Positions 1 to 64,000 of a stretch of DNA of 64,000 nucleotides are shown piece by piece. Both the position numbers and the translations under genes were made by a program. The notes beneath the pieces are model-generated. The model searched no databases, was not told where the DNA came from, and worked only from the letters and a program-made list of their open reading frames with translations. The stretch comes from Acidobacteriota bacterium (lineage in GTDB: Bacteria > Acidobacteriota > Vicinamibacteria > Vicinamibacterales > 2-12-FULL-66-21). How positions within the stretch are numbered: the stretch's first letter is position 1; each line of letters opens with the position of its first letter. The DNA is taken from contig JACPDI010000028.1 in the NCBI GenBank assembly GCA_016184105.1, forward strand, positions 62,001-126,000. Direction: 5' to 3'.

Positions 1-29
1 CGGTGAACGGCCCCGGCGTCCGAGCCCGT

Positions 30-476
30 TCAACTTTTCAGATCTGGGAACTCCGACTCGATCCACGATTCGACGGCTTCATAGAACTTCGTCGCCTTTT
101 TCAGAATCTCCTCAGCCTCGGTACCCGTGGCGACGCGAGACCGCGTGTAGTCAATCACGTTGCGTTTACGGCGGCATGTCTCGAAGTAGTCGGCGTAATT
201 ATCCGCGGCGACACCGAGCGCCAGCTTGATGCTCTCGAAAGAAATCTTGTGGTGGCCGGTCCTGGCCGTCACGCGGTAGCCGGCGCACGCGATCGCCATG
301 GTCGCGGCCAGGAGTGCCGCGTTGTACGCCGTTGCGAATCGCCGGTCCGCAGAGAGGCCGGCGACCGTTGCGTCGGCCAGATCGCGCGCAATGAGTGCCC
401 GCACGTCATCGAGTTCCCTTTTCGAGGTTCGATGCCGTTGAACGTCGCGGCTGGCCAATAACTTCGTCCAGGTCAC
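30..476 (-). CDS. HEPN domain protein, partner of the adjacent nucleotidyltransferase
   Basis: This 148-residue all-alpha protein looks like a HEPN domain. The N-terminal half has LSADRRFATAYNAAL (about residues 41-55), typical of HEPN proteins paired with minimal nucleotidyltransferases, and the active-site-like stretch RKRNVIDY sits near residues 103-110, in place of the usual RxxxxxH. The GTG start at 476 makes the gene overlap the end of the nucleotidyltransferase gene by 71 nt, so the two are translationally linked. In known HEPN/MNT modules the HEPN protein is an RNase toxin and the nucleotidyltransferase AMPylates it. Toxicity here is inference. No later start preserves the conserved N-terminus. 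Confidence 0.8.
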   Translation of the reverse strand: MTWTKLLASRDVQRHRTSKRELDDVRALIARDLADATVAGLSADRRFATAYNAALLAATMAIACAGYRVTARTGHHKISFESIKLALGVAADNYADYFETCRRKRNVIDYTRSRVATGTEAEEILKKATKFYEAVESWIESEFPDLKS

Positions 477-1044
477 GCTGGCATCCTTTCACGAATTCCT
501 TTGGGCCCCGTAGAACCTCAGAGAGGAAGTGATCCTGGGCCGCCACGTTCTTTCGGAACTCGCGCGCCGAATAAGTGGTCACGTTGACGTCTCTTCCGAG
601 CCGGCCCTCGGTTTTCCGAAGCGCCGGGGCGAGTTCGGCCAGGCCAACGGTGCCGACGACCAGCAAGTCCACGTCGCTGAGCGCATGTTCCTGAGCGCGG
701 GCCATTGAGCCGAAAACAAAGGCACAGTTGATGCGCCCCTGAAAGGGTTCGAGCGCCTCTCGAAGCGTTGGCAACAACCCCGCGGTCTTCTCGAGGAGAC
801 CGCGTAGCTCGGGGAACAGAGGAGATCGGGTTTCGGCCCTGAAGTACGTCCTGGTTCCCTCGCGGCGCTGTTGCAGAATACCGGCATCGACAAGAGCCTT
901 CAGCGCCCGCTGCAAGCTGGAAGGAGTGGTTCGGAGAAAGTGGGCCAGCTCGGACAGATACCACCATTTGTCCGGCTGAGTCAGCGTCGCGGCGAGCAGT
1001 TGTCCGCGAACTGTCGGAAATAATGCCCTCAGCGCGTTGTCCAT
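406..1044 (-). CDS. Winged-helix / minimal nucleotidyltransferase (MNT antitoxin-like)
   Basis: A 212-residue fusion of an N-terminal winged helix (about 1-75, with a recognition helix near TTPSSLQRALKALVDAG) and a C-terminal Pol-beta-like nucleotidyltransferase. The signature GSMARAQEHALSDVDLL runs from about residue 112 with Asp124 and Asp126; a third acidic residue is at about Asp152. An upstream GTG (1107) and ATG (1071) are in frame, but homologous proteins begin with an ALxxLFP-type motif, matching the ATG at 1044. That start also leaves the GCGTAA palindrome free upstream. With the overlapping HEPN gene it forms a toxin-antitoxin-like pair, and the winged helix suggests autoregulation. 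Confidence 0.8.
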   Translation of the reverse strand: MDNALRALFPTVRGQLLAATLTQPDKWWYLSELAHFLRTTPSSLQRALKALVDAGILQQRREGTRTYFRAETRSPLFPELRGLLEKTAGLLPTLREALEPFQGRINCAFVFGSMARAQEHALSDVDLLVVGTVGLAELAPALRKTEGRLGRDVNVTTYSAREFRKNVAAQDHFLSEVLRGPKEFVKGCQRDLDEVIGQPRRSTASNLEKGTR

Positions 1045-1053
1045 ACGCACAAC

Positions 1054-1081
1054 GCGTAAATTATTACGCATAACGCGTAAT
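1054..1081. promoter_or_regulatory. GCGTAA/TTACGC operator upstream of the nucleotidyltransferase gene
   Basis: Three alternating half-sites lie just upstream of the ATG at 1044: GCGTAA (1054-1059), TTACGC (1064-1069) and GCGTAA (1075-1080). The last two form a palindrome with 7-bp arms, ATTACGC and GCGTAAT (1063-1081). The AT-rich core overlaps the likely -10 region. The winged-helix domain encoded next door is the obvious candidate ligand. This is inference from position and symmetry. Confidence 0.6.
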
Positions 1082-1308
1082 GCAGACAAGCTGGGCGTCG
1101 CGGGCACCCGTCAGGAGCGCGTAGTTCCGGCTACGCTCGTTCGGCACCCGTCCATGATCTGTGCCAAGCCTCAACGCTAAATTTAGGACCACGACAATTG
1201 GCGCAGTCGCCGTCCTATGTTGTTTGCCGATCCTCGCCAGCCCTCCGTGCGCTTTCGGATCGCTTGGTGGAGCGTCCGCGCCTTCTGCGCGTTCCGCGGT
1301 GAGCGCTC
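1082..1308. other. Intergenic region, no gene recognised
   Basis: No reading frame here looks coding. The left part holds only unstructured GC-rich sequence. The right end (about 1279-1308) is a copy of the dispersed TTCTGCGCGTTCCGCGGTGA repeat and abuts the stop codon of the threonine dehydrogenase gene. Confidence 0.5.
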
Positions 1309-2328
1309 TTATCGGGCGTAGCGCTTGCGAATGGCCGGCATGAGATATTCGGCAAACGCGCGCTCCAGATCGTAGGCCGGCGCGAAGCTCCAATCGCGGC
1401 GCGCGGCCGCATCGTCCACGTCTTCCGGCCACGAGTCGACGATCCCCTGCCGCCGGTGGTCCACCTCGAAGGTGATCGCCGCCGACGGAAACTCCCGCAG
1501 CACGATCTGGCGGATCTCTTCGGCCGAGGCGTTGAACGCGCGCACGTTGTAAGCCGCGAGCGTCAGGCGCTCGCGCGGCGCCGCAGCCAGCGCCAGGAGC
1601 GCGTCCACGCCGTCAGGCATCGCCATGAAGGGAATGCGCGTATCCGGCCGCACGAAGCAGGCGTAAGGCTCCCCTTGCGCTGCGGCGTGCAGCATCTCCG
1701 GCCCGTAATCCGACGTCCCGCCTGACGGAACGGTGACCGCCGAAATCAGTCCCGGGAAGCGGACGCTGCGAAAGTCGACGTGGCCGTTGGTGGGCTTCGG
1801 CGCCAGCTGCTTGTAGTGCCGCGCGTAGTAGCGGCCGATCTGCTCGCAGTACAACTTGTTGCACCCGTACATCGTTGTCGGCTGCGCCCACTCATCTTCA
1901 CGCACCGCGCCCGCCGCGCGCTTGGCCTCGAGGCTCGGCAGGCCGTACGCCGCGATGGATGAGGGGTACAGGAACGTCACGGGCCTGCCGTGCGACTCGG
2001 CTTCCTTCTGCGCGAACTCCAGCAGGTTGAGCGTGCCTTCGACGTTCACCTGATGGGCCGTCACCGGGGTGATCTCGGATCGCGTGGACAGAAGGGCGGC
2101 AAGGTGAAACACCAGCTCGACCTGGTACTCCGCCAGGAGGCGCTCGAGCAGGCCGCGATCGAGAATCGACCCCGTGTACTCGCGCGAGATACGCGGCGTG
2201 AGGGCGGAGTCGAGTGGATTGACGTCGAGCGTGATGATGGCGCGGGAGCGATCCGCGGACAGCCTCGCGATGAGGCCGTGTCCGATCTCGCCGCCGGCGC
2301 CCGTGATGAGGACAGCGGGTCTGCGCAC
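1309..2328 (-). CDS. Short-chain type L-threonine 3-dehydrogenase (NAD-dependent)
   Basis: A 339-residue extended SDR with the Rossmann motif GAGGEIG at residues 10-16 and the catalytic YGCNK (YxxxK) after the YPSS segment. PTTMYG, RYPGL-like RFPGLIS, the GGTSDYGPE loop and MPDGVDALL are the hallmarks that separate SDR-type threonine dehydrogenases from UDP-sugar epimerases. The reaction oxidises L-threonine to 2-amino-3-oxobutyrate, on the route to glycine and acetyl-CoA. It starts with GTG 8 nt from a -10-like TATAAT, in a divergent 22-bp gap with the broken M64 peptidase gene. No ketobutyrate ligase gene is nearby. Confidence 0.85.
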   Translation of the reverse strand: MRRPAVLITGAGGEIGHGLIARLSADRSRAIITLDVNPLDSALTPRISREYTGSILDRGLLERLLAEYQVELVFHLAALLSTRSEITPVTAHQVNVEGTLNLLEFAQKEAESHGRPVTFLYPSSIAAYGLPSLEAKRAAGAVREDEWAQPTTMYGCNKLYCEQIGRYYARHYKQLAPKPTNGHVDFRSVRFPGLISAVTVPSGGTSDYGPEMLHAAAQGEPYACFVRPDTRIPFMAMPDGVDALLALAAAPRERLTLAAYNVRAFNASAEEIRQIVLREFPSAAITFEVDHRRQGIVDSWPEDVDDAAARRDWSFAPAYDLERAFAEYLMPAIRKRYAR

Positions 2329-2336
2329 GAGCTGTG

Positions 2337-2344
2337 ATTATACT
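2337..2344. promoter_or_regulatory. Shared divergent -10 element (threonine dehydrogenase / M64 remnant)
   Basis: The octamer ATTATACT reads as TATACT on the plus strand (2339-2344), 6 nt before the ATG at 2351, and as TATAAT on the minus strand (2342-2337), 8 nt before the GTG at 2328. Both transcripts would begin at or within about 2 nt of their start codons. No clear -35 is visible in either direction. Confidence 0.5.
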
Positions 2345-2350
2345 TTGCGA

Positions 2351-2837
2351 ATGCGCGCGGTCGCTGCGCTCATCCTGCTTCTTGCTGCATCGCCCCTCGC
2401 CGCCCAGACGGCCGACTCGTTCGACGGCACGTTCGCGCCACGCATCATGCGTGTGGATTATTTCCACACGGGAGGGAAGGGCCTCGAGGTGTTCTCGCTC
2501 GATCGGATCGTCGATGACGGCCCCTGGGCGGGCAGCCGCACGCGGCAACCGCACGTTCCACGAGTCGCTGCGCTTTCCGTGGCCGAACAGGCCCGTCCGC
2601 GTGGTCCTGCAGAAGCGGCAGCCCGATCACTCCTTCGCCGAAGCCTGGTCGGTTGCGATCGATCCGGCGTCGCGCCTCGTCAACCGCGCGCCGCTCGCGC
2701 CGGCCGGCGCCGTGTGGACGCTTTTCGAAAGCGGCGCCCGCGCGGGCAAGGTGGACCTCGTGATCCTCGGCGACGGCTACACCGCAGAAGGCGCAGAACA
2801 CGCAGTCCGCCTATTCTGCGGTGAACTTACCGGATGA
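2351..2837 (+). pseudogene. Peptidase M64 (IgA peptidase-type) remnant, frameshifted and truncated
   Basis: A signal peptide (MRAVAALILLLAASPLAAQ) and the M64 N-terminal domain begin at ATG 2351 in one frame up to DDGPWAGSRT (about 2545). The similarity then resumes in another frame at RGNRTFHESLRFPWP and runs through LVILGDGYTAE at about 2790. About 30 residues normally between these segments are missing. After GDGYT the frame runs straight into a copy of the TTCTGCGG dispersed repeat and stops at 2837; the zinc-binding HExxH domain is absent. It cannot encode an active peptidase. Confidence 0.75.
2781..2826. repeat. Dispersed GCAGAA/TTCTGCGG repeat at the M64 breakpoint
   Basis: Ends form an inverted repeat, ACCGCAGAA (2781-2789) and TTCTGCGGT (2814-2822), around an inner GGCG...CGCC. 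It lies exactly where the M64 similarity ends, and between two convergent genes where it could also act as a hairpin. Related copies are near 1279, 19601, 20671, 24766, 35426, 42647, 51474 and 53814. Confidence 0.6.
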
Positions 2838-3663
2838 AGAACGACGCCAGCAGCGACGCGACCGTCAGCGCGAGGCAGAGGAACGCGATCAGCAGGTGGT
2901 TGCCCCGCTCGGGCCGGCGGGGGTCTAGGAGAAATGACGCCAGGTAGCCGCCGAGGAAGCCGCCGCCGTGCGCCCAGTTGTCCACGCCCGGCATGAGCAG
3001 CCCGAACAGGAACAGCGTCATCGCGTAGCCGGCCGCCTGCGTCTTCACGATGCTGCTCGACTGGCGCCCGTAGTGCACCATCGCGCCGAGCAGGCCGAAA
3101 ATCGGCGCCGACGCGCCGAGCGTCAGGAACGACCCCCCTACGATCGGGACGCCCCCGAGCAGAAGGCCCATCACACTGCTCATCACGAAGCCGACGACGC
3201 TCCCGACGGTGTAGATGATGACCGTGCGGCCGGTGCCAAACAGCTCTTCCGCGGCGGGACCGAGCTGCCGGACCCACATCATGTTGAACACGATGTGCAG
3301 CGCCCCGCCGTGCAGCCAGCCCGCGCTCAGCACGGTCCACCATCGCCCCGCTTGGAAGACGGGCACGGCGCCGCTCGCGCCGAAGTAGAACATCGCTTCG
3401 GGACTGGGGGACAGAAACGTGAGCAGCCCGCGCGTGCGGATGCCGGATCCCGAGTAGATCAGCATCAGGAGGTACAGCGCCGCGCACGCGGCCGTGACCG
3501 TCTCGGCGAAGCCGAAATCCGCGCCAAGACGCCGCAACGCCGGCGTGAACCCCCACAGTCCGGGGTTCCACCGGCCGCACGTGAAACAGCGCTCATCGTT
3601 GACGCCGACGAGATTTCCGCAGGAAGGACAGACAACCGAACCGGTGCGCTGGCGACCGAACAT
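2827..3663 (-). CDS. Rhomboid family intramembrane serine protease with N-terminal zinc ribbon
   Basis: A 278-residue membrane protein. Residues 1-35 hold two CxxC pairs (CPSCG and CFTCG), a likely zinc ribbon. Six or more hydrophobic segments follow, with WxxLSAGWLHGGALHIVFNM (the conserved helix-2 HxxxHxxxN region), the nucleophile segment LGASAPIFGLLG (Ser in GAS) and the catalytic His in NWAHGGGFLGGY. GASG is changed to GASA, but Ser and His are both present, so activity is plausible. Substrates are unknown. It may start near-leaderless, since TATGCT lies 12 nt before the ATG. Confidence 0.88.
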   Translation of the reverse strand: MFGRQRTGSVVCPSCGNLVGVNDERCFTCGRWNPGLWGFTPALRRLGADFGFAETVTAACAALYLLMLIYSGSGIRTRGLLTFLSPSPEAMFYFGASGAVPVFQAGRWWTVLSAGWLHGGALHIVFNMMWVRQLGPAAEELFGTGRTVIIYTVGSVVGFVMSSVMGLLLGGVPIVGGSFLTLGASAPIFGLLGAMVHYGRQSSSIVKTQAAGYAMTLFLFGLLMPGVDNWAHGGGFLGGYLASFLLDPRRPERGNHLLIAFLCLALTVASLLASFFIR

Positions 3664-3690
3664 GCAGGAAGTTCAAGCATATCTCACTAG

Positions 3691-3742
3691 CAGTGGTCAG
3701 TGGTCAGTGGTCAGTGGACAGAGGGGTTCGCGGAGTGGTCAG
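3691..3742. repeat. Degenerate TGGTCAG heptamer array
   Basis: Four to five back-to-back units of (A)GTGGTC fill the gap between the divergent rhomboid and SDR genes, ending in a drifted unit at GAGTGGTCAG. The same unit, in both orientations, is at 37961-38077. It resembles the heptanucleotide STRR arrays known from cyanobacteria. Confidence 0.7.
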
Positions 3743-3752
3743 CTAGAGCGGC

Positions 3753-4703
3753 ATGAGGGTGCTGCTGACGGGGGGGACGGGCTACCTGGGGCGCGCGATT
3801 GCGCGGGCGCTGGCGCGCCGCGGCCACCACGCGGTGATCTTCGCGCGGTCGGCGCGTGCCGCCGTGGCCGGAGGCCTGCCGGGTATCGCCGTCGACGGCG
3901 ACGTCCGCGATGCGGCGGCGCTGGCGAGCGCGGCGGCGGGCTGCGACGCGCTCTGCCATACCGCGGCGCTCGTCAGCGTCTGGCGCCGGCGGCGGCAGGA
4001 CTTCCACGACGTGAACGTCGGAGGGTTGCTCAACGCGCTCGACGCCGCCGCGCATCATCGCATCACCCGAATCGTGTACACCTCGTCGTTCCTGGCCCTG
4101 CCTCCGGCGGGCGCCGCGGAGCAGGCGCCGGCCGGCAACGATTACCAGCGCACGAAGAGGGACGCGGAGCGCGCAGCCGCCGACGCACTCGCGCGCGGCG
4201 CGCCGCTCGTGCGGTTGTATCCCGGTGGCTTGTACGGGCCGGGCGAAAGTACGGAAGGGAACCTCGTCGGCCGCCTCGTGGCGGACCATCTGGGCGGACG
4301 GCTGCCCGGAATCGTCGGCGCGGATCGCACGTGGTCGTTCGCCTTCGTGGACGACGTGGCGGAGGCACACGTCTCGTCGCTGGAGCGTGGCGCTGCAGGC
4401 GCGGCTTACGCGTTGGGCGGCGAGAACGCGCCCCAGATGAGGCTGTTTGAGATTCTTCACCAGCTCACCGGACGCGACCTGCCGCGCCGGATCCCGGTTG
4501 CCGCCGCGCGAATAGTCGCCATCTGGGAAGAATTACGCGCCGCGATCCTGAATCGGACACCGTTGTTGACACGGGGGACGGTGCACGTGCTCAGCCACGA
4601 CTGGCCGCTCGATTCCTCCGCGGCGATGCGCGACTTGGACTATCGAATCACGCCGCTCTCGCGCGGTCTTGCCGCTGTGGTAGCAAGCCTGTCGGGGCAC
4701 TGA
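3753..4703 (+). CDS. NAD-dependent epimerase/dehydratase family protein
   Basis: A 316-residue extended SDR: nucleotide-binding GGTGYLG at residues 7-13, the DVRD segment near residue 50 and the catalytic YQRTK (YxxxK) at about residues 131-135, followed by the LYPGGLYGPGE substrate loop. It resembles NAD-dependent dihydroflavonol reductase/epimerase-like proteins; the substrate cannot be assigned. It follows a heptamer repeat array and stands alone on the plus strand, with no sugar-nucleotide genes near it. Confidence 0.75.
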   Translation: MRVLLTGGTGYLGRAIARALARRGHHAVIFARSARAAVAGGLPGIAVDGDVRDAAALASAAAGCDALCHTAALVSVWRRRRQDFHDVNVGGLLNALDAAAHHRITRIVYTSSFLALPPAGAAEQAPAGNDYQRTKRDAERAAADALARGAPLVRLYPGGLYGPGESTEGNLVGRLVADHLGGRLPGIVGADRTWSFAFVDDVAEAHVSSLERGAAGAAYALGGENAPQMRLFEILHQLTGRDLPRRIPVAAARIVAIWEELRAAILNRTPLLTRGTVHVLSHDWPLDSSAAMRDLDYRITPLSRGLAAVVASLSGH

Positions 4704-4770
4704 ACTTGCAGTCCAGGTCGGTGCCCTGCGAGGGTGATTACAAACCCAATCCTGGCATGGGGGAGGCCCC

Positions 4771-4986
4771 ATGATTTGTTCATTTTGCGGGCTGGAAACA
4801 GGCTTGCCGACGTCGCACGAGACACAGGCCGCGTGTATCGAAGCGTTGCGCTCGCAGGTGTCGGAACTGCGCAACGTTCTCGAGCATACGCGCCATCCGG
4901 GAGATCCCGAAGATCCCCCGCACGGTCTGGCGCAGGCGGCCGCGATTGCCGGCGGCGACAGCGGCAAGGCAGGCACGAGCCACTAG
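4771..4986 (+). CDS. Small CxxC protein, function unknown
   Basis: A 71-residue protein beginning MICSFCG, with a possible zinc site formed by CSFC and H16/C22-type residues (SHETQAACIEAL), then a helical stretch and a polar tail. A good GGGGGAGG Shine-Dalgarno lies 4-10 nt before the ATG, which is the main support that it is a gene. No family recognised. Confidence 0.5.
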   Translation: MICSFCGLETGLPTSHETQAACIEALRSQVSELRNVLEHTRHPGDPEDPPHGLAQAAAIAGGDSGKAGTSH

Positions 4987-4995
4987 GCGCCGAGA

Positions 4996-5016
4996 CGTCC
5001 TCGTGCCTCGTGCCTG
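4996..5016. repeat. Short CCTCGTG heptamer repeat
   Basis: CCTCGTGCCTCGTGCCTGA is a two-and-a-half-unit tandem of a heptamer just after the small CxxC gene. It looks like a minor member of the same class of degenerate heptamer arrays as those at 3691 and 37961. Confidence 0.4.
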
Positions 5017-5073
5017 AACTTTACGCTGCGATCGCCTGCACGTTCATGGAACGGCAATCAAGGTACCGTCCGC

Positions 5074-5619
5074 TCAGTGCACGCCACGACTCATCTGCAG
5101 CGACATCGGGTCCGCACCCAGACGACGGATCGCGGTTTCCCACATGACGCTCGGATCCACATCGAAGATCAAATCGGGCTCCACGCTGGCGATGAGCCAC
5201 GAGGATTCGGCGAGCTCTTCGTCGAGCTGGCCGGGCCCCCACCCGGCGTAGCCGGCGAGCACCCGCGCGCGCGGCGCCGCCGGCGATTCCAGGACGCGCC
5301 GCAAGACGAGCGGCGAACTCGATAGATACACACCGTCCACGATCTGCCGCGCGTCGGGACCGGGCTCGTGATCGATGACGATCCACCCGCGTTCCGGCTC
5401 GACAGGTCCGCCGATCCAGAGGCGCAGCCCGTTGCCGCCGACCACCTGGGGCTCGAGGCGGACGGCGTCGGCCGCCGCGACGTCGGTCGGACGATTGAGG
5501 ACGAGGCCAAACGCCCCCTCCGGCGCGTGCTCGCAGAGCAGCACAACCGATTTCGCGAAATTGGGATCCTGCAGCTGCGGCATCGAGAGGAGGAGCGAGG
5601 GCGCGAGCGAGTCCGACAT
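5074..5619 (-). CDS. YqgE/AlgH family protein (UPF0301)
   Basis: At 181 residues this has the usual UPF0301 size and the family landmarks: SLLLSMPQLQDPNFAKSVVLLCEH near the start, GLVLNRPT (about 38-45), the WIGGPVEPERG segment and the LAGYAGWGPGQLDEEL motif. AlgH/YqgE proteins are small cytoplasmic proteins of poorly defined function; in many genomes they sit beside ruvX, which here is 27 kb away. The ATG at 5619 lies 6 nt after a TAGAAT hexamer that overlaps the queG stop codon, so it may be separately transcribed and leaderless. Confidence 0.92.
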   Translation of the reverse strand: MSDSLAPSLLLSMPQLQDPNFAKSVVLLCEHAPEGAFGLVLNRPTDVAAADAVRLEPQVVGGNGLRLWIGGPVEPERGWIVIDHEPGPDARQIVDGVYLSSSPLVLRRVLESPAAPRARVLAGYAGWGPGQLDEELAESSWLIASVEPDLIFDVDPSVMWETAIRRLGADPMSLQMSRGVH

Positions 5620-5625
5620 GCTGCT

Positions 5626-5631
5626 ATTCTA
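5626..5631 (-). promoter_or_regulatory. -10-like hexamer of yqgE (leaderless arrangement)
   Basis: TAGAAT on the minus strand ends 6 nt before the ATG at 5619, which would place +1 on the A of the start codon. The TAG is also the stop codon of queG. Confidence 0.4.
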
Positions 5632-6684
5632 AGCGTGCCGGGTCGCCGCCAGTTTTGCTCTTGCCCATGTGACGTGCCCTTGAACCAGCGGATCGCCGAT
5701 CGAGGGGGCGTCGATTGGCTCGTCGAAGACCGCCGCCGCCGACGGGTCGCCGCAGTTGCCAATCGCGACTGCGATGTTGCGGCGCAGCCGCTTCACTCGC
5801 GCGCGCGTCATCGGCGTGCCCGTGATCGCCTGCCTCAGCTCGGCATCCCGCATGCGCCAGAGCCGCAGCAGGTCCGCGTCCGCAAACGCGGCGCGGGGTC
5901 GCCACGCGGCGTCGCGGCTGATCGCGGCCACGGCGTCCGCATTCCAGGGGCACACTTCCTGGCAGATGTCGCAGCCGTACACGTGGCGTCCCATCTGCCC
6001 GCGGAGCGCCTCCGGGATGCTGCCCTTCAACTCAATCGTCAGGTACGAGATGCACCGCGTGGCATCCACCACGCGGTCGCCGACGATGGCCTCCGTGGGA
6101 CACGCCTCGATGCAGAGCGTGCACGTGCCGCACCGATCCGGTTCGGGCCGATCCGGCTCGAGCGGGAGACTGCAGAGGATCTCGCACAGGAACAGCCACG
6201 AGCCGAGCGCCGGATTGATGAGACAGGCATTCTTGCCAATCCACCCGAGGCCGGCGGCGCCGGCGGCGACGCGCTCGACGACCGGACCCGTGTCCACGTA
6301 GCGGCGTGACTCGAACGACGGGCCGCAGCGCGCCCGCATCCACGCCTCGAGCTGTTCCAGGCGCGAGCCGAGCACGTCATGGTAGTCGTCGCCCCACGCA
6401 TAGCGCGACAGCAGCGCCGCGTGCGGATCGACTCGTTCAAGCGATGCCGGTGCGCCGGTGTTGTAGATGGCGCCGAGGACGACGATCGACCGCGCGGAAG
6501 GCAGCACGGCGCGCGGGTCCAGCCGCCGCTCGGCGGTGCGCGCCATGTAGTGCATCTCGCCGTGGTACCCACGGCCGAGCCAGTCGGCGAGAAACCTCAG
6601 CTCTGGCTGCGGATCGGCGGTCGCGATGCCGCACAGCTCGAACCCCAGCGCGCGCGCGCGGGCCTTCACGTCGGTGGATTCCAC
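5629..6684 (-). CDS. queG: Epoxyqueuosine reductase
   Basis: Reduces epoxyqueuosine to queuosine in tRNA wobble position 34, using cobalamin and two [4Fe-4S] clusters. The 351-residue product has the cobalamin-domain catalytic segment YVDTGPVVER, then GWIGKNACLI, and two ferredoxin-like cysteine sets, CGTCTLCIEACP and CDICQEVCPWN, with the intervening CISYLTIELKG. A C-terminal HEAT-like region follows. The reading frame stays open far upstream into aconitase, but similarity begins at the GTG at 6684 (VESTDVKARARALGF). No other queuosine genes are in the window. Confidence 0.92.
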   Translation of the reverse strand: MESTDVKARARALGFELCGIATADPQPELRFLADWLGRGYHGEMHYMARTAERRLDPRAVLPSARSIVVLGAIYNTGAPASLERVDPHAALLSRYAWGDDYHDVLGSRLEQLEAWMRARCGPSFESRRYVDTGPVVERVAAGAAGLGWIGKNACLINPALGSWLFLCEILCSLPLEPDRPEPDRCGTCTLCIEACPTEAIVGDRVVDATRCISYLTIELKGSIPEALRGQMGRHVYGCDICQEVCPWNADAVAAISRDAAWRPRAAFADADLLRLWRMRDAELRQAITGTPMTRARVKRLRRNIAVAIGNCGDPSAAAVFDEPIDAPSIGDPLVQGHVTWARAKLAATRHA

Positions 6685-6689
6685 GCGGT

Positions 6690-6740
6690 ATCCGTCAGAA
6701 CCATCCGTCAGAACGAGTCGGAAGAACCACCCGGTAGAAC
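6690..6740. repeat. Short direct repeat between acnA and queG
   Basis: The decamer CCGTCAGAAC occurs twice, 12 nt apart, followed by drifted partial units (CGGAAGAACC, GGTAGAACC). It is another small heptamer-like array in a short intergenic space and leaves no room for a strong Shine-Dalgarno before queG. Confidence 0.35.
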
Positions 6741-6746
6741 CTGTTG

Positions 6747-9494
6747 TTACTGCTTGACGAGCTGTCGCAACACGTAGGGCAGAATCCCGCCGTGGCGGAA
6801 CGCTTCGAGCTCCTCCGGCGTGTCGATGCGCACCGTGACGGCCAGGTCTCTGGTGGTGCCGTCCTCGCAGATCGCGCGCACGGTCGTCTCCGCGCGCGGT
6901 TTCAGCAGCGCGAGCCCGGTGATGTCGAAGCGCTCGCGCCCGGTGAGCCTGCACGTCGAGACGCTCTGGCCCGCCTTGAACTGCAGCGGCAGCACGCCCA
7001 TGTTCACCAGGTTGCTGCGGTGGATGCGCTCGAAACTCTCGGCGATGACGGCGCGGACGCCGAGCAGCACGGTACCTTTCGCCGCCCAGTCGCGCGACGA
7101 GCCGGATCCGTACTCCTTGCCGGCCAGCACCATCAGCGGCACGCCGCGCTCGCGATATTTCTCCGACGCGTCGAAGATCGACATCACGTCGCCGTCGGGC
7201 AGCAGCGTGGTCCAGCCTCCCTCCGTGCCGGGCGCCACCTGGTTCCGCAGGCGGATGTTCGCGAACGTGCCGCGGACCATCACCTCGTGGTTTCCGCGCC
7301 GCGCGCCGTATGAATTGAAATCGCGCGGCTCCACCCCGTTCGCGATCAGGTAGCGGCCTGCCGGGCCGTCGGGTGGAATGGAGCCCGCCGGCGAGATGTG
7401 GTCGGTCGTGACGCTGTCGCCCAGCAGCGCGAGCACGCGCGCGCCGGTGATGTCCGAGAGCGGCCTCGGGCTCGGGGTGATGTCCTCGAAGAACGTCGGC
7501 TTGCGAATGTAGGTCGACATGTCGTCCCACGCGAAGCGATCGCCGGTCGGCGTCGGCAGCGCGCGCCACCGGCCGTCTCCCTGGAACACTTCCGCATACG
7601 TGTGCGTGAACATGTCCGATCGTACGGACTGGAGCATCGCGTCCTGGATCTCCCGCTCGGTGGGCCAGATGTCCTTGAGATAGACCGGGTGCCCGTCCGC
7701 GTCGGTCCCGAGCGGCTCGGAGGTGAGATCCGTTCGCATGGTTCCCGCCAGCGCGTAGGCGACCACCAGCGGAGGCGAGGCGAGGTAGTTCGCGCGCACC
7801 TGCGACTGGATGCGCCCTTCGAAGTTCCGGTTCCCGCTGAGGATCGACGCGACCACGAGATTCCGGTCCCTGACCATCAGCGATACCGGCTCGGGGAGCG
7901 GCCCGCTGTTGCCGATGCACGTCGTGCATCCGTACCCCACGATGCTGAAGCCGAGCTGTTCCAGGTACGGCAGCAGGCCCGACGCCTTCAGGTACTCCGT
8001 CACCACGAGCGATCCGGGCGCGAGGCTCGTCTTCACCCACGGCTTGGTTTTCAGTCCGCGCTCGACCGCCTTCTTTGCGAGCAGCCCGGCGCCGATCATC
8101 ACGCTCGGGTTGGACGTGTTGGTGCAGCTCGTGATCGCGGCAACCACCACCGAGCCGTGGCCAAGCTCCGAGCCAGGGCCGGCACCAGGCGCCTCGGCCA
8201 CGGCCGCGGCCGTCGCGGCGCTCGCCTGCGGCGACGTCGCCTCGCCGGGCTTCGGCGTCGCGGCCGCGGTCCGCTTCTTCTGGTCCGCGAGCATCGTCTC
8301 GAGCGCCTGCTCGAAGCGCACCTTCGAGTTCACGAGCGACACGCGATCCTGCGGCCGCTTCGGGCCGGCGAGGCTTGGCTCGACGGTCGACAAATCGAGC
8401 TCGATGACCTCGTCGTACGCCGGATCGATCCCACCGGCCAGGCGGAAGAGCCCCTGCTCCTTCGCGTACGCCTCGACGAGGCGCACGTGATCGGCGTCGC
8501 GCCCCGTGAGGCGCAGGTAGTCGAGCGTCATGTCGTCAATCGGGCAGATGGCGATCGTCGCGCCGTACTCAGGCGACATGTTGCCGAGCGTGGCGCGATC
8601 GGCGATCGTCAGGTCCTCGAGGCCGGGCCCGAAGAACTCGACGAACTTGCCCACCACGCCGTGCTTGCGCAACCGCTCGGTGACGGTCAGCACCAGGTCG
8701 GTGGCCGTCGTGCCTTCCGGCAGGCGATTGACGAGACGGAAGCCCAGGACCTCGGGAACCAGCATCGAAATGGGCTGCCCGAGCATGGCGGCCTCTGCCT
8801 CGATCCCGCCCACGCCCCAACCGACGACACCGAGGCCGTTGACCATCGTCGTGTGCGAGTCGGTGCCGACCAGCGTGTCGGGATAGACGAGCGGCTCGGC
8901 TCCCTTTTCCCGGAACACGACGCGCGCGAGGTACTCGATGTTGATCTGGTGGACGATGCCGGTGTCGGGTGGGACGACGCGGAAGTTGTCGAACGCGGTC
9001 TGCCCCCAGCGCAGGAACGTGTAGCGCTCGCGGTTGCGGGAGAACTCGAGCTGCGCGTTCAGCTCTGCGGCATCGCGCCGCGCGAAGTGATCGACCTGCA
9101 CGGAGTGGTCGATGACGAGCTCGACGGGCCACAGCGGGTTGACCTTCGACGGATCGCCGCCGAGCCGCACCATCCCGTCGCGCATCGCCGCCAGATCGAC
9201 GACGGCCGGGACGCCGGTGAAGTCCTGGAGCAGGACGCGCGCGGGCATGAACGCAATCTCCTGCTCGAGATCGGCGGTGGGATCCCAGCTCGCGACCGCG
9301 CGGATGTCATCTCGATCGACGAAGCGGCCATCCTCCCGCCGCAGCAGGTTCTCGAGAAGGATCTTGAGGGAGTACGGCAGGCGCGAGACCTGCGAGAAAC
9401 CTGCCTGTTCGAGCGCCGGCAGGCTGAACAAAGAGAACCGCTGGCCGCCGACCGACAGCGAGCGGCGTACGTTGAAAGAATCGTTTGAGGCCAT
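6747..9494 (-). CDS. acnA: Aconitate hydratase (AcnA/IRP type)
   Basis: Isomerises citrate to isocitrate in the TCA cycle. The 915-residue protein has the cluster-ligand cysteines in [12 protein letters not shown] and [12 protein letters not shown], the early [10 protein letters not shown] and DHSVQVD motifs, the [13 protein letters not shown] loop, and the swivelling domain with [17 protein letters not shown] low-complexity Ala/Pro linker of about 45 residues (roughly 390-435) interrupts the core shortly before ITSC and is unusual for the family. An in-frame GTG exists at 9512; the ATG at 9494 matches the usual N-terminus better. Confidence 0.95.
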
Positions 9495-9578
9495 CCCGGA
9501 ATGATCGCTCACTGCGGGGCGGCTTGCAACGCCAGAGCTCGCGGACTGGACCGTGTTGGATCGGGAAGCCGTGGCGGA

Positions 9579-10235
9579 TCAGAACGCGAACACCAGCGCC
9601 CCGGCGCCGGTGGTCACGGTGCGGGAAGACTTCCCGAAGTCGATGCCGCCCCGCAGGAAATACATCCGGCCGTCGATGCGCAACCCGAGGCGGCGACGCT
9701 CGCCGAGCCACGCGGTGAGGCCGCCGCCCGCGTGGTACGCCTGCCCCGTTTCCAGGAGGGTGTTGTCCTCGTGGAGCTCGCGCAGATGTCCCGCTCCGGC
9801 CCGGACGAACGGCACGATTCGGCCGCCGCTGAACGAGCCGAGCGCGGCCGTGACCGACGCGTCGATGATGTACTGCGAGAGATCCTCGGAGATCGTGACG
9901 TCGGGCGCTCCCTCCACGTCGCCCGAGAGCCGCGACGCCAGGCGCGGCCGGCCCACGACCAGTCCCCCTTCGACGGTGAACCGCGGCGTGAGACGCCAGC
10001 CCGCGCGCACCTCGAAGCCCGGCGCGGACTCGGCGCGCGTGTCCGTGTTGAAGATCGCGAAGTCGCCGCCGCCCGACTGGTTTCTCACCAGGTTCGCGCT
10101 GGCGCCGGTCAGGTCGTAGCCGCCGGCGAAGAGGCCGCCGGCCGACAGCTCGAAGCGGGGCTCGCGGGGCTGCGCGGAGGCAGGCGCCAGCCACACCAGC
10201 ACGAACAGCGTCGCCAGCGCGCCGCGGGCCGTCAT
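9579..10235 (-). CDS. Secreted outer-membrane beta-barrel-like protein
   Basis: A signal peptide (MTARGALATLFVLVWLAPASAQ) precedes about 195 residues with alternating hydrophobic/polar strands, FELSAGGLFAGGYDL at the mature start, and a C-terminal GALVFAF ending in Phe, as in OmpA/OmpW-like barrels. It is the last gene of a three-gene operon: its ATG overlaps the stop of the matrixin gene (ATGA). Function unknown. Confidence 0.7.
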   Translation of the reverse strand: MTARGALATLFVLVWLAPASAQPREPRFELSAGGLFAGGYDLTGASANLVRNQSGGGDFAIFNTDTRAESAPGFEVRAGWRLTPRFTVEGGLVVGRPRLASRLSGDVEGAPDVTISEDLSQYIIDASVTAALGSFSGGRIVPFVRAGAGHLRELHEDNTLLETGQAYHAGGGLTAWLGERRRLGLRIDGRMYFLRGGIDFGKSSRTVTTGAGALVFAF

Positions 10236-11239
10236 CGCGCGCTCACCGTGATCTCGATTTCGCCCGACCCGCCGCCGCGCGGCGCCACGACGATGCGCTC
10301 GTAGAATTTCGGCGCGAACGCCGCGTCCACCTTCGACGCGGAATCGAAGAAGCTCTCCAGGTCGGCGTCGTCCAGCGGCTCGACGCGCACGGCGTACGCG
10401 CCCGGCTCCAGGCCGGCGATCGCGAATGCGCCCGTGTCGCTCAACGCGAAGTTGCCGACCATCTGGCCGGTCTGCAGGTTGAATGCGACCACGTGCGCGC
10501 CGTACACGCCGGCGCCGTTCTTCGTCACGCGGCCCGAGATCGAGCCGGTGTGGGTGCGGAAGGTGCCGTCCGGGTAGATATCCGACACCCCCGCGATGTC
10601 ATCGGCCTGCAGCACGCGTTCTTCCACGTTGCCCGCGGAAAACGCGATCGGGAACATCACGGCGCCTGCGGCGATCACGCGCCGCCCTCCGGCCGCGCGC
10701 AGCTCGGTCTCGCCGAGCGCCGAGTGCCCCAGCCCGAGCAGGTGGCCGATCTCGTGGAGCGCGATCGATTGGACGTCGAAGCGGTTCGGCTCCCCCGCCT
10801 GCGCCGTGGACCATCCGAAGGCGGAATTGAAAAAGATGTCGGACTCCACGATTTCGCCGGTCGTCGTGTTGATGATGAACGTGGTCGCCGCCAGCACGCG
10901 GTCGAGATCCGGGCGGCTCGCGTACCCCAGCACGGAAATCCCGTCGTCCTCGAAGGGCCGGGCACCCGTGAAGCCGGCGAAGGTGCCGCTGAACCTGGCG
11001 GACGGGACCTGCTCCCACGTGGAGAACGCGGCCGCGACGGCTGACTGGAACTGGGACGGTGTCACGCTGGGGACACCCGAGTTGGTGATCGAGTACCGCG
11101 TCGGCTGGTTGACCCAGTGCAGCGTGACGGTCCGCGAGCCGACCTGGAACCCGAGTTTCAGGTACGCGAGGAGAGGCGCAGGGGCCAGCGCGGCGAGCGC
11201 GAGCGCGGCGACGGCAACGAGCCGGACGCGCGCGGTCAC
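10232..11239 (-). CDS. Secreted matrixin-type zinc metalloprotease
   Basis: A signal peptide (about 1-25, ending PLLAY) leads a metzincin domain with the zinc motif HEIGHLLGLGH (about residues 165-175) and a later AVMFPI Met-turn. The C-terminal third (GSISGRVTKNGAGVYGAHVVAF onward) resembles a carboxypeptidase regulatory-like/SdrD-type beta-sandwich domain. At 335 residues there is no obvious prodomain cysteine switch. GTG start overlaps the preceding gene stop (GTGA), so it is translationally coupled. Likely substrate: extracellular or periplasmic protein, unknown. Confidence 0.85.
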   Translation of the reverse strand: MTARVRLVAVAALALAALAPAPLLAYLKLGFQVGSRTVTLHWVNQPTRYSITNSGVPSVTPSQFQSAVAAAFSTWEQVPSARFSGTFAGFTGARPFEDDGISVLGYASRPDLDRVLAATTFIINTTTGEIVESDIFFNSAFGWSTAQAGEPNRFDVQSIALHEIGHLLGLGHSALGETELRAAGGRRVIAAGAVMFPIAFSAGNVEERVLQADDIAGVSDIYPDGTFRTHTGSISGRVTKNGAGVYGAHVVAFNLQTGQMVGNFALSDTGAFAIAGLEPGAYAVRVEPLDDADLESFFDSASKVDAAFAPKFYERIVVAPRGGGSGEIEITVSAR

Positions 11240-11790
11240 TCGACACGCCCCGGCGCGGCGGCCAGCGCGCGCACCTGCGCGGCGAACGCGTCGAGCGCCA
11301 TCGGGGGGCGCGCCCCTCGCTTCAACGCGACGGTCTCGCCGGTGTTCACCGCCGGCGGCGGCACGACCATCCGTATCCCGGTGCGCCCGTCGATCCGCAC
11401 CCGGTAGACCCCCTGGCTGAAGCCGACCAGATACGGAAGAGAAGGACCGCGCGCGCCGAAGAACAGCACCACTTCGTCACCACGCTCGAACGACGGAGCG
11501 CCGATCATCACCGTGCGATAGGCGCCGACCTGCCCGCCCGGGACGCGGAACACGATCGTGCGCCCCATGTCCCCTTTCATGTAGCCCATGGCTTCGGCGA
11601 CCACGATCGATTCGACCCGGCGACGATCGTCGGTGACCACGGCGCGCACCTCGGCGATGCGGGCGTACACGACCGCGTGGGCGGAGACGGCCAGCTCGTT
11701 CAGATCGATCGGGATGAGCACGGTGGCGCGCGCACTCGCGCCGGCCAGCAGGATGGCGATGATCGCGGCGACGCACGAGCGGAATCGCAT
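11236..11790 (-). CDS. Secreted protein of unknown function in the matrixin operon
   Basis: 184 residues with a signal peptide (MRFRSCVAAIIAILLAGASARA). The mature part starts LIPIDLNELAVSAHAVVYARI and contains GDEVVLFFG, a pattern I associate with small secreted proteins found beside bacterial matrixins. It is first in the operon; the ATG lies exactly 6 nt after TAAACT, so the mRNA is probably leaderless. Confidence 0.65.
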   Translation of the reverse strand: MRFRSCVAAIIAILLAGASARATVLIPIDLNELAVSAHAVVYARIAEVRAVVTDDRRRVESIVVAEAMGYMKGDMGRTIVFRVPGGQVGAYRTVMIGAPSFERGDEVVLFFGARGPSLPYLVGFSQGVYRVRIDGRTGIRMVVPPPAVNTGETVALKRGARPPMALDAFAAQVRALAAAPGRVE

Positions 11791-11796
11791 GACGGC

Positions 11797-11802
11797 AGTT
11801 TA
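11797..11802 (-). promoter_or_regulatory. -10-like hexamer of the matrixin operon
   Basis: TAAACT on the minus strand ends 6 nt before the ATG at 11790, the spacing expected for a leaderless mRNA. It lies right after the lpxB stop codon, allowing an independent transcript. Confidence 0.4.
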
Positions 11803-12981
11803 CCTCAGGATGTTCTCGTGACGCGGCGGGGCCGTGGCCCCGCGCGCGATGCCCAGCACGGCCTCGGCGGCCCGGCGGCTCGCCCCGGGTGTCCCAAGCC
11901 TGGCCCGGACGTCGCGGAGCCCCTGCTTCGCCGCGGCGTACTCGGCCGGGTCGGTGAGCAGCGCGAGCGCGCTCTCCGTGACGCGCTCGGCGGTGCAATC
12001 CTCCTGGATCAGCTCGGGCGCGATGCGCCGGCCGGCGATCAGGTTCACCATCCCGTAGGTGTCCACCTTCACGAACGGCTTGCCCATGCGGTACGAGAGC
12101 GGCGAGAGCCGGTACACGATCACCATGGGGCAGTCATGGATGGCGGCCTGCACCGTCGCGGTCCCGGACGCCGTGATCGTGATGTCGGACGAGGCGAGCA
12201 CCTCGTCTGCGCGCCCTTCGACAATCGCCATGGGGGCCGCGGCCCGTGTCGCCGGCTCGAACAGCGCGTCCTCGAGGTGCGGCGCGCGGGCAACCACGAA
12301 CTGGGTGCCGGCACGCGCTCGTACGATGCGCGCCGCGGCCTGCACCATCGTCGGCAGAAGCGCGCGCACCTCGTTCGGCCTGCTGCCCGGGAGCAAGGCG
12401 ACCGTCTGCGCCCCGGCGTTCAACCCGATCCCGGCCAGGAACGCGCCGCGCGATGGCGCGGGGCCGGTCAGTTCGAGCAGCGGATGCCCGACGAAGCTCA
12501 CCGGCACGCCCGCCTCGCGATAGAGCGGCTCTTCGAAGGGAAAGATGACCAGCACGTGCGAGGCGATCCGCTGCATCGTCCTCATGCGTCCGGATCGCCA
12601 CGCCCAGAGCTGCGGGCTGATGTAGTACACGACCGGAACGCCCAGGCGCTTCATCACGCCGGCGAGCCGGAAATTGAAATCGGGAAAATCGATCGCGACG
12701 AACACGTCCGGGCGCGCGGCGCGCGCCGCCGCAACGAGGCGGCGGTACATGGCGTACGACCGGGGCAGGACCTTGAGCGCCTCGGCCAGCCCCGTCACCG
12801 TGAGCCCGCGATAGTCGCCGACGAGCGTCGCGCCGGCGTCGCGGAGGCGGTCGCCGCCAAGGCCGGTGATGGCCACGTCCGGATCCATCGCGCGAAGCTC
12901 GCGCGCGAGCGCACCCGCGTACAGGTCGCCCGACGCCTCCCCGCAGGAGATCAGGACGCGAACGCGGTCAGACCCTTTCAC
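11800..12981 (-). CDS. lpxB: Lipid-A-disaccharide synthase
   Basis: Joins UDP-2,3-diacylglucosamine and lipid X to make lipid A disaccharide at the inner membrane (GT family 19). The 393-residue product has the N-terminal LISCGEASGDLYAG, the AIDFPDFNFRLA segment, YYISPQLWAWR and SFVGHPLLEL, followed by LLPGSRPNEV in the nucleotide-binding half. I take the GTG at 12981, which overlaps the preceding M16 gene by 14 nt; a TTG at 12987 is also possible. The gene closes a minus-strand envelope run that also carries lpxD. Confidence 0.94.
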   Translation of the reverse strand: MKGSDRVRVLISCGEASGDLYAGALARELRAMDPDVAITGLGGDRLRDAGATLVGDYRGLTVTGLAEALKVLPRSYAMYRRLVAAARAARPDVFVAIDFPDFNFRLAGVMKRLGVPVVYYISPQLWAWRSGRMRTMQRIASHVLVIFPFEEPLYREAGVPVSFVGHPLLELTGPAPSRGAFLAGIGLNAGAQTVALLPGSRPNEVRALLPTMVQAAARIVRARAGTQFVVARAPHLEDALFEPATRAAAPMAIVEGRADEVLASSDITITASGTATVQAAIHDCPMVIVYRLSPLSYRMGKPFVKVDTYGMVNLIAGRRIAPELIQEDCTAERVTESALALLTDPAEYAAAKQGLRDVRARLGTPGASRRAAEAVLGIARGATAPPRHENILR

Positions 12982-15184
12982 GGGCAAAGGCGTCAGCGGG
13001 CAGGGCGACGTTGAAGGCGATGGACTTCAGGCGCCGCTCGAGCACGATCCGCCCGTTGCGGCGGATCGTCGTCGTGAACGGCACCATCACGCCCTCGACC
13101 GGCCGGTAATCGGCGAACCGCTCCTCGACGCGCTGGTCCCCTTCGGCGCCGGGCACGACATACCGTTCCGCAACCACCAGCGACGAGGCAGGATCGAGCA
13201 CGAGCTGCACGGTCTGGCCGCCGACGAGGTACTCGAGCGCGGGACCGCGCGTGCCGTCCTCCAGCATCACGTCATCGACCGGGCGGGGCCGCAGCTCGCG
13301 GTCGCTCGCGCGCAGCAGCAGGCGCAGCACGTCACGGTCCACGCTGGCCTTCATTTCATGCGCCACGAGGTCGGCCGCCTGCCGCCCCGCGCCGCGCACC
13401 CACGCGCGCCCGCCGTCGTACACCTGGCGCAGCACGCCGGAGGGCGTCACCAGATCCAGGCGAAACCGCTCCGGATATTCGATGACGCTGGCGGTCTCGA
13501 TCGTGGAGGAGGCCCCCGACGGCAGCACCATGCGGGTCGTGGCTTCGGCTTTGACGGTGCGAAGCGCGCGCAGCCGTTCGAGGCCTCCCTTCGCGGCGAT
13601 CGCACGATCGACGAGCCCGTTCGACTCGCGGCGCTCGCTCAGGGCCGGCTCCTGCGACTCGCGGCGCTCGCTCAGGGCCGCCGGCATCAGGCGCGCCCCT
13701 CCGACCGGCGCCGCCGCGCGGCGGCGGAAATCGGCCGATGAGAGATCGAGCTCGGCGATCGGCACCCGCTCGAACTGCGGGAAGCCGGCGGATGCGAGCT
13801 GCGAGGCGAACGTGGAGGCGTCGCCGACGAGCACAATCGAGAGGCGATCGGGCCGCAGGTAGCCCCGTGCCACGCGCTGGATGTCGTCGGCCGTCACCGC
13901 ATTCACGCGGTCGCGATACGTTTCCAGCTCGTTCAGATCCAGGCCGAAGAACACCGCGTTGAGCACCTGGAGGGCGATGGCGCTGGGCGTTTCGATCGTC
14001 AGCGGGAAGCTGCCCGCCAGGTAGTCCTGCGCGCCTTTCAGCTCGCCCGCGCCAACGCGGTCGCGCTGGAGGCGCCAGAACTCGTCGACGATCAACCGCA
14101 GCACTTCGCCGGTGGCGTCCGACCGCGTGTCGGTCTCCGCCACCAGGTCCCCCGCGAACTTCAGGGTCTCGAGGTCCGCCGACGCGCCGTAGGTCAGGCC
14201 GCGCTCCGAGCGCAGCACGCGATGAAGGCGGTTGCTCCCCTCCCCGCCGAGAATCTTCGACGCGATGTCGAGCGCCATGTAGTCCGGGTGCTTGCGCGGC
14301 ACCGCGAGGTGCCCGACGCGGATCTCCGTCTGGACAGCGCCCGGACGGTCGATCACCACGACGCGGCGGGTGGGCGGCGGCGCGTCGGTGGGCGGGTCCA
14401 CCTTGATCGCATCGTTGCGCGCCCAGTCGCCGAACACCCGCTCCGCCCCCGCGAACGCCTCGCCGGCGGTAAGGTCCCCGACAATCGCGAGGATCGCGTT
14501 GTTCGGCGCGAAGTTGGCCTTGTGGAACGCGACCAGGTCGTCGCGCGTGATCGCGGCGAGCGAGGCGGGCGTGCCCGAGTCCGGTTTGCCGTACGGATGG
14601 AACCCGTACACGAGGCGGTCGAACACGACGTCCGCCACGTAGTCCGGGTCGTCATAGCTCACCTGGAGCCCCGACAGCCGCTGCTGCCGCTGGCGATCGA
14701 TCTCCGCCTGCGCGAACGCGGGGTTTCGAGCGACGTCCGACACCAGCCGCAGCGCCAGGTCGAAGCTGTCCTTCATGAACACGGCGTTGACGAAGGACAG
14801 GTCGGTCCCCGCGCCGGTGCCGAGCCCGCCGCCCACCGAGTCCACGGCGTTCGCGATTTCTTCCGCGCTCATCGTCGTCGTGCCCTGGTCGAGCAGCGTA
14901 GCGGCGAGCGAGGCGACGCCCGGCTTCTGGTCGGGGTCCAGCGCGCCCCCCGCGCGCACGAGCAGCCGCAGGCTCACGGCCGGCTGCTCGTGGTGCAGCA
15001 CGACGACCACCTGGAGGCCGTTCTTCAGCGTGCGGATTTCGTACGGCGGGAACTTGACGTCGCGCGCGGCCAGCGGGCGCGGCGGGCGCTCGGACGGCCA
15101 GGACGTCTGCGCGCTGCTGGAACTCACGGTGACGAGCGCCATCAAGAGGCCACAGGCCGGATGCCGAAGGTCGAATGCACGCAC
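12968..15184 (-). CDS. M16 family peptidase-like protein (inactive subunit type) with C-terminal LolA-like domain
   Basis: 738 residues: signal peptide (about 1-26), two M16 lobes (about 45-490) and a C-terminal domain (about 525-738) resembling outer-membrane lipoprotein-sorting proteins. The zinc motif HxxEH is missing; the expected site reads LLDQGTTTMSAEEIA, so this is the non-catalytic partner. The second lobe keeps the R/Y-type pair region (RSERGLTYGASA). The two parts are joined by a tandem ALSERRES peptide, encoded by a duplicated 26-bp repeat. The GTG overlaps the stop of the active M16 gene by one base (TAGTG), so the subunits are coupled. Confidence 0.85.
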   Translation of the reverse strand: MRAFDLRHPACGLLMALVTVSSSSAQTSWPSERPPRPLAARDVKFPPYEIRTLKNGLQVVVVLHHEQPAVSLRLLVRAGGALDPDQKPGVASLAATLLDQGTTTMSAEEIANAVDSVGGGLGTGAGTDLSFVNAVFMKDSFDLALRLVSDVARNPAFAQAEIDRQRQQRLSGLQVSYDDPDYVADVVFDRLVYGFHPYGKPDSGTPASLAAITRDDLVAFHKANFAPNNAILAIVGDLTAGEAFAGAERVFGDWARNDAIKVDPPTDAPPPTRRVVVIDRPGAVQTEIRVGHLAVPRKHPDYMALDIASKILGGEGSNRLHRVLRSERGLTYGASADLETLKFAGDLVAETDTRSDATGEVLRLIVDEFWRLQRDRVGAGELKGAQDYLAGSFPLTIETPSAIALQVLNAVFFGLDLNELETYRDRVNAVTADDIQRVARGYLRPDRLSIVLVGDASTFASQLASAGFPQFERVPIAELDLSSADFRRRAAAPVGGARLMPAALSERRESQEPALSERRESNGLVDRAIAAKGGLERLRALRTVKAEATTRMVLPSGASSTIETASVIEYPERFRLDLVTPSGVLRQVYDGGRAWVRGAGRQAADLVAHEMKASVDRDVLRLLLRASDRELRPRPVDDVMLEDGTRGPALEYLVGGQTVQLVLDPASSLVVAERYVVPGAEGDQRVEERFADYRPVEGVMVPFTTTIRRNGRIVLERRLKSIAFNVALPADAFARERV
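13623..13681. repeat. Tandem 26-bp repeat inside the inactive M16 gene
   Basis: Two identical copies of a 26-bp unit starting CGACTCGCGGCGCTCGC (13623-13648 and 13656-13681) are spaced 33 bp apart. They encode ALSERRESQEP-ALSERRES between the M16 and LolA-like domains. The unit is GC-rich and reads GAGCGAGCGCCGCGAGTCG on the other strand, suggesting a mobile or dispersed short repeat used as a linker. Confidence 0.7.
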
Positions 15185-16539
15185 TAGCGCGTCCCCCCCT
15201 TCGGCATGATGGTCATGATCAGCCGGCTCTCCGGCGTGAAGTATTTGCGCGCGACGCGCTGCACGTCGGCGGTCGTGACGTTCATGAAGATGTCGAACTC
15301 ACCGTCCGCGGTGGTCACGTCCCCCTTGTGCAGGACGATCGCGTGCGCGAGGTGCGTCGCCTTCTGCTGGTTCGACTCGCGGCCGATGATGTAATCGCGT
15401 GCGAACTGGTTCTTCGCCTGCTGCAGTTCCGCCTCGCTGATCGGCTCGTTCTTCAGCCGCTCCAGCTCGGCGACCAGCGCCTGCTCGGCCTCGGACGGCG
15501 TGCGCCCCGGCTGCACCAGCGCGACCGCGAAGAAGAGGTTGGGGTCCTCGATGATGTTCCCCTGCCCGAAGGCCGCAACCGCGACCTGCTTGTTGTAGAC
15601 GAGCGACCGGTAAATCCGCGAGCTCTGCCCGTCCGAGAGGATCTTCGACACGATGTGCAGGGGGTACGAATCGGGATCGCCGTCGTAGGTGATCGGGTGC
15701 GCCACGACGACGGCGGGGAGCGGCCAGGGCTCCTCGAGCAGCACGCGCCGCTGCCTGGCCGGCGCCGGCTCCTTCGGGATGTCGCGCGGGACGGCCTTTC
15801 CCTGCGGCACGCGCCCGAGGTACTTCTGCACGAGCGCCAGCGCCTCGGCCATGTCAAAGTCGCCGACCAGGGCGAGCGTCGCGTTGTTCGGGACGTAGTA
15901 CGTGCGGTAGAAGTCGCGAACGTCCTCGATCGACGCGGCCTCGAGGTCCTCCATGCTGCCAATCGTCGGGTGCTTGTACGGATGCACGGTGAAGGCGTTG
16001 GCGTAGATGAGTTCCTGGAGGCGCCCGTACGGCTGGTTTTCCACGCGCATCCGCCGCTCTTCCTTCACGACTTCACGCTCGGTGCGGAACGTCTTCTCGT
16101 TGATCCGCAGCGACGCCATGCGGTCGGCCTCGAGCCAGAGGATGAGCGGCAGGTACTGGGCCGGAACGGTTTCCCAGTAGACCGTCGTGTCTTCCGTCGT
16201 GTAGGCGTTGCTCTGCCCTCCCACGCTCGAGATCATCGACGGGTGCGCCTCGGACTCCACGTTCTTGGAGCCCTTGAACATCATGTGCTCGAACAGGTGC
16301 GCGAACCCCGTCCGCCCCTTCCGTTCGTCGCGCGAGCCCACGTGATACCAGAGCTGCAGGTGGACGATGGGCGTCGAATGGTCCTCGAGCAGCACCACGC
16401 GAAGCCCGTTGTCGAGGGTGACCAGCTTGTAGTCGAGTTTCGGCGGGCGCGTGGCCGCCGCGGCCGGCGGCGTCCCCCAGAGCAGCGTCAAGGCGACGGC
16501 GCCCGCGGCAACGGCGCGGCGCCCCTGCGAGAGTCCCAT
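15184..16539 (-). CDS. M16 family zinc peptidase (catalytic subunit)
   Basis: 451 residues with a signal peptide (MGLSQGRRAVAAGAVALTLL...) and the inverted zinc motif in FAHLFEHMMFKGS (HxxEH, about residues 84-88), with the distal Glu in REVVKEERR. The C-terminal lobe carries the FYRTYYVPNNATLALVGDF segment. Pairs of active and inactive M16 subunits form clamshell heterodimers, which fits the coupled downstream gene. ATG at 16539 is favoured over a GTG one codon upstream because CATAAT ends 6 nt before it. Confidence 0.9.
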   Translation of the reverse strand: MGLSQGRRAVAAGAVALTLLWGTPPAAAATRPPKLDYKLVTLDNGLRVVLLEDHSTPIVHLQLWYHVGSRDERKGRTGFAHLFEHMMFKGSKNVESEAHPSMISSVGGQSNAYTTEDTTVYWETVPAQYLPLILWLEADRMASLRINEKTFRTEREVVKEERRMRVENQPYGRLQELIYANAFTVHPYKHPTIGSMEDLEAASIEDVRDFYRTYYVPNNATLALVGDFDMAEALALVQKYLGRVPQGKAVPRDIPKEPAPARQRRVLLEEPWPLPAVVVAHPITYDGDPDSYPLHIVSKILSDGQSSRIYRSLVYNKQVAVAAFGQGNIIEDPNLFFAVALVQPGRTPSEAEQALVAELERLKNEPISEAELQQAKNQFARDYIIGRESNQQKATHLAHAIVLHKGDVTTADGEFDIFMNVTTADVQRVARKYFTPESRLIMTIMPKGGTR

Positions 16540-16545
16540 CACGGG

Positions 16546-16551
16546 ATTATG
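16546..16551 (-). promoter_or_regulatory. -10-like hexamer of the M16 pair
   Basis: CATAAT on the minus strand ends 6 nt before the ATG at 16539, consistent with a leaderless transcript for the M16-M16-lpxB run. Confidence 0.35.
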
Positions 16552-16569
16552 GCACGGCGGACGAGCCCT

Positions 16570-17373
16570 TCAGGGGTGCAGCAGCCGAAAGCCGGCAAAC
16601 AGCCACGTGGCGTTGCCGCGCCTGATCGGATGGTCGTCCACGCGGCGCTCGAGCGCCGCCACGAGCTCGAGCGCGGCCGCGCCGCCGGCGAAGCGGAAGC
16701 CCCCCTCGACGCGCCCCCCGTTCTGCCACCCGCGGCCGGCGATCGAGCCGTCCGTATTGAACGTGTGCAGCGTCGCGGCGGCGAACGCCGCACGCCGCGC
16801 GTCGACGCGATAGTCGGCGCGCGCCTCCGCGCCGTACTCCGCGTCGTAATCCACCGACGAGCGCTGCACCGTGAACAGCGCGTGCCCCGCCATCGTGGCG
16901 GCGACGCGTCCCCGTGCGTACGGCCGGACGAACCGCACGCCGATCATGTTCCAGTCCACCGGCTCTGGCTTCTCGCGGTCGCTGAGGTGCCGGGACAGGT
17001 GGTGGAACACGCCGGAAATTTCGCCGTGGCGCGTGCGATGCGAGGCCGAGAGGTCGAGCGTGTAGTTTCCCTGCACCGGATCGAACGCGCGGCGCTCGTC
17101 TCCGAGGATCGCCTCGTAGTTGGCGAGGAACGTGATGCGCCCGGCACGGTAATCGTACAGGTCCAGGTCGCCGCCCAGATCCGCGTCCCACCGCAACTGC
17201 GGATCGCCCGTCGCGACGCGAACCGCGTTCAGGTGGAAACGGTAGCGCGAGAGCGGGCCCGGTGCCGCGGGGGCAGGGCCGGGCGCGGTGGACGCGATCT
17301 GCGCTGAGACGGGAAAGGAAACAGGTAAAAGGAGCAAGGCAAGAGGTAAAATGGCGATACACGCGCGCCTCAT
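16570..17373 (-). CDS. Secreted beta-strand-rich protein, possibly an outer-membrane barrel
   Basis: 267 residues: a signal peptide (about 1-25, ending VSAQ) and a Pro/Ala stretch precede alternating strands (YRFHLNAVRVA, LYDYRAGRITFLANYEAIL, GNYTLDLSASHRTRHG, RVAATMAGHALFTVQ). It reads like an outer-membrane barrel, ending LFAGFRLLHP. Start ATG 17373 overlaps the lpxD stop by one base (TGATG). The signal-peptide core is encoded by a polypyrimidine, AT-richer stretch that looks like one of the dispersed low-complexity repeats. Family not recognised. Confidence 0.6.
   Translation of the reverse strand: MRRACIAILPLALLLLPVSFPVSAQIASTAPGPAPAAPGPLSRYRFHLNAVRVATGDPQLRWDADLGGDLDLYDYRAGRITFLANYEAILGDERRAFDPVQGNYTLDLSASHRTRHGEISGVFHHLSRHLSDREKPEPVDWNMIGVRFVRPYARGRVAATMAGHALFTVQRSSVDYDAEYGAEARADYRVDARRAAFAAATLHTFNTDGSIAGRGWQNGGRVEGGFRFAGGAAALELVAALERRVDDHPIRRGNATWLFAGFRLLHP
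17310..17352. repeat. Polypurine low-complexity repeat encoding a signal-peptide core
   Basis: GGGAAAGGAAACAGGTAAAA followed by AGGAGCAAGGCAAGAGGTAA stands out from the GC-rich surroundings. Similar stretches occur at 49968-50029 (ABC linker) and 60421-60449 (C-terminus of the methyltransferase fusion). On the coding strand it yields LPLALLLLPVSFPVS. Confidence 0.5.
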
Positions 17374-18440
17374 CACTCCTCGCCGCGTACGCGCGCCAGC
17401 TCCGACTCGAGCCCCGCGAGGCGCCGCTCCAGATCCTGCACCTGCTTTCTCAACTCGGGCAGCTTCCTGATCACGGCCGACGACTTCAGCCACTCGCGGT
17501 TGGGAACCGCGGGATAGCCCGACACGAAGCTGCCCGGTCCGGTGGAATTGGGAATCCCCGTCTGCGCGGTGGCGATCGTGCCCTTGCCGATCGTGATGTG
17601 CCCGGCGACCCCGACCTGCCCGGCGAGCACGACGTCATCTTCCACCGTGGAGCTGCCCGCGATGCCGGTCTGCGCCGCGAACAGCACGCGTTCACCCACG
17701 CGCACCCCGTGGGCGATCTGCACGAGGTTGTCGATCTTGCTGCCCGCGCCGATCCGGGTCTCCCCGACGGCCGGCCGGTCCACGCACGTCCCCGCGCCCA
17801 GCTCCACGTCGTCTTCGATCACGACCGTGCCGTTCTGCGGGATCTTGTAGTGCGTGCCGTCCTTCCGCCGCGCGAACCCGTAGCCGTCGCTGCCGATCAC
17901 GACGCCGCCGTGGAGGATCACGCGGTCGCCAATCGTCACGCGCTCGCGAATCGCCACGTGCGAGTAGATGATGCAGTCGCGCCCGAGGCGGGTGCCCGCG
18001 CCAATCGCGGTGTGGGAGTGGATGACGGTGTGGTCGCCGATGACCGCGCCGTCGCCGATGGCGACAAACGGCCCGACGGCGACGTGCTTCCCGAACTGCA
18101 CGTCGCGCCCGATCGCGCTGCACGCGTCGACGCCCGGCGGGGGATGCGGCACGTGCGCGAACAGCTCGAGGGCGCGGGCGAACGCCACGTAGGGCTCCGG
18201 GGTGCGCAGGGCGGCGCAGGGCGGCGCCGGCGCCTTCTCGTCGAGGATGACCGCGGAGGCGCGCGTCGCGGCCAGCGCGCGCAGGTACTTCGGGTTGGCG
18301 ATGAAGCTGACCTCGCCCGGCTGCGCCTGTTCGATGCCGGCGGCGCCGGTGATCTCGACGACCCCGTCCCCTTCGAGACGGCAGCCAAGACGTTGGGCAA
18401 GGTCCTTGAGGGTCAACGCGCCGAGTATATCGCGGGTCAC
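17373..18440 (-). CDS. lpxD: UDP-3-O-(3-hydroxyacyl)glucosamine N-acyltransferase
   Basis: Third step of lipid A synthesis: adds the N-linked hydroxyacyl chain to UDP-3-O-acylglucosamine. The 355-residue product has the uridine-binding N-terminal domain (to about residue 100, with GEVSFIANPKYL), then left-handed beta-helix hexapeptide repeats and the catalytic His in NLVQIAHGVRVG, and a C-terminal coiled-coil helix. The GTG at 18440 overlaps the upstream stop (GTGA), which decides the start; a TTG at 18416 would give the more usual N-terminus MTLKDL. Unlike many genomes there is no fabZ or lpxA beside it. Confidence 0.94.
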   Translation of the reverse strand: MTRDILGALTLKDLAQRLGCRLEGDGVVEITGAAGIEQAQPGEVSFIANPKYLRALAATRASAVILDEKAPAPPCAALRTPEPYVAFARALELFAHVPHPPPGVDACSAIGRDVQFGKHVAVGPFVAIGDGAVIGDHTVIHSHTAIGAGTRLGRDCIIYSHVAIRERVTIGDRVILHGGVVIGSDGYGFARRKDGTHYKIPQNGTVVIEDDVELGAGTCVDRPAVGETRIGAGSKIDNLVQIAHGVRVGERVLFAAQTGIAGSSTVEDDVVLAGQVGVAGHITIGKGTIATAQTGIPNSTGPGSFVSGYPAVPNREWLKSSAVIRKLPELRKQVQDLERRLAGLESELARVRGEE

Positions 18441-19114
18441 GAGACCCGCTCGACAAAGGCCGCCAGGTGTTCGAGGTGCAACCGCGCCTCGATGGCGCGA
18501 AGCCGCTCGCGGCGCTGGGGACCGCCGGCGGCGATTGCCTCGCGCACCTCCCGCAGTTCCGCGCGCGGCCGCAGCTCCCACGCGGTCGCGTCGAGCCCCT
18601 GCCGCGCGCCGCGCATCGACAGATAGTGCCCCACGAAGCGGAACGCGAAGTAGTACGCGATGACGTTGGGGCCCGGCACCAGCATGAACACACCCGAGCC
18701 GATGAAGCCGAGCAGGTCGATGATGAACCAGCGCCGGTGCTTGTCGTAGTCGCTCGCGAGCTGCGTGCGGAGCGCGTCGCGCACGGTCGTCTCGGTCAGG
18801 TCGTCGGGATGGCCGAGCGTCGCGCGGTCGCAGCCGCGCAAGTGCCACAGGAGCCGCTGCTCGGCGATCGCTTCGGCGGCCCACCGGAGCGTCCGGGCCT
18901 TCATCCGGCCCCACCACCCCCCGGCCTCCTCGACCGGCGTGCCGCTCATCCGCGCGCGCCGATCGCGCTCGGCGGCGGCGAGCGTCTCGCGGAAGCGGTG
19001 CGTCAGCGACCGGAAAACCCCGCCCGCCGGCGCTCCTGTTTCGGGCGGCCCGTCGGCCACCTCGCAGTAAAGCTCGTGCGTGCCGACGCCGATCGGAACC
19101 AGGAAGACGTCCAT
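18437..19114 (-). CDS. Mitochondrial K+-H+ exchange-related family protein
   Basis: A 225-residue protein beginning MDVFLVPIGVGTHELYCEV, which matches the start of the K+-H+ exchange-related (Mit_KHE1-type) family. Residues 150-185 form a hydrophobic hairpin (FIIDLLGFIGSGVFMLVPGPNVIAYYFAFRFVGHYL). Biochemical role in bacteria is not established; a cation-homeostasis role is borrowed from the family name. It is divergent from mgtC across 27 bp with a shared -10-like element and coupled to lpxD downstream. Confidence 0.7.
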   Translation of the reverse strand: MDVFLVPIGVGTHELYCEVADGPPETGAPAGGVFRSLTHRFRETLAAAERDRRARMSGTPVEEAGGWWGRMKARTLRWAAEAIAEQRLLWHLRGCDRATLGHPDDLTETTVRDALRTQLASDYDKHRRWFIIDLLGFIGSGVFMLVPGPNVIAYYFAFRFVGHYLSMRGARQGLDATAWELRPRAELREVREAIAAGGPQRRERLRAIEARLHLEHLAAFVERVS

Positions 19115-19123
19115 GCCGGGATT

Positions 19124-19130
19124 TACGATA
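19124..19130. promoter_or_regulatory. Shared divergent -10 element (KHE-like / mgtC)
   Basis: TACGATA gives TACGAT on the plus strand, 12 nt before the mgtC ATG, and TATCGT on the minus strand, 10 nt before the KHE-like ATG. The whole gap between the start codons is 27 bp, so both mRNAs would have leaders of only a few bases. Confidence 0.45.
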
Positions 19131-19141
19131 GCATTCGCGCG

Positions 19142-19600
19142 ATGGAACTTGGACTCGCGCAGATTATCGAGCGGCTGCTGCTGGCCGCCTCGCTGGGCGC
19201 GCTCATCGGCCTCGAGCGGGAGTGGAACCAGAAAGCGGCCGGGCTCAGGACCAACACGCTCATCGCCGTCGGCTCGGCGCTGTTCACGCTGATGTCGATC
19301 GAACTGGCGCCGCCAGACAGGGCGGCCGACCCGACCCGCATCGCCTCCCAGATCGTCACCGGCATCGGGTTTCTCGGCGGTGGGGCCATCCTGCGGACCG
19401 GCGGATCGGTCAAGGGCCTGACGACCGCCGCCACGATCTGGGTCAACGCGGCGATCGGGGTGGCCGCCGGCGCCGGCAGCTTCCGCCTCGCCGCCGTCGC
19501 GGCCCTCACCACGCTCATCGTGCTGCGCCTGCTGCTGCCCGTCGAACGCGTCGTCGAGCGCCACCACGACCGGCGCGAGATGCCGCCGGGGACGGAGTAG
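19142..19600 (+). CDS. MgtC/SapB family membrane protein
   Basis: 152 residues with four or five hydrophobic segments covering the MgtC domain: LLLAASLGALIGLEREW near residues 11-27, GLRTNTLIAVGSALFTLMS, the VTGIGFLGGGAILR signature (about 78-92) and GLTTAATIWVNAAIGVAAG. The C-terminal soluble domain of Salmonella MgtC is absent, as in most short homologues. MgtC proteins are tied to growth at low Mg2+ and to F-ATPase control. An ion-related divergent neighbour makes a shared regulation plausible. Confidence 0.9.
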   Translation: MELGLAQIIERLLLAASLGALIGLEREWNQKAAGLRTNTLIAVGSALFTLMSIELAPPDRAADPTRIASQIVTGIGFLGGGAILRTGGSVKGLTTAATIWVNAAIGVAAGAGSFRLAAVAALTTLIVLRLLLPVERVVERHHDRREMPPGTE

Positions 19601-19627
19601 ACGCCGCAGAAACCGCGGAAGCGCCTT
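19601..19627. repeat. Dispersed GCAGAA/CCGCGG repeat copy
   Basis: CGCCGCAGAAACCGCGGAAG lies directly after the mgtC stop and before the convergent phospholipase C-like gene. It is a diverged member of the TTCTGCGG repeat family. Confidence 0.45.
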
Positions 19628-20513
19628 ACCGCCGCCGGACCTTCCTGTTGCCTCTGGGCGGCTCGAGCGGGAGGGCCGGCTTCCCTGCGCGCTCCCACGC
19701 GCCGGCAATGACGGCCGCCACGCCGCTGATTGCGGCCGACAGCTGCTTCTCCAGGATCGGACGCGTGCCGGCGTACATCTGCGCGAAGTACCCGTCGTCG
19801 TACTCGTCGCGCCCCCGCACCGCTCGCCGATCGACCGCGAGGATCTGCTCGACCGCGGGGAACCCGTCGGTCAGCGTATCGAAGATGAACTCGCGCGGGT
19901 CTGTCACCGGGGGCATCGCCCGTGGCGCAGGCGTGAGCCGCGGCAGATTGCGAAGCACGAGCTGCGATTCGAAGCGCGAATGAATACCCCACTGCTTCGT
20001 GAGCTGGCCGTCATAGTTGAGCGCGGCGTGAAACGGCACGTGCGCGTCGGCCACGTAATGCGCGATCACCGCCGAGAAGAACTTCACGTCCTCGGGGCCG
20101 TAACCGGGGTCGGGGCGCGCGGCGGTCTCGAATCCCTTCACGAGCTTGTCGAACATCTCCGCGGTCCGCCAGGGCAGCGTTCCGTTCTTCGTCACGAACT
20201 CGACACCGAATTTCTTCACCGCCTCGTCGTAGTCGTGCGGCAGCGCGGTGAACGGATGCGGGCCGTACGCGTCCATGTCCACGAAGTGCCGCGGCGGCTC
20301 CTCGACGAACCCCGCGTTGCGCCACAGGTCCGGGTCGATCGAGTGCTCGACGATCATCTGCCGGTGCTTCTCGTAGAACGGCCGGATCTCAACGGGCAGG
20401 AGCGCGATGGCGCGGCCGGCGATGAGCCGGTGCACGTCCAGCCCCCACGCGCGCATCGGCGCCGGTGCGCACACGAGCGCCGCCGCCAGGGTAGCCATCA
20501 CGAATCGTCGCAT
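19626..20513 (-). CDS. Secreted zinc-dependent phospholipase C / S1-P1 nuclease-like protein
   Basis: 295 residues with a signal peptide (about 1-22, ending MRA). The mature N-terminus WGLDVHRLIAGRAIALLP and the later AVIAHYVADAHVPFHAALNYDGQ place it in the all-alpha trinuclear-zinc superfamily of bacterial phospholipase C and S1/P1 nucleases, where an N-terminal Trp plus several His/Asp residues bind zinc. Which activity it has cannot be told. The ATG lies 6 nt after TACCAT. The C-terminus is very basic (RGNRKVRRR). Confidence 0.75.
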   Translation of the reverse strand: MRRFVMATLAAALVCAPAPMRAWGLDVHRLIAGRAIALLPVEIRPFYEKHRQMIVEHSIDPDLWRNAGFVEEPPRHFVDMDAYGPHPFTALPHDYDEAVKKFGVEFVTKNGTLPWRTAEMFDKLVKGFETAARPDPGYGPEDVKFFSAVIAHYVADAHVPFHAALNYDGQLTKQWGIHSRFESQLVLRNLPRLTPAPRAMPPVTDPREFIFDTLTDGFPAVEQILAVDRRAVRGRDEYDDGYFAQMYAGTRPILEKQLSAAISGVAAVIAGAWERAGKPALPLEPPRGNRKVRRR

Positions 20514-20519
20514 GCCAAC

Positions 20520-20525
20520 ATGGTA
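20520..20525 (-). promoter_or_regulatory. -10-like hexamer of the phospholipase C-like gene
   Basis: TACCAT on the minus strand ends 6 nt before the ATG at 20513, fitting a leaderless start. Confidence 0.3.
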
Positions 20526-20667
20526 GCCGATGCCCCGGCTCGGCGCTCACCTGTCCACTCGAAACACCGAAGGACGATGAGCGGGAGCGAAGGCGATCGA
20601 CGCGGGCGCCGCTCGAGATCGATCCGTACGACGCGATGAACCTCGCGACGCTGCGATCGCTGATCGC
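20526..20667. other. Intergenic region, possible coding remnant
   Basis: No complete gene. On the plus strand the end of this stretch translates as LEIDPYDAMNLATLRSLIA followed by a TAG at 20669, which looks protein-like, but there is no start or domain upstream. It may be the tail of a decayed gene. The dispersed repeat begins at 20671. Confidence 0.2.
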
Positions 20668-21249
20668 CTAGGATTCCTGCGTGTTCCGCGCGTTCTGCGG
20701 TAAGAGCTCCTTCTCCCCGAAGATCTCCGCCTGGAACCTGAAGATCTCCGCGCCGTGCTTCCAGGCGTCTGCCGGCAGCCCGGCCTTGCGGCACGCGTGG
20801 GCCAGGAAGGTGTCGCGGTCCCATCCCCACTCGGTGGCGACCTGCGGGAGCAGGAGGCCGCTGTGCGATCGCTGTTGAACAAGGAGGCCGTCGCGCCCGA
20901 TCTCGATCTCGTCGACCGACGCGACCCGCTCCATCGGGGTCAGGACGGAGATCTCGATATCGGTCGCGGCGTCGAGCTCGGGGGCGGTGAGCGGGGGAAA
21001 GCGCGGGTCGCGAACGGCGGCCGCAATCGCGCAATGCGCCACGGTCGCGGCGAGCGGCTGCCGGGGTTCGATCTGGCCGATGCATCCCCGCAGCTCGCCG
21101 AAGCGGCGCAGCGTCACGAATGCGCCCGCCGGAGATTCGGCGCCCAGCGCCTCGCCGCGGGGATCGTAGTGCCGTCCCTGGACCGCCGCGGCCACCGCGT
21201 CGCGGGCAATCTGCAGCAGCTCACGCCGTGCATCCGGCGACAACGGCAT
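20668..21249 (-). CDS. AMMECR1 domain protein (AmmeMemoRadiSam system protein A type)
   Basis: 193 residues covering a complete AMMECR1 domain: GAFVTLRRFGELRGCIGQIEP contains the invariant LRGCIG, followed by DPRFPPLTAPEL and EISVLTPME. Its ATG overlaps the stop of the MEMO gene by one base (TGATG). The C-terminal residues LPQNARNTQES are encoded by a copy of the TTCTGCGG dispersed repeat, so the native C-terminus has been replaced or extended. Biochemical function is not established; the usual radical SAM partner is not in the window. Confidence 0.9.
   Translation of the reverse strand: MPLSPDARRELLQIARDAVAAAVQGRHYDPRGEALGAESPAGAFVTLRRFGELRGCIGQIEPRQPLAATVAHCAIAAAVRDPRFPPLTAPELDAATDIEISVLTPMERVASVDEIEIGRDGLLVQQRSHSGLLLPQVATEWGWDRDTFLAHACRKAGLPADAWKHGAEIFRFQAEIFGEKELLPQNARNTQES
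20671..20710. repeat. Dispersed TTCTGCGG repeat forming the AMMECR1 C-terminus
   Basis: GTTCCGCGCGTTCTGCGGTA plus the preceding CCTGCGT unit match the copies at 1279 and 35426. On the minus strand it encodes the last dozen residues and supplies the stop region of the AMMECR1 gene. Confidence 0.6.
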
Positions 21250-22100
21250 CAGTGTGCCCGCGGCCGGCTGAACGCGGCGGCCAGGTACCCGACGACCGCG
21301 GTGCGGTCGCCCGACACGTCTCCGGAATGCGCGTACCGCAGCACGTGCGCGCGCCCTGCGCCCAAATCGCGCGCCGCGATCATGGCGGCGATCGCCGCGC
21401 CGCCGCCGCACGCCACGTAGCGGCCGCGCTCGTGCTCGGGATAGCTCTCGTACTCGTCCAGGAGCCCGTCGGGGTCGAAACGCTCGACAAACCGCGCGAC
21501 GAGCCCGTCGAGTTTTTCCGCGCGCTCCGCCTCGAAGTAGTGCGACAGGTCGGTGCTCGCCGCGATGAGCGCCCGCCGCCCCGCAAGCGTGCGCGACAGG
21601 GCGTCGGCCAACGCGAGGATCGTCGACCGGGTCTGGTATCCAATCACGAGCGGCACGATCCGCGCGGACAGCACGCGCTGGATGAAGGGCAGGTGCATCT
21701 CCAGGGAGTGCTCCCGCACGTGCGCCGTGGGATGCGGCCGGATGATGGCGGAGGCGGCGATCATCGTCGCGGCAAGCTCCTCGTCGATCTCGGCGACCCC
21801 CAACGGGGTCTCGAAGCCGCCGCGATCGTGAATCGCGACGCCGTCGAACGCGACGTAGTGCGACGGGCCCACCAGGACTATGACATCGAAATCTTCTGAC
21901 GCCACCGCGCGGTACGCATGGGCGGCGACGCCGCCGGAAAACATCATCCCGGCGTGGGGCGCGATCACCGCCACCGTTCCGGAAAGCGCCGGCACGCGCG
22001 CGGCCGCGAGCAGCGAGTCCACCTCCTGCTCGAGCGCGCCGCGTGAGCCCGGATACCACGAACCCGCCACCGCCGGCGGCCGAATCATCGGCACGGGCAT
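21249..22100 (-). CDS. MEMO family protein (AmmeMemoRadiSam system protein B type)
   Basis: 283 residues with the MEMO landmarks in order: AVAGSWYPG (about 11-19), [38 protein letters not shown] and ASTDLSHYF; conserved His/Cys-type residues form the metal site of the extradiol dioxygenase fold. It is coupled to AMMECR1. ATG codons at 22100 and 22088 are both possible. Divergent from gatC across 24 bp. Function in bacteria is unknown. Confidence 0.9.
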
Positions 22101-22112
22101 GCCTCCGTCGCA

Positions 22113-22119
22113 TACGATA
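22113..22119. promoter_or_regulatory. Shared divergent -10 element (MEMO / gatC)
   Basis: TACGATA again: TACGAT on the plus strand ends 6 nt before the gatC ATG (leaderless spacing), and TATCGT on the minus strand ends 13 nt before the MEMO ATG. The heptamer is the same as the one between the KHE-like and mgtC genes. Confidence 0.5.
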
Positions 22120-22124
22120 CACCT

Positions 22125-22427
22125 ATGGCCTCCGAGCTTGGACCGGACGATGTCGAGCGAGTCGCCAGGCTCGCACGCCTCCGGCTGACCCCGCAGGAAA
22201 CCGAACGCTTCGCCGGGCAGTTGCGCCGCATCCTGGCCTACGCCGAGCAGGTGCAGCAGGTGGACACGTCCGCCGTGCCCCCCATGTCCCATCCGTTCCC
22301 CGACCCCGAGGCGCCGTTGCGGGACGACGAGGAACGCCCGTCGCTCGGCGCCGGTGCCACGCACCGGAACGCGCCCGAGGCCGATCGCGACGCCGGGCTG
22401 TTCAAAGTGCCACGGGTGCTTGGATGA
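22125..22427 (+). CDS. gatC: Asp/Glu-tRNA amidotransferase subunit C
   Basis: 100 residues, usual GatC size, with [18 protein letters not shown] at the start, [17 protein letters not shown] in the middle and a C-terminal FKVPRVLG like the canonical FKVPRV ending. It stabilises GatAB, which converts Glu-tRNA(Gln) or Asp-tRNA(Asn) to the amide form. The stop overlaps the gatA start (ATGA). gatB is not in the window. Confidence 0.95.
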
Positions 22428-23926
22428 GCGCGCCCCGAACCGCCGCTGCCATCGCCCGCCTCGTCCGAAGCGGCGACCTGTCAGCCGTCGACGTGTGCGA
22501 GCGCGCCCTCGCCGACATCGCGGCGCGCGACGCCGGCATTCACGCCTTCCTTCGCGTGACCGGCGACCGCGCGCTCGCCCGCGCAAAGGCCGTGGACGCC
22601 GAGCGCGCCCGCGGCCGCACGGGCCCCCTCAGCGGCGTGCCCGTGGCCATCAAGGACAACCTCTGCACGGTGGATGTCGAAACGACCGCGGGGTCGCGCA
22701 TCCTCGCCGGTTATCTGCCGCCCTATGACGCGACGGCGGTCGCACGGCTCGAAGAGGCGGGCGCCGTCGTGATCGGTAAGGCCAACTGCGACGAGTTCGC
22801 CATGGGCTCTTCAACCGAGCACTCCGCGTTCGGGCCCACGATGAACCCGCGGGATCCCGCGCGCATCCCCGGCGGTTCGAGCGGCGGCTCGGCGGCGGCC
22901 GTCGCCGCCGGCATGGTGCCGCTCGCGCTCGGCTCCGATACCGGCGGCTCGATCCGCCAGCCCGCCGCGCTCTGCGGCGTCGTCGGCCTGAAGCCGACCT
23001 ACGGCCGCGTGTCGCGGTACGGCCTGGTGGCCTTTGCCTCGTCGCTCGATCAGATTGGACCGTTGTCGCTCGACGCGCGCGATGCGGCGATTGTGCTCGG
23101 CGCCATCGCGGGCGCCGATCCGATGGACGCCACCTGCTCGCGGCGCGACGTGCCGGACTACGCGGCGGCGCTCGACGGCGCGGACCTGCGCGGTGTCCGG
23201 ATCGGCATCCCGACGCGCGTGCTGGAAGAGGGGCGACACGGGAACGGCACCGGCGCGCGAGAGGCGCAGGCGGGGATCGATGATGACGTGCGGCGGTCGT
23301 TCGACGAAGCGCTGCGCGCGCTGGTGTCGCTCGGTGCGACGGTCGTGGAAATCGAATTGCCGCACGCGAAGTACGCCACGCCGGTGTACTACCTGATCGC
23401 CACAGCGGAAGCCAGCTCCAACCTCGCGCGCTACGACGGCGTGCGTTACGGCCGCCGCGCGCCGCTCGCTCCCGGCGAGGGGCTGGCCGACATGTACGAG
23501 CGAACGCGCGCGGAGGGGTTCGGCGCCGAGGTGAAACGCCGAATCATGCTCGGCACCTACGTCCTGAGCGCCGGTTACTACGACGCGTACTACTTGAAGG
23601 CGCAGCAGGTCCGCACGCTCGTCGCGCGCGACTACGAGCAGGCGCTCGCGCGCGCCGACCTGATCGCGATGCCCACGACGCCCACGCCCGCCTTCCGCCT
23701 CGGCGAGCGGATGGATGATCCGCTGCAGATGTATCTGGCCGACGTGTTCACCGTCGCGGTGAACCTCGCGGGCCTGCCGGCCATCAGCGTGCCGTGCGGC
23801 ACGTCACGGGGCGGGCTGCCGATCGGCCTGCAGCTGATCGGCCGGGCGTTCGACGAAGCCGGTGTCCTTCGGGCTGCGGACGCGTATCAGCGCCACGCCG
23901 CCGACCACGCGTCGAACGTGGCCTGA
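22424..23926 (+). CDS. gatA: Asp/Glu-tRNA amidotransferase subunit A
   Basis: Amidase-signature enzyme (500 residues) that releases ammonia from glutamine for the transamidation. The Ser-cisSer-Lys triad is visible: Lys in VPVAIKDN (about residue 78), [14 protein letters not shown], and [12 protein letters not shown] with the nucleophile Ser. [17 protein letters not shown] and the C-terminal LPAISVPCG are family hallmarks. A small insertion of about 15 residues ([15 protein letters not shown]) lies after RVLEE. The end overlaps the convergent surE gene by 40 bp. Confidence 0.96.
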
Positions 23927-24726
23927 TCGAACTCGCCGATCCGCATCGGCACCACCGACACGTAGCCGTGATCCGTGGCCCAGACGTCGGTGCCCTCCGG
24001 ATCGGCCGTGGGTTCCTCCCAGATGCTCCAGAAGTAGCGCCGGCCGTTCGGGCTCTTCTGCTCCTCGAAGCGCTCTGTGCCCGTCAACAGGCTCTGGCGC
24101 GTCACGCGGATCCCCTTGATCGCGTCGGCGCTGCCCGCCGGGATGTTCACGTTGAGGAACGCGCCGGAGGGCAGCCCTCGCGTCTTCACCTGCTCCGCGA
24201 TGCGGCGCACCATCTCGGCCGCCGCGAGGTAGTGAGGGTCCCCCTCCACCGCCATCGACACGGCGATCGCGGGAATCCCCTGCAGCGCCGCCTCCCGGGC
24301 GGCTCCCACCGTGCCCGATACGTACGAGACCGCGCCCAGGTTGTAGCCACGGTTGATGCCGGACACGACGAGGTCGGGTTTGTCGGTCATCAGCGCGCCA
24401 AGCGCCACTTTCACGCAGCTGGCGGGCGTCGCCACCACGCGCCAGGCCGTAGGCACGTCGGGGAGCGCAACCTTGTCCACGTACATCGGGTCGCCGATCG
24501 TGATCGAGTGCCCCTTGCCGCTCTGGTTCTCGGCAGGGGCGACGACGGTCACCTCGCCAAGGCGGGCCAGGGCCTGCGCCACGGCCAGGATGCCCGGCGC
24601 GCGGATACCGTCGTCATTGGTGACGAGAATGCGATAGGGCTTCGCCGGCTGTTGCGCGGGAAGCACCGCGCCCAGCACCGCGAGGAAGGCCAGAACCGGC
24701 CACGTTCGGCGCCACAGGATCATCAT
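23887..24726 (-). CDS. surE: SurE-type 5'/3'-nucleotidase, apparently exported
   Basis: Acid phosphatase acting on nucleoside monophosphates. The metal-binding LVTNDDG (about residues 34-40), [24 protein letters not shown] and the [11 protein letters not shown] segment are all present. Unlike the standard cytoplasmic SurE, about 28 N-terminal residues form a signal peptide or anchor ([23 protein letters not shown]), so this one probably works in the periplasm. ATG 24726 lies 7 nt after TATCAT; an upstream GTG (24747) would start before the promoter element. Confidence 0.9.
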
Positions 24727-24733
24727 GGCGCCG

Positions 24734-24739
24734 ATGATA
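24734..24739 (-). promoter_or_regulatory. -10-like hexamer of surE
   Basis: TATCAT on the minus strand ends 7 nt before the ATG at 24726, which favours that start over the GTG at 24747. Confidence 0.35.
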
Positions 24740-24793
24740 CACCTCACGCGAGCGCCGGCTTGACCGCCTTCACCAGGACACGGAAGGCCGCGG

Positions 24794-24850
24794 AAAGTGG
24801 GACAGTCACACTTTCAGCGGGTCGACTGGAAAGTGTGACTGTCCCACTTT
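24794..24850. repeat. REP-like palindrome, copy 1 of 3
   Basis: Two perfect 22-bp inverted arms (24794-24815 and 24829-24850) with core GTGGGACAGTCACAC and a 13-nt loop. Each arm also contains AAAGTG...CACTTT and can fold on itself. The left flank holds a GGAAGGCCGCGG piece of the dispersed TTCTGCGG family. It separates surE from the small membrane protein gene. Copies 2 and 3 are at 37748 and 51489. Confidence 0.85.
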
Positions 24851-24853
24851 GCG

Positions 24854-25111
24854 TTACGTCCGAGCCGCCCGTCGGGTTCCGGCCGCGAGCTGATCGACCT
24901 GGCCGCGCGGGGCGTCGGGCGGGAGAAACCGGATCGGCTCCCCCACGCGTTCGTCGAGGCTCTTGATGACCAGCGTCTTGCGGCTGGTGGCCCGGAACTT
25001 GGGCAAATTGAACAGGACGGTAAACCCGATGAAAAGCGCCAGGAGGAAGACGACGGCAGCGCCGACCCCCTCGATGAATCCGAAGATGAGGTGTTGCACG
25101 TCTGCGGTCAC
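24854..25111 (-). CDS. Small membrane protein of unknown function
   Basis: 85 residues: one strong transmembrane helix (GVGAAVVFLLALFIGFTVLFNL, about 14-35) followed by a basic cytoplasmic tail with TLVIKSLDERVGEPIRFLPP. The GTG at 25111 overlaps the rpoZ stop (GTGA), so it is the translationally coupled downstream partner of rpoZ. The reading frame extends further upstream but only this part looks like protein. Family not recognised. Confidence 0.55.
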   Translation of the reverse strand: MTADVQHLIFGFIEGVGAAVVFLLALFIGFTVLFNLPKFRATSRKTLVIKSLDERVGEPIRFLPPDAPRGQVDQLAAGTRRAART

Positions 25112-25368
25112 AGCTCTCTGCGCCGCCCCGGCACGGGCGGCAAGGTATAGAGGATGTAGCCCTGCCGGACCTCGTCCATCGCGAGCCGCTCGAGCTTGCG
25201 CGGCACGCCGGCCTCGCGCGGCACGCGGGGCACGACGCCCCGTCGCAGCTGCTTGGCGCGCTGCGCGGCGACGTCGACGAACAGGAACCGGCTGTCGATC
25301 GGCGCCGCTCGTTCGGCGGGAGCCGTTTCGGTTCCGGGCTGCGGAGCGGTCGTATCGACGTCGGGCAT
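25108..25368 (-). CDS. rpoZ: DNA-directed RNA polymerase omega subunit
   Basis: A small (86-residue) divergent omega: SRFLFVDVAAQRAKQLRRG aligns with the conserved RF..V.VAA.RA.QL helix and LERLAMDEVRQGYI with the A.EE...G helix. A Pro/Ala-rich N-terminus of about 25 residues is extra. Omega binds the beta-prime C-terminus and helps assembly. ATG lies 6 nt after a TAACCT that overlaps the upstream stop codon, so it may be transcribed leaderless. Confidence 0.8.
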   Translation of the reverse strand: MPDVDTTAPQPGTETAPAERAAPIDSRFLFVDVAAQRAKQLRRGVVPRVPREAGVPRKLERLAMDEVRQGYILYTLPPVPGRRREL

Positions 25369-25374
25369 GCCTAC

Positions 25375-25380
25375 AGGTTA
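25375..25380 (-). promoter_or_regulatory. -10-like hexamer of rpoZ
   Basis: TAACCT (minus strand) ends 6 nt before the rpoZ ATG. The TAA is also the stop codon of the eIF2B-like gene. Confidence 0.3.
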
Positions 25381-26223
25381 CTCCTCTTTCAGCAGATCGA
25401 GAAGCGCGCGCGCGGCGGGCGCAGGCACCGCAGCCTCGCACGCCGCCGCGATCATGTCGCCCGCGAGCAGTCCCGCGTCGGTGATCGCGCCTGCCACGCG
25501 ATCGAGCGGCACGCGCTCGAACAGCACGTTCTCGACGGTCACGCCCGGCGGCGGCGCGGGCCAGAGCGATGCCGGAGCGTCGCGGCGCAGCGACAAGGCG
25601 GTCGCAACCGGCTCGCACACGCATTTCTCCCGGCCCGACACGACATAGGCGGGCACGCCCGCGAGCAGCGCCGCCGCACAGAGTTGCCCGGTGCCGGTCT
25701 TGTTGATGAACCAGCCGGCGGCGATCGCGTCCGCGCCGACAAGCACGACGTCACCTGGCGAGAGATTCGACGCGATCGCGGCGTCGGCGACGACGGTGAC
25801 GGCCAGGCCATCGCGCGCGAGGCTCTCGGCGAGCGCGCGCCCTTCGAGCGCGGGGCGCGACTCGGCGCAGACGGCCGGGCGCGCGAGCGCGCGGATGCAG
25901 GCCTCCACGGCCGCGCTGCGCGAGCACGTGATGACGCGCCGCGTGTCGTCGCGCAGGAGTGGCGCGGCGTGGCGTGCCGCGGCGGCGGCGGAGCGGCCGG
26001 CGCGCTGCGCCAGGCGATCGAAGAGGTCGCTGTCGTCGAGCGCCGCCGCCGCGAGGTTCCACACGGCGCCCATCGACGGTTGCGCGCGGCAGGCGCGCAC
26101 GGCGGCGAGGCGGCGCGCCCGGCCCCCCCGGGCGCGCGCCTCGGCGAGCAGCGTCGCGACAGAACTCAGCAACGTGGTCGCGCTCGACGCAGTGTCGGCG
26201 GCCAGCCGGTCAAAATCGTCCAT
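25378..26223 (-). CDS. eIF-2B alpha/beta/delta-like (aIF2B / sugar-phosphate isomerase fold) protein
   Basis: 281 residues. The C-terminal half carries the eIF2B-fold features: CAESRPALEGRALAESLARDG, VVADAAIASNLSPGDVVLVGADAIAAGWFINKTGTGQL and AYVVSGREKCV. Archaeal and bacterial relatives include ribose-1,5-bisphosphate isomerase and methylthioribose-1-phosphate isomerase, but the active-site segment is degenerate enough that I would not assign a substrate. Divergent from hsp20. Confidence 0.75.
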   Translation of the reverse strand: MDDFDRLAADTASSATTLLSSVATLLAEARARGGRARRLAAVRACRAQPSMGAVWNLAAAALDDSDLFDRLAQRAGRSAAAAARHAAPLLRDDTRRVITCSRSAAVEACIRALARPAVCAESRPALEGRALAESLARDGLAVTVVADAAIASNLSPGDVVLVGADAIAAGWFINKTGTGQLCAAALLAGVPAYVVSGREKCVCEPVATALSLRRDAPASLWPAPPPGVTVENVLFERVPLDRVAGAITDAGLLAGDMIAAACEAAVPAPAARALLDLLKEE

Positions 26224-26232
26224 CGCCGGGTG

Positions 26233-26239
26233 TAAGATA
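26233..26239. promoter_or_regulatory. Shared divergent -10 element (eIF2B-like / hsp20)
   Basis: TAAGATA: TAAGAT on the plus strand ends 8 nt before the hsp20 GTG, and TATCTT on the minus strand ends 10 nt before the eIF2B-like ATG. The intergenic gap is only 23 bp. Confidence 0.45.
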
Positions 26240-26246
26240 ACCTGCT

Positions 26247-26681
26247 GTGGCTCCGATGTTTCCAGACATCAGCGATTTCGCCTCGGATATCCGGCGCGCG
26301 TTCGACGATCTCGATCGGCAGTTCGCCGGGCGCGGCGCCGGCGAGTACGTGCCGCCGGTGGACGTCTTCGAGACACCCGACGGGGTCACCATCGTCGTCG
26401 ACGTCCCGGGCGTGCCGGCCGCCTCGGTCCGCGCCGTGATGAAGAACGGCGTCGTCATTGTGATTGGCGAGAAGCCGGGCGCCCCGTGCGGCTGCGACCA
26501 CGCGCAGTTTCACGTCGCGGAGCGCAGCTTCGGGCGGTTCGCCCGCGGCATCCGCCTTCACGGCGCGTTCGACGCCGCGCGTGCGGCGGCGACGCTCGCC
26601 GGCGGCGAGCTGCGCATCACCGTCCCGCGCCTTGAAGATCGCCGCGGCAAGGAAATCGTCATCCCGATCCAGGCGCAGTGA
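26247..26681 (+). CDS. Hsp20/alpha-crystallin family small heat-shock protein
   Basis: 144 residues with an alpha-crystallin domain from about 30 to 130: PPVDVFETPDGVTIVVDVPGV, VVIVIGEKPG, the GRFARGIRL loop and GGELRITVPRL, then the C-terminal IVIPI (IxI/V type) that docks in oligomers. ATP-independent holdase. The GTG start is close to the shared promoter; an ATG three codons later is an alternative. The stop overlaps the ymdB GTG (GTGA). No CIRCE or other heat-shock operator is visible upstream. Confidence 0.9.
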   Translation: MAPMFPDISDFASDIRRAFDDLDRQFAGRGAGEYVPPVDVFETPDGVTIVVDVPGVPAASVRAVMKNGVVIVIGEKPGAPCGCDHAQFHVAERSFGRFARGIRLHGAFDAARAAATLAGGELRITVPRLEDRRGKEIVIPIQAQ

Positions 26682-27472
26682 AAATCCTCTTCATTGGCGA
26701 CATCATGGGGCGGCCGGGCCGTGACATGGCGCGCCGCGCGATCCCGCTGCTGGTCGAGCGCCACGACGCCGACCTGGTCGTCGCCAACGTGGAGAACGCG
26801 GCGGCCGGCTTTGGCATCACGAAGGACATCGGCGACGAGCTGCGCGGCTACGGGATCGACGTGATGACGTCGGGAAACCACATCTGGGACAAGAAGGAAG
26901 TCCTCGACTACATCCCGCGGGAGCCGCGGCTGCTGCGCCCCGCCAACTTTCCCGCGGGCGTGCCGGGCAACGGGCGCGCACTCGTCCAGGGCGCGAGCGG
27001 CCAGGCGGTCGGCATCGTCAACGTGATGGGGCGCGTGTTCATGACGCCGCTCGACGATCCGTTCGCCGTCGTCCTGCGCGAGATCGAGGCGCTCCGCGCG
27101 AAGACCCGGGTGATCCTGGTGGATTTCCACGCGGAGGCGACGTCGGAAAAGGTGGCCATGGCGTGGCATCTCGACGGCAAGGCGACGGCGGTCGTCGGCA
27201 CGCACACGCACGTGCAGACGGCCGACGAGCGCGTGATGCCCGGCGGCACCGCGTGCATCACCGACGTCGGCATGACCGGCCCGCACGACTCGATCATCGG
27301 CGTCGAGAAGCAGGCCGCGCTCGGCCGGTTCCTGACGGGGATGCCGGCGCGCTTCGAGGCGGCGTCGGGCGATCCCAGGCTGCACGCGGTCGTGATCACC
27401 GCCGACGCGGCGACAGGAAAAGCGACCGGAATCGAGCGGCTCAGCATCACGCCGCACGATTTGAAATCCTGA
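26678..27472 (+). CDS. YmdB-type metallophosphoesterase (TIGR00282 family)
   Basis: 264 residues, with the dinuclear metal site scattered as in the family: IGDIMGRPG (6-14), VENAAAGFGIT, TSGNHIWDKKE, VDFHAEATSEK, GTHTHVQTAD and ITDVGMTGP. YmdB is a 2',3'-cyclic nucleotide phosphodiesterase affecting biofilm and RNase Y in Bacillus. In many genomes it sits directly after rny; here rny is 19 kb away. GTG start coupled to hsp20. Confidence 0.9.
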   Translation: MKILFIGDIMGRPGRDMARRAIPLLVERHDADLVVANVENAAAGFGITKDIGDELRGYGIDVMTSGNHIWDKKEVLDYIPREPRLLRPANFPAGVPGNGRALVQGASGQAVGIVNVMGRVFMTPLDDPFAVVLREIEALRAKTRVILVDFHAEATSEKVAMAWHLDGKATAVVGTHTHVQTADERVMPGGTACITDVGMTGPHDSIIGVEKQAALGRFLTGMPARFEAASGDPRLHAVVITADAATGKATGIERLSITPHDLKS

Positions 27473-27480
27473 GATCTGCC

Positions 27481-28911
27481 ATGCCATCGCTCTTCGATCT
27501 GCCCTTCGAGGACGAGCCGGATCCCGGCATGGACGTGCGCGAGGCGCCCGGCCCTCCCGAACCATCGGGCCCCTCCGAGCGGCACGTGCTCTCCGTCAGC
27601 GAGCTGACGAGCGAGATCCGCGGCGCCCTCGAGTCCCGCTTCGTGGACATATGGGTCGAAGGAGAGCTGTCGAACTGCCGCCTGTGGAACACGGGGCACG
27701 TGTACTTCTCGCTCAAGGACGACCGCGCGCAGATCAAGGCGATCATGTACCGCTCCGCCGTCCGATACCTGAAGTTCAAGCCCGAAGATGGATTTCACGT
27801 CGTCGCCCGCGGACGCGTGAGCGTGTATGGCCCGAAGGGGGAGTACCAGTTTGTCTGCGAATATCTCGAGCCGCAGGGATTTGGCGCGAGGCAGGTCGCA
27901 TTCGAGCAGCTGAAGAGGACACTGCAGGGCGAAGGGCTGTTCGACGCGGCGCGCAAGCGCGCGCTGCCCTCCCTGCCGCGCAAGATTGGCGTCGTCACGT
28001 CGCTCGACGGCGCGGCGCTGCGCGACATCATCAACGTGCTGCGGCGCCGCTACCCCAACGCGCATCTCGTCATCCGTCCCACGCGGGTGCAGGGAGAAGG
28101 GGCGGCGGCCGACATCGCGCGCGCGGTGCGCGACATCGGCCGCGTGGCCGGCGTCGACGTCCTGATCGTCGGTCGTGGCGGCGGCTCGGTCGAGGACCTG
28201 TGGGCGTTCAACGAGGAGCCGGTCGCGCGCGCGATCGCTGCCGCGCCCGTCCCGGTGATCTCGGCGGTCGGCCACGAGGTGGACTTCACGATCGCGGATT
28301 TCGTGGCGGACCTCCGCGCGCCGACCCCTTCGGCCGCCGCCGAGCTGGTCGTCAAGGCGAAAGACGAGTACTGCACGCGCATCGATCGCCTGAGCGATCG
28401 TCTCCGCGCGGCCGCACGGCACGGCGTGCAGCGCCGCCGGGCCGGCGTCCAGGCGTGGCTGGCGCGACGCGGTTTCGGCGCGTTCACCGCGCGCATCGCG
28501 ATGCGGGGGCGCCACGCGGCGGAGTTGACGCACGCCCTCAGGCGAAATACCGCGGAGCAGATCGCCCGCCGGGAACGGCGCCTCACGCGGCTGCGCCTCC
28601 GCCTCGAGACGCTCGATCTCCGGCGGCGGCTGGCGACCGTGCGCGGCCGGCTCGTGTCCGCCGACGGCCGCATGCGCGCGGCCGACGCGCGCCGGCGCCA
28701 GGGGCTCGACGGCCGTCTGCGCACGCTCGCCGGCCGGCTCGAGAGCCTCAGCCCGCTGGGCGTGCTCGCGCGCGGTTACGCCGTCGCGTGGAACGAGGAC
28801 CGCACCGCGATCCTGCGGCGCGCGTCGAGCGTCGCCCCCGGCGACGCCATTCACGTCACGCTGCACGAAGGCGAGATCGACTGCACGGTGTCCGATGCCC
28901 GAAACCATTAA
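27481..28911 (+). CDS. xseA: Exodeoxyribonuclease VII large subunit
   Basis: Large subunit (476 residues) of the single-strand exonuclease. An N-terminal extension of about 35 residues precedes the OB-fold (VSELTSEIRGALESRF ... GELSNCRLWNTGHVYFSLKD), then the catalytic domain with GVVTSLDGAALRDIINVL, GRGGGSVEDLWAFN and SAVGHEVDFTIADFVAD, and a long Arg-rich coiled coil. ATG 27481 is the start just after the ymdB stop; it overlaps xseB by 17 nt. Confidence 0.95.
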   Translation: MPSLFDLPFEDEPDPGMDVREAPGPPEPSGPSERHVLSVSELTSEIRGALESRFVDIWVEGELSNCRLWNTGHVYFSLKDDRAQIKAIMYRSAVRYLKFKPEDGFHVVARGRVSVYGPKGEYQFVCEYLEPQGFGARQVAFEQLKRTLQGEGLFDAARKRALPSLPRKIGVVTSLDGAALRDIINVLRRRYPNAHLVIRPTRVQGEGAAADIARAVRDIGRVAGVDVLIVGRGGGSVEDLWAFNEEPVARAIAAAPVPVISAVGHEVDFTIADFVADLRAPTPSAAAELVVKAKDEYCTRIDRLSDRLRAAARHGVQRRRAGVQAWLARRGFGAFTARIAMRGRHAAELTHALRRNTAEQIARRERRLTRLRLRLETLDLRRRLATVRGRLVSADGRMRAADARRRQGLDGRLRTLAGRLESLSPLGVLARGYAVAWNEDRTAILRRASSVAPGDAIHVTLHEGEIDCTVSDARNH

Positions 28912-29143
28912 AGACTTCGAGTCCGCCATCGCGGAGCTCGAAACGGTCGTGAAGGCGCTCGAGGAGGGAGATCTCCCCCTCGAGAAATCGCTCCAGTTCT
29001 TCGAGCGCGGCGTGCAGCTGTCGCGCTTCTGCCACGCGCGCCTCGAGGAAGCCGAAAAGCGGATCGAGCTGCTCAACGAGCGGGGCGAGCTGCGGCCGGC
29101 GCCCCCCTCGCTCGGCGCGGACGAGGGAGACAAGCCGCGGTGA
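28895..29143 (+). CDS. xseB: Exodeoxyribonuclease VII small subunit
   Basis: 82 residues with the XseB signature: FESAIAELETVVKALEEGDLPLEKSL and FERGVQLSRFCHARLEEAEKRIE, which bind the XseA coiled coil. Starts within xseA (17-nt overlap); its stop overlaps the ispA GTG. Confidence 0.96.
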   Translation: MPETIKDFESAIAELETVVKALEEGDLPLEKSLQFFERGVQLSRFCHARLEEAEKRIELLNERGELRPAPPSLGADEGDKPR

Positions 29144-30090
29144 CACCCTCCGCGCAGCCGCTCGATGATTCGCTCGCCCGGCTGCGACGAGTCGCCGACC
29201 GCGCCCTGGCCCGCCTCGTCGTGCCACCCGACACGCCGCCGGTGCTCACCGACGCGCTGCGATATCCCGTCGAGGCCGGCGGCAAGCGACTGCGCCCTGT
29301 GCTCTGCCTTGCCGCCGCCGAAGCGGTCGCGCCGCTGTCGGGCATCGCCGAGGATCGCGCCGTGAAGCAGGCGGTGCACGCGGCATGCGCCCTCGAACTC
29401 GTCCACACCTACTCGCTCGTGCACGACGACCTCCCGGCCATGGACGATGACACGCTGCGGCGCGGCCTGCCGACGACGCACGTGGTGTACGGGGACGGGC
29501 TGGCGGTGCTGGTGGGTGACGCGCTGCTGACGCGTGCCTTCGAGGTGATCGTCTCGCAGCCGGATCCCGACGGATCGCTCACCTCGCGCAAGCTGCAGGT
29601 CGTCGCGCTCCTCGCGAGAGCCGCGGGGGCCGAGGGCATGGTCGGCGGGCAGGCGATCGATCTCGACGCGGCGGGCAAGGGGCGGCCGGGCGCCACGCCG
29701 GCGGTCGCGCTCGACGCGAACGCGGTGCGGGCCATGCACGGACGAAAGACGGGGGCCCTCATCCGGGCCTCCGCGACGAGCGGCGCGATCATGGCGGGCG
29801 CGCCCCCCCACGTGGTCGGCGCCGTGGACCGGTACGCGGCGGAGCTTGGACTCGCTTTCCAGATCGTCGATGACATTCTCGACGTCGAGGGAAGCGCCGC
29901 GGAGCTGGGCAAGAGCGCCGGCAAGGACGCCGCCGCCGGCAAGCCGACCTACCCGGCGCTGTTCGGTCTGAACGAGTCGCGACACATGGCGGCCCATTGC
30001 GTGGAGCGCGCGCTCGTGGCGCTCGACCAGGCCCGCGTGGCAGGGATCCTGCCGGACCTGGCGCGCTGGGTGCTGACGCGGAGATCGTGA
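29140..30090 (+). CDS. ispA: Polyprenyl synthetase, farnesyl/geranylgeranyl diphosphate synthase
   Basis: Condenses IPP with allylic diphosphates. The 316-residue product has GGKRLRPVLCLAAAE, the first Asp-rich motif in VHDDLPAMDDD (DDxxxxD, as in bacterial FPP synthases), the GQAIDLDA segment and the second motif in FQIVDDILDVEG. xseA-xseB-ispA-tlyA order is a common operon; dxs, often next, is absent here. GTG start coupled to xseB (GTGA), stop coupled to tlyA. Confidence 0.93.
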   Translation: MTPSAQPLDDSLARLRRVADRALARLVVPPDTPPVLTDALRYPVEAGGKRLRPVLCLAAAEAVAPLSGIAEDRAVKQAVHAACALELVHTYSLVHDDLPAMDDDTLRRGLPTTHVVYGDGLAVLVGDALLTRAFEVIVSQPDPDGSLTSRKLQVVALLARAAGAEGMVGGQAIDLDAAGKGRPGATPAVALDANAVRAMHGRKTGALIRASATSGAIMAGAPPHVVGAVDRYAAELGLAFQIVDDILDVEGSAAELGKSAGKDAAAGKPTYPALFGLNESRHMAAHCVERALVALDQARVAGILPDLARWVLTRRS

Positions 30091-30827
30091 AACACCGCCT
30101 CGATCTCTCGCTGGTCGAGCGCGGGCTCGCGCCGACGCGCGAGCGCGCGCGGGCGCTCATCCTGGCCGGCCAGGTGCTCGTCAACGGCCGGCCGGCGCGC
30201 AAGGCAGGCGAAGCGGTCAGGGCGGACGACACGATCGCGCTTGCCGTACCGGATCACCCCTACGTCGGACGCGGCGGCGTGAAGCTCGCGCACGCGCTCG
30301 AGACGTTTGGCGTCGCCGTGCGCGGGCGCACGGCGCTGGACATCGGCGCCTCCACGGGCGGCTTTACCGACGTCCTGCTGCGGCGCGGTGCGGCGCGCGT
30401 CGTCGCGCTCGATGTCGGACACGGGCAGATCGACTGGACGCTGCGCACCGATCCGCGCGTCATCGTCATCGAGCGCGTCAACGCGCGCACCCTGACGGCC
30501 CGGCAGCTCCCGGATGCCGCGCGGCAGTTCGATATCGTCACGATCGACGTCTCGTTCATCTCCCTGCGTTACATCTTTCCGCAGCTTCCGCCGCTGCTCC
30601 GCGAGGGAGGCGACATTGTCGCCCTCGTCAAGCCGCAGTTCGAGGCGGGCCGGGCGGAGGTGGGCGCGGGCGGGATCGTGCGCGACCCGGCCGTGCACGA
30701 CCGGGTGGTGGCGGAGGTCGCCGCTGCGGCCGATGCAGTAGGATTGACGCGTCGCGGCCTGGCGGCCTCGCCCATTGAAGGGGCCGAAGGCAATCGCGAG
30801 TTTCTCCTTCATCTCAAATGCCGTTGA
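30087..30827 (+). CDS. TlyA family rRNA 2'-O-methyltransferase
   Basis: 246 residues: an S4 RNA-binding domain (about 1-60, RLDLSLVERGLAPTRERARALILAGQVLVNG) followed by an FtsJ-like methyltransferase with the SAM motif DIGASTGGFTDVLLRRGA and the KDKE-like residues (DVSFISLR, KPQFEAG). TlyA methylates rRNA ribose 2'-OH in mycobacteria; members were earlier called hemolysins. The GTG overlaps the ispA stop. Confidence 0.92.
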   Translation: MKHRLDLSLVERGLAPTRERARALILAGQVLVNGRPARKAGEAVRADDTIALAVPDHPYVGRGGVKLAHALETFGVAVRGRTALDIGASTGGFTDVLLRRGAARVVALDVGHGQIDWTLRTDPRVIVIERVNARTLTARQLPDAARQFDIVTIDVSFISLRYIFPQLPPLLREGGDIVALVKPQFEAGRAEVGAGGIVRDPAVHDRVVAEVAAAADAVGLTRRGLAASPIEGAEGNREFLLHLKCR

Positions 30828-31699
30828 GCAAGGTGGGTGTCGTCGCGCGGCGGGATCTGCAGGGAGCGGCCGGCGTGCTCGCCGAGATCGCCGGGTGGCT
30901 GCAGGCGCGCGGCATCCAGACGATGTTCGACACGGATACGGCGGTGCTGGCAGGGGTGCCGAAGGACTTCCCCATCGCCACCCGCGACGATCTGCCGAAG
31001 CACGTCGGCCTCCTCGTCGTCCTGGGCGGCGACGGCACGCTGCTCGGGATGGCCAACCGCATCACGCGGCTCGGCGTGGACGTCGCCATCCTCGGCATCA
31101 ACTTCGGCAGCCTGGGGTTCCTGACAGAGGTCACCCTCGAGGAGATCCAGGCCGCGCTGGCCGCCGCGGTGGACGGCAAGGCGACGATCGAGGAACGGAT
31201 GCTGATCCGCGGGCAGGTGATGCGCGCCGGCCGGATCGCCGACGACCGGCTCGCACTCAACGACATCGTCGTCAATCGCGGGTCGCTGTCGCGGATCGTG
31301 GACATGGCCATCACGATCAACGGCCAGCCGGTGACGCACGTCCGCGCTGACGGCCTCATCGTGACGACGCCGACCGGATCGACCGCCTACAACCTCGCGG
31401 CCGGCGGGCCGATCGTGCACCCGGACGTCGACGCGGTTGTCCTGACGCCCATCGCGCCGCACACGCTCACGTATCGCCCCATCGTCATTCCCGGCTCGTC
31501 GGAAGTGCGGATCAAACCGGGCGTGGGCGGCAGCAGCGACGAACTGTACGCGACCTTCGACGGCCAGCACGGCGTGCCCCTCGAGGCCGGTGACGAGATC
31601 GTCGTCAAGTGCGCCTCCCAGCGGCTGAAGCTGATGCGCGCGTCCTCGCGGACGTACTTCGACGTGCTGCGGCAGAAGTTGAAGTGGGGGCAGAGATAG
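30818..31699 (+). CDS. nadK: NAD kinase
   Basis: Phosphorylates NAD to NADP. 293 residues with the GGDGT motif (in VVLGGDGTLLGMAN, about 70-74), the LGINFGSLGFLTE segment, ALNDIVVNRG and TPTGSTAYNLAAGGPI. Overlaps tlyA by 10 nt and is the last gene of this plus-strand operon; convergent with mltG after a short repeat. Confidence 0.96.
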   Translation: MPLSKVGVVARRDLQGAAGVLAEIAGWLQARGIQTMFDTDTAVLAGVPKDFPIATRDDLPKHVGLLVVLGGDGTLLGMANRITRLGVDVAILGINFGSLGFLTEVTLEEIQAALAAAVDGKATIEERMLIRGQVMRAGRIADDRLALNDIVVNRGSLSRIVDMAITINGQPVTHVRADGLIVTTPTGSTAYNLAAGGPIVHPDVDAVVLTPIAPHTLTYRPIVIPGSSEVRIKPGVGGSSDELYATFDGQHGVPLEAGDEIVVKCASQRLKLMRASSRTYFDVLRQKLKWGQR

Positions 31700-31701
31700 A
31701 A

Positions 31702-31737
31702 GAACAGGTTCGAGGGGTTCGAGGGGTTCAGCGTCCC
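31702..31737. repeat. GGTTCGAGG heptamer-like array
   Basis: AGGTTCGAGGGGTTCGAGGG followed by GTTCAG is a degenerate tandem array of about 10-bp units between the convergent nadK and mltG genes; no other sequence lies there and there is no T-run. Confidence 0.45.
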
Positions 31738-32777
31738 ATCGACCCCTGCTGCTGCAGACGTCGTTGCGCCCGCCAGTACAGGATCTGCCACTGAAAGACA
31801 TTCCTGTTGTGTTCGTCGAGCGTGGACGCGAAGACGTGCGAGCCGTCGTTGCGGGACACGAAATAGAGGTACGGGACGCCGGCCGGGTCGAGGGCGGCGT
31901 CGAGCGACGCGCGGCCCGGCGAGGCAATCGGGCCAGGCGGGAGCCCCGCGTAGCGGTACGTATTGTAGGGAGAGTCGAACTGCAGGTCTTCGCGCGTGAT
32001 GTTCTTCACGTCGCGTCCCGCGCGCTGGATGGCGTAGATCACCGTGGGATCGCACTGCAATCCCATTCCAATCTTCAGGCGGTTCGCGTACACGGCGGCC
32101 ACGAGCGGCCGTTCCTCCCCTTTGCCCGTCTCCTTCTCGACGAGCGAGGCGAGCGTCACCACCGCGCGCACCGTCCTGCCGGCGGCCTGCGCGCGCGCGG
32201 GCAGATCGCCGCCCACCTGCTGGTGAAAGCGGGCGACCATCAGATCCACGAGCCGGGCGGCCGTCGCCTTCCGCGGAAGCGCGTAGGTGTCTGGAAAGAG
32301 GTAGCCCTCCAGGTCCGTCGCGGCGGGATCGAGATCGCGTATGCGCTCGGGGTTCCTGGCCGCCTCGATGAACGACGCGGCGCCGCCGAAACCCTGCTGC
32401 TCGAAGTGCGACGCCATCTCGCGAATCGTCAGCCCCTCGCGGAACGTGATCGATCGCAGGTACACCTCTCCGCGCGCGATCTTCCGCACGACCTCTTCGG
32501 CCGTCATCGGGCGATCGAAGCGGTACTCGCCCGCCTTCAGCGAGCGCGACTCGCCGGTCAACCAGACGGCGTAGCGGAACGCCAGCCGATCGCGCACGAC
32601 GCCGGCGTCGGCGAGGCGGCGCGCCATGGCCGCCACGCCGCTCCCCTGGGGGATCTCCACGAACTGCTCCGCCCCCTCGTAGCCCTTGTACGGCTGGTTG
32701 ACACGGGTGAGGACGTAAGAGGCGCCACCGGCGACAGCGAGCAGAAGAATAGCGAGAACGCCGAGAAGACGTTTCAT
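31728..32777 (-). CDS. mltG: Endolytic murein transglycosylase
   Basis: 349 residues: an N-terminal transmembrane anchor (LLGVLAILLLAVAGGASYVL), a LysM-like domain (FVEIPQGSGVAAMARRLADAGV), then the YceG fold with the catalytic Glu in LASLVEKETGK and the NTYRYAGLPPGPIASPG signature. It cuts nascent glycan strands and thereby terminates them. It follows ruvX, a common arrangement. A palindromic repeat separates them. Confidence 0.95.
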   Translation of the reverse strand: MKRLLGVLAILLLAVAGGASYVLTRVNQPYKGYEGAEQFVEIPQGSGVAAMARRLADAGVVRDRLAFRYAVWLTGESRSLKAGEYRFDRPMTAEEVVRKIARGEVYLRSITFREGLTIREMASHFEQQGFGGAASFIEAARNPERIRDLDPAATDLEGYLFPDTYALPRKATAARLVDLMVARFHQQVGGDLPARAQAAGRTVRAVVTLASLVEKETGKGEERPLVAAVYANRLKIGMGLQCDPTVIYAIQRAGRDVKNITREDLQFDSPYNTYRYAGLPPGPIASPGRASLDAALDPAGVPYLYFVSRNDGSHVFASTLDEHNRNVFQWQILYWRAQRRLQQQGSMGR

Positions 32778-32784
32778 GGTCAGT

Positions 32785-32837
32785 TGTGGGGCGGACCTTT
32801 CAGGTCCGCCCGGCGAGCCCGAAGGGCCCTCCCCACA
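32785..32837. repeat. REP-like palindrome between ruvX and mltG
   Basis: Outer arms TGTGGGG (32785-32791) and CCCCACA (32831-32837) enclose a perfect 10-bp hairpin around GGGCGGACCT (32789-32811) and a second small stem AGCCCGAAGGGCC. It fills most of the 81-bp gap between the genes and differs in sequence from the other palindromes. It could attenuate transcription, though there is no T-tract. Confidence 0.55.
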
Positions 32838-32858
32838 TCAGTACATCACACACGTGGA

Positions 32859-33281
32859 TCAGTCAGACAGCGCGTCGAGGTAGTCCTGTAGCATGACGGC
32901 CGCCGCGGCCGCGTCAAGTTTGTCTTTCCGCTTCCGCCAGCTCCTTTCGCGCTCGGCGAGCCGCATCTCTGCTTCGCGACTCGTCAGCCGTTCATCCTGC
33001 AGGACGACGGGCACGCCCACGCGCGCGCGCAGCGCGGCCGCCACGGCTTCGACGTGCGCCGTCAGGTGCGTCGCGGATCCGTCCAGCTTGCGCGGGTGAC
33101 CGAGCACGATGGCCTGCAGCGGATCGTCCAGGCTCGCCACGGCGGCGGCGATCAGGTCGGCGTCGGTCTCGGGCCGGCCCGTGGCCGCCAGCGTCCGCCA
33201 CGGCGAAGCGAGCACCGCCGTCGCGTCCGAACGCGCGAGCCCAATCCGACGAAGGCCGACATCCACTCCCACGACTCGCAC
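32859..33281 (-). CDS. ruvX: Holliday-junction resolvase-like / pre-16S rRNA nuclease
   Basis: 140-residue YqgF/RuvX protein with the RNase H-like fold: GVDVGLRRIGLA (first Asp), LGHPRKLDGS and DERLTSREAE (second acidic site), ending in a helix KLDAAAAAVMLQDYLD. In E. coli the homologue matures the 5' end of 16S rRNA. GTG start 8 nt from the shared -10 element; divergent from the phosphodiesterase lipoprotein. Confidence 0.94.
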   Translation of the reverse strand: MRVVGVDVGLRRIGLARSDATAVLASPWRTLAATGRPETDADLIAAAVASLDDPLQAIVLGHPRKLDGSATHLTAHVEAVAAALRARVGVPVVLQDERLTSREAEMRLAERERSWRKRKDKLDAAAAAVMLQDYLDALSD

Positions 33282-33289
33282 GGGCTGAG

Positions 33290-33297
33290 AGTATAAT
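33290..33297. promoter_or_regulatory. Shared divergent -10 element (ruvX / phosphodiesterase)
   Basis: AGTATAAT reads TATAAT on the plus strand (33292-33297), 10 nt before the ATG at 33308, and TATACT on the minus strand (33295-33290), 8 nt before the GTG at 33281. The gap between start codons is 26 bp. Confidence 0.55.
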
Positions 33298-33307
33298 TCG
33301 GGCTTCC

Positions 33308-35383
33308 ATGCACAACCGATTCCGGGTCCTGGTCGCCTCCGTGTCGATCGCCTCGCTGGCGCTGTTCGTCGCGTGCCGCGCCGGCAACCGCCCCGAGAAG
33401 TTCACGCAGAAGCTGGTCATCATCGGATTTGACGGGCTCGACCCGGACCTGGTGGAGCGGTGGGTCGCGCAGGGGCGCCTTCCCCATTTCGCGAGGCTCA
33501 TCAAGGAAGGCGGTCTCTACCCGCTCGAAACCACCGTGTCCCCGGAATCACCCACCGCGTGGGCGTCGTTCGCCACCGGCGTCAACCCCGGGAAACACAA
33601 CATCTACGATTTTCTCGTCCGCGATACCACGAACTACATGCCGGACCTGGGCATGGTGCGGCGCGAGCCCGCGCGGTTCCTCTTCAGCTACATCCCGATC
33701 AGGAAGCCGAAGGTGGTGTCGATCCGCGGCGGCACGTCGTTCTGGGTCACCGCCGGCAGGAGCGGGGTGCGTTCGTCGATCCTCACCGTGCCGGTGACGT
33801 TCCCGCCCGAGGAGGTGCCCAACGGCGAGATGCTCGCCGGCCTTCCCCTTCCCGACATCCGCGGCACGATGGGCACGTTCTACTACTTCGCCACCGATCT
33901 CAGCCGCTACGAGGAGGGCAACACCGAGATGGGCGGCATCCTCAAGCGACTGATCTTCGACGGGGACATCGCGCACACCGAGCTGGCCGGGCCGCCGAAT
34001 CCGATCGTGCGGCAGCAGCTGCAGCAGATCCGCGCGAAGGGGCGCGGCATCACGGACGCCGACCGCGCGCGGATTGCCGAGCTCGAGGCGCAGGAAGACG
34101 TCCGGGTCCCGATGACGATCCACTGGAACAAGCGCGAGGGAGAGCGCTCGGCGACGATCGAGGTCCAGGGGCAGTCCATCATGCTCAAGCCGGGCGGCTG
34201 GAGCCGCTGGATCGACCTCGAGTTCCGCGTGAACTTCCTCGTGCGCGTGCACGGCATGGCGCAGATGTACCTCGTCAACGCGGACGACGAGCTGCAGCTG
34301 TATGTGTCGCCGGTGAACTGGAAGGCGGACAACCCGCCGATGCCGATGTCGTACCCCGAGTCGTTCGCCGGCGATCTCTACGAGCGGCTCGGCCCCTACC
34401 GCACGCTCGGATGGGCCGAAGCCACGTGGCCGCTCAACGAAGGACGCCTGGACGACCGGACGTTCATGGACGACCTGTATCGCGCATTCGACGATCGCGC
34501 GCAGGTGATCCTGAGCCGGATCGACGCGAGAAACTGGGACCTGATGGTCGGGGTCATCGAGTCGACCGACCGCGTCCAGCACATGATGTGGCGGCTCATC
34601 GATCCGAAGCACCCGCTGTACGACGCGGCGCTGGCGGCCAAACTGGGCGACTCGATCGAGCGTGTGTACCGCCGCGCCGACCAGTTCGTGGGCGAAATGC
34701 TGGAACACCTGGAGCCGGGCACGCCGATCCTGATCGTGTCGGACCACGGCTTCCACTCGTGGCGCAAGGCGGTGAACCTGAACACGTGGCTCGTACAGAA
34801 CGGCTACATGACGCTCCGCGGCCAGCGCGCGGGCGAGAAGCGCCTGGACGATCTCTTCGGCGGTGGAGAGTTCTGGGAGGACGTGGATTGGAGCCGCACG
34901 CGCGCGTACGCGATGGGCATCGGCCAGATCTACTTCAACCTCAAGGGGCGCGAAGCCGAGGGGATCGTGTCGGCCGGCGCCGAGTACACCGAGCTCGCCG
35001 AGGAGCTGAGCGCGAAGCTCCTGACCTTCCGGGATCCGGAGGACGGCACGCCGATCGTCCGCGCGGTCTACAAGCGCGACGACACGTACAAGGGCGAGTA
35101 CCTGCAGAACGCGTCGGACCTGCAGGTGGGCATGGCCGACGGCTACCGGGTCTCGTGGCAGACCACGCTGGGCGGCGCGCCAAAGGAGGTCGTCTACGCG
35201 AACGACCGCAAGTGGAGCGCCGACCACGGCGGCTACGACTACCAGGCGACCTCGGGCGTCCTCATCTCGACGCGACGGCTCGAGGCGGGACGCACGCCGC
35301 ACATCATGGACATCGCGCCCACGGTGCTGAAGTACTTCGGGCTCGCGGTGCCGGCGGAGATCGATGGCAAGAGCCTGTTCTAG
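33308..35383 (+). CDS. Alkaline phosphatase superfamily phosphodiesterase, probable lipoprotein
   Basis: 691 residues. The N-terminus (SLALFVAC) has a lipobox Cys near residue 23. The type I phosphodiesterase/nucleotide pyrophosphatase fold follows: metal ligand in IGFDGLDPDLVERW, nucleophile region SPTAWASFATGVNPGKHNIYDF, then VGVIESTDRVQHMMWR, the second metal site SDHGFHSW and ADHGGYDYQATSGVLI. Substrate unknown; related exported enzymes act on nucleotides or phospholipid head groups. It is followed, with a 20-nt overlap, by an envC-like gene. Confidence 0.85.
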   Translation: MHNRFRVLVASVSIASLALFVACRAGNRPEKFTQKLVIIGFDGLDPDLVERWVAQGRLPHFARLIKEGGLYPLETTVSPESPTAWASFATGVNPGKHNIYDFLVRDTTNYMPDLGMVRREPARFLFSYIPIRKPKVVSIRGGTSFWVTAGRSGVRSSILTVPVTFPPEEVPNGEMLAGLPLPDIRGTMGTFYYFATDLSRYEEGNTEMGGILKRLIFDGDIAHTELAGPPNPIVRQQLQQIRAKGRGITDADRARIAELEAQEDVRVPMTIHWNKREGERSATIEVQGQSIMLKPGGWSRWIDLEFRVNFLVRVHGMAQMYLVNADDELQLYVSPVNWKADNPPMPMSYPESFAGDLYERLGPYRTLGWAEATWPLNEGRLDDRTFMDDLYRAFDDRAQVILSRIDARNWDLMVGVIESTDRVQHMMWRLIDPKHPLYDAALAAKLGDSIERVYRRADQFVGEMLEHLEPGTPILIVSDHGFHSWRKAVNLNTWLVQNGYMTLRGQRAGEKRLDDLFGGGEFWEDVDWSRTRAYAMGIGQIYFNLKGREAEGIVSAGAEYTELAEELSAKLLTFRDPEDGTPIVRAVYKRDDTYKGEYLQNASDLQVGMADGYRVSWQTTLGGAPKEVVYANDRKWSADHGGYDYQATSGVLISTRRLEAGRTPHIMDIAPTVLKYFGLAVPAEIDGKSLF

Positions 35384-36566
35384 AGGTCAGGGGCCAGAGG
35401 CCGGAGGCCAGGTCCGCCTTCTGATCCTGGTTGTCTGCGTGCTCGGCGCGTTCTGCGGTGAAAGGCTCTTCGCGCAGAACGAGCGCGCGCGCGCCGACGC
35501 GCTGGCGCGGCGCGCGACCGAACGCATCCGCGCGCTCCACGCCGAGGCCGAGCAGCTCGCCACCCAGGAGCGGACGATCCTGAACGAGCTGCGCCGGCTC
35601 GAAGTGGATCGGCAGATCAAGGCGGAAGAGGTCGCGCGCTTCGACGCGGAGCTGCTCACGGTGCAGAGCGAGCTGGCGGCGACCGGCGCGCGGGCGGCGG
35701 CGCTCGAGCGACGGGTCGTCGAGGACGCGCCGATCATCGCCGCGCGCCTGTCGTCGCTCTACCGGATGGGGCGGCCCGGTTACTGGCGGCTGCTGTTGGA
35801 CGTCGAGGACGTGCGCAGCGTCGGCCGCGCGTACCGGACGGTCAGCGCGATGGCGCGCCTCGACCGCGAGCGCGTCGACAGCCACCGGCGGCAGCTCGCC
35901 GAGCTGCGCGCCGCGCGCGTCACGCTGCAACGCCGCGCCGAAACGGCGCGCCGCGTCCAGGCGGGCGCGTCGGCCGCGCGCGCGGCGCCCGACCGCGCGA
36001 TCCACGCGCGCAACGCCCGCGTGGAGAGCATCGACCGCCAGCGCGACCTCAACGCGCAGCTCGCCGGCGAGCTGCAGGACGCCCAGCGGAAGCTGCAGGC
36101 CGCCATCGCCGCGCTGGCCGCCGGCCGCTCCGCGGGGGACACGATCGCGCTGCCGATCGAGCCGTTCCGCGGCGATCTGCCCTGGCCCGCGCGCGGCCGC
36201 GTCCGCGCGGCGTTCGGCCGCCGGCGCGCCTCGCGCTTCGGCACGAGCATCGTCCGCAACGGCGTGGAAATCGATGCGGCCGAGGGCGCCGCGGTGGGCG
36301 CGATCCACGAAGGCACGGTCGCGTTCGCCGGCCCGTTCCCGGGCTTCGGCAACCTCGTGATTCTCCAGCATTCGTCGGACGCAGGGCGCGAGGACTTTTC
36401 GCTCTACGGCCATCTCGAGACGATGGCGGTCAGAAAGGGAGACGGCGTCGAACGACAGAGGCAGGTTGGCACCGTTGGGCGCACGCCGACCGGCGCGGCC
36501 GCACTGTATTTCGAGCTGCGCATCGACGGTCGTCCGGTCGATCCCTTACAATGGCTGAAACGGTGA
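35364..36566 (+). CDS. EnvC-like murein hydrolase activator (coiled coil + degenerate LytM)
   Basis: 400 residues: hydrophobic signal segment (LLILVVCVLGAFC, about 19-31), a long coiled coil (about 40-260) and a C-terminal M23/LytM domain (about 275-400). The usual first zinc motif HxGxD reads RNGVEID, lacking His, and the HxH region is reduced to LYGHLE, so it is probably not a peptidase but an amidase activator like EnvC, working in septal wall splitting. The ATG at 35364 lies inside the previous gene. The signal segment is encoded by two repeats. Confidence 0.8.
   Translation: MARACSRGQGPEAGGQVRLLILVVCVLGAFCGERLFAQNERARADALARRATERIRALHAEAEQLATQERTILNELRRLEVDRQIKAEEVARFDAELLTVQSELAATGARAAALERRVVEDAPIIAARLSSLYRMGRPGYWRLLLDVEDVRSVGRAYRTVSAMARLDRERVDSHRRQLAELRAARVTLQRRAETARRVQAGASAARAAPDRAIHARNARVESIDRQRDLNAQLAGELQDAQRKLQAAIAALAAGRSAGDTIALPIEPFRGDLPWPARGRVRAAFGRRRASRFGTSIVRNGVEIDAAEGAAVGAIHEGTVAFAGPFPGFGNLVILQHSSDAGREDFSLYGHLETMAVRKGDGVERQRQVGTVGRTPTGAAALYFELRIDGRPVDPLQWLKR
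35384..35413. repeat. GGCCAGAGGCC heptamer-like array
   Basis: AGGTCAGGGGCCAGAGGCCG and the next few bases are a degenerate tandem of GGCC(A/G)GA units, starting right after the phosphodiesterase stop and translated as part of the N-terminus of the envC-like protein. A similar unit ends the slt gene (56551-56580). Confidence 0.5.
35426..35468. repeat. Dispersed TTCTGCGG repeat encoding the envC-like signal peptide
   Basis: GTTGTCTGCGTGCTCGGCGC followed by GTTCTGCGGTGAAAGGCTC matches the copy near 20671 in the opposite orientation. In this frame it gives VVCVLGAFCGERL, the hydrophobic core and tail of the export signal. Confidence 0.6.
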
Positions 36567-36573
36567 TGACCGC

Positions 36574-37737
36574 ATGAGCCCGCGCACCCGACTGATCGTT
36601 CTCTCGATCTCGACGCCGTTGCTGCTCTTCGTGCTGGTCGGCGGCCTGCTCGGCGCCCGCATCCAGCCCGAGCCCACGACCGAACAGTCGCTGCGCGTCT
36701 TCGAGGACGTCGTCTCGCTCATCGTCCACAACTACGTCGAAGACGCGAACGTGGACAAGGTGATGGACGGCGCGATGCGGGGCCTCGCCGATGGGCTCGA
36801 TGCCGACAGCGCGTACCTCCAGCCGGCGCAGGTGCGCGCGGTGGAGTCCGGCGAGCGGCTGCCGGACGGAGACGTGGGACTCGACCTGACGCGCCAGTAC
36901 TACCTGCGCGTGATCGCGGCGCGCGAAGGGTCGCCGGCCGCGCGCGCGGGGCTGCTCCCGGGCGATTTCGTCCGCGCGATCGACGGCAAGCCCACGCGCG
37001 ACCTGTCGGTGTACGAAGGCATGCGGATGCTGCGCGGCGCGCCGGGCAGCAAGGTCTCCGTGCTGGTGATCCGCGGTAATGCCGCGGATCCGCACGTCAT
37101 CGACCTCGTCCGCGAGAAGCCGAAGCCGCTGGCGGTCAGCGGGCGAATGGTGAACGGAAACGTGGGCTACGTCCGCATCCCGGCGTTCGACGCGACGACG
37201 GTGGACGCGCTGCGCCGCCAGGTCGCGGAGCTGGCGGCAGCCGGCGCCGCGAAGTTGATCCTGGACGTGCGGCAGACGAGCGAAGGGCCGCTGGACAGCG
37301 GGCTCGCCGCGGCGGGCCTCTTCGTGCCGCCCGGGACGACCATCGCCATGCGCGCCGGCCGCGGCCAGGAGAAGGCCCCGGTCGTCAGCGAAGGGGGCGC
37401 GCCGATCACGATGCCCGCCGTGGTCCTCATCAACCTGGGCACGTCGGGCGCCGCCGAGCTGTTCGCGGCCGCGCTTTCGGGCGCCGAGCGCGCCAAGACC
37501 ATCGGCGAGCACACCAACGGCCGCGCCGGCCTGCAGAAGCTGGTGAAGCTGCCGCAGGGATCGGGCCTCTGGCTGACGTACGCCACCTACACCACCTCAC
37601 GCGGCGACGCGATCCACGAAAAGGGGCTGACGCCCGCGATCGAAGTCGAAGAGGCCGAAGTCGAGTTCGGCAAGGTGGCCGACCCCGCGGCCGCGGATCC
37701 GGTCATCGAGAAGGCCCTCGCCACGCTTGGCGCGTAG
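36574..37737 (+). CDS. S41 (C-terminal processing) protease-like protein, probably inactive
   Basis: 387 residues: N-terminal anchor (LIVLSISTPLLLFVLVGGLLGA), PDZ domain (about 100-190, YYLRVIAAREGSPAARAGLLPGDFVRAIDG) and S41 core. At the nucleophile site the family motif SASAxE reads GTSGAAEL, placing Gly where the catalytic Ser should be, and the Lys of FGKGxVQ is Arg in NGRAGLQ. Both catalytic residues therefore seem lost, although Ser one position away might be argued. It follows the envC-like gene, as CtpA-type proteases often do, suggesting a scaffold role. Confidence 0.8.
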   Translation: MSPRTRLIVLSISTPLLLFVLVGGLLGARIQPEPTTEQSLRVFEDVVSLIVHNYVEDANVDKVMDGAMRGLADGLDADSAYLQPAQVRAVESGERLPDGDVGLDLTRQYYLRVIAAREGSPAARAGLLPGDFVRAIDGKPTRDLSVYEGMRMLRGAPGSKVSVLVIRGNAADPHVIDLVREKPKPLAVSGRMVNGNVGYVRIPAFDATTVDALRRQVAELAAAGAAKLILDVRQTSEGPLDSGLAAAGLFVPPGTTIAMRAGRGQEKAPVVSEGGAPITMPAVVLINLGTSGAAELFAAALSGAERAKTIGEHTNGRAGLQKLVKLPQGSGLWLTYATYTTSRGDAIHEKGLTPAIEVEEAEVEFGKVADPAAADPVIEKALATLGA

Positions 37738-37747
37738 CGCGACGGGC

Positions 37748-37831
37748 GGGGAAGTGGGACAGTCACACTTTCCCTGCCGGAACACCGGGAAAGTGTGACT
37801 GTCCCACTTCCCCGTCCCACTTTCCCACCCC
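37748..37831. repeat. REP-like palindrome, copy 2 of 3, with an extra half unit
   Basis: Perfect 27-bp arms (37748-37774 and 37787-37813) around a 12-nt loop, the longest of the three copies of the GTGGGACAGTCACAC palindrome. A third partial arm, GTCCCACTTTCCC, follows at 37814-37826. It lies between the S41-like gene and tRNA-Val. Confidence 0.85.
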
Positions 37832-37879
37832 GCTGTGGTATTCTGATTCTTTCTGTAACGGCCCGTGTTCCTGATAGAT

Positions 37880-37955
37880 AGGCGCGTAGCTCAGTGGTTA
37901 GAGCGCCTCGTTGACACCGAGGAGGTCAGTGGTTCGACTCCACCCGCGCCTACCA
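37880..37955 (+). tRNA. tRNA-Val (anticodon GAC)
   Basis: 76 nt including an encoded CCA. The acceptor arm AGGCGCG pairs with CGCGCCT; the D arm has GCTCAGTGGTTAGAGC; the anticodon stem CCTCG/CGAGG encloses TTGACAC with anticodon GAC; the T loop is TTCGACT. It decodes GUC (and GUU). It lies between a palindrome and a heptamer array, upstream of thrS. Confidence 0.95.
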
Positions 37956-37960
37956 ACTTG

Positions 37961-38077
37961 CAGTGGCCAGTGGTCAGTGGCCGGTGGTCAGTGACTGGTG
38001 GACAGCACGGCAGGCCGTTGCGATATCCAGGCACTGATCACTGATCACTGACCACTGACCACTGACCACTGACCACC
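37961..38077. repeat. TGGTCAG heptamer arrays in inverted orientation, before thrS
   Basis: A left array of (A)GTGGTC-type units (37961-38003) and a right array of the complementary (T)GACCACT units (38035-38077) flank about 30 bp of unique sequence. They can pair into a long hairpin. The right array ends 5 nt before the thrS ATG, so no Shine-Dalgarno is present. Confidence 0.75.
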
Positions 38078-38082
38078 GCCCA

Positions 38083-40047
38083 ATGAGCCAGCTCACTGTG
38101 ACGCTGCCCGACGGCTCGACCCGTCGCGTGCCAGCCGGCACTCCCGTGCGCGACGTCGCGGCCCAGATCTCCTCCGGCCTCGCCCGGGTGGCGCTCGCCG
38201 CGCGCGTCGACGACCGCCTGGTGGACCTGTCCTTTCCGCTGGAGAAGGACGCCCGACTGCGCATCGTGACGCCGGAGGCGAACGGCCCGGAAGCGCTGAC
38301 GCTCTACCGGCACAGCACGGCGCACCTGCTGGCCGCCGCCGTGACGAACCTCTTCCCCGGCACGCAGTGCGGCATCGGCCCGGCCACCGACGAGGGGTTC
38401 TTCTACGACTTCGTGGTCGAGCGTCCCTTCGTGCCCGAGGACCTCGAGAAGATCGAGGCCCGGATGCGCGAGCTGGCCTCGCAGGATCTGCCGTACGAGC
38501 GGCAGCTGTGGCCGCGGCAGGAAGCGATCGACTTCTTTGCGCGGCGCGGCGAGCCGCTCAAGGTGCAGTTGATCGAAGAGAAGACGGCCGGGCAGGACTT
38601 CGTCTCCTGCTACACGATCAAGGACCGCGATCTCTTCGTCGACTTCTGCGTCGGCCCGCACGTGCCGTCCACGAGCAAGCTCAAGGCGTTCAAGCTCCTG
38701 ACGACGTCCAACGCGTACTGGAAGGGGGACGCGCGCAATCAGCCCATGCAGCGCGTCTACGGCACCGCCTTCTTCAAGGATGCGGAGCTGAAGGCGTACC
38801 TGCAGCGTCTCGAGGAAGCAAAAAGGCGGGACCACAGGAAGCTCGGACGCGAGCTCGGGCTGTTCATGTTCCACCAGTGGGCGCCCGGATCGGCGTTCTG
38901 GCTGACGAAGGGCACGGTGCTCTACAACATTCTCGCCAGCTACATGCGCGAGGTGCTGATCCCCGCGGGTTACCAGGAAGTGAAGGCGCCGATCGTCTTC
39001 AACAAGGCGCTCTGGGAGGCGTCCGGGCACTGGCAGCATTACCGCGAGAACATGTTCCTCGTGGAGAGCGAGAACGAGCAGATGGGGCTGAAGGCCATGA
39101 ACTGCCCCGGCCACTTCCTCATCTACCGCAGCGATGTCCGCAGCTACAAGGACCTGCCGCTGCGCTTCCACGAGCAGACGCCGCTGCACCGCAACGAAGC
39201 GTCCGGCGTGCTCTCGGGGCTCACGCGCGTCCGGCAGTTCAGCCAGGACGACGGGCACTGCTTCGTGATGGAGTCGCAGATCGGCGAGGAGGTCACGCGG
39301 CTGCTCCGCCTCGTGCAGCGCGTGTACGGCGACTTCGGATTCAAGCCGGAGATGAAGCTGTCGACCCGGCCGGCCGAGTTCATGGGTGCGATCGAGGCGT
39401 GGAACCACGCGGAGAGCGAGCTGAAGCGCGCGCTCGACGCCGTCGGGGAGCAGTACACGATCAACGAGGGGGACGGCGCGTTCTACGGGCCGAAGATCGA
39501 CTTCGACATCACCGATGCGATCGGGCGGAAGTGGCAGTGCGCCACGATCCAGCTCGATTACCAGATGCCGGAGCGGTTCGACCTGAAGTACGTGGGCGCC
39601 GACAACGCCGAGCACCGGCCGGTGGTCATCCACCGCGCCATCTTCGGGAGTTTCGAGCGCTTCATCGCGATGCTGATCGAGAACTACGCCGGCGCCTTCC
39701 CGCTGTGGCTCGCGCCCGTGCAGGTCGTCGTGCTGCCCATCGCCGACCGGCACGCCGAGTACGCCGCCCGGGTGCGCGACCGGCTCGCGGCCGCCGGGCT
39801 TCGCGTGGAGCTCGACGACCGCCAGGAAAAGATCGGCTATAAGATCCGGGAAGCCCAGTTGCAGAAGATCCCCTACATGCTGGTAGCGGGGGACAAGGAA
39901 GTGTCGGACGGCAGCGTGTCCGTGCGCAGCCGCAGCGGCGGCGACCTGGGCGCCCGCGGGCTGGATGAGTTCGTCGTGATGGCGAAGGAAGAAGTCGCCA
40001 CCCGGGGAAAGGCCGAGGAGCTTGGTGCTGTGAGCAGGTCTGCATAG
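38083..40047 (+). CDS. thrS: Threonyl-tRNA synthetase
   Basis: 654 residues in standard order: TGS domain (1-62), editing domain with HSTAH (about 73-77) and the CVGPHVPST site, then the class II core with motif 2 region RFHEQTPLHRNEASGVLSGLTRVRQFSQDD, the zinc ligands in MNCPGH and QDDGH, and the anticodon-binding domain from about 540 (QVVVLPIADRHAEYA). It starts the thrS-infC-rpmI-rplT-pheST cluster. Its ribosome-binding region is replaced by a heptamer array, and the C-terminus is followed by another. Confidence 0.97.
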   Translation: MSQLTVTLPDGSTRRVPAGTPVRDVAAQISSGLARVALAARVDDRLVDLSFPLEKDARLRIVTPEANGPEALTLYRHSTAHLLAAAVTNLFPGTQCGIGPATDEGFFYDFVVERPFVPEDLEKIEARMRELASQDLPYERQLWPRQEAIDFFARRGEPLKVQLIEEKTAGQDFVSCYTIKDRDLFVDFCVGPHVPSTSKLKAFKLLTTSNAYWKGDARNQPMQRVYGTAFFKDAELKAYLQRLEEAKRRDHRKLGRELGLFMFHQWAPGSAFWLTKGTVLYNILASYMREVLIPAGYQEVKAPIVFNKALWEASGHWQHYRENMFLVESENEQMGLKAMNCPGHFLIYRSDVRSYKDLPLRFHEQTPLHRNEASGVLSGLTRVRQFSQDDGHCFVMESQIGEEVTRLLRLVQRVYGDFGFKPEMKLSTRPAEFMGAIEAWNHAESELKRALDAVGEQYTINEGDGAFYGPKIDFDITDAIGRKWQCATIQLDYQMPERFDLKYVGADNAEHRPVVIHRAIFGSFERFIAMLIENYAGAFPLWLAPVQVVVLPIADRHAEYAARVRDRLAAAGLRVELDDRQEKIGYKIREAQLQKIPYMLVAGDKEVSDGSVSVRSRSGGDLGARGLDEFVVMAKEEVATRGKAEELGAVSRSA

Positions 40048-40066
40048 GCAGATCCTCAACGCTCAC

Positions 40067-40088
40067 ATCCTCAAATCCTCAAATTCAA
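40067..40088. repeat. Left inverted repeat flanking infC
   Basis: ATCCTCAAATCCTCAAATTC plus two A bases. It is the near-perfect reverse complement (one extra base) of 40646-40668, placed on the other side of infC. Both consist of a CCTCAAAT heptamer-like unit. Confidence 0.7.
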
Positions 40089-40102
40089 GGAGCACCGTTA
40101 TC
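40089..40102 (+). promoter_or_regulatory. Shine-Dalgarno and AUC start of infC
   Basis: AAGGAG (40087-40092 region) is followed after 7 nt by ATC at 40100-40102, in frame with infC. This decides the start in favour of a non-AUG codon over the ATG 24 nt downstream. Confidence 0.6.
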
Positions 40103-40642
40103 GCTTTCGATCGTGGTCGTCCAATGCGTCGTGATGATCGGCTTCGCGTGAACGAGCGCATCCGGGTGCGCGAGATCCGGGTCATCGACGACTCCGGGGC
40201 TCAGATCGGCATCATGGCGCCGCCGCAGGCGCTCGCGCTCGCACGCGAAAAGGGGCTCGACCTGGTCGAGATCTCGCCGACCGCCAGCCCGCCGGTGTGC
40301 CGGATCATGGATTACGGCAAGTTCCAGTACACCGAGCAGAAGCGCCAGCGGCAGGCGAAAAAGCACCAGAAGGTGATCGAGGTCAAGGAAATCAAGTTCC
40401 GGCCGAAGGTCGACGAGCACGACTACCAGTTCAAGAAGAAGCACATCGAGCGCTTCCTCGAGGACGGGGACAAGGTGAAGGCGACGATCTTCTTCCGCGG
40501 ACGCGAGATGGCGCACCCGGAAATCGGGCGGCGGATTCTCGAGCGGCTGATCGAGGACCTGGCGGAGGTCGCCACGCCGGAGAACATGCCGCGCCAGGAA
40601 GGGAACCAGATGCACACGATTCTGGCGCAGAAGAAGAAATAA
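40100..40642 (+). CDS. infC: Translation initiation factor IF-3, probable AUC start
   Basis: IF-3 keeps the 30S subunit free and proofreads start codons. The N-domain (NERIRVREIRVIDDSG ... LDLVEISPTASPPVCRIMDYGKF) and C-domain (KEIKFRPKVDEHDYQFKKKHIERFLEDGDKVKATIFFRGREM) are complete. An AAGGAG site precedes an in-frame ATC at 40100 by 7 nt, giving IAFDRGRPMRRDDR, the extended start seen in relatives. The first ATG (40124) has no ribosome-binding site. Rare AUU/AUC starts are a known feature of infC and let IF-3 repress itself. Confidence 0.9.
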   Translation: MAFDRGRPMRRDDRLRVNERIRVREIRVIDDSGAQIGIMAPPQALALAREKGLDLVEISPTASPPVCRIMDYGKFQYTEQKRQRQAKKHQKVIEVKEIKFRPKVDEHDYQFKKKHIERFLEDGDKVKATIFFRGREMAHPEIGRRILERLIEDLAEVATPENMPRQEGNQMHTILAQKKK

Positions 40643-40645
40643 GAT

Positions 40646-40668
40646 TTGAAGTTTGAGGATTTGAGGAT
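40646..40668. repeat. Right inverted repeat flanking infC
   Basis: TTGAAGTTTGAGGATTTGAG plus GAT, complementary to 40067-40088. Its last GAGGA (40663-40667) also serves as the Shine-Dalgarno of rpmI, 4 nt before the ATG. Confidence 0.7.
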
Positions 40669-40671
40669 CTC

Positions 40672-40869
40672 ATGCCGAAGCTGAAATCGCACCGCGGCGC
40701 CGCCAAGCGGTTCAAGAAGACCGCGACGGGAAAGATCACGAGGGGCAAGGCGTTCCGCCGCCACATCCTGACGAGCAAGTCGCGCTCGCGCAAGCGCGGG
40801 CTGCGCGGCGACACGGTGGTCGCGGCGGGAGACATGAAGAAGATGAGGCTCATGCTCCCTTACGACTAG
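40672..40869 (+). CDS. rpmI: Ribosomal protein bL35
   Basis: 65 residues, the standard length: [21 protein letters not shown] and the ending [11 protein letters not shown] follow the bL35 consensus. It lies in the conserved infC-rpmI-rplT order. Its Shine-Dalgarno is part of the repeat flanking infC. Confidence 0.97.
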
Positions 40870-40870
40870 G

Positions 40871-40939
40871 GTTCAGGGTGCAGGAAACCCTGAACACTCA
40901 TGTGCGGCCGTCAGGACGGGCACTCCTGAGCACGGCCGC
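40871..40939 (+). promoter_or_regulatory. Two hairpins in the rpmI-rplT intergenic region
   Basis: First hairpin: GTTCAGGGT (40871-40879) with ACCCTGAAC (40887-40895), 7-nt loop. Second: GCGGCCGT (40904-40911) with ACGGCCGC (40932-40939), extended internally by CAGGA/TCCTG. The second ends just before the rplT Shine-Dalgarno AAGGAG (40945-40950). Ribosomal protein bL20 autoregulates through RNA structures in this operon in other bacteria; a role here is inference. Confidence 0.45.
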
Positions 40940-40956
40940 CTGACAAGGAGTCAAAG

Positions 40957-41313
40957 ATGCCGAGAGTCAAACGTGGCAACGTTCGCCGGGCGAAGCGCAA
41001 GAAGCTTCTCTCGCGCGCCAAGGGGTTCTACCAGACCAAGAGCAAGCTGTATCGCGCCGCCAAGCTGGCGGTGGACAAGTCGCTCGGCTACGCCTTTGTC
41101 GGCCGCCGCAACAAGAAACGCGACTTCCGCCGCCTGTGGGTCGTCCGCATCAACGCGGCCGCGCGCGAGAACGGCCTCAGCTACAACCAGATGATCAGCG
41201 GCCTGAAGAAGGCCGGCGTGGAGATCGACCGCAAGATCCTCGCGGATCTGGCGATCAACGACGCCGCCGCCTTCGCGCGGCTCGCCGAAACGGCCAAGGG
41301 AGCCAGATCCTGA
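40957..41313 (+). CDS. rplT: Ribosomal protein bL20
   Basis: 118 residues, full length: [21 protein letters not shown], the [23 protein letters not shown] segment and [25 protein letters not shown] is 6 nt before the ATG. In many bacteria bL20 represses its own operon. Confidence 0.98.
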
Positions 41314-41314
41314 C

Positions 41315-42406
41315 TTGCCTGACTCCCCTTCCATCGAGACCCTCCGCCGCCAGTTCGACGCCGAGCTCGCCCAGGTAGCCGCCGAGGACGACCTGCGTGC
41401 GCTGCGCGACCGCTACCTGGCGCGCAAGGGAGGGCTCGTCTCGAGCCTGCTGAAGGCCGTCGCAACCGCGCCGGCGGCCGAGCGCCCGGCGCTCGGCAAG
41501 CTCGCCAACGAGTTCAAGCAGGCCGCCGAGGCCGCGATCGCGGAGCGCCAGGCCGCATTCGATGCCGCGCGCGCGCCGGCCGGCTCGGTGGACGTCACGC
41601 TTCCGGGACGCCGGCCGGCGATTGGCCATCGCCATCCGCTCACCGTCGTTCGCGACGAGGTGGAAGCGATCTTCGTCCGCATGGGCTTTTCCATCGTCGA
41701 GGGGCCCGAGGTCGAGGACGACTGGCACAACTTCGAGGCGTTGAACATGCCGCCGGAGCACCCGGCGCGCGACATGCAGGACACGCTGTACCTGGCGACG
41801 CCGCTCCCCGGAGCACCAGCGGCCCGCGACGGCGGCGCCCCGCGCCGCGCGACGCTGCTCCGCACGCACACCTCGGGCATGCAGATCCGCTACATGGAAG
41901 CGCACCAGCCGCCGGTGCGGATCATCGCGCCCGGACGCGTGTACCGCCGCGACAACCTCGACCCAACCCACACGCCCATGTTCTCGCAGGTGGAGGGGCT
42001 CGTCGTCGGAGAGGGGATCTCGCTCGCCGACCTCAAAGGGACGCTCTTCGCGTGGGCGCGCGAAATCTTCGGTCGTGACACGCGCGTGAAATTCCGGCCG
42101 AGTTTCTTCCCGTACACGGAACCCAGCGCCGAGATGGACGTCAGCTGCTTCGCCTGCGGCGGCGCCGGCCGGCAAGAGGACGGATCCGGCTGCAGCGTCT
42201 GCAAGCGCACCGGGTGGCTCGAGGTGCTCGGCTGCGGCATGGTGCACCCGGCGCTCTTCGAGGCGGTCGGCTACGACGCGGAGCGGTACACCGGGTTTGC
42301 GTTCGGCATGGGCATCGAGCGGATCGCGATGCTGCGCTACGGCGTGGACGACATCCGGTCCTTCTACGAAAACGACCGGCGCTTCCTGGAGCAGTTCCCG
42401 CTATGA
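41315..42406 (+). CDS. pheS: Phenylalanyl-tRNA synthetase alpha subunit
   Basis: 363 residues: N-terminal coiled coil (about 1-90), then the class II core with [19 protein letters not shown], motif 2 ([12 protein letters not shown] ... [22 protein letters not shown]) and motif 3 ([18 protein letters not shown]). An insertion CFACGG...CSVCKRTGW forms a two-CxxC zinc knuckle, present in many bacterial PheS. The start is a TTG one base after the rplT stop; ATGA overlap with pheT. Confidence 0.95.
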
Positions 42407-44436
42407 AGCTCGTGCTGCCGTGGATGCGCGAATTCGCCGCGGTGCCGGCCGACGCATCAGCCGACGCGGTGGCGTCGCGGCTGGCATCGTGCGGCTTCGA
42501 AGTGGCCGAGATCCTGGCAGCGGCGGCGGGCGGGCCGGTGATTGACTTCGAAGTCACGGCCAATCGCCCGGACTGCCTGAGCGTCGTCGGGCTCGCGCGC
42601 GAAGCGGCGGTGGCGTTCGGGGTGGATTTCCGCATTCCCGATTCCAGGATTTCTGCGGCTTCCGCGTCTTCCGCGGTGGAGGTTGAGATCGCGGCGCCTG
42701 AGCTCTGCCCGCGATACGCCGCGCAGGTGGCGCGCGTGCAGATTGGGCCCTCCCCCTCCTGGCTGGCCGAGCGGCTGCACGCGGCCGGCGTGCGTCCCAT
42801 CAACAACGTCGTGGACGTCACCAACTACGTGATGATCGAGCGCGGGCACCCGATGCACGCGTTCGATCTGGAGCGGCTCGCCGGACGCCGGATCGTCGTA
42901 CGCTCCGCGCGGAAGGGTGAGACGCTCCGGACCCTCGACGGCGTCGAGCGGACGCTCGAACCGGACATGCTCGTGATTGCCGACGCGGAGCGGGTGGCCG
43001 CGATCGCGGGCGTGATGGGGGGCGCGGACTCCGAGGTGAGCGATCGCACGACGCTGGTGGCGTTCGAGAGCGCGTGGTTCCTGCCGCGGTCGGTCAGGAT
43101 CACGAGCCGCCGCCTCGGCCTGAAGACCGAGGCCAGCGCGCGGTTCGAGCGGGGCGCGGACATCGAGGCGCCGGTCACCGCGATGGCGCGCGCGATCGAA
43201 CTGCTGGAGAAGATCGGCGGCGGCCAGGCGGTCGGTCCGGTGGTGGACAGCTATCCGCGGCGGGCCGATCGGCGCGTGCTCGAACTGCGGCGCGCGCGCA
43301 TCGCGCACCTCCTGGGTGCAGACGTGCCCGCGGCCGACACGGAGCGTCTTCTCGCGGGCCTGGGGTTCGGGGCGGCCGCGCGCGGCGAGGCCTGGCAGAT
43401 CGAAGTGCCGGCGTGGCGCGTGGACGTGACGCGAGAAGTCGACCTCATCGAGGAAATCGGCCGGCACTACGGGTACGATCGGTTGCCAACCTCCTTCCCG
43501 CCGCTTGGCGAGGTGACGCCCGCGCCGGACCCGCGGATTGGGCGCGACGACCTCGCGCGCCGCGTGATGCTGGCGGCAGGTTTCGACGAAGCGGTGACAT
43601 TCACGTTCATCGAGCGCAAGGCCGCGGAGCCGTTTGCCGCGGAGGGCTCGATCGCGGCCATCGCCAACCCGCTCTCCGAGAAGTTCACGGTCCTTCGCCC
43701 GTCGCTGCTGCCCGGCCTGCTGGACGCGCTGGCACACAACCGCCGCCACGGCCAGGCTGATGTGCGCCTGTTCGAGATCGGCGCCTGCTTCAACACGAAC
43801 GACGGCGAACACCGCCGCGCGGGCCTCGTCTGGATCGGCCGGGCGGACGAAGAGCACTGGAGCGCGCCGCCGCGCGCCGTGGATTTCTTCGACGCGCGCG
43901 GCGTCGCCGAGCGCCTGTGCGGCGCCTTCCGCGTCCCGCCGCGGTTCGTCGAAGCGTCAGAGCGGTGCCTGGCCGCCGGGCGCGCGGCGCGCGTTCTTGG
44001 AGCGGACGGCCGCCTCCTCGGGATCGTCGGCCAGCTGCATCCGGCCGTCGTCGAGGCGCGCGACGTGCCGGGGCGCGACGACGTGTACGTCGCCGAGCTG
44101 GACCTCGATGCGCTCGGCGCCGGCATGCACGCGGCACGGATCGAGCCGCTGCCACGTTTCCCTTCCATCGTTCGCGACCTTTCGATCCTGGCCGATGTCC
44201 GCTTGCCTGCCGCGGATGTTCGTGGCACTATCCGCTCGGCGGCGCCCGCCACGCTGGTCGAGGTCGGCGAGTTCGATCGCTACCAGGGCAAGGGCATTCC
44301 CGAAGGCCGCGTCAGCCTGTCGTACCACCTGACGTTCCGCGCGGCGGATCGCACGCTGACCGACGCGGAAGTCGACCAGGCGATGGCGGCCATCGTCGCG
44401 GCGCTGCAACAGTCACACGGCGCGGAGCGCCGGTAG
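42403..44436 (+). CDS. pheT: Phenylalanyl-tRNA synthetase beta subunit, short form lacking the EMAP domain
   Basis: 677 residues. [33 protein letters not shown] runs directly into [21 protein letters not shown], so the tRNA-binding EMAP domain normally at about 40-150 is missing. B3/B4 (editing), B5 and the C-terminal FDX-ACB domain ([16 protein letters not shown] to the end) are present. A linker at about residues 82-93 ([13 protein letters not shown]) is encoded by a copy of the TTCTGCGG dispersed repeat. Confidence 0.94.
42647..42680. repeat. Dispersed TTCTGCGG repeat inside pheT
   Basis: GATTTCTGCGGCTTCCGCG followed by TCTTCCGCGGTGGAG matches the family and is translated in frame as FSA-like [10 protein letters not shown] without breaking the gene. 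Confidence 0.5.
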
Positions 44437-44469
44437 AGCAGGATTCACGAGTCATTTCGGAGGATGTGG

Positions 44470-44754
44470 ATGGCGAAGGCGGCAACGGCTCCCCGCGCGG
44501 TGGAGCTTGATGCAATTGACAGGCTCGATGAAAAGATCCGGCTGCTCATCGGCGTCGTGGAGCGGATGAAGGCCGAGCAGGCGCGCGCGGCCGACGAGAA
44601 CGTGCGGCTGATGCGCGAACTTGAATCGCTGCGCAGCCGGGTGGCCGAAGCGGAAGGGGCCGGCGCCGAAGTGACCGCACTCCGCGAGGAGCGCGACGTC
44701 ATCCGCGCGCGCGTCAGCGACATGCTGCAGCAGATCGAAAGCCTGAATCTCTGA
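44470..44754 (+). CDS. Coiled-coil cell-division protein, ZapB-like
   Basis: 94 residues, almost wholly coiled coil with heptads (LDEKIRLLIGVVERMKAEQARAADENVRLMRELESLRSRV). CGGAGG ends 6 nt before the ATG at 44470; an in-frame ATG at 44464 overlaps that site. Its place between pheT and zapA and its coiled coil suggest a Z-ring associated protein, but sequence alone cannot prove homology. Confidence 0.6.
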   Translation: MAKAATAPRAVELDAIDRLDEKIRLLIGVVERMKAEQARAADENVRLMRELESLRSRVAEAEGAGAEVTALREERDVIRARVSDMLQQIESLNL

Positions 44755-44755
44755 G

Positions 44756-45064
44756 GTGAGTGCCAACACTCGCGTCGTGACGGTCGAAATCGGGGGACAG
44801 CGCTACCCGATTCGCAGCACGCTCGATGCGGCGTACGTGGCGGAGCTGGCCGCGTACGTCGACGAGAAGCTCGCGCTCGCCGCGCGCGAGTCGTCCACGG
44901 GCGACACGCTGAAAGTGGCGGTGCTCGCGGCACTCAACATCGCCGACGAGCTGTTTCGCGCGCGGTCGGCCGAGGGCACCGTCAACACGCATTGGTGCCG
45001 CAAGGCCGAGGAATTGGAGCGCCTGGTCGACGACGTCATCGGCGTGGCGCGGTCGGCATCCTGA
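44756..45064 (+). CDS. zapA: Cell division protein ZapA
   Basis: 102 residues: the N-terminal VTVEIGGQRYPIRSTLDAAYVAELAAYVDEKL matches the ZapA head domain that binds FtsZ, followed by the helix LKVAVLAALNIADELF. GTG start 1 nt after the preceding stop. Downstream it is followed by 6S RNA, the arrangement seen in many bacteria. Confidence 0.85.
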   Translation: MSANTRVVTVEIGGQRYPIRSTLDAAYVAELAAYVDEKLALAARESSTGDTLKVAVLAALNIADELFRARSAEGTVNTHWCRKAEELERLVDDVIGVARSAS

Positions 45065-45074
45065 CCGGCGCGGC

Positions 45075-45103
45075 TTGATCCCGCCCCCCCACCAGCGTAA
45101 GAT
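45075..45103 (+). promoter_or_regulatory. Sigma-70 type promoter of 6S RNA
   Basis: TTGATC (45075-45080), 17-nt spacer and TAAGAT (45098-45103) put transcription start near 45110, just at the 5' end of the predicted 6S RNA. Confidence 0.55.
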
Positions 45104-45110
45104 CGCTTCG

Positions 45111-45303
45111 GAACATTGAGTTCCCTGCTTTGCCCGTGATGGTTCGGAGGCTCGCTTGAGCCGATGTTCCATTAAATAAGCGAATCGCGACGCCGCGCGG
45201 TGTGCATGCCTCGGTGCGAGGAAGCCTGAAGCGCGGCTGACCAGAGCGGTTCCACCTGCTTTCGCAGGTTCATGCGACCTCCCCACACGGCAAAGCGGGG
45301 CCT
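45111..45303 (+). ncRNA. ssrS: 6S RNA
   Basis: A stable RNA of about 190 nt that mimics an open promoter and binds RNA polymerase. The conserved 6S blocks are visible: GAGCCGATGTTCCAT (about 45158-45172), GTGCATGCCTCGG (about 45202-45214) and GAAGCCTGAAGC (about 45221-45232). The ends close with CCCTGCTTTGCCCGTG (45123-45138) against CACACGGCAAAGCGGGG (45284-45300). A GC-rich stem-loop (ACCTGCTTTCGCAGGT) lies on the 3' side. It sits between zapA and rny; exact ends are estimates. Confidence 0.8.
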
Positions 45304-45359
45304 TTCATAAATCCATCCCCACAGGCAGCCGCGCGTGCGTGGCCCGTCAGGAGCACGCA

Positions 45360-46937
45360 ATGGGCACTCTCCCGGTCGGGTACCTCATCAACGGCCTGGT
45401 GACCGTCTCTGCGGCCACGGCCGTCTACCTCTACTGGATCGCGACAAGGCGCCGGATCGCGGCGCAGACCATCGCGCGCGCCGAAGAAGACGCGCAGCGG
45501 CTGCGGCGTGAGGCCGAACGCGACGCCGAAGCCCTGAAGAAAGAGGCCATCCTCGAGGCGAAGGAAAAAGCGCACGAGACGATGGCGGCGGCCGAGCGCC
45601 AGGCCGGAGACCGCCGGCAGGAAATCGGCGCGCTCGAGCAGACCCTCGCCGACAAGACGCGCGCGCTGGCTGAGCGCATCACCGCGACCGACAGGCTGGA
45701 GCAGGATCTGCGCGGGCGCGAGCGCTCGATCGCCGCCCGCGAGATCGCGGTGGAATCAGCGCTCACGCGCGCCGAGCAGCTCGCCGCCGACCGCATGCGG
45801 GAACTGCAGCGCGTGGCCGGGCTGACGCACGACGAAGCCAAGGACCTGCTGATCCGGCAGATCGAAAGCGACGCCCGGCGCGATGCCGCCAACCTGGTGA
45901 AGCGGCTCGAGGCGGAGGCGCGCGAGACCGCCGGGCTGAAGGCGCAGCAAATCATCACCGACGCGATCCAGCGGAGCGCCGCCGAGCACGCCATTGAAAC
46001 CACCGTGTCGGTCGTCGATCTGCCGAGCGACGATCTCAAGGGGCGCATCATCGGACGCGAGGGGCGCAACATCCGCGCGCTCGAGCAGGCCACCGGCGTC
46101 GAGCTCATCGTGGACGACACGCCGGGCGCGATCATCCTGTCGAGCTTCGATCCGTATCGCCGCGAGATCGCGCGGCAGGCGATCGAGCGCCTGATCGGCG
46201 ACGGCCGGATCCACCCGGCGCGCATCGAGGAAGTCGTCGAAAAAGTGAAAGCGGAAATGGATGCCGCCGTGCTCAAGGAAGGCGAAGCGGCCGCCTTCGA
46301 GCTGGGCTTGTACGACGTGCACCCGGAGGCCCTGCGGCTGATGGGACGGCTGAAGTTCCGCACCTCGTACGGCCAGAACGTGCTCAATCACTCGAAGGAG
46401 GTCGCCTACCTCGCCGGCATCATGGCCAAGGAGGTCGGCGTCAACGCGCACGTGTGCGTCCGCGCCGCGTTCCTCCACGACATCGGCAAAGCGATCGACC
46501 GCGACCTGCAGGGCACGCACCTCGAGCTTGGCGTGGACTTCCTCCGCAAGCACGGGGAGGCCGAGCCTGTCGTGATGGCGGTGGCGGCGCACCACCTGGA
46601 CATCGACTGGCCGTCGCTCGAAGCGATGATCGTCCAGTCGGCCGATGCGATCTCGGCGGCCCGGCCGGGCGCGCGGCGCGACATCCTCGAGTCCTACGTC
46701 AAGCGCCTCGAGAAGCTCGAAGGCATCGCCGACTCGTTTCCCGGCGTCACCAAGGCGTTCGCGCTCCAGGCCGGCCGGGAGATCCGGATCATGGTGGAAA
46801 GCGAGAAGGTCTCGGACGAGGAGACCGTCTGGCTTTCGAAGGACATCGCCAAGCGGATCGAGAACGAGCTCGAGTACCCCGGTCAGATCAAGGTCACGGT
46901 GATCCGGGAAACACGCGCGGTGGAGTACGCGCGCTGA
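45360..46937 (+). CDS. rny: Ribonuclease Y
   Basis: Membrane-anchored endoribonuclease that starts mRNA decay. 525 residues: N-terminal TM helix (GYLINGLVTVSAATAVYLYWI), long coiled coil (about 30-190), KH domain (LKGRIIGREGRNIRALEQATGVELIVDDTP) and HD domain with NHSKEVAYLA and AAFLHDIGKAID. AGGAG lies 6 nt before the ATG at 45360, so that is preferred to a GTG seven codons upstream. Its usual companion ymdB is elsewhere in the window. Confidence 0.95.
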   Translation: MGTLPVGYLINGLVTVSAATAVYLYWIATRRRIAAQTIARAEEDAQRLRREAERDAEALKKEAILEAKEKAHETMAAAERQAGDRRQEIGALEQTLADKTRALAERITATDRLEQDLRGRERSIAAREIAVESALTRAEQLAADRMRELQRVAGLTHDEAKDLLIRQIESDARRDAANLVKRLEAEARETAGLKAQQIITDAIQRSAAEHAIETTVSVVDLPSDDLKGRIIGREGRNIRALEQATGVELIVDDTPGAIILSSFDPYRREIARQAIERLIGDGRIHPARIEEVVEKVKAEMDAAVLKEGEAAAFELGLYDVHPEALRLMGRLKFRTSYGQNVLNHSKEVAYLAGIMAKEVGVNAHVCVRAAFLHDIGKAIDRDLQGTHLELGVDFLRKHGEAEPVVMAVAAHHLDIDWPSLEAMIVQSADAISAARPGARRDILESYVKRLEKLEGIADSFPGVTKAFALQAGREIRIMVESEKVSDEETVWLSKDIAKRIENELEYPGQIKVTVIRETRAVEYAR

Positions 46938-46943
46938 CCACTC

Positions 46944-47951
46944 GTGACCGGCGAGCGCGACCTCATCTCGCGAATCCGTGCACGCCTCCCCGCGGATCCG
47001 TCCTGGGTCCGCGTCGGCATCGGCGACGATGCGGCGGTGGTGGAGGCGGAGCGGAACACGCTCGACGTCCTGACCACCGATACGCTGGTCGAAGGCGTGC
47101 ACTGGGACCCGCGGTTCTGCTCGCCGTCGGATGTCGGGCACAAAGCGCTCGCGGTTAATCTCAGCGACCTCGCCGCGATGGGGGCGCAGCCGCGCACCGC
47201 GCTCCTCTCCCTCTCGGTGACGCGTGCGTGGGCGGAACGGGATGCGGACGCATTCATCGAGGGGCTGGCGGACGAAGCGCGCGCGCACGGCGTGGCGGTT
47301 GTCGGCGGGAACGTCGCCGCCACGCCAGGCCCGATCGCCATCACGGTGACGATGACGGGGGCCGCGCGCCCCCGGCGCGTGCTGACCCGGAGCGGCGGGC
47401 GCGCCGGGGATGAGCTGTACGTCACGGGCTCGATCGGCGCCGCGCTCGCCGGACTGCGATGGTTGCAGGCGCACCCGACGCTGGGCGACATCGACGCCGG
47501 GCACGACACCTCCTCCGCTCTCGCCGAGTGCGTGCGCCGGTATCGGCGCCCCGAGGCACGAGTCCGGGCGGGCCGGCTGCTCGCCTCGAACCGGGTGGCC
47601 ACGGCCTGCATGGACTTGAGCGACGGGCTCGCAGACGCGGTCCGCCAGGTGGCGCAGGCCTCGGGCACAGGCGCGCGAATCGACGGCACCCTGCTCCCCA
47701 TACCGGAAGCGGCCGCCACGCTGTTCGCGCGCCGCGGCGACGACCCGGTGCGGACCGCCGTCGAAGGCGGCGATGACTACGAGCTGCTCGTCGCCGTTCC
47801 CCGCTCACGACGCCGGGCGCTCGACGCGGTCCGGCGCCTCGCACGGGGGCTGCCCATCACCCGCATCGGCGAGCTGACCAAGGCGCCGGCGCTCGTCCTC
47901 GCCAGACAGGCGGGCGAAGAGCCGCTTCCGGTGGGGTTCGCCCACTTCTGA
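46944..47951 (+). CDS. thiL: Thiamine-monophosphate kinase
   Basis: Phosphorylates thiamine monophosphate to the diphosphate coenzyme. 335 residues: VGIGDDAAVV, TTDTLVEGVHWD, LAVNLSDLAAMGAQP, GGNVAATPGPIAITVTMTG, ACMDLSDGLADAVRQ and EGGDDYELL are the ATP/Mg-binding motifs of the PurM-like fold. A 10-residue insertion after DIDAGHDTSS is mild. GTG start close behind rny. Confidence 0.94.
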   Translation: MTGERDLISRIRARLPADPSWVRVGIGDDAAVVEAERNTLDVLTTDTLVEGVHWDPRFCSPSDVGHKALAVNLSDLAAMGAQPRTALLSLSVTRAWAERDADAFIEGLADEARAHGVAVVGGNVAATPGPIAITVTMTGAARPRRVLTRSGGRAGDELYVTGSIGAALAGLRWLQAHPTLGDIDAGHDTSSALAECVRRYRRPEARVRAGRLLASNRVATACMDLSDGLADAVRQVAQASGTGARIDGTLLPIPEAAATLFARRGDDPVRTAVEGGDDYELLVAVPRSRRRALDAVRRLARGLPITRIGELTKAPALVLARQAGEEPLPVGFAHF

Positions 47952-47954
47952 GCC

Positions 47955-48452
47955 GTGATTCACCTGACCAAGGCGGCGATCCGCCGCGCCCTCGAGCGCC
48001 TGCTGCACACGCACGACACCCCGCGGAGGACCGCCGCCGCCTACGCGCTCGGTGTGTTCTGGGGATATTCACCCGTGCTGGGGCTCCACACAATCCTCGG
48101 GCTGATTACCGGGTTCGCCCTGGGACTGAACCGCGTCGCTGTCCTCCTCGGGATCTATTCAAACCTGCCGTGGACCCTCGCGCCCTACTACACCGTCGCC
48201 ACCCTGGGAGGAGCCGCGCTGCTCGGCGCCGATGTCCCGCCAGGAATCCTCGCCGAATTCAAGGCCGCGCTGGACGGCTTTTCGCTCCGGGAACTGGGCC
48301 AGCTGCTGAAGCTGCTCGAGCCGCTGTTCTGGAGCTATGTGGTCGGATCGACAATTGGCGCCCTTCTGGCGGCCGCGATTGCCTACCGCGTCTCGCTCGC
48401 CTTCATCGAGAGCTACCGCGCCCACGTGAGCCAACACCGGCACGATAATTAG
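47955..48452 (+). CDS. DUF2062 membrane protein
   Basis: 165 residues with two hydrophobic hairpins: RTAAAYALGVFWGYSPVLGLHTILGLITGFALGLNRVAVLLGI and YVVGSTIGALLAAAIAYRVSLAF. The GxFWGxSPxxGxHT pattern is the DUF2062 hallmark. Function unknown. GTG start 3 nt behind thiL. Confidence 0.85.
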   Translation: MIHLTKAAIRRALERLLHTHDTPRRTAAAYALGVFWGYSPVLGLHTILGLITGFALGLNRVAVLLGIYSNLPWTLAPYYTVATLGGAALLGADVPPGILAEFKAALDGFSLRELGQLLKLLEPLFWSYVVGSTIGALLAAAIAYRVSLAFIESYRAHVSQHRHDN

Positions 48453-48473
48453 GTCATAAGACCTATATAAAGT

Positions 48474-48501
48474 TTGCCCGGATGGGCCGTTGGGTTATGA
48501 T
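48474..48501 (+). promoter_or_regulatory. Possible sigma-70 promoter of the 3D-domain gene
   Basis: TTGCCC (48474-48479), a 16-nt spacer and TATGAT (48496-48501) would start transcription near 48508, 19 nt before the ATG at 48527. A small palindrome, AGGTC-ATAA-GACCT (48451-48464), lies just upstream. Confidence 0.4.
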
Positions 48502-48526
48502 CCTCCTCTCTCCGGCCGGAGAGCCT

Positions 48527-49201
48527 ATGTTCTTGACCCGCTCTATCCGGCGCAAGCTCATCGCAACTGCCTCTGTGGCAGTGGGTTTCGTTTTCCTCTA
48601 CGAGGTGACGATCCTGGATTCGCGCTACGCGGCGCGGCAGGCGGAGCTGCGCGAAGCGACGGCCGCCCCCGCTCCGGGGGCGCGCCTGCGGTTCAGCGCC
48701 ACGGCGTACTGCAAGGGCGTGACGACGCAGTCGGGCGTGAAGGTGAGGAGCGGGATCGCGGCGGCGGACCCGGAACTGCTGCCGGTCGGCTCCGTTGTCC
48801 AGATTGACGGGCTCCCGGAGCAATACAACGGCATTTACACCGTGATGGATACGGGCCCCGCCGTCCAGGGACGCCACGTGGACCTGTACATGTGGAGCTG
48901 TTACGAGGCCCTCGATTTCGGGCGCCGGCCGATCCAGTTGACCGTCGTCCGGCTCGGGTGGAACCCGAAGGCGACCGGCCCGAAGCTGGTGGACCGCCTG
49001 TTGAACTTCCGCCGGACGCCCCGTCCCGAAGGGCCGAAGCAGCCCGAGCCGCTGCCCCCGGCGAGGACCGCGCCCGCCTCGACCGAGCCGGGCCCGGCGG
49101 GCACCCCCACCCAGCCGGTTCCCCAAGGCGGGTCACCTCAGCCTGTCCGCCCGGCCACTCCGCCCCAGGCCGCGCCCCCCTCGATCGTTCCTGGCCGGTA
49201 G
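48527..49201 (+). CDS. 3D-domain (MltA-like double-psi barrel) protein
   Basis: 224 residues: N-terminal anchor (KLIATASVAVGFVFLYEVTIL), a 3D domain with the Asp residues in GIAAADPELLPVGSVVQI, IYTVMDTGP and GRHVDLYM, and a Pro-rich C-terminal tail of about 60 residues. Such domains occur in Gram-positive resuscitation-like and MltA-type muralytic proteins; a wall-cleaving role is plausible. ATG 48527 is behind GGAGAG; two earlier in-frame starts fall upstream of the likely transcription start. Confidence 0.75.
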   Translation: MFLTRSIRRKLIATASVAVGFVFLYEVTILDSRYAARQAELREATAAPAPGARLRFSATAYCKGVTTQSGVKVRSGIAAADPELLPVGSVVQIDGLPEQYNGIYTVMDTGPAVQGRHVDLYMWSCYEALDFGRRPIQLTVVRLGWNPKATGPKLVDRLLNFRRTPRPEGPKQPEPLPPARTAPASTEPGPAGTPTQPVPQGGSPQPVRPATPPQAAPPSIVPGR

Positions 49202-51052
49202 TTACGGCGCCGTCCGGGCGCTGCCCGCCGGCCGCCGCTCCTGGTCCTTGTACTGAAGCTGATAGAGCTTGTAGTAGAGGCCGCGATGGGCGAGCAGTTC
49301 CTGGTGCGTGCCTGACTCGCGGAGCTCTCCCTTGTGCAGCACCAGGATCGTGTTCATGTCCTGGATGGTCGAGAGGCGGTGTGCGATGGCGATCGTGGTG
49401 CGACCGGCCATGAGCACGTGCAGGGCGTCGCGGATCAGCAGTTCGGTCTCGGTGTCGACGCTGGATGTCGCCTCGTCCAGGATGAGGATGCGCGGATCGA
49501 AGGCGAGCGCGCGAGCGAACGACAGGAGCTGCTTCTGCCCGACCGAGAGCGTCGCGCCGCGCTCGGCGACCTTCGCCGCCAGGCCGTCGGGCAGGCGCTC
49601 GATGAAGCTGTCGGCGTGCACCGCGCGCGCGGCGTTCCACACCGCCGCATCCGTGATCGCCTCGTTGCCCAGCCGGATGTTGCCGCCGATCGTGCCCGAG
49701 AACAGGTGCACGTCCTGGAGGACCAGGCTGAACAGGGACCGAAGTTCCCGGAGGTCGATGCGGCGGATGTCCTCGCCGCCCACCAGGATCCGTCCCCTGC
49801 TCACGTCGTAGAAGCGCAGCAGCAGGTTGATGATCGTGGACTTGCCCGCCCCGGTCGCGCCCACGATCGCCACGCGCTCGCCCGCCGCGGCCTCGAACGA
49901 GAGGTCCTTCAGCACGTAGTTCGCGCCGTCGTAGGCGAACCACACGTCCTCGAACACGATCGACGGCTCTTTTTCCCTTTTGACCTTACCCTGTTGCCTT
50001 TTCCCGTTTTCCTCTTGCCATTCTTCCTCCGCGTACCCCTCGCGCCCGATCTCGACCGGCGTATCCAGCAGCAGGAAGATCCGCTCGGACGACACCATCG
50101 CGCCCTGCAGCACGTTGAACTTTTCCGAGAGGTCGCTGATCGGGCGGAAGAAGCGCTGCGAGTACTGGAGGAAGGCGACGAGCGCGCCCAGCGTGGCGGT
50201 CCCCTCGAGCACGCGGCCGCCGCCGTACCAGATGATCAGGGCCGCGGCCAGCGCGCCGATCACTTCGATCGCCGGGTAGAACACGGCGTAGTAGAAGATC
50301 GAGTCGATGTTCGCGTTGCGATGCGTCGCGTTGATCGTGTCGAAGGCGGCACACGTGCGCGGCTCGCGCCTGAACAGCTGGATCGTGGAGATGCCGCTGA
50401 TGTGCTCCTGCAGGAACGCGTTGATGCGCGCGATCCAGATCCGGACGACGCGGTACGACTCGCGCACGTTGCGGCGGAACCACTGCGTCACGAGCCCGAT
50501 GAGCGGCAGGACGAGGAACGACACGAGCGCCAGCCGCCAGTCCAGCGTGAGCATCACGATCATGATGCCCAGCAGCGTGAACAGGTCGCCGAACACCGTG
50601 ACGACCCCGGACGTGAACATCTCGTTGAGGACGTCCACGTCCGTGGTGACCCGCGTCATCAGCCGGCCGACGGGGTTGCGGTCGTAGAAACGCACGTCCA
50701 GCCGCTGCAGGTGACCGTAAATCTGCATCCGCAGATCGAACATGACGCGCTGGCCGGTCAGCTGCATCGTGTAGGTCTGCACGTACTCGAGCGTGAAGGA
50801 GCCGAGCAGGACGAACAGGAATGCGAGCGCGACGCCGTTCAACCCCTGCAGGTCGCCGGCCGCGATGTAGCGGTCGATGGCAATCTTGGTCAGGTACGGC
50901 TGAGCGAGCTGCAGGACGGATGCGAAGATGATCGCCACGAGGGCGAGCGCCACCTGGGGGCGGTACGGCCGCAGGTACCCGAGCAGCCGCCGCATGAGGC
51001 GCGCGTCGTAGGCCTTTCCGATGACGTCTTCTTCGTGATGGAACGACGACAT
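49202..51052 (-). CDS. ABC exporter, fused membrane/ATPase subunit (second of a pair)
   Basis: 616 residues: six TM helices (about 30-320), then the ATPase with Walker A GATGAGKS, signature LSVGQKQLLSFARAL, Walker B ILILDEATSSVD and the H-loop IAHRLS. The second of two adjacent exporters, likely a heterodimer of the multidrug/lipid (MsbA-like) class. A linker at about 346-361 (EEEWQEENGKRQQGKVKREKE) is encoded by a polypurine repeat. The signature motif is LSVGQ while the partner has LSGGQ. Confidence 0.9.
   Translation of the reverse strand: MSSFHHEEDVIGKAYDARLMRRLLGYLRPYRPQVALALVAIIFASVLQLAQPYLTKIAIDRYIAAGDLQGLNGVALAFLFVLLGSFTLEYVQTYTMQLTGQRVMFDLRMQIYGHLQRLDVRFYDRNPVGRLMTRVTTDVDVLNEMFTSGVVTVFGDLFTLLGIMIVMLTLDWRLALVSFLVLPLIGLVTQWFRRNVRESYRVVRIWIARINAFLQEHISGISTIQLFRREPRTCAAFDTINATHRNANIDSIFYYAVFYPAIEVIGALAAALIIWYGGGRVLEGTATLGALVAFLQYSQRFFRPISDLSEKFNVLQGAMVSSERIFLLLDTPVEIGREGYAEEEWQEENGKRQQGKVKREKEPSIVFEDVWFAYDGANYVLKDLSFEAAAGERVAIVGATGAGKSTIINLLLRFYDVSRGRILVGGEDIRRIDLRELRSLFSLVLQDVHLFSGTIGGNIRLGNEAITDAAVWNAARAVHADSFIERLPDGLAAKVAERGATLSVGQKQLLSFARALAFDPRILILDEATSSVDTETELLIRDALHVLMAGRTTIAIAHRLSTIQDMNTILVLHKGELRESGTHQELLAHRGLYYKLYQLQYKDQERRPAGSARTAP
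49968..50029. repeat. Polypurine low-complexity repeat inside the ABC exporter gene
   Basis: CTTTTTCCCTTTTGACCTTA and the following CCCTGTTGCCTTTTCCCGTT are a drifted array of about 9-bp units, much lower in GC than the gene around it. They encode a charged linker between the membrane and ATPase parts. Confidence 0.5.
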
Positions 51053-51053
51053 G

Positions 51054-52868
51054 CTAGCTCGCGGTCAGCTCCTCCTCGAGGAGCTGCTTGCGGTACAGCT
51101 CCGCGTACGCGCCCCCCTGCGCGACCAGCTCGTCGTGGCGGCCGCGCTCGCCGATCCGCCCCTCGTCGAGCACCAAAATCTGGTCCGCGTGGCGGACGGT
51201 GGACACCCGGTGCGAGACGATCAGCGACGTGCGCTGCTTCATGACCTGCTTGAGCCGCGTCAGGATTTCCTCCTCCGTATACGTGTCCACCGCCGACAGC
51301 GCGTCGTCCAGGACGAGGATGGGCGGGTCGGTCACGATCGCGCGCGCAATGGCGGTGCGCTGCTTCTGTCCCCCGGAGAGCGTGATCCCGCGCTCGCCGA
51401 CCATCGTGTCGAAGCCCTTCGAGAAGGCCTCGATGTCCTTGTCGAGCCGCGCGACCGCCGCGGCCTCGCGGACCGCGGAAAGGACCGCGGAAAGTGGGAC
51501 AGTCACACTTTCCTGTGAGCGAGCGGAAAGTGTGACTGTCCCACTTTCCGCCTCCACCCCCAGCGCGATGTTGTTGGCCACGGTGTCCGAGAACAGGAAC
51601 GGCTCCTGCGGCACGAAGCCAATCGCCCTGCGGAGCACCGGGAGCGGGATGTCGCGGACGTCCACGCCGTCGATGAAGACGCTGCGCGGCGGCGGCTCGT
51701 GCAGGCGCGGCAGCAGCGACAGCAGCGCCGACTTGCCCGATCCGGTGGGCCCGACGAGCGCCACCGTCTGGCCGGGTTCGATCTTCGCCGAGACGCTGCG
51801 CAGAACGGGTTCGCCGGTCCCGTTGTAGCTGAACGTCAGATCCCTGATCTCGATGCCACCACGCGCGATGACCGGGACGACGGGGCGGCCCGGAGGCGCG
51901 TGGGTGATCACGGCGGGCTCGGCGTCCAGCACGTCGAGCATGCGTTTCCACGACGCCATCCCCCGCTGCATCATGTTCGTCACCCAGCCGAATGCAATCA
52001 TCGGCCAGCTCAGCATCGCCAGGTACGAGTTGAACGCGACGAACTCGCCGAGCGTGATCCGGCCGCGGATCACTTCGCGGCTGCCTATCCAGAGCAGGAG
52101 CAGCGCGCCGAGGCCCAGGAACAGGGACATGCTGGGGAAGAACAGCCCCTGGATCCGGATGAGCGACCGGTTCCGGTCGAAATACTCCTGGTTGGCGGCC
52201 CTGAACCGCGCCAACTCGGCGTCCTCCTGCCGGTACGCGCGCACGACCCGGACGCCGGAGAGGGCTTCCTGCGCGACGGCCGTGATGTCGGCGAGTTGCT
52301 CCTGGATGCTCTCGAAGCGGCGGTGGATGACCGAACCGAAGTACTTGACCGAGATCGACACGAACGGCAGCGGGATCAGCGCGATGAGCGTCAGCCTCGC
52401 GTCGATCGAGATCATCAGCGTCAGCGCCACGACGAACACGATCAGCGTCGTCGTCGAGTACATGACGGCGGGGCCGATCATCATGCGGACGGCGCTGAGG
52501 TCGTTGGTGGCGCGCGACATGAGGTCGCCGGTCCTGCGCTCCTGGAAGTAGCTCACGGGCAGCTTCTGCAGGTGGCCGAAGAAGTCGTTGCGCAGGTCGT
52601 ACTCGATGATCCGCGAGGCGCCGACGATGATGCGGCGCATCAGGAAGCGGAAGTAGCCACCGACGAGCGCAATGCCGAGGAGCGTGGCCGCGTAGGTGAT
52701 GAGCTTGGCGCGGGTGACGCCCACGGTGAGATCGTCAATCGCGTATTTCAGGATCCACGGCGACGCGAGCGAGACGGCGGTCGTGATCGCGGCGCACGCG
52801 AGGCCGAGGGCGAACTGGCGCCTGACCCTGAGTGCGTACGGCAGCAGGCGGCGGAACGCGGTCCCCAT
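51054..52868 (-). CDS. ABC exporter, fused membrane/ATPase subunit (first of a pair), with palindrome insert
   Basis: 604 residues: six TM helices, then the ATPase with Walker A GPTGSGKS, Q-loop FVPQEPFLFSDTVANN, signature LSGGQKQRTAIARAI, Walker B ILVLDDALSAVD and H-loop VSHRVS. Note that the Walker B catalytic Glu is Asp (LDDALSAVD), typical of the degenerate site of a heterodimer. A palindrome copy is inserted in frame between the Q-loop and the signature (about residues 440-460). The ATG lies 7 nt after TATACT. Confidence 0.9.
   Translation of the reverse strand: MGTAFRRLLPYALRVRRQFALGLACAAITTAVSLASPWILKYAIDDLTVGVTRAKLITYAATLLGIALVGGYFRFLMRRIIVGASRIIEYDLRNDFFGHLQKLPVSYFQERRTGDLMSRATNDLSAVRMMIGPAVMYSTTTLIVFVVALTLMISIDARLTLIALIPLPFVSISVKYFGSVIHRRFESIQEQLADITAVAQEALSGVRVVRAYRQEDAELARFRAANQEYFDRNRSLIRIQGLFFPSMSLFLGLGALLLLWIGSREVIRGRITLGEFVAFNSYLAMLSWPMIAFGWVTNMMQRGMASWKRMLDVLDAEPAVITHAPPGRPVVPVIARGGIEIRDLTFSYNGTGEPVLRSVSAKIEPGQTVALVGPTGSGKSALLSLLPRLHEPPPRSVFIDGVDVRDIPLPVLRRAIGFVPQEPFLFSDTVANNIALGVEAESGTVTLSARSQESVTVPLSAVLSAVREAAAVARLDKDIEAFSKGFDTMVGERGITLSGGQKQRTAIARAIVTDPPILVLDDALSAVDTYTEEEILTRLKQVMKQRTSLIVSHRVSTVRHADQILVLDEGRIGERGRHDELVAQGGAYAELYRKQLLEEELTAS
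51489..51549. repeat. REP-like palindrome, copy 3 of 3, inside the ABC exporter ATPase
   Basis: Perfect 25-bp arms (51489-51513 and 51525-51549) with an 11-nt loop and the same core GTGGGACAGTCACAC. Upstream lies CCGCGGAAAGGACCGCGG of the other repeat family. It is translated as ESGTVTLSARSQESVTVPLS without shifting the frame. Confidence 0.9.
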
Positions 52869-52875
52869 CTCAACA

Positions 52876-52881
52876 AGTATA
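52876..52881 (-). promoter_or_regulatory. -10-like hexamer of the ABC exporter pair
   Basis: TATACT on the minus strand ends 7 nt before the ATG at 52868, fitting a leaderless mRNA. The divergent barrel gene starts 110 bp away and does not share this element. Confidence 0.4.
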
Positions 52882-52979
52882 TGTGCTATCCTTGATGAGC
52901 CTTCTCCCAGCAGGCTTCCCCTTAGACACCCTCGAGTCCGCTCGAGGCAATCGTGACACTTTTCGGGGCGCGAGGAGCC

Positions 52980-53807
52980 ATGCGTACACGACTCTCGTTT
53001 GCCGTCGCGACGGCGTGCGGCGTTTTTCTCCTGGGGCTGATGACGTCGCCGGCCCACGCACAATACGGTGCCCGCCCCGCCTCGACGACTCCTCCCGGCG
53101 AGGACTATCACGTCGAGATCGCCGGCGGGTTCTGGAATCCCACTCCCGACATCGTCATCTCGAGTGAGGCGCTCGGCCGGGTCGGGAGCGAGATCGATTT
53201 CGTCAACGACCTCGGGCTCACGAAGAAGCAGTTCGGCGACCTTCGAATCGTCCTGCGCCCCACGAAGAAGTCGAAGTTCCGCATCGGCTACACGCCGGTG
53301 AAGTACACGCAGAGCGCCACGCTGACGCGCAGCATCGAGTTCAACGCCCAGCGCTTCGATATCAGCCTGCCGGTGGATTCCGAGCTGGAGTGGAAGCAGT
53401 GGCGCTTCGGCTACGAGTACGACTTCGTGTACAACGACAAGGGCTACGCGGGGCTGATCCTGGACGTGAAGTACACGGACGTGACCGCGACGCTGTCGAA
53501 CAGGCTGGTCGGAACGGAATTCACGCACGCAAAGGCGCCCATCCCCGCGATTGGCGGCGTGGGGCGCGTGTACGTTCACCCGAGCGTGTCGATCACGTTC
53601 GAGCTGACGGCGTTGAAGGTTCCCACGATCCAGGAGAAGTACGAGGCGACGTTCATCGATTGGGACCTCAACAGCACGTTCAACATCAACCGCAACCTGG
53701 GCGCACAGGTCGGCTACCGCAGCCTCGGTGTCAACTACCTGTTCGACAAGGACACGGGAGACATGACGCTGAGGGGGCTCTACTTTGGGGGCGTCGCGAG
53801 GTTTTAG
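52980..53807 (+). CDS. Secreted outer-membrane beta-barrel protein
   Basis: 275 residues with a signal peptide (ending SPAHAQ, about residue 28) and barrel-like strands (DYHVEIAGGFWNP, KSKFRIGYTPVKY, WKQWRFGYEYDFVYNDKGYAGLIL, NLGAQVGYRSLGVNYLFDKDTG), closing GLYFGGVARF with a C-terminal Phe. AGGAG is 2-4 nt before the ATG at 52980. It resembles OmpW/DUF-type barrels; function unknown. Confidence 0.7.
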   Translation: MRTRLSFAVATACGVFLLGLMTSPAHAQYGARPASTTPPGEDYHVEIAGGFWNPTPDIVISSEALGRVGSEIDFVNDLGLTKKQFGDLRIVLRPTKKSKFRIGYTPVKYTQSATLTRSIEFNAQRFDISLPVDSELEWKQWRFGYEYDFVYNDKGYAGLILDVKYTDVTATLSNRLVGTEFTHAKAPIPAIGGVGRVYVHPSVSITFELTALKVPTIQEKYEATFIDWDLNSTFNINRNLGAQVGYRSLGVNYLFDKDTGDMTLRGLYFGGVARF

Positions 53808-53813
53808 GGAAGA

Positions 53814-53848
53814 AACCGCGGGGGACGCCTTCCGCGTCCTCTGCGGTT
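53814..53848. repeat. Dispersed TTCTGCGG repeat, hairpin between convergent genes
   Basis: AACCGC (53814-53819) pairs with GCGGTT (53843-53848), with an inner GGACGC-CTTCC-GCGTCC stem. It lies between the stop codons of the barrel gene and the convergent GT-C gene and could terminate both, although no T-run follows. Confidence 0.5.
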
Positions 53849-53858
53849 CCCCCATGGA

Positions 53859-56510
53859 CTAGTGCGGTGACACCCACACCCCCAGATACCGCCTGTCGGT
53901 ACTCTTCGGGTCCACCTCTGACGGCCTGAACCCGCCGCGGGACACAATCCGCACGAGCGCGGCGCCGCGCTGCGGGTCGATGGGCACCTCCACTTCGCGT
54001 TCCTCGTCCGGGCGCAGCGATGCCGACTGCTTCCACGCGCCGTCTCCCGCCTGCAGTCCCACCTCGTTCGGCACGGGCCCGTTCCTGAGGAGGAGCGTCG
54101 AGCGGCTCCCCGCCTCCGGCTGGATCACGATGTCCGACTCCGCCCCGCCGCGAATCCAGAGCCCTTCCGGCTCGTTGAACGCGTCGCCATCGAGAAACCA
54201 CACGAGCGTGCGGCCGTAGCGCCGTGCGGTGCTCGCGCGCGCGCGCGCCAGGCGCTCGCGGCGCGTCGCGACGTGCAGAGGCGTGAGGCTGCCCCGTTCC
54301 AGTCCCGCGCCGCGCAGGATGATCGCGGGCACGTCGACGGGCAGGAGAACGTCGAACGCCAGCCGCGGGCCATCGTCGCCGGCCGTGCCGGTCGCGATGG
54401 GTGTTCCAGAGCGGAGCACGAGCAGTTCGTACGCAGACCCTGGCTTCGCCTCGGCGCTGATGCGATATCTGCCCGCGGGAAACCATCCCGGGAGCACGAG
54501 CGCCGGCGGATTGTCGCCGCCGCGCATCCGAGGCGGCGATTCGATCGCGAGGGCCTGCAGGCCGGCGTCGACGGGCAGGCGCCGCACCTGCCTGCCGCGG
54601 TACTCGACCGCGATCCGCCGGTCGCCCTGTGCCGCGCTGAGGAGCTTCAGCTGCGAGGCCGACGGGCGCACGCCGGGCGAATCGTTCACGCGCCAGAGCA
54701 CCAGGAGCATCGCCGTGCCGGCCGCGGCGTAGATCGCCATCATCAGCAGGGTGAACGCGCCGGTGCCGCGCACGCGGCGGTCGAGCCGGCGAAGCAGCAC
54801 GAACGCGGCGACGAAGAGCGCAAGCGCGGCCAGGATCTGCAGGTGCAGCAGCCGCTCGCTGGTGTGCCAGCGGAAGAAACTCGGGAAGCCGAGCGGCAGG
54901 TCGGCCACACCGGAGGGCCACTCGAGCCAGAGGGCGTAGCCGTCGCGCACGTTGTACGCGGGCCGGCCGCCGTCCACGTACGCGAGCGCCGTCGTGGTCA
55001 GCGCCGAGATGACGAGCGTCGCGACGGCCGTTCCGCGCCCCGCCCGCGACCGCGCGTGCGACCACGCAACGGCCATCGGCAGCGGCGCGAGCCATAGCAC
55101 CGCCACCGAAAACCGCGCCGGCGCGCTCCAGCCTCCCCACCACATGCGCAGGTGGGTCGTCGCAATCATGTAGGGAACGACGATGACCGCCAGTTCGAGC
55201 GCGAGGCGCGGCTCGCGCCTCAGGAGGATGACCCACCCCGCGAACGCAATGAGGAACACGGGCGCGTAGGTCATCATGCCGAACTGCTGGTCGAAGAGCA
55301 CGCCGGCCAGGCCCCCCGTGACGAACGACCACGAGCTTTGCGTCTTGAAGAAGTCGCCGTACGGCGCGTCGGGGTTGGGCGTGCCGTAGATGACCCAGAA
55401 ATAGGCGAACCAGGCCATGCCCAGGAGAACGGGAAAGACGAGGAACGCGGCCGCGCGCGAGAGCCCTTCGCGCGTGCGCGGCATTCGCAACAGGATGAAC
55501 ACGCCGAGGAGGCCGGCAAGGATCGCGAACCGCGTGTGAAGCCAGGGCAGCAGCGCGAGCCCGAGGCCATGCAGGAGCCACACCGTCCGCACCGGAAGGC
55601 ACGTGGCACGTCGCACGTCGCACGTCGCACGTGACATGCGCAGCAGCGCCCAGGCGCCCGTCAGCGTGAGCACCGCGGCGGGGCCGTCTGGATAGATCGT
55701 GAAGGAATGGAACGCGATCGGCGTGGCGGCGGCGAGCGCCGCCGAGGCAAACCACGCGGCCGATCGTTGCCCCGTCAGATCCCACGCCAGTTTCCACGCC
55801 AGCGCGACGCCCGCCGCCGAGATCACCAGCAGCAGGAACACGACGCCGCGATAGCCGGCGATGAGATAGGCGGGCGCGACGATCGCGGACAGGCCGGGGG
55901 CGTGAATCGAGTAGATGGCGCCGTTGGTCCCCCGCACCCAGTAGTCGGGTCGCAGCGTCCCCTGGAAGTACGGGGCGTAATCGCCGCGCGCGTGGTTGTT
56001 CTCGATCTTCACGTCGCCGTCGTAGAGGAGGCTCTGCGCGATGATCAGGTAGTGCGGCTCGTCGCCGCCCGGCACCATCTCGCGCGCGCCGAACCCGATC
56101 GCCGCAAAAAAGATGAACGCGGCGGTGGCGGCCAATAAGGGGTCGGGAGCCTTTTTACGAAAAACGTAAAAAGGCTCCCGACCCCTTATTGTCGCGAGCG
56201 CGGCCGCGATCCACACGCCGGCGGCGAGCGGCCCGGTCCACACGAGCAGCGCTGGCGTGCTCACGCCAGGCATCCACGGCAGCACGCACAGGAACGTGAT
56301 GAACAGCGGCGTCACGCGGTCGCGGGACGGTTTGAAGAGATACACCGCGCAGATGCCCGCAAGGACGAACAGCGCCAGCTCCCACCAGGGGGGCAGGAGG
56401 CCGATCTTCGCCGCGCCGGAGGTGGCCGATCGGACCGCCAGGGCACCTCGGACGAACCAGGCCCCGGCCGCCGCGCAGACCGCGGCGGCATACGTGGTCA
56501 ACGACGACAT
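53859..56510 (-). CDS. Large polytopic membrane protein, GT-C glycosyltransferase-like
   Basis: 883 residues with about 12 TM helices in the first two-thirds and a soluble C-terminal third. The loop after the second-third helices, PGGDEPHYLIIAQSLLYDGDV, has the Asp/Glu acidic motif of GT-C (GT39/PMT-like) enzymes that use polyprenyl-phosphate sugars; a glycosyltransferase role is plausible but not certain. Two repeats are translated inside it: a palindrome at residues 107-126 (GREPFYVFRKKAPDPL) and heptamers at about 292-304 (ATCDVRRATC). TAAACT lies 9 nt before the ATG. Confidence 0.7.
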   Translation of the reverse strand: MSSLTTYAAAVCAAAGAWFVRGALAVRSATSGAAKIGLLPPWWELALFVLAGICAVYLFKPSRDRVTPLFITFLCVLPWMPGVSTPALLVWTGPLAAGVWIAAALATIRGREPFYVFRKKAPDPLLAATAAFIFFAAIGFGAREMVPGGDEPHYLIIAQSLLYDGDVKIENNHARGDYAPYFQGTLRPDYWVRGTNGAIYSIHAPGLSAIVAPAYLIAGYRGVVFLLLVISAAGVALAWKLAWDLTGQRSAAWFASAALAAATPIAFHSFTIYPDGPAAVLTLTGAWALLRMSRATCDVRRATCLPVRTVWLLHGLGLALLPWLHTRFAILAGLLGVFILLRMPRTREGLSRAAAFLVFPVLLGMAWFAYFWVIYGTPNPDAPYGDFFKTQSSWSFVTGGLAGVLFDQQFGMMTYAPVFLIAFAGWVILLRREPRLALELAVIVVPYMIATTHLRMWWGGWSAPARFSVAVLWLAPLPMAVAWSHARSRAGRGTAVATLVISALTTTALAYVDGGRPAYNVRDGYALWLEWPSGVADLPLGFPSFFRWHTSERLLHLQILAALALFVAAFVLLRRLDRRVRGTGAFTLLMMAIYAAAGTAMLLVLWRVNDSPGVRPSASQLKLLSAAQGDRRIAVEYRGRQVRRLPVDAGLQALAIESPPRMRGGDNPPALVLPGWFPAGRYRISAEAKPGSAYELLVLRSGTPIATGTAGDDGPRLAFDVLLPVDVPAIILRGAGLERGSLTPLHVATRRERLARARASTARRYGRTLVWFLDGDAFNEPEGLWIRGGAESDIVIQPEAGSRSTLLLRNGPVPNEVGLQAGDGAWKQSASLRPDEEREVEVPIDPQRGAALVRIVSRGGFRPSEVDPKSTDRRYLGVWVSPH
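55598..55635. repeat. CGCACGT heptamer array inside the GT-C gene
   Basis: GGCACGTGGCACGTCGCACG followed by TCGCACGTCGCACGTGAC: about five 7-bp units. In the gene frame they give SRATCDVRRATC, at the end of a TM segment. Confidence 0.65.
56134..56190. repeat. Palindrome with AAGGGGTCGGGAGCC core inside the GT-C gene
   Basis: Perfect 26-bp arms (56134-56159 and 56165-56190) with a 5-nt A loop. The core AAAAGGCTCCCGACCCCTT is unrelated to the GTGGGACAGTCACAC palindrome. It is in frame and adds about 20 residues between TM segments. Confidence 0.85.
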
Positions 56511-56519
56511 GAAACTGTG

Positions 56520-56525
56520 AGTTTA
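56520..56525 (-). promoter_or_regulatory. -10-like hexamer of the GT-C gene
   Basis: TAAACT on the minus strand ends 9 nt before the ATG at 56510, implying a 3-nt leader at most. Confidence 0.3.
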
Positions 56526-56532
56526 TCGGGTT

Positions 56533-58752
56533 TCACCGCCGCTTGCCGGATTGGGCCTTCGGCCTCTGGCCCTGTTCCGCGGCTTTCCCGCCGTAGAGGA
56601 GGCGGTAGTCCTCGGCGGTTCCGAGAATCTTCTTCACGTAGTTCTGCGTCTCGGGGAACGGGATGTCGTCGATGAACTCGTCGCGCTCGAGCCCCGGCCG
56701 TTCCGCGAGCCAGCGCACGACGCGGTTCTCGCCGGCGTTGTAGGCCGCGAGCGCCAGGTGCACGCCGCCGAACTGCTCGACGAGGCGCGAGAAGTACAGC
56801 GTGCCCATGCGCACGTTGGTGTCCGCGCTGGTGAGCGTGCCAACGCCGCGGTAGCGGATCCCGAGCGATCGGGCGAGCCGCCGGCCGGTCCCCGGCACCA
56901 CCTGCATCAGGCCGTATGCGTTGGCCGCGGATCGGATCTCCGGATCGAACGTGGACTCCTGCGCGATCAGCGCCGCGACCAGATAGGGATCGAGACGCCG
57001 GGCGCGCGAGTGCTTCTGGATCGCCGGCCAGTAGTCGAGCGGAAAGATGACGCGGAGCAGCTCGTCCGGCAGCGCCGCGCCGCCTGCGGCGCTGAGATGC
57101 TGGGGGTACGCGCGCTTCATCTGGTTGATCGCACGACGCAGGTCCCCCTGACGGTGATAGACCCACGCGATCGTGGCGTCTAGCGCGGGCGACGTTCCCC
57201 ACTGTCGCTGCGCGTATCGCAGCTCGTTCAGCGCGTCCAGCTCGAGCCCCAGGGAGAGCAGCAGCCGGATGCGGTCCGCCGTCGGCGGGAGCGCCACCGC
57301 CACGTCCGCTTCCTGCCTCGGCGCGGCCGGAGCGGCCCACGCCGCTCGAGCCACCTTGTCGATCCCCTCGAGGCGCCGCACCGCCAGGCGCCCGTAGTAG
57401 GAGTTCAGGTAATCAGCGGTGACCAGCCGGTAGCGCGCCGCGGCGCGCGCGGGATCGCCAATGCGTTCGCGTGACCGAGCGGCCCAGTACACCCACGACG
57501 GCCGGTAGTCGGATCGGGAGAACGTCGCGGCGGCCGACTCGAAGATGCGGACGGTCTCGGCGTAGTTGCCGTTCTTGTACTCCCACCAGCCAACCTTCCA
57601 GGCCGCGCGCTCGGCGCGGCTCCCCTTCGGAAAGCGGCGCAGCAGCTCGCGGAACGCCTCGGCCGCCTCCGCATCCTCGTTCTGAAGGATGTGGTGCGTG
57701 CCAAGATTGTTCAGCGCTTCCTCGGCCCACGAGCTGCCGGGGTGCGCGTCCACGAGCGCGCGCACCCGCGACAAGTACTCTTCGTGCTGGCCCAGCTCGC
57801 GGATCGCGGCGAGGTGGAAGAACTGGGCTTCGGCCTCGCGCCCGCCCGCCGCCAGGAACCCGCGCAGGCCGTCGCGCGCCGACGCGTAGCGCCGCAGGTA
57901 GAAATCGCTCTCCGCCACCCGCAGATCGGCAAGGTCGCGCTCCTCGCCGGAGGCGAGCTGACGGATCGACTGGAACGCCTCGCGAGCCTGCGCGTAGCGG
58001 CGCGACGCGAACAGTTGCTCCGCGCGCGCGAACTCCTGCTTGACGGTCGCCGGGCTGTTCGGCCGCGGCTCCACGCCGGACAGGCGCTCGAGCTCCACGT
58101 CGGCCAGCGCGGCTTCGTCGCTGAGCGGAAACTCGTAGCGGAGGCGCAGGAACGAGGACACCGCCTTCTGCTTGTCACCGGCGGCCAGCGCCGCGCGCCC
58201 GAGACGGTGAACGACGACCTCCGGCTCGAGCGGCCTGCCTGCCGCGAGCTGCTCGTAGAGGGCCGACGCCGCGGCGTGATCGTTGTCGAGCTCCGCGGCC
58301 TCGCCGCGCGCCAGGACCGACGCGTAGGCCAGATAGCCCTCGAGCGGTCGATCCTTCAGGGCCGATAACGTGCGCCGCGCCGCGGTCACATCGTTGAGCC
58401 GCAGCTCGGCGAGCCCGGCGTAGTACACGGCGTAGTCCGCCAGCGGCGAGCCGGCCACGCCCGCGGCGCGAAGCAGCGGCAGCGCGTCGGCGAACCGCTG
58501 CTCGTTGAAGCGCTCGATACCTTGAGCGACCTTCAACAGCGCTCCGGCCTGTCCGGTACGACCGGCTTCGCCGCCCGGCGCCAGCCACAGCGCGCCGGGA
58601 TCGCGCGGGATCGGCGCGTGCGCCGTCGGCTCGAGCGCCACGGCGGGCAACGCCGCGCGATCCTGCGATCGCGCGGGGCGAACGGAAGCTGAACTGAAAA
58701 ACAACGCGGCAAGGACCAGCGAGGTGACGGTGGAAGCGATTCGGCGTGTCAT
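56533..58752 (-). CDS. slt: Soluble lytic murein transglycosylase
   Basis: Periplasmic enzyme cleaving glycan strands. 739 residues: signal peptide (about 1-30), a long superhelix of TPR-like helices (about 60-560), then the SLT domain with the catalytic Glu in IAQESTFDPEIRSAANAYGLMQVVPGTG and the ALAAYNAGENRVVRW and FPETQNYVKKIL motifs. ATG 58752 follows the real signal peptide; the frame is open far upstream without similarity. Its C-terminus (QGQRPKAQSGKRR) comes from a GGCCAGAGGCC repeat. Confidence 0.92.
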   Translation of the reverse strand: MTRRIASTVTSLVLAALFFSSASVRPARSQDRAALPAVALEPTAHAPIPRDPGALWLAPGGEAGRTGQAGALLKVAQGIERFNEQRFADALPLLRAAGVAGSPLADYAVYYAGLAELRLNDVTAARRTLSALKDRPLEGYLAYASVLARGEAAELDNDHAAASALYEQLAAGRPLEPEVVVHRLGRAALAAGDKQKAVSSFLRLRYEFPLSDEAALADVELERLSGVEPRPNSPATVKQEFARAEQLFASRRYAQAREAFQSIRQLASGEERDLADLRVAESDFYLRRYASARDGLRGFLAAGGREAEAQFFHLAAIRELGQHEEYLSRVRALVDAHPGSSWAEEALNNLGTHHILQNEDAEAAEAFRELLRRFPKGSRAERAAWKVGWWEYKNGNYAETVRIFESAAATFSRSDYRPSWVYWAARSRERIGDPARAAARYRLVTADYLNSYYGRLAVRRLEGIDKVARAAWAAPAAPRQEADVAVALPPTADRIRLLLSLGLELDALNELRYAQRQWGTSPALDATIAWVYHRQGDLRRAINQMKRAYPQHLSAAGGAALPDELLRVIFPLDYWPAIQKHSRARRLDPYLVAALIAQESTFDPEIRSAANAYGLMQVVPGTGRRLARSLGIRYRGVGTLTSADTNVRMGTLYFSRLVEQFGGVHLALAAYNAGENRVVRWLAERPGLERDEFIDDIPFPETQNYVKKILGTAEDYRLLYGGKAAEQGQRPKAQSGKRR

Positions 58753-58839
58753 TGCGCTTCCCTTCGGATTATGGGGACGCGGATCCGGCAAGTCAACAGC
58801 CGCCGCCCCTTCGCGCGGGCGCCAAAGCCCTGCAGTATC

Positions 58840-60447
58840 ATGAGTGGCTTGCTCCGCTCCCGGCTCCTCACAATCCTGGTCGCGTCGGCCGCCGCGCTCG
58901 GCATCGCCGTTTCCGCGTTCTGGTTCGGCAGCACGGGCACCGGCTACGCGCGCACGCACGCCGCCGCGCTCGTCGCCGCGCTGCTCCTCGCCGCCGTGTT
59001 GACGACGGTCAACCTGGTGCTCAGGTGGCTGCGCTGGAATTTCCTGGTGAGGCGGATGGACGTACGCGTCCCGACGCGCGAGGGAGTCCGGCTCTACTTC
59101 GCCACGCTGCCGGCGATCGCCACGCCGTTTTACGTCGGCGAGCTGATCCGCGCGCAGCTGCTCTCCGCGCGGTTCGCCAACGCGCGGGTCGCCGTCGCGC
59201 TGGTCTGGCTCGTCGAGCGCGCGACCGATGCGATCGTCCTGCTCCTGTTTTTCCTGCTCGCACGCGGCGAGCTGCCGTGGGCGCTGGCCGCGGGAGCTGG
59301 ATGGATCGTCGCGCTGTCGCTGCTGCGCGGCAGCCGCTCCGCCCGGATCCGCGCGCTGGCGCGCCCCATCGTGCTCGCCGTGACATTCCTCAGCACGGCG
59401 GCGGCCTGGGCGCTCGCCGTCCTCGCGCTCCTCGCGGCGCTCCGGATCGCCGGCGAGCCACGTTCGCTGGCCATCGCCGCCGAGGCCATGGCGGGTGGCA
59501 CGCTGCTCGGCGGCATCGCGGGCGTTCCGCTCGGCACGGGGATCGCCGGCTCGACGACGTTGATCCTGCTGGAGGCGCACGGCCTCCGCGCCGAGGCGGC
59601 CGCGGCGATCGTCGCCGTCTTTCGCGCCGGCACCTCCTGGTACGCCGTCGGCCTGGGTTTCCTGACCCTGCTCGCCTCTCGCCGGCAGCTCGTGGCGTTC
59701 CTGCGCCCCTCGTCCGCGGCGCAGCACTTCGACGAGATTGCCGCGGGGTACGAGGAGCAGATCCCGCTGCATATCCGCGAGCGGCTGCTCGATCGCAAGG
59801 TGTCGTTCATGCGGCGCCGGCTCGAGGAGACAGGCGTGCGGGCGGGCGCTCGCGGCGTCGACATCGGCTGCGGGCAGGGTTGGTACGCGTGCGAGATGTC
59901 AGCGCGGGGCTACCGCATCGACGCGCTCGATCAGGCGGCCGATCAGATTGCGCACGCGAAGCGCTACGCGTCCGGCCGCGGCTGCACGGTCGCGTTCCAG
60001 GCGATCGATGCCGAGCGGCTGCCCTTCCCGGACGACACGTTCGACTTCGCTTACAGCATCAACGTGATCCACCACGTGATCGACCCCGTGAAGCGCGACC
60101 TGGTGCTTGCGGAGATCGTGCGCGTGCTCAAGCCCGGCGGGATCTTCTTCCTGCACGAAATCAACACCGAGAATCCGCTCTTCCGGTTCTACATGAGCTA
60201 CTTCTTCCCGCTGATGTGCGAGATCGATGAGGGAACGGAACGCTGGGTCAGGCCGACGCGCCTGCCGGCGGTGCCCGGCGCGCGGTGGAACGCGCACGTG
60301 GACTACTTCACGTTCCTGCCGGACTTCACGCCCCGGCCCGTGCTCGACGCGCTGCGCAGCCTCGAGGCGTGGCTGGAACGCTCGCCGCTGCGCTCCTGGA
60401 GCGCCCATTACGCCGCATCGCTTACCAAGGAAAAGGGCAAAAGGTAG
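58840..60447 (+). CDS. Flippase-like (LPG synthase TM / UPF0104) membrane domain fused to a SAM methyltransferase
   Basis: 535 residues. Residues 1-295 hold 7-8 TM helices of the lysylphosphatidylglycerol synthase TM/UPF0104 type (RWLRWNFLVRRMDVRVP, FYVGELIRAQLL, LVERATDAIVLLLF, GTGIAGSTTLILLEA). Residues about 300-535 are a class I methyltransferase: SAAQHFDEIAAGYEEQIP leads in, motif I is GVDIGCGQGWYACEMSARG, then DTFDFAYSINVIHHVIDP and LKPGGIFFLHEIN. The joining sequence is ordinary. The combination suggests methylation of a membrane-associated lipid or isoprenoid; unproven. The C-terminus (TKEKGKR) comes from a polypurine repeat. Confidence 0.85.
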   Translation: MSGLLRSRLLTILVASAAALGIAVSAFWFGSTGTGYARTHAAALVAALLLAAVLTTVNLVLRWLRWNFLVRRMDVRVPTREGVRLYFATLPAIATPFYVGELIRAQLLSARFANARVAVALVWLVERATDAIVLLLFFLLARGELPWALAAGAGWIVALSLLRGSRSARIRALARPIVLAVTFLSTAAAWALAVLALLAALRIAGEPRSLAIAAEAMAGGTLLGGIAGVPLGTGIAGSTTLILLEAHGLRAEAAAAIVAVFRAGTSWYAVGLGFLTLLASRRQLVAFLRPSSAAQHFDEIAAGYEEQIPLHIRERLLDRKVSFMRRRLEETGVRAGARGVDIGCGQGWYACEMSARGYRIDALDQAADQIAHAKRYASGRGCTVAFQAIDAERLPFPDDTFDFAYSINVIHHVIDPVKRDLVLAEIVRVLKPGGIFFLHEINTENPLFRFYMSYFFPLMCEIDEGTERWVRPTRLPAVPGARWNAHVDYFTFLPDFTPRPVLDALRSLEAWLERSPLRSWSAHYAASLTKEKGKR

Positions 60448-60449
60448 AA
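60421..60449. repeat. Polypurine low-complexity repeat at the fusion gene stop
   Basis: CCAAGGAAAAGGGCAAAAGG: a short drifted array forming the last residues and stop of the methyltransferase fusion. Same type as 17310 and 49968. Confidence 0.4.
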
Positions 60450-60451
60450 CG

Positions 60452-61621
60452 TCAGCCCCTTCCAAGCAGCGCCGGGTCGCCATCGGCGAGCGTTTGCACC
60501 AGCTCGTCGTCGAAGTAGGTCGCGCGCGAGGGGACGTGTGCCGGGACGCGTTCCTCGTAGAGCCGGCGGGCGCGGTCGATCTCCGGGCGGAGACGAGTGA
60601 GCAGGTCGTGCTTCTGCCGGCCGAGCCGTACCGACGCCTCGTTGTACAGCTTGATCTCGGAGACGAGGAGCCGCGCGTAACGGCGGGCGCTCTGATCGTC
60701 TTCCGTCGATGTCGCGCCCGTGCCAAGGGTGGCCACCGGCGCTGAACCGGTGGCCGGACGTCCTGCGCCGAGCGCCTGGACGGTGCGGAGCGCCGTGAGC
60801 GTCTCGAGGCGGAGCGCCGCATGGCGCGCGAGAATCTCGATCGCTTCGGGCCACGGCGAGGGCACCGCCGCGGGATTCGCCGACACATCATCCGCGTACA
60901 CGATCGCGACCGTCTGTCCGCTGATGTCGATCGGCACGGAGAAGCCCGCGCGATCGGGAGGGAGCGGCGCGAACGGCAGCCCGCGGGTCAAGTTGGCGGC
61001 CTCCGAGCGGGAGATCGGCCGCCCCTCCGGTTCGCTGAAACCGTGCAGGCGGAAGGGCTGGAACGACGCGCCCGCCGCGACGAAGACTCCGGTGCGCGAC
61101 GTTTCAGCGCCGACGGCGCCGGCGAGCGCGGCGAGGACATCGGAAAGCGCGGCCGCTTCGCCGATGCGGCGCACCGCGCCGATCAGGCGATCGAGCGTCG
61201 CCATCTCGTCGTGGCGCTCCTGCGCGCGCGCGGCGGTTTCCGCCTCGCGTGCCTTCTCGACGGTCTGCTCGGCGGCGAGCGCCCGATCGCGCACCAGCGC
61301 AAGCTCGGCCGCGGCGGTTTCCGCCTCGTCGCGGAGGCGCTCGATCTCCGCGCGCAGCTTGCCGAGCTCGTCGGCGTTTGCCGCTTCCAGCTCGCCGCGC
61401 ACGCGCGCCCCCTCGGCGCCAACGCGCCGGTCGGCTTCCGCGCGCACGGCGGCGATTTGCTCCGCCAGCTCTGATGCGGCACGGGCCTCCGCAGCAGCGC
61501 GGTCCCGCTCGGCCGCGCCGGCCACATCCTTCGCGATGGCGGTCGCGCGTCCCGAAATGTCCTGCTGCAGCGAAGACGCCAGTTGGAGGAGCGCGTCGCG
61601 GATCTGCTGTTCGACAGACAT
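60452..61621 (-). CDS. Coiled-coil protein with a GAF-like domain
   Basis: 389 residues: N-terminal coiled coil (about 15-150, Ala/Glu/Arg-rich) followed by a GAF-like sensor fold (LDRLIGAVRRIGEAAALSDVLAALAGAVGAETSRTGVFVAAG ... FSVPIDISGQTVAIVYADD) and a helical tail. No output domain, so it may be a partner in a signalling complex. ATG 61621 is chosen because the extra upstream 20 residues overlap the divergent gene region. Family not recognised. Confidence 0.6.
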   Translation of the reverse strand: MSVEQQIRDALLQLASSLQQDISGRATAIAKDVAGAAERDRAAAEARAASELAEQIAAVRAEADRRVGAEGARVRGELEAANADELGKLRAEIERLRDEAETAAAELALVRDRALAAEQTVEKAREAETAARAQERHDEMATLDRLIGAVRRIGEAAALSDVLAALAGAVGAETSRTGVFVAAGASFQPFRLHGFSEPEGRPISRSEAANLTRGLPFAPLPPDRAGFSVPIDISGQTVAIVYADDVSANPAAVPSPWPEAIEILARHAALRLETLTALRTVQALGAGRPATGSAPVATLGTGATSTEDDQSARRYARLLVSEIKLYNEASVRLGRQKHDLLTRLRPEIDRARRLYEERVPAHVPSRATYFDDELVQTLADGDPALLGRG

Positions 61622-61654
61622 GGTGTGTGCGTGCGCGTCGGGAGCTTCTGGAAT

Positions 61655-61660
61655 TATCCT
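61655..61660 (+). promoter_or_regulatory. -10-like hexamer of the DUF2461 gene
   Basis: TATCCT ends 7 nt before the ATG at 61668. The overlapping minus-strand GATAAT (61658-61653) could serve the divergent coiled-coil gene with a leader of about 25 nt. Confidence 0.35.
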
Positions 61661-61667
61661 CGTAGGG

Positions 61668-62384
61668 ATGGTCCCGCACAAGCCTCAGCGGTCGCCGCGC
61701 TTTCCCGCCGGTGCCGTACGTTTCCTGCGCGCGCTCAAGCGCAACAACGATCGTGAATGGTTCCGCGCGCGGCGCGAGGAGTTCGACGCGCTCGTCGACG
61801 CGCCGATGAACGCCGTCATCGAGCGGCTCGCCGTCGACTTGAGGCGGTTCGCGCCGGATCTGCTCGCCTCGCCGCGCGTGTCCCGCTATCGGATCTATCG
61901 CGACACGCGCTTCAGCGAGAACAAGACGCCGCTCAAGACGCACGTCTCCGCGATCTTTCCGTCACGTTTCGCGCCGCGCCACGAGGGGCCGGCGCTGTAC
62001 TTCGAGATCGCCGGCGCGTCGGTCTACGCGGGCGGCGGCGTGTACATGCCGCCGCCTGAAACCGTGCAGCTCCTGCGCGAGCACATTGCCGCCCGCCACC
62101 GCGATCTCGCGCGCATCGTCCGGGCGCCGGCGTTCAGGCGGCTGTTCGGCGAAATCGAGGGCGGCCGCCTGTCGCGCATGCCGCGCGGCTTCCCTGCGGA
62201 TCATCCTGCGGGAGACTTCTTGAAGTACCGGCAGATCCTCGTGGGGCGCGAGTGGCCCGCGTCGTTTGCCTCCAGCCCGCGGTTCTACCCGGAGCTGCTG
62301 AAGACGTTCCGCGCCATCGCGCCGCTCGTCAGGTTCCTGGAGACGCCGTTGAAGGCTCGCCGGAAGGATCCACTATTAAGTTGA
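61668..62384 (+). CDS. DUF2461 family protein
   Basis: 238 residues covering a DUF2461 (TIGR02453) domain: FLRALKRNNDREWFRARREEFDALVDAPM near the start, the SRYRIYRDTRFSENKTPLKTHVSAIFP segment, ALYFEIAGASVYAGGGVYMPPPE and GRLSRMPRGFPADHPAGDFLKYR. Function unknown. It is followed by a DinB protein. Confidence 0.92.
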   Translation: MVPHKPQRSPRFPAGAVRFLRALKRNNDREWFRARREEFDALVDAPMNAVIERLAVDLRRFAPDLLASPRVSRYRIYRDTRFSENKTPLKTHVSAIFPSRFAPRHEGPALYFEIAGASVYAGGGVYMPPPETVQLLREHIAARHRDLARIVRAPAFRRLFGEIEGGRLSRMPRGFPADHPAGDFLKYRQILVGREWPASFASSPRFYPELLKTFRAIAPLVRFLETPLKARRKDPLLS

Positions 62385-62432
62385 CTTTCGCCATTTGTTC
62401 GCCTACCCTATCCCGTCTGGGGAGGAGGTCGT

Positions 62433-62915
62433 ATGAGCCACGAAAAAGATCTGTTTCTAGGCTTCTGGGACAAGGAGGCGGCGGCCACACGGAAGGTGCT
62501 CTCGCGGATCCCGGACGGGTCGGACTACCGGCCGGATCCCAGGTCGCGCACCGCGCGCGAGATCGCGTGGACGATCGTGCGGGAAGAGATCGTGCTCGGA
62601 GACGGGCTCGAGAAAGGGGTGCTCGAGTGGGCCGACGTCCCCACGCCGGCGACGATGAAGGAGGTGCTGGCGACCTACGACAGGCACCATGACGATCTCA
62701 CGCGCCGCATGCACGCGCTCGAGGCTGCGCGCTGGGAAAAGCCGGTGCCGTTCATGTACGGCGGGCAGGAAGTGATGAAGGAGACGGGTTACCAGAACGC
62801 GTGGGGGTTCCTCTTCGACATCATCCACCATCGCGGCCAGATCTCCACCTACCTCCGGCCGATGGGCTCGACCGTGCCCCAGATTTACGGGCCCAGCGCG
62901 GATGAGCCGATGTGA
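62433..62915 (+). CDS. DinB family protein
   Basis: 160 residues of the DinB four-helix bundle: FLGFWDKEAAATRKVLSRIP at the start, AREIAWTIVREEI, and the C-terminal IIHHRGQISTYLRPMG with the metal-binding His. The first helix His seems replaced by Arg, so metal binding may be altered. A GGGGAGGAGG Shine-Dalgarno lies 7-12 nt before the ATG. DinB proteins include thiol-dependent transferases; substrate unknown. Confidence 0.85.
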   Translation: MSHEKDLFLGFWDKEAAATRKVLSRIPDGSDYRPDPRSRTAREIAWTIVREEIVLGDGLEKGVLEWADVPTPATMKEVLATYDRHHDDLTRRMHALEAARWEKPVPFMYGGQEVMKETGYQNAWGFLFDIIHHRGQISTYLRPMGSTVPQIYGPSADEPM

Positions 62916-62934
62916 CCCGCCGTGGCCCACGAGT

Positions 62935-62964
62935 TTGCCCGGGGGGCCCCCGGGGTCGTAGAAT
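62935..62964 (+). promoter_or_regulatory. Probable promoter of tmRNA
   Basis: TTGCCC (62935-62940), 18-nt spacer containing a CCGGGGGGCCCCCGGGG palindrome, and TAGAAT (62959-62964). Transcription would start near 62971, about 48 nt before the mature tmRNA 5' end. Confidence 0.45.
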
Positions 62965-62974
62965 AGGGGTTGCG

Positions 62975-63000
62975 AGGCGGCCGGATGCGGCCGCCTTTTT
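62975..63000 (+). terminator. Hairpin plus T-run between the tmRNA promoter and tmRNA
   Basis: AGGCGGCCG (62975-62983), loop GATG, CGGCCGCCT (62988-62996), then TTTT: a textbook intrinsic terminator shape. It could end transcripts from the DinB gene, but it lies downstream of the best tmRNA promoter, so it may instead be an attenuator or a processing hairpin in the tmRNA leader. Confidence 0.6.
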
Positions 63001-63018
63001 CGTCGGTTCTCACCGTAG

Positions 63019-63368
63019 GGGGGCGATACGGCTTCGACGGAGGTAAAGGACCGCGGGATGCATGCCGAGCACCACTGACTCGCTAATCCGGTGGAAACAA
63101 ACATAACTGCGGACACGCAGCTCGCTCTCGCTGCCTAAATAGCAGCGACGCTCACCTCTTCCAGCCTGCGGGTTGGGGCTGAGCGTCATTCAGCAGGCTG
63201 GTCGCCACGGGCTGTCTCGGACCGTGGCGGCGAGACTTTTCGGGGCTGGCGCCCATCGCTTTCCGTCGCTCTTTGACGCTGGGCGCGAGACAACAAGAGC
63301 GGCTACGCATGTAGATTCCTACGGCGACGTACTTTCGGACGCGGGTTCGACTCCCGCCGCCTCCACCA
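63019..63368 (+). ncRNA. ssrA: Transfer-messenger RNA (tmRNA)
   Basis: Rescues stalled ribosomes and tags the unfinished protein. The 5' GGGGGCG pairs with CGCCTCC near the 3' CCA end, and GATACGGCTTCGACG and the T arm GGGTTCGACTCCCGC form the tRNA-like part. The tag frame reads ETNITADTQLALAA before TAA (about 63091-63138), with the standard hydrophobic LALAA degron; a leading Val or Ala may be the first tag residue. The rest forms pseudoknots. Length 350 nt, typical. Confidence 0.95.
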
Positions 63369-63374
63369 GTCTTC

Positions 63375-63393
63375 GCTCGCCTTTCAGGCGAGC
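63375..63393 (+). terminator. Stem-loop after tmRNA
   Basis: GCTCGCCT-TTC-AGGCGAGC, a perfect 8-bp stem 6 nt after the tmRNA CCA end. There is no T-run, so it is a weak terminator or a processing signal. Confidence 0.4.
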
Positions 63394-63425
63394 CTCGTCC
63401 GGGCGAGTCAGCGAGCATCCCTCAC

Positions 63426-63472
63426 GCGAAGTCTGTCTCGCCGTAGCCCCGGCGAAGGCGGGCCTGCGCCGC
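63426..63472. repeat. GCCGTAGCCCCGGCGAAGG repeat-like element
   Basis: TCGCCGTAGCCCCGGCGAAG followed by GCGGGCCTGCGCC is a folded, GC-rich element of the kind dispersed in such genomes. Only one copy is in this window, so it rests on its look alone. Confidence 0.25.
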
Positions 63473-63501
63473 TTATGGCGGCTCTCGGAACACTCGACAA
63501 C

Positions 63502-63894
63502 CTATCCCACGATCCTGGCTCGATAGGCGAGATCTTCGACAACGCTGGACAGCGACTTGTGAGAGCTGTCGGCGGTCGCTTTGAGGGCTTTGTACACGTC
63601 CTCGGTCAAACGAAGCTTCGCCTGCACCTTTCTCGTGCCGCGAGGACGGCCCCTTTTCTCGCCGAGGATTTTCATTACCGCGGCATAGGCGTCGTTAAAG
63701 AGCTTGCGGTCGCCGGGCGACAGCCCAATGGCGACCTGGAATCCGATTCGACCATCAGAGGTTCGATAAAGCTTCAACGGCGGTGCTTCCGGAAAGACCT
63801 TCCGGAATGTCGCCGTAGCTTCCCTCTCTTTGGCCTTCAGTTCGTCGTCTCGAACGACCTCAATCGTCTGAACACCTGCTGAATGACGGGGCAT
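63502..63894 (-). CDS. Ribbon-helix-helix protein, antitoxin-like
   Basis: 130 residues. The C-terminal segment KVQAKLRLTEDVYKALKATADSSHKSLSSVVEDLAYR is a clear ribbon-helix-helix. The N-terminal part is unrecognised (VIQTIEVVRDDELKAK type helix, then LKLYRTSDGRIGFQVA). ATG 63894 has GAGGTG 6 nt upstream; a GTG 14 codons earlier lacks a site. Two palindromes precede it. No toxin gene lies downstream; one could lie beyond the window. Confidence 0.55.
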   Translation of the reverse strand: MPRHSAGVQTIEVVRDDELKAKEREATATFRKVFPEAPPLKLYRTSDGRIGFQVAIGLSPGDRKLFNDAYAAVMKILGEKRGRPRGTRKVQAKLRLTEDVYKALKATADSSHKSLSSVVEDLAYRARIVG

Positions 63895-63923
63895 TGAATC
63901 ACCTCGTACTGAAAATCGAGCCA

Positions 63924-63981
63924 GTCCGTGAATCACGGACTCTCTTCTGGTCCAGAGGCAATCTCGACCAGAAAGGAGTCC
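63924..63981. promoter_or_regulatory. Palindromes upstream of the ribbon-helix-helix gene
   Basis: GTCCGTG-AAT-CACGGAC (63924-63940) is a perfect 7-bp arm palindrome. Overlapping it, GGACTCTCTTCTGGTC (63937-63952) is the near-inverse of GACCAGAAAGGAGTCC (63966-63981). Ribbon-helix-helix antitoxins usually bind such sites in their own promoter. Inference. Confidence 0.45.
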
Positions 63982-64000
63982 GACGGACAGGCGAGTACAA

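Follow-up and report, generated by a model that had tools for sequence, protein, structure and literature searches.

The window, by which we mean the whole 64,000-nucleotide stretch of DNA analyzed here, lies on contig C28 of a genome bin of 4.24 Mb (G000 in our survey).

Locus and Predicted Signal Peptide

Based on open reading frames and Pfam matches, positions 33308-37737 of the window hold three genes in a row: a phosphodiesterase-like gene, an EnvC-like M23 gene, and an S41/PDZ peptidase gene (Table 1). The label "EnvC-like", which stands for a putative LytM-degenerate amidase activator, is a provisional one, based on a coiled-coil-like N-terminal part together with an M23 domain. By eye, the site of this M23 domain looks degenerate, with NGVEID and YGHLE where HxxxD and HxH are expected. 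A phosphodiesterase homologue was found close upstream in 36 orthologue loci; a search of named genomes gave only three related loci, in Acidobacteria-type MAGs at 48-49% identity, and these indicate the phylum.

Table 1. Genes of the locus and segments of the predicted signal peptide (window coordinates)
Feature	Position	Strand	Details
Type I phosphodiesterase/nucleotide pyrophosphatase family gene, upstream	33308..35383	+	PF01663, 3.3e-40; C terminus ...IDGKSLF-stop
EnvC-like gene: predicted signal peptide, coiled-coil-like region, C-terminal M23/LytM domain	35364..36566	+	ORF; M23/LytM domain at residues 299-394 (PF01551, 1.5e-20)
Start codon and residues 1-7, MARACSR	35364..35383	+	ATG GCA AGA GCC TGT TCT AGA; overlaps upstream gene end
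Heptamer array, residues 8-16, GQGPEAGGQ (n-region)	35385..35411	+	GGTCAGG-GGCCAGA-GGCCGGA-GGCCAG; in codons, GGT CAG GGG CCA GAG GCC GGA GGC CAG
VRLLILV, residues 17-23, hydrophobic core start	35412..35432	+	GTC CGC CTT CTG ATC CTG GTT; neither repeat family
TTCTGCG element, ~30 nt, single copy, residues 24-33, VCVLGAFCGE (rest of hydrophobic core)	35433..35462	+	GTC TGC GTG CTC GGC GCG TTC TGC GGT GAA; 24 other copies aligned
RLFAQ, residues 34-38, predicted signal peptidase I site between LFA and Q	35463..35477	+	AGG CTC TTC GCG CAG; conserved junction
S41/PDZ C-terminal processing peptidase gene, downstream	36574..37737	+	PF03572, 2.1e-31; PF17820, 3.2e-12

The first-pass annotation of this DNA had placed the start codon of the EnvC-like gene inside the preceding gene, and it does lie there: the ATG at 35364 falls 20 nt inside the upstream ORF (end 35383), where it is formed from the Asp codon GAT and the G that follows. 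Residues 1-38 read MARACSR-GQGPEAGGQ-VRLLILV-VCVLGAFCGE-RLFAQ (35364-35477). The four-unit GGCCAGA heptamer array begins one base past the upstream stop, and the TTCTGCG element shows a 9-nt internal periodicity. With up to three mismatches, GGCCAGAGGCCAGAGGCCAG has two matches in the window, both within the heptamer array, versus 0.00 expected, and with up to two mismatches, TTCTGCGGTGAAAG has three versus 0.24 expected. The same annotation took repeats to supply the whole N terminus, which is correct for residues 8-16 and 24-33 but not for residues 1-7, 17-23, and 34-38; the repeat-derived share of the predicted signal peptide is about half (~19 of 37 residues), and VRLLILV, outside both families, contributes five of the 13 hydrophobic-core residues. 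Similarly, the TTCTGCGG repeat that it named is present, but this 8-mer is only part of the ~30-nt element.

By sequence criteria, the signal peptide of the window has Sec features, namely, an n-region charge of +2 and a small-residue cleavage motif, and in the window the most hydrophobic 12-residue stretch of the frame used has a Kyte-Doolittle mean of 3.25, versus 0.61 and -0.31 in the other frames. The peptide is probably used for Sec export, and the EnvC-like protein would be cleaved between LFA and Q.

Repeat Families in the Genome

When the 99-nt signal-peptide region was compared by blastn with its own 4.24-Mb genome, 38 further places matched at an E value of ≤1, some of which, near the limit of 1, may be chance matches. 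The matches form two blocks, with query positions 4-43 corresponding to the heptamers and 52-90 to the TTCTGCG element. Both repeat families of the signal peptide, as first noticed from the window sequence, are dispersed in their own genome; the other copies are mostly intergenic and frequently occur as inverted pairs. A consensus from 24 aligned copies of the TTCTGCG element (TTCTGCGTGTTCCGCGCGTTCTGCGGTGAA) would translate as FCVFRAFCGE, from which the VCVLGAFCGE of the window differs by three first-position changes (F to V, F to L, and R to G) that take one arginine and two phenylalanines out of the hydrophobic core. These point changes may have tuned the signal peptide. The heptamer and TTCTGCG copies in the window are at most about 93% identical to other copies, and such divergence indicates that the insertions are old. 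An assembly artifact is unlikely given the diverged repeat copies, the phosphodiesterase-EnvC order in other genomes, and the open frame.

The heptamer family also appears elsewhere in frame. That is, at L006:1501-1531, inside a large TolB-like/amidohydrolase-like ORF (domain names assigned by eye), a GGCCAGA array encodes EARGRRPEAR between VTMA and YQVIDNGT; therefore, this family enters non-signal coding sequence too.

Orthologues and Their Signal Peptides

An EnvC-like orthologue is present in 103 of 162 genomes of the order (E ≤ 1e-40), all of them draft bins with gene calls of our own, and 91 loci entered the comparison. The mature protein opens with a recognizable ...AQ(Q/N)xDRARTEALARR block, and the sequence before this block is unrelated among orthologues, although the AQ junction is common to most of them. 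The first-pass annotation had suggested looking for unrelated signal peptides joined at the same residue, and this is the pattern observed: the start and the AQ junction are shared, and the N termini are alike only in MAxRCS and AQ, so that the contrary outcome, an N terminus held in common at the protein level, was not seen. Because signal peptides diverge fast anyway, difference alone is weak evidence, and it is the repeat matches within each genome that carry weight.

Many of the orthologue signal peptides are plainly translated repeats, such as AFAHSCILAFVHSCILAF in G033, WWLMAGGWWLAAALWLVAGGWWL in G035, TVTVTVIAGLLAITVTVTV in G011, FAAFAAFAF in G030, SAVSAVSAL in G029, and RVGRVGRVG...PPNPPYSPYLP in G111. 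For 21 genomes, the signal-peptide DNA was concatenated and searched against those genomes themselves, a second round was added, and G000 and G010/G011 were searched separately; scoring covered 15 to 40 candidates per genome, which makes the match counts lower bounds, and the E values come from queries of differing length. On this basis, signal-peptide DNA has non-self copies in its own genome (E ≤ 1e-4) in 15 of 22 genomes (G000, which is that of the window, G002, G010, G011, G013, G017, G020, G021, G029, G030, G032, G033, G035, G094, and G111). Below threshold are G001, G003, G004, G006, and G031, the last of which counts as untested in the second round given an approximate query with a self match of only 87%, and G008 and G016, which match weakly. 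Control DNA from the mature domain, searched in 11 of the 22 genomes, gave no non-self match in its own genome. Other copies number at least 11 in G029 (85-89% identity over ~70 nt), at least 20 in G030, and about 90 in G011, and across genomes, the signal-peptide DNA represents about nine unrelated repeat families. One locus, L085 (G031:C404), seems to have a tandem duplication of the beginning of the mature domain (RERTEALAHRATARLQALQHEAE / RARTEALARRATERLQALQREAD) beside the signal peptide.

Could GC-rich hydrophobic cores simply come to resemble TTCTGCG/TTCGCG or GTGGCTGGTGG repeats through codon usage, with no insertion at all? Short repeats can be mimicked by low-complexity hydrophobic runs, and the matches in G000, G016, and G008 are modest. 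However, the matches in G029, G010/G011, G033, G035, G030, and G013 span 31-70 nt at 83-100% identity, some take in hairpin arms that lie in the polar n-region, elsewhere in their genomes the G033 and G029 elements lie mostly between genes, and strong folding (z below -3) is found in 8 of 88 signal-peptide segments versus 0 of 88 mature segments. We regard such convergence as very unlikely.

In same-genus pairs, different repeats can occupy the signal peptide. Over 349 mature residues, G033 and G035 share 87% identity, yet their signal peptides derive from different heptamers, one TGCATTC type and the other GGTGGCT type, between flanks that they have in common (MASRCS before and TPxxFAQQ after the repeat part); the signal peptides also differ within G029/G030 (71%) and G016/G017 (78%). 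These pairs bear on the idea that a single ancestral repeat-derived signal peptide was homogenized by gene conversion with genomic copies rather than hit by repeated insertions. TTCTGCG-type cores at this position in G000, G029, G030, G032, G016, G017, and G020 could indeed reflect common descent, but same-genus pairs differ in lengths, frames, and hairpin arms, and other families occupy the site in G010/G011, G033, G035, G013, and G111/G094. We consider gene conversion of this kind unlikely and infer that the repeats came to the site by insertion rather than by gene conversion or by slippage at the locus.

The first-pass annotation left open whether the export signal was created or replaced by repeats. 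Replacement is the part that stands; de novo creation was rejected since orthologues without repeats also have signal peptides, an example being L038 (MGSRSFSLALSLVLALAAQ...), which lacks detectable repeats and in which the same ATG opens a short signal peptide of ordinary kind.

Start Codon and Reading Frame

Whether the repeats are translated can be judged from the reading frame. The overlapping ATG occurs in 19 loci, the window included, whose upstream gene uses GAT for the Asp codon. Each of these 19 has a stop-to-anchor distance of 1 mod 3, measured to the conserved anchor, over lengths of 61-190 nt with the frame open, and in 18 of 19 the frame used holds the most hydrophobic 12-residue stretch. 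Where there is no ATG at the exact position, only 6 of 17 adjacent pairs are 1 mod 3, and in one of these six, L154, an ATG lies in frame three bases to the upstream side. The presence of the overlapping ATG in the downstream gene is set by a synonymous choice in the upstream gene, GAT or GAC, and the frame constraint goes with it.

In the competing explanation, translation begins downstream of the repeats, which stay untranslated, and the ATG at 35364 is a chance product of the conserved DGK motif upstream. It is true that this ATG stems from the D-G pair conserved in the upstream protein and that a gene caller based on codon usage placed the EnvC-like start at 35439, and it has been cautioned that many REPs at annotated N termini may for such a reason be untranslated (PMC3733652). 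Against this stand the frame kept in 19 of 19 loci with the ATG versus about one-third of those without it, the lack in the window of a downstream start that leaves the full hydrophobic core, and L038 and L086, where no signal peptide is plausible except the one that begins at the same ATG. A start downstream of the repeats, the other outcome that would have undercut the initial reading, is argued against mainly by the 19/19 frame conservation, and we consider it very unlikely. The frame comparisons support translation of the signal-peptide repeats.

Repeats behind Stop Codons

Why should repeats collect at this one place? We examined a sample of 464 kb from the genome of the window (400 kb plus the window) with a home-made gene caller whose start calls are unreliable, for which reason the main statistic uses stop positions. 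Forty-four elements of four families were located, 31 of them intergenic, and 25 of these 31 lie within 20 nt behind a stop codon, versus 3.5 (SD 1.7) expected for random intergenic placement; before start codons there is no excess in this sample (4 versus 4.0). In G033 and G029, too, most other copies of the elements are intergenic, commonly adjoining a 3' end. With the EnvC-like start codon 20 nt ahead of the upstream stop, the favored post-stop spot falls on signal-peptide codons. The TTCTGCG element of the window lies ~50 nt from the stop and hence not directly behind it. The hot spot was probably made by the gene overlap together with the tolerance of signal peptides.

Two other features of the window concern repeat placement. 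At 24792-24852, 37749-37812, and 51489-51549 there is a third dispersed family of near-perfect hairpins (GTGGGACAGTCACACTTTCC...GGAAAGTGTGACTGTCCCAC), which numbers 18 elements across the 464-kb sample, most of them 0-15 nt past stop codons; in sequence, these hairpins resemble the palindrome that forms the G010/G011 signal peptide. The gap just upstream of the start of a threonyl-tRNA synthetase-like ORF (38083) is occupied, at 37961-38085, by CAGTGGT heptamer arrays that are inverted relative to each other.

Hairpins in Signal-Peptide DNA

Several relatives hold a full inverted pair in the signal peptide. The 8 signal-peptide segments with a folding z below -3 compare with 1 of 87 upstream segments, and in-frame repeat hairpins are present in L074, L095, L075, L080, and L042. 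The signal-peptide copy of the window itself has no hairpin (folding z, 0.11), and a hairpin reading of that copy was dropped for this reason. An in-frame hairpin would yield a polar or basic stretch and then a hydrophobic one because the reverse complements of hydrophobic codons are mostly polar. In L074, L095, L075, and L080, the left arm is polar (Kyte-Doolittle, -0.8 to -2.6) and the right arm is hydrophobic (+0.65 to +1.65); the pattern is thus seen in four of seven examined, and L042, L155, and L123 break the rule. We speculate, and tentatively, that inverted-repeat elements may be ready-made signal peptides and a general, continuing source of them at start/stop overlaps in repeat-rich bacteria. 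If so, post-stop repeats would supply export signals and N-terminal membrane anchors wherever a start overlaps an upstream stop. The G029 hairpin repeat also has two copies within called ORFs, far from the ORF ends (L192 and L193; G029:C43 and C98), which are either real in-frame insertions or false ORF calls.

Comparison with Known Systems

The closest precedent is Yersinia YPO1552, whose predicted signal peptide is partly an RU-2/YPAL repeat, an enterobacterial element, and whose relatives have unrelated signal peptides (Delihas 2007, PMC2759123). That case concerns one locus and one 168-bp MITE-like family, whereas here one conserved gene has been affected by about nine families in many lineages, with frame statistics and a reason for the hot spot. 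The present case is set apart from YPO1552 by this recurrence at one conserved gene with about nine unrelated families. Rickettsia palindromic elements are dispersed palindromes kept in frame inside conserved proteins; they are 105-146 nt long, occur in many genes, and were not reported there as signal peptides (PMC2229807). The case described here is similar in that a dispersed element sits in frame in a conserved gene (19 of 19), but here most other copies lie outside genes, and the copy in the window is no palindrome. REP/REPIN elements are short repeats and hairpins that cluster immediately past the ends of coding regions (PMC3733652, PMC12306157), which resembles the post-stop location and the many copies in inverted pairs seen here; in contrast, the window copy is not a hairpin, and the heptamer arrays are tandem rather than built of palindromic units.

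With regard to mobility, G000 has two Y1_Tnp (RAYT-type) genes, one of which, at C18:52387, is ~100 nt from a GTGACTGTC-type repeat (C18:52250), suggesting that the Y1_Tnp gene in G000:C18:52250-52719 may move the GTGACTGTC-type family. None of the Y1_Tnp genes in the surveyed genomes could be tied to the two families of the window signal peptide. Cyanobacterial heptanucleotide tandem repeats (STRR) are seven-nucleotide tandem arrays scattered in intergenic space; the heptamer arrays here are likewise mostly intergenic, but the sequence and the phylum differ. In the literature on signal-peptide evolution and Acidobacteria heptamers, we found nothing closer than PMC2759123, PMC2229807, PMC3733652, and PMC12306157.

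Proposed Mechanism and Significance

In total, the observations outlined above are best explained if the EnvC-like protein begins with a genuine export signal that is translated and in part of which dispersed extragenic repeats have overwritten the sequence, a reading to which we assign a probability of roughly 0.8. The ATG sits within the final codons of the upstream gene (GAT-GGC... of ...DGKxLF-stop), and the post-stop stretch, the usual collecting place of heptamer arrays, TTCTGCG elements, and hairpins, is therefore also the stretch that encodes the signal peptide. In this model, an insertion of 3n nucleotides would still work if its frame encodes a basic or polar n-region and a run of hydrophobic residues, because signal peptides need an overall character and not a fixed sequence. 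Tolerated insertions would be retained, displace the older hydrophobic core, and later be displaced by others, with the start and the cleavage junction staying in place.

The origin of new coding sequence and the turnover of signal peptides are open questions that are usually argued statistically. One orthologous gene here offers many natural replicates, in which the start, the cleavage junction, and the mature protein are conserved and the middle has been replaced by differing noncoding repeats, and the synonymous GAT/GAC difference in the upstream gene serves as an internal control, going together with the presence or absence of the start codon and the frame constraint. The hot-spot mechanism, gene overlap plus post-stop repeats, predicts which other genes should be affected. 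Most generally, the locus points to a concrete route by which noncoding repeats may become protein sequence.

Follow-up and report, generated by a model that had tools for sequence, protein, structure and literature searches.

In this 64,000-nucleotide stretch of an Acidobacteriota contig (the window), one gene joins a flippase-like membrane domain to a class I SAM methyltransferase (58840..60447, + strand; 535 aa plus stop). Is this fusion real, and if so, which lipid might it methylate and move? As the initial annotation had it, 58840-60447 (+) is a single open frame: it is stop-free over its 535 aa, and the full frame from stop to stop measures 584 aa. The start at 58840 agrees with the N-termini of relatives; an upstream ATG at 58771 would lengthen the protein by 23 aa. 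The LPG_synthase_TM/UPF0104 domain with its ends takes up 58840..59706 (~aa 1-289), and the methyltransferase domain, with a DIGCGQG motif I, takes up 59719..60444 (~aa 294-535). The proposed pairing of a UPF0104 domain and a class I SAM methyltransferase in one protein is borne out, as both Pfam domains scored above their cut-offs: PF03706 at aa 18-273 (3e-16, 60.2 bits versus 33.4) and Methyltransf_11 at aa 340-438 (1.5e-23, 83.7 bits versus 21.2). Against the same PF03706 gathering score of 33.4, the fusions of genomes G803, G681, G510 and G434 reached 40.2, 35.1, 33.7 and 58.4 bits, respectively. Since the opposite-strand lytic transglycosylase gene starts at 58752, the fusion has no companion gene in its own direction of transcription at this locus.

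The fusion of the two domains is real. A search of other genomes for the same domain order found it in one frame in 11 beyond the window (G159, G269, G415, G418, G423, G434, G435, G116, G803, G510 and G681; the G116 sequence contains a few undetermined residues). This rules out a frameshift or assembly join in the window, and the idea that homologues are always encoded apart fails on the same one-frame copies. In total there are 12 one-frame fusions including that of the window, one frame-broken copy (G436/L006) and one remnant (G237). Between G269 and G418, dN/dS is ~0.35 in the membrane part, 0.16 at the junction and 0.11 in the methyltransferase; both domains and the junction are under purifying selection (dN/dS <1). 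The break in G436, also seen in L006, lies inside the methyltransferase of the fusion by a run of seven A (L060 ~9202-9227), and could reflect a sequencing error, decay or slippage. In G237:C45, the last ~85 fusion residues are left between a GT2 and a GT-C glycosyltransferase gene (L092 3741-3995), through either in-place gene loss or misassembly.

Within the order of the window, the fusion profile matched at E <= 1e-30 in 11 of 162 genomes: the window's own, nine others with full-length copies, and G237 with its last ~85 residues only. The window protein matched at 1e-25 in 8 of 27 genomes of family f7 and at 1e-20 in 4 of 396 genomes of a wider phylum sample, where at most three candidates were scored per genome. 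The fusion occurs in 3 of 288 genomes of the phylum to which Kiritimatiellae record L006 belongs. A scan of genome contigs yielded 33 loci, among which L006 alone spans both domains and the other 32 match the methyltransferase only. No fusion was found among 52 plasmid records (0/52 with one place covering 80%) or in viral contigs, where two loci matched by the methyltransferase only; the membrane part, used as a separate query, likewise had no match.

In a phylogeny of the membrane domains, the 13 fusions formed a single clade (99/99; 100% of 200 bootstrap trees), apart from 26 stand-alone PF03706 proteins taken from related genomes and from the window's genome. The window fusion clusters with that of G803 and next with three from the L006 phylum, and not with those of f7. 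This suggests, from the sequences, that the history of the fusion includes transfer or an old duplication.

The fusion has three separate insertion sites, with differing genes around it. In f7, the fusion lies between GT2 and GT-C, and in G803 it is divergent from another GT-C copy. In the window, it lies between a conserved protein without Pfam match (60452..61681, - strand) and an SLT lytic transglycosylase with TPR repeats (56533..58752, - strand), from which it diverges at a distance of 87 bp. This lytic transglycosylase is an ancestral neighbour of a GT-C-like glycosyltransferase of 883 aa (53859..56510, - strand), which carries a GDEPHYL motif and belongs to the family of the GT-C behind the f7 fusion. 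Downstream of the GT-C follows a pair of ABC exporters, the first MsbA/Smd-type (51057..53855, - strand) and the second MsbA-type (49205..51052, - strand). The conserved protein and the lytic transglycosylase directly adjoin and run on to the GT-C in seven relatives (L104, L107, L110, L111, L113, L114 and L117), drawn from 14 fetched fusion-less GT-C loci. The ABC pair lies downstream in six of these seven (truncated in L110, where the stretch ends), and L113 has pieces of one exporter only. The run of conserved protein, SLT lytic transglycosylase and GT-C, mostly followed by two MsbA-like ABC exporters, in 49205-61681 and the seven relatives seems to be an envelope locus of the order not described before.

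The GT-C family is the element that recurs beside the fusion. Each of the 11 order genomes that carry a fusion or remnant has it, against 92 of 162 across the whole order, and in each of the 11 a GT-C copy adjoins the fusion or remnant or lies one gene away. The GT-C had no Pfam match and no match in a sequence search of solved structures; its assignment comes from a profile-versus-profile comparison with PMT_2. A single PMT_2 protein against the GT-C profile reached 29.8% only, and the profile of 20 GT-C members against 30 PMT_2 proteins of related genomes reached 96.9% (E 1.6e-10; controls 0.4% and 0.0%). The GDEP motif is invariant in six aligned GT-C rows, and the window GT-C has a match, below the cut-off, to the Leptospira LA_3751/LA_3752 putative glycosyltransferase family.

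The f7 site has the most complete operon. DedA, GT2, fusion and GT-C follow each other on one strand in 9/9 loci, with G237 retaining the remnant only; in the G116 and G415 loci the GT-C extends past the contig end. The DedA call is based on the VTT-domain match of the orthologue in the window's genome, and DedA proteins recycle undecaprenyl phosphate. Among solved structures, the f7 GT2 is closest to ArnC (PDB 6e-52) and GtrB, and in NCBIfam its nearest model is ArnC (1.6e-56, under the cut-off). In fusion-less relatives, the f7-type run is DedA - GT2 - GT-C (L105, L106, L109 and L116). Several f7 loci have a GDSL lipase behind the GT-C, and G423 has a tandem pair of GT-C genes behind the fusion (L057 1383-7098). 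In G791, a further methyltransferase-GT2 pair with overlapping ends lies a few kb from a DedA-GT2-GT-C run (L109 14320-16058). The GT2 orthologue of the window's genome (70% identity) is encoded on another contig, C23, unlinked to the fusion; there, a GDSL lipase, a Pfam-less membrane protein and then a PMT_2 enzyme come after DedA and GT2 (G000:C23:27314-31596; L091 8315-12597). A GT2 adjoining the fusion was likewise not seen in G803, G436 and G510.

With moderate confidence, we place the fusion as the middle component in a three-component extracytoplasmic glycosylation system, in which the flippase would bear a methyltransferase that faces the cytoplasm and acts on a polyprenyl-phosphate sugar. 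As judged from its sequence, a GT2 of the ArnC/GtrB kind would charge undecaprenyl phosphate with a sugar at the cytoplasmic face. Still on the cytoplasmic side, the methyltransferase at the C-terminus of the fusion would then methylate this lipid-linked sugar, with SAM as methyl donor. The N-terminal UPF0104 domain would, as its family implies, carry the methylated lipid to the outer leaflet, where a GT-C of the 53859-56510 family would hand the sugar to an outside acceptor. Holding methyltransferase and flippase in one chain would bias export toward the methylated form. The initial annotation had suggested that methylation of a lipid or lipid-linked sugar accompanies its movement across the membrane. 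The sugar part of this suggestion is the best supported, by the f7 operon (9/9 loci) and the GT-C at the two other sites; the coupling to movement, like the substrate and the flipping itself, we infer.

Several observations count against the glycosylation reading. The GT2 is unlinked to the fusion in the window's own genome, and the fusion is rare, with 11 of 162 order genomes including one remnant. The methyltransferase core points to no particular substrate, and glycine stands at position 237 of the membrane domain, where solo members have a polar residue. The L006 phylum supplies the main counter-evidence. There, G436 and G510 have no glycosyltransferase nearby and have secretin-domain and glycine-transporter-family genes instead; these two are the readable surroundings in that phylum, as the G681 contig is only 3 kb long. 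In both loci (L060 and L089), the fusion gene is flanked upstream by a gene for a secretin-like protein (matched by Pfam Secretin in L089) and downstream by one of the glycine-transporter family. The GT-C family was found in 0/3 fusion genomes of this phylum, a result that shows little. In this phylum, the protein may work with a different donor system or on a different lipid.

The methyltransferase domain itself was compared with known enzymes. Motif I residues D341, G343, G345 and G347 are invariant in nine fusions, and the Foldseek matches of the domain are methyltransferases. For METHYLTRANSFERASE, the solved-structure matches spread over many class I enzymes, and as the core matches so many class I families, the substrate is unreadable from it. 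The best clue to the substrate comes from the genes that accompany its relatives. On a Phyllobacterium plasmid, a methyltransferase alignable with almost the entire domain is encoded in the order GT2 - MT - GtrA - membrane protein. The order GT2 - MT - GtrA also occurs in Phyllobacterium zundukense, Pararhizobium, Mesorhizobium and Legionella; it surrounds the Phyllobacterium-type methyltransferase in 5/5 annotated loci, a sixth locus being without annotation. Over the whole domains, the profiles of the fusion and GtrA-linked methyltransferases matched at 99.9%, a value obtained without a control and one that any class I pair may reach.

In the C-terminal part of the methyltransferase, the fusion profile matched that of five GtrA-linked methyltransferases at 90.7% (E 1.2e-6); none of 16 single controls exceeded 6.5%, and two control profiles gave 17.7% (over 16 columns) and 0.2%. 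Taken singly, two of the five GtrA-linked tails stood out (66.0% and 30.0%) and three did not (3.6-5.6%), and that only 2/5 are clear of the controls also counts against the glycosylation reading. For this comparison, 3 of 19 controls and one of six GtrA-linked tails were dropped as they had no anchor, and the cut in G510 was placed late. On sequence, the C-terminal part of the fusion methyltransferase resembles methyltransferases encoded beside GtrA. The Streptomyces methyltransferase H1 was considered as sharing the fusion tail and was rejected at 2.3%. In G760, a solo methyltransferase gene lies directly upstream of a GT-C of the same family and ends about at the GT-C start.

Rather than a sugar carrier, the substrate could be a phospholipid. 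The methyltransferase would then methylate a phospholipid head group, for instance an amine, and the membrane domain would take the phospholipid to the outer leaflet, much as in MprF, where this membrane domain shares a chain with an enzyme that modifies lipids. PaMprF is described as scrambling many lipids (PMC11980842), the gpgSDF genes pair a UPF0104 protein with glycolipid enzymes (PMC12713373), and the L006-phylum fusions have no glycosyltransferase neighbours, all of which fits such a role. However, GT2 and GT-C genes neighbour the fusion at three sites, and a PmtA-type phospholipid N-methyltransferase was rejected, as the Legionella PmtA NCBIfam model scored 32.6 bits against a cut-off of 390. 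We consider this reading rather unlikely.

Whether the membrane domain transports at all depends on how much of its core has been kept. R65, W66, P96, G100, E101 and R127 are retained in 13/13 fusions and R104 in 11/13. Position 237 is glycine in 12/12 readable fusions versus E, H or Q in 26/26 solo members; the polar residue is a conserved trait of this sample and not a published defining feature. The comparison comprised the 13 fusions and 26 solo rows from eight related genomes (G510 excluded) and the window's, a subset of the matches. AlphaFold modelled the membrane part with low confidence (ten-residue blocks of 34 to 69 over aa 1-310), so we drew its layout from hydropathy and charge in nine fusions. 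These place the N-terminus, the arginine-rich loops 62-86, 100-117 and 160-178 and the methyltransferase inside, and two short hairpins at about 86-115 and 213-248; the methyltransferase domain thus probably lies on the cytoplasmic side. The eight hydrophobic segments agree with the eight helices initially annotated, two of them probably being re-entrant hairpins as in MprF. The same layout, with its N-in topology, loops and hairpins, is described for MprF subdomain 1 (PMC8131360, PMC11980842).

Judged by spacing, positions 237 and 262 could correspond to Glu280 and Arg304 of MprF, a pair proposed to gate the path (PMC8131360, PMC11980842). As a profile search of solved structures returned no match to MprF, the equivalence of 237 and Glu280 is read from motif spacing alone. 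Glycine in place of a near-universal polar residue means that transport could be altered or lost. The membrane domain might then be an anchor or dock without transport, which holds the methyltransferase beside GT2 and GT-C while DedA, the ABC pair or a solo UPF0104 protein moves the lipid. Such a role would suit the loss of E, H or Q in all readable fusions, the faster divergence of the membrane part (0.35 versus 0.11), the further solo UPF0104 genes retained in f7 relatives, and the f6-type operons that consist of DedA, GT2 and GT-C without any fusion. Nevertheless, the remaining core residues of the membrane domain are retained. Changes at the gate residues, if 237 is equivalent, did not abolish lipid movement in RtMprF and PaMprF, though the corresponding alanine change in S. 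aureus MprF impaired function and increased daptomycin susceptibility (PMC8131360, PMC11980842). We regard a pure anchor as unlikely, somewhat more so than a phospholipid substrate.

A methyltransferase that acts outside any such pathway, on a quinone or a small metabolite, with an incidental neighbourhood, is highly improbable. The UbiE and UbiG models do match its core; however, these and the other named methyltransferases fell far under their NCBIfam cut-offs among the matches listed. With three differing sites that each lie beside one GT-C family, an incidental neighbourhood is unlikely by chance, at ~0.1-0.2% per site by a rough reckoning that is a guide only, since the family was chosen after seeing it. 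That the fusion is merely a frameshift or assembly join of two genes is scarcely credible, as the split G436/L006 copy and the G237 remnant stand against 12 one-frame copies including the window's and purifying selection across the junction.

How does the fusion compare with known systems? We found no description of a UPF0104-methyltransferase fusion in the open-access literature, with most subscription journals outside the search. The initial annotation held that the usual partner of this membrane unit is an aminoacyl transferase or none; this is right for MprF and the stand-alone members, but incomplete, as GT2-UPF0104 fusions (AglD) also occur (PMC5898192). MprF is alike in that one chain of the same membrane domain family combines lipid modification on the cytoplasmic side with a mover, as far as its published descriptions go. 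However, the partner here is a methyltransferase instead of a GNAT-type synthase, and the window fusion had no Pfam match to the aminoacyl-PG synthase domain of the MprF C-terminus. The fusion also has the eight-segment subdomain only, without TM9-14, and its neighbours point to lipid-linked sugars.

The Arn system, ArnC-ArnE/F-ArnT, is of the three-component type. It shares with GtrA/GtrB/Gtr, the GT136 pentofuranose system (PMC11127046) and the system proposed here an undecaprenyl-phosphate charger, a flippase and a GT-C. Unlike in those, a UPF0104-type domain would be the flippase here, in one chain with a methyltransferase, and a DedA gene leads the operon. In archaea, genes for UPF0104 proteins neighbour those for a PMT/STT3-like enzyme and for an AglD-like GT2, but the fusion partner there is the GT2, and the main text of that study mentions a methyltransferase 0 times (PMC5898192). 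The GT2 - MT - GtrA clusters of Rhizobiales and Legionella likewise have a related methyltransferase gene flanked by a polyprenyl-phosphate-type GT2 on one side and a flippase on the other; there, the methyltransferase is unfused and the flippase, GtrA, is of another family. Under the three-component reading, these clusters would be its unfused form, and methylated donors are predicted in three-component glycosylation systems.

Why some lipid-linked sugars are methylated before export has been a question ever since Lechner et al. (1985; cited in PMC4335974) described transient methylation in Halobacterium as obligatory, and the fusion bears on that result. In that older work, the glycan carries the methyl only while on dolichol phosphate; failed methylation blocked glycosylation, and a role in membrane crossing was suggested (PMC4335974). 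In Haloferax, glycosylation remained possible when methylation failed (PMC4335974), which argues against a general rule. In corynebacteria, the methyltransferase MtrP is needed for transport of trehalose monomycolate (PMC7775120). The Halobacterium and MtrP cases may serve as precedents, and not as proof for the fusion, of methylation tied to lipid export. A stronger version of our three-component reading, which we hold only tentatively and think doubtful, is that methylation would act as an export licence: the fused enzyme would cap the polyprenyl-phosphate sugar and pass it directly to its own flippase, and only methylated lipid would be moved. This would be the bacterial equivalent of the obligatory transient methylation in Halobacterium. 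Glycine 237 and R262, the latter kept in 13/13 fusions, would then be adaptations to an anionic substrate. As methyltransferase and flippase-like domain form a single chain whose halves can be mutated separately, the link between methylation and movement, as a requirement or as mere decoration of the sugar, is testable. Halobacterium salinarum and Haloferax AglP offer a likeness, a methyltransferase that works on a lipid-linked glycan (PMC4335974); their systems differ in being archaeal, in having an oligosaccharide as substrate and in keeping enzyme and flippase separate.
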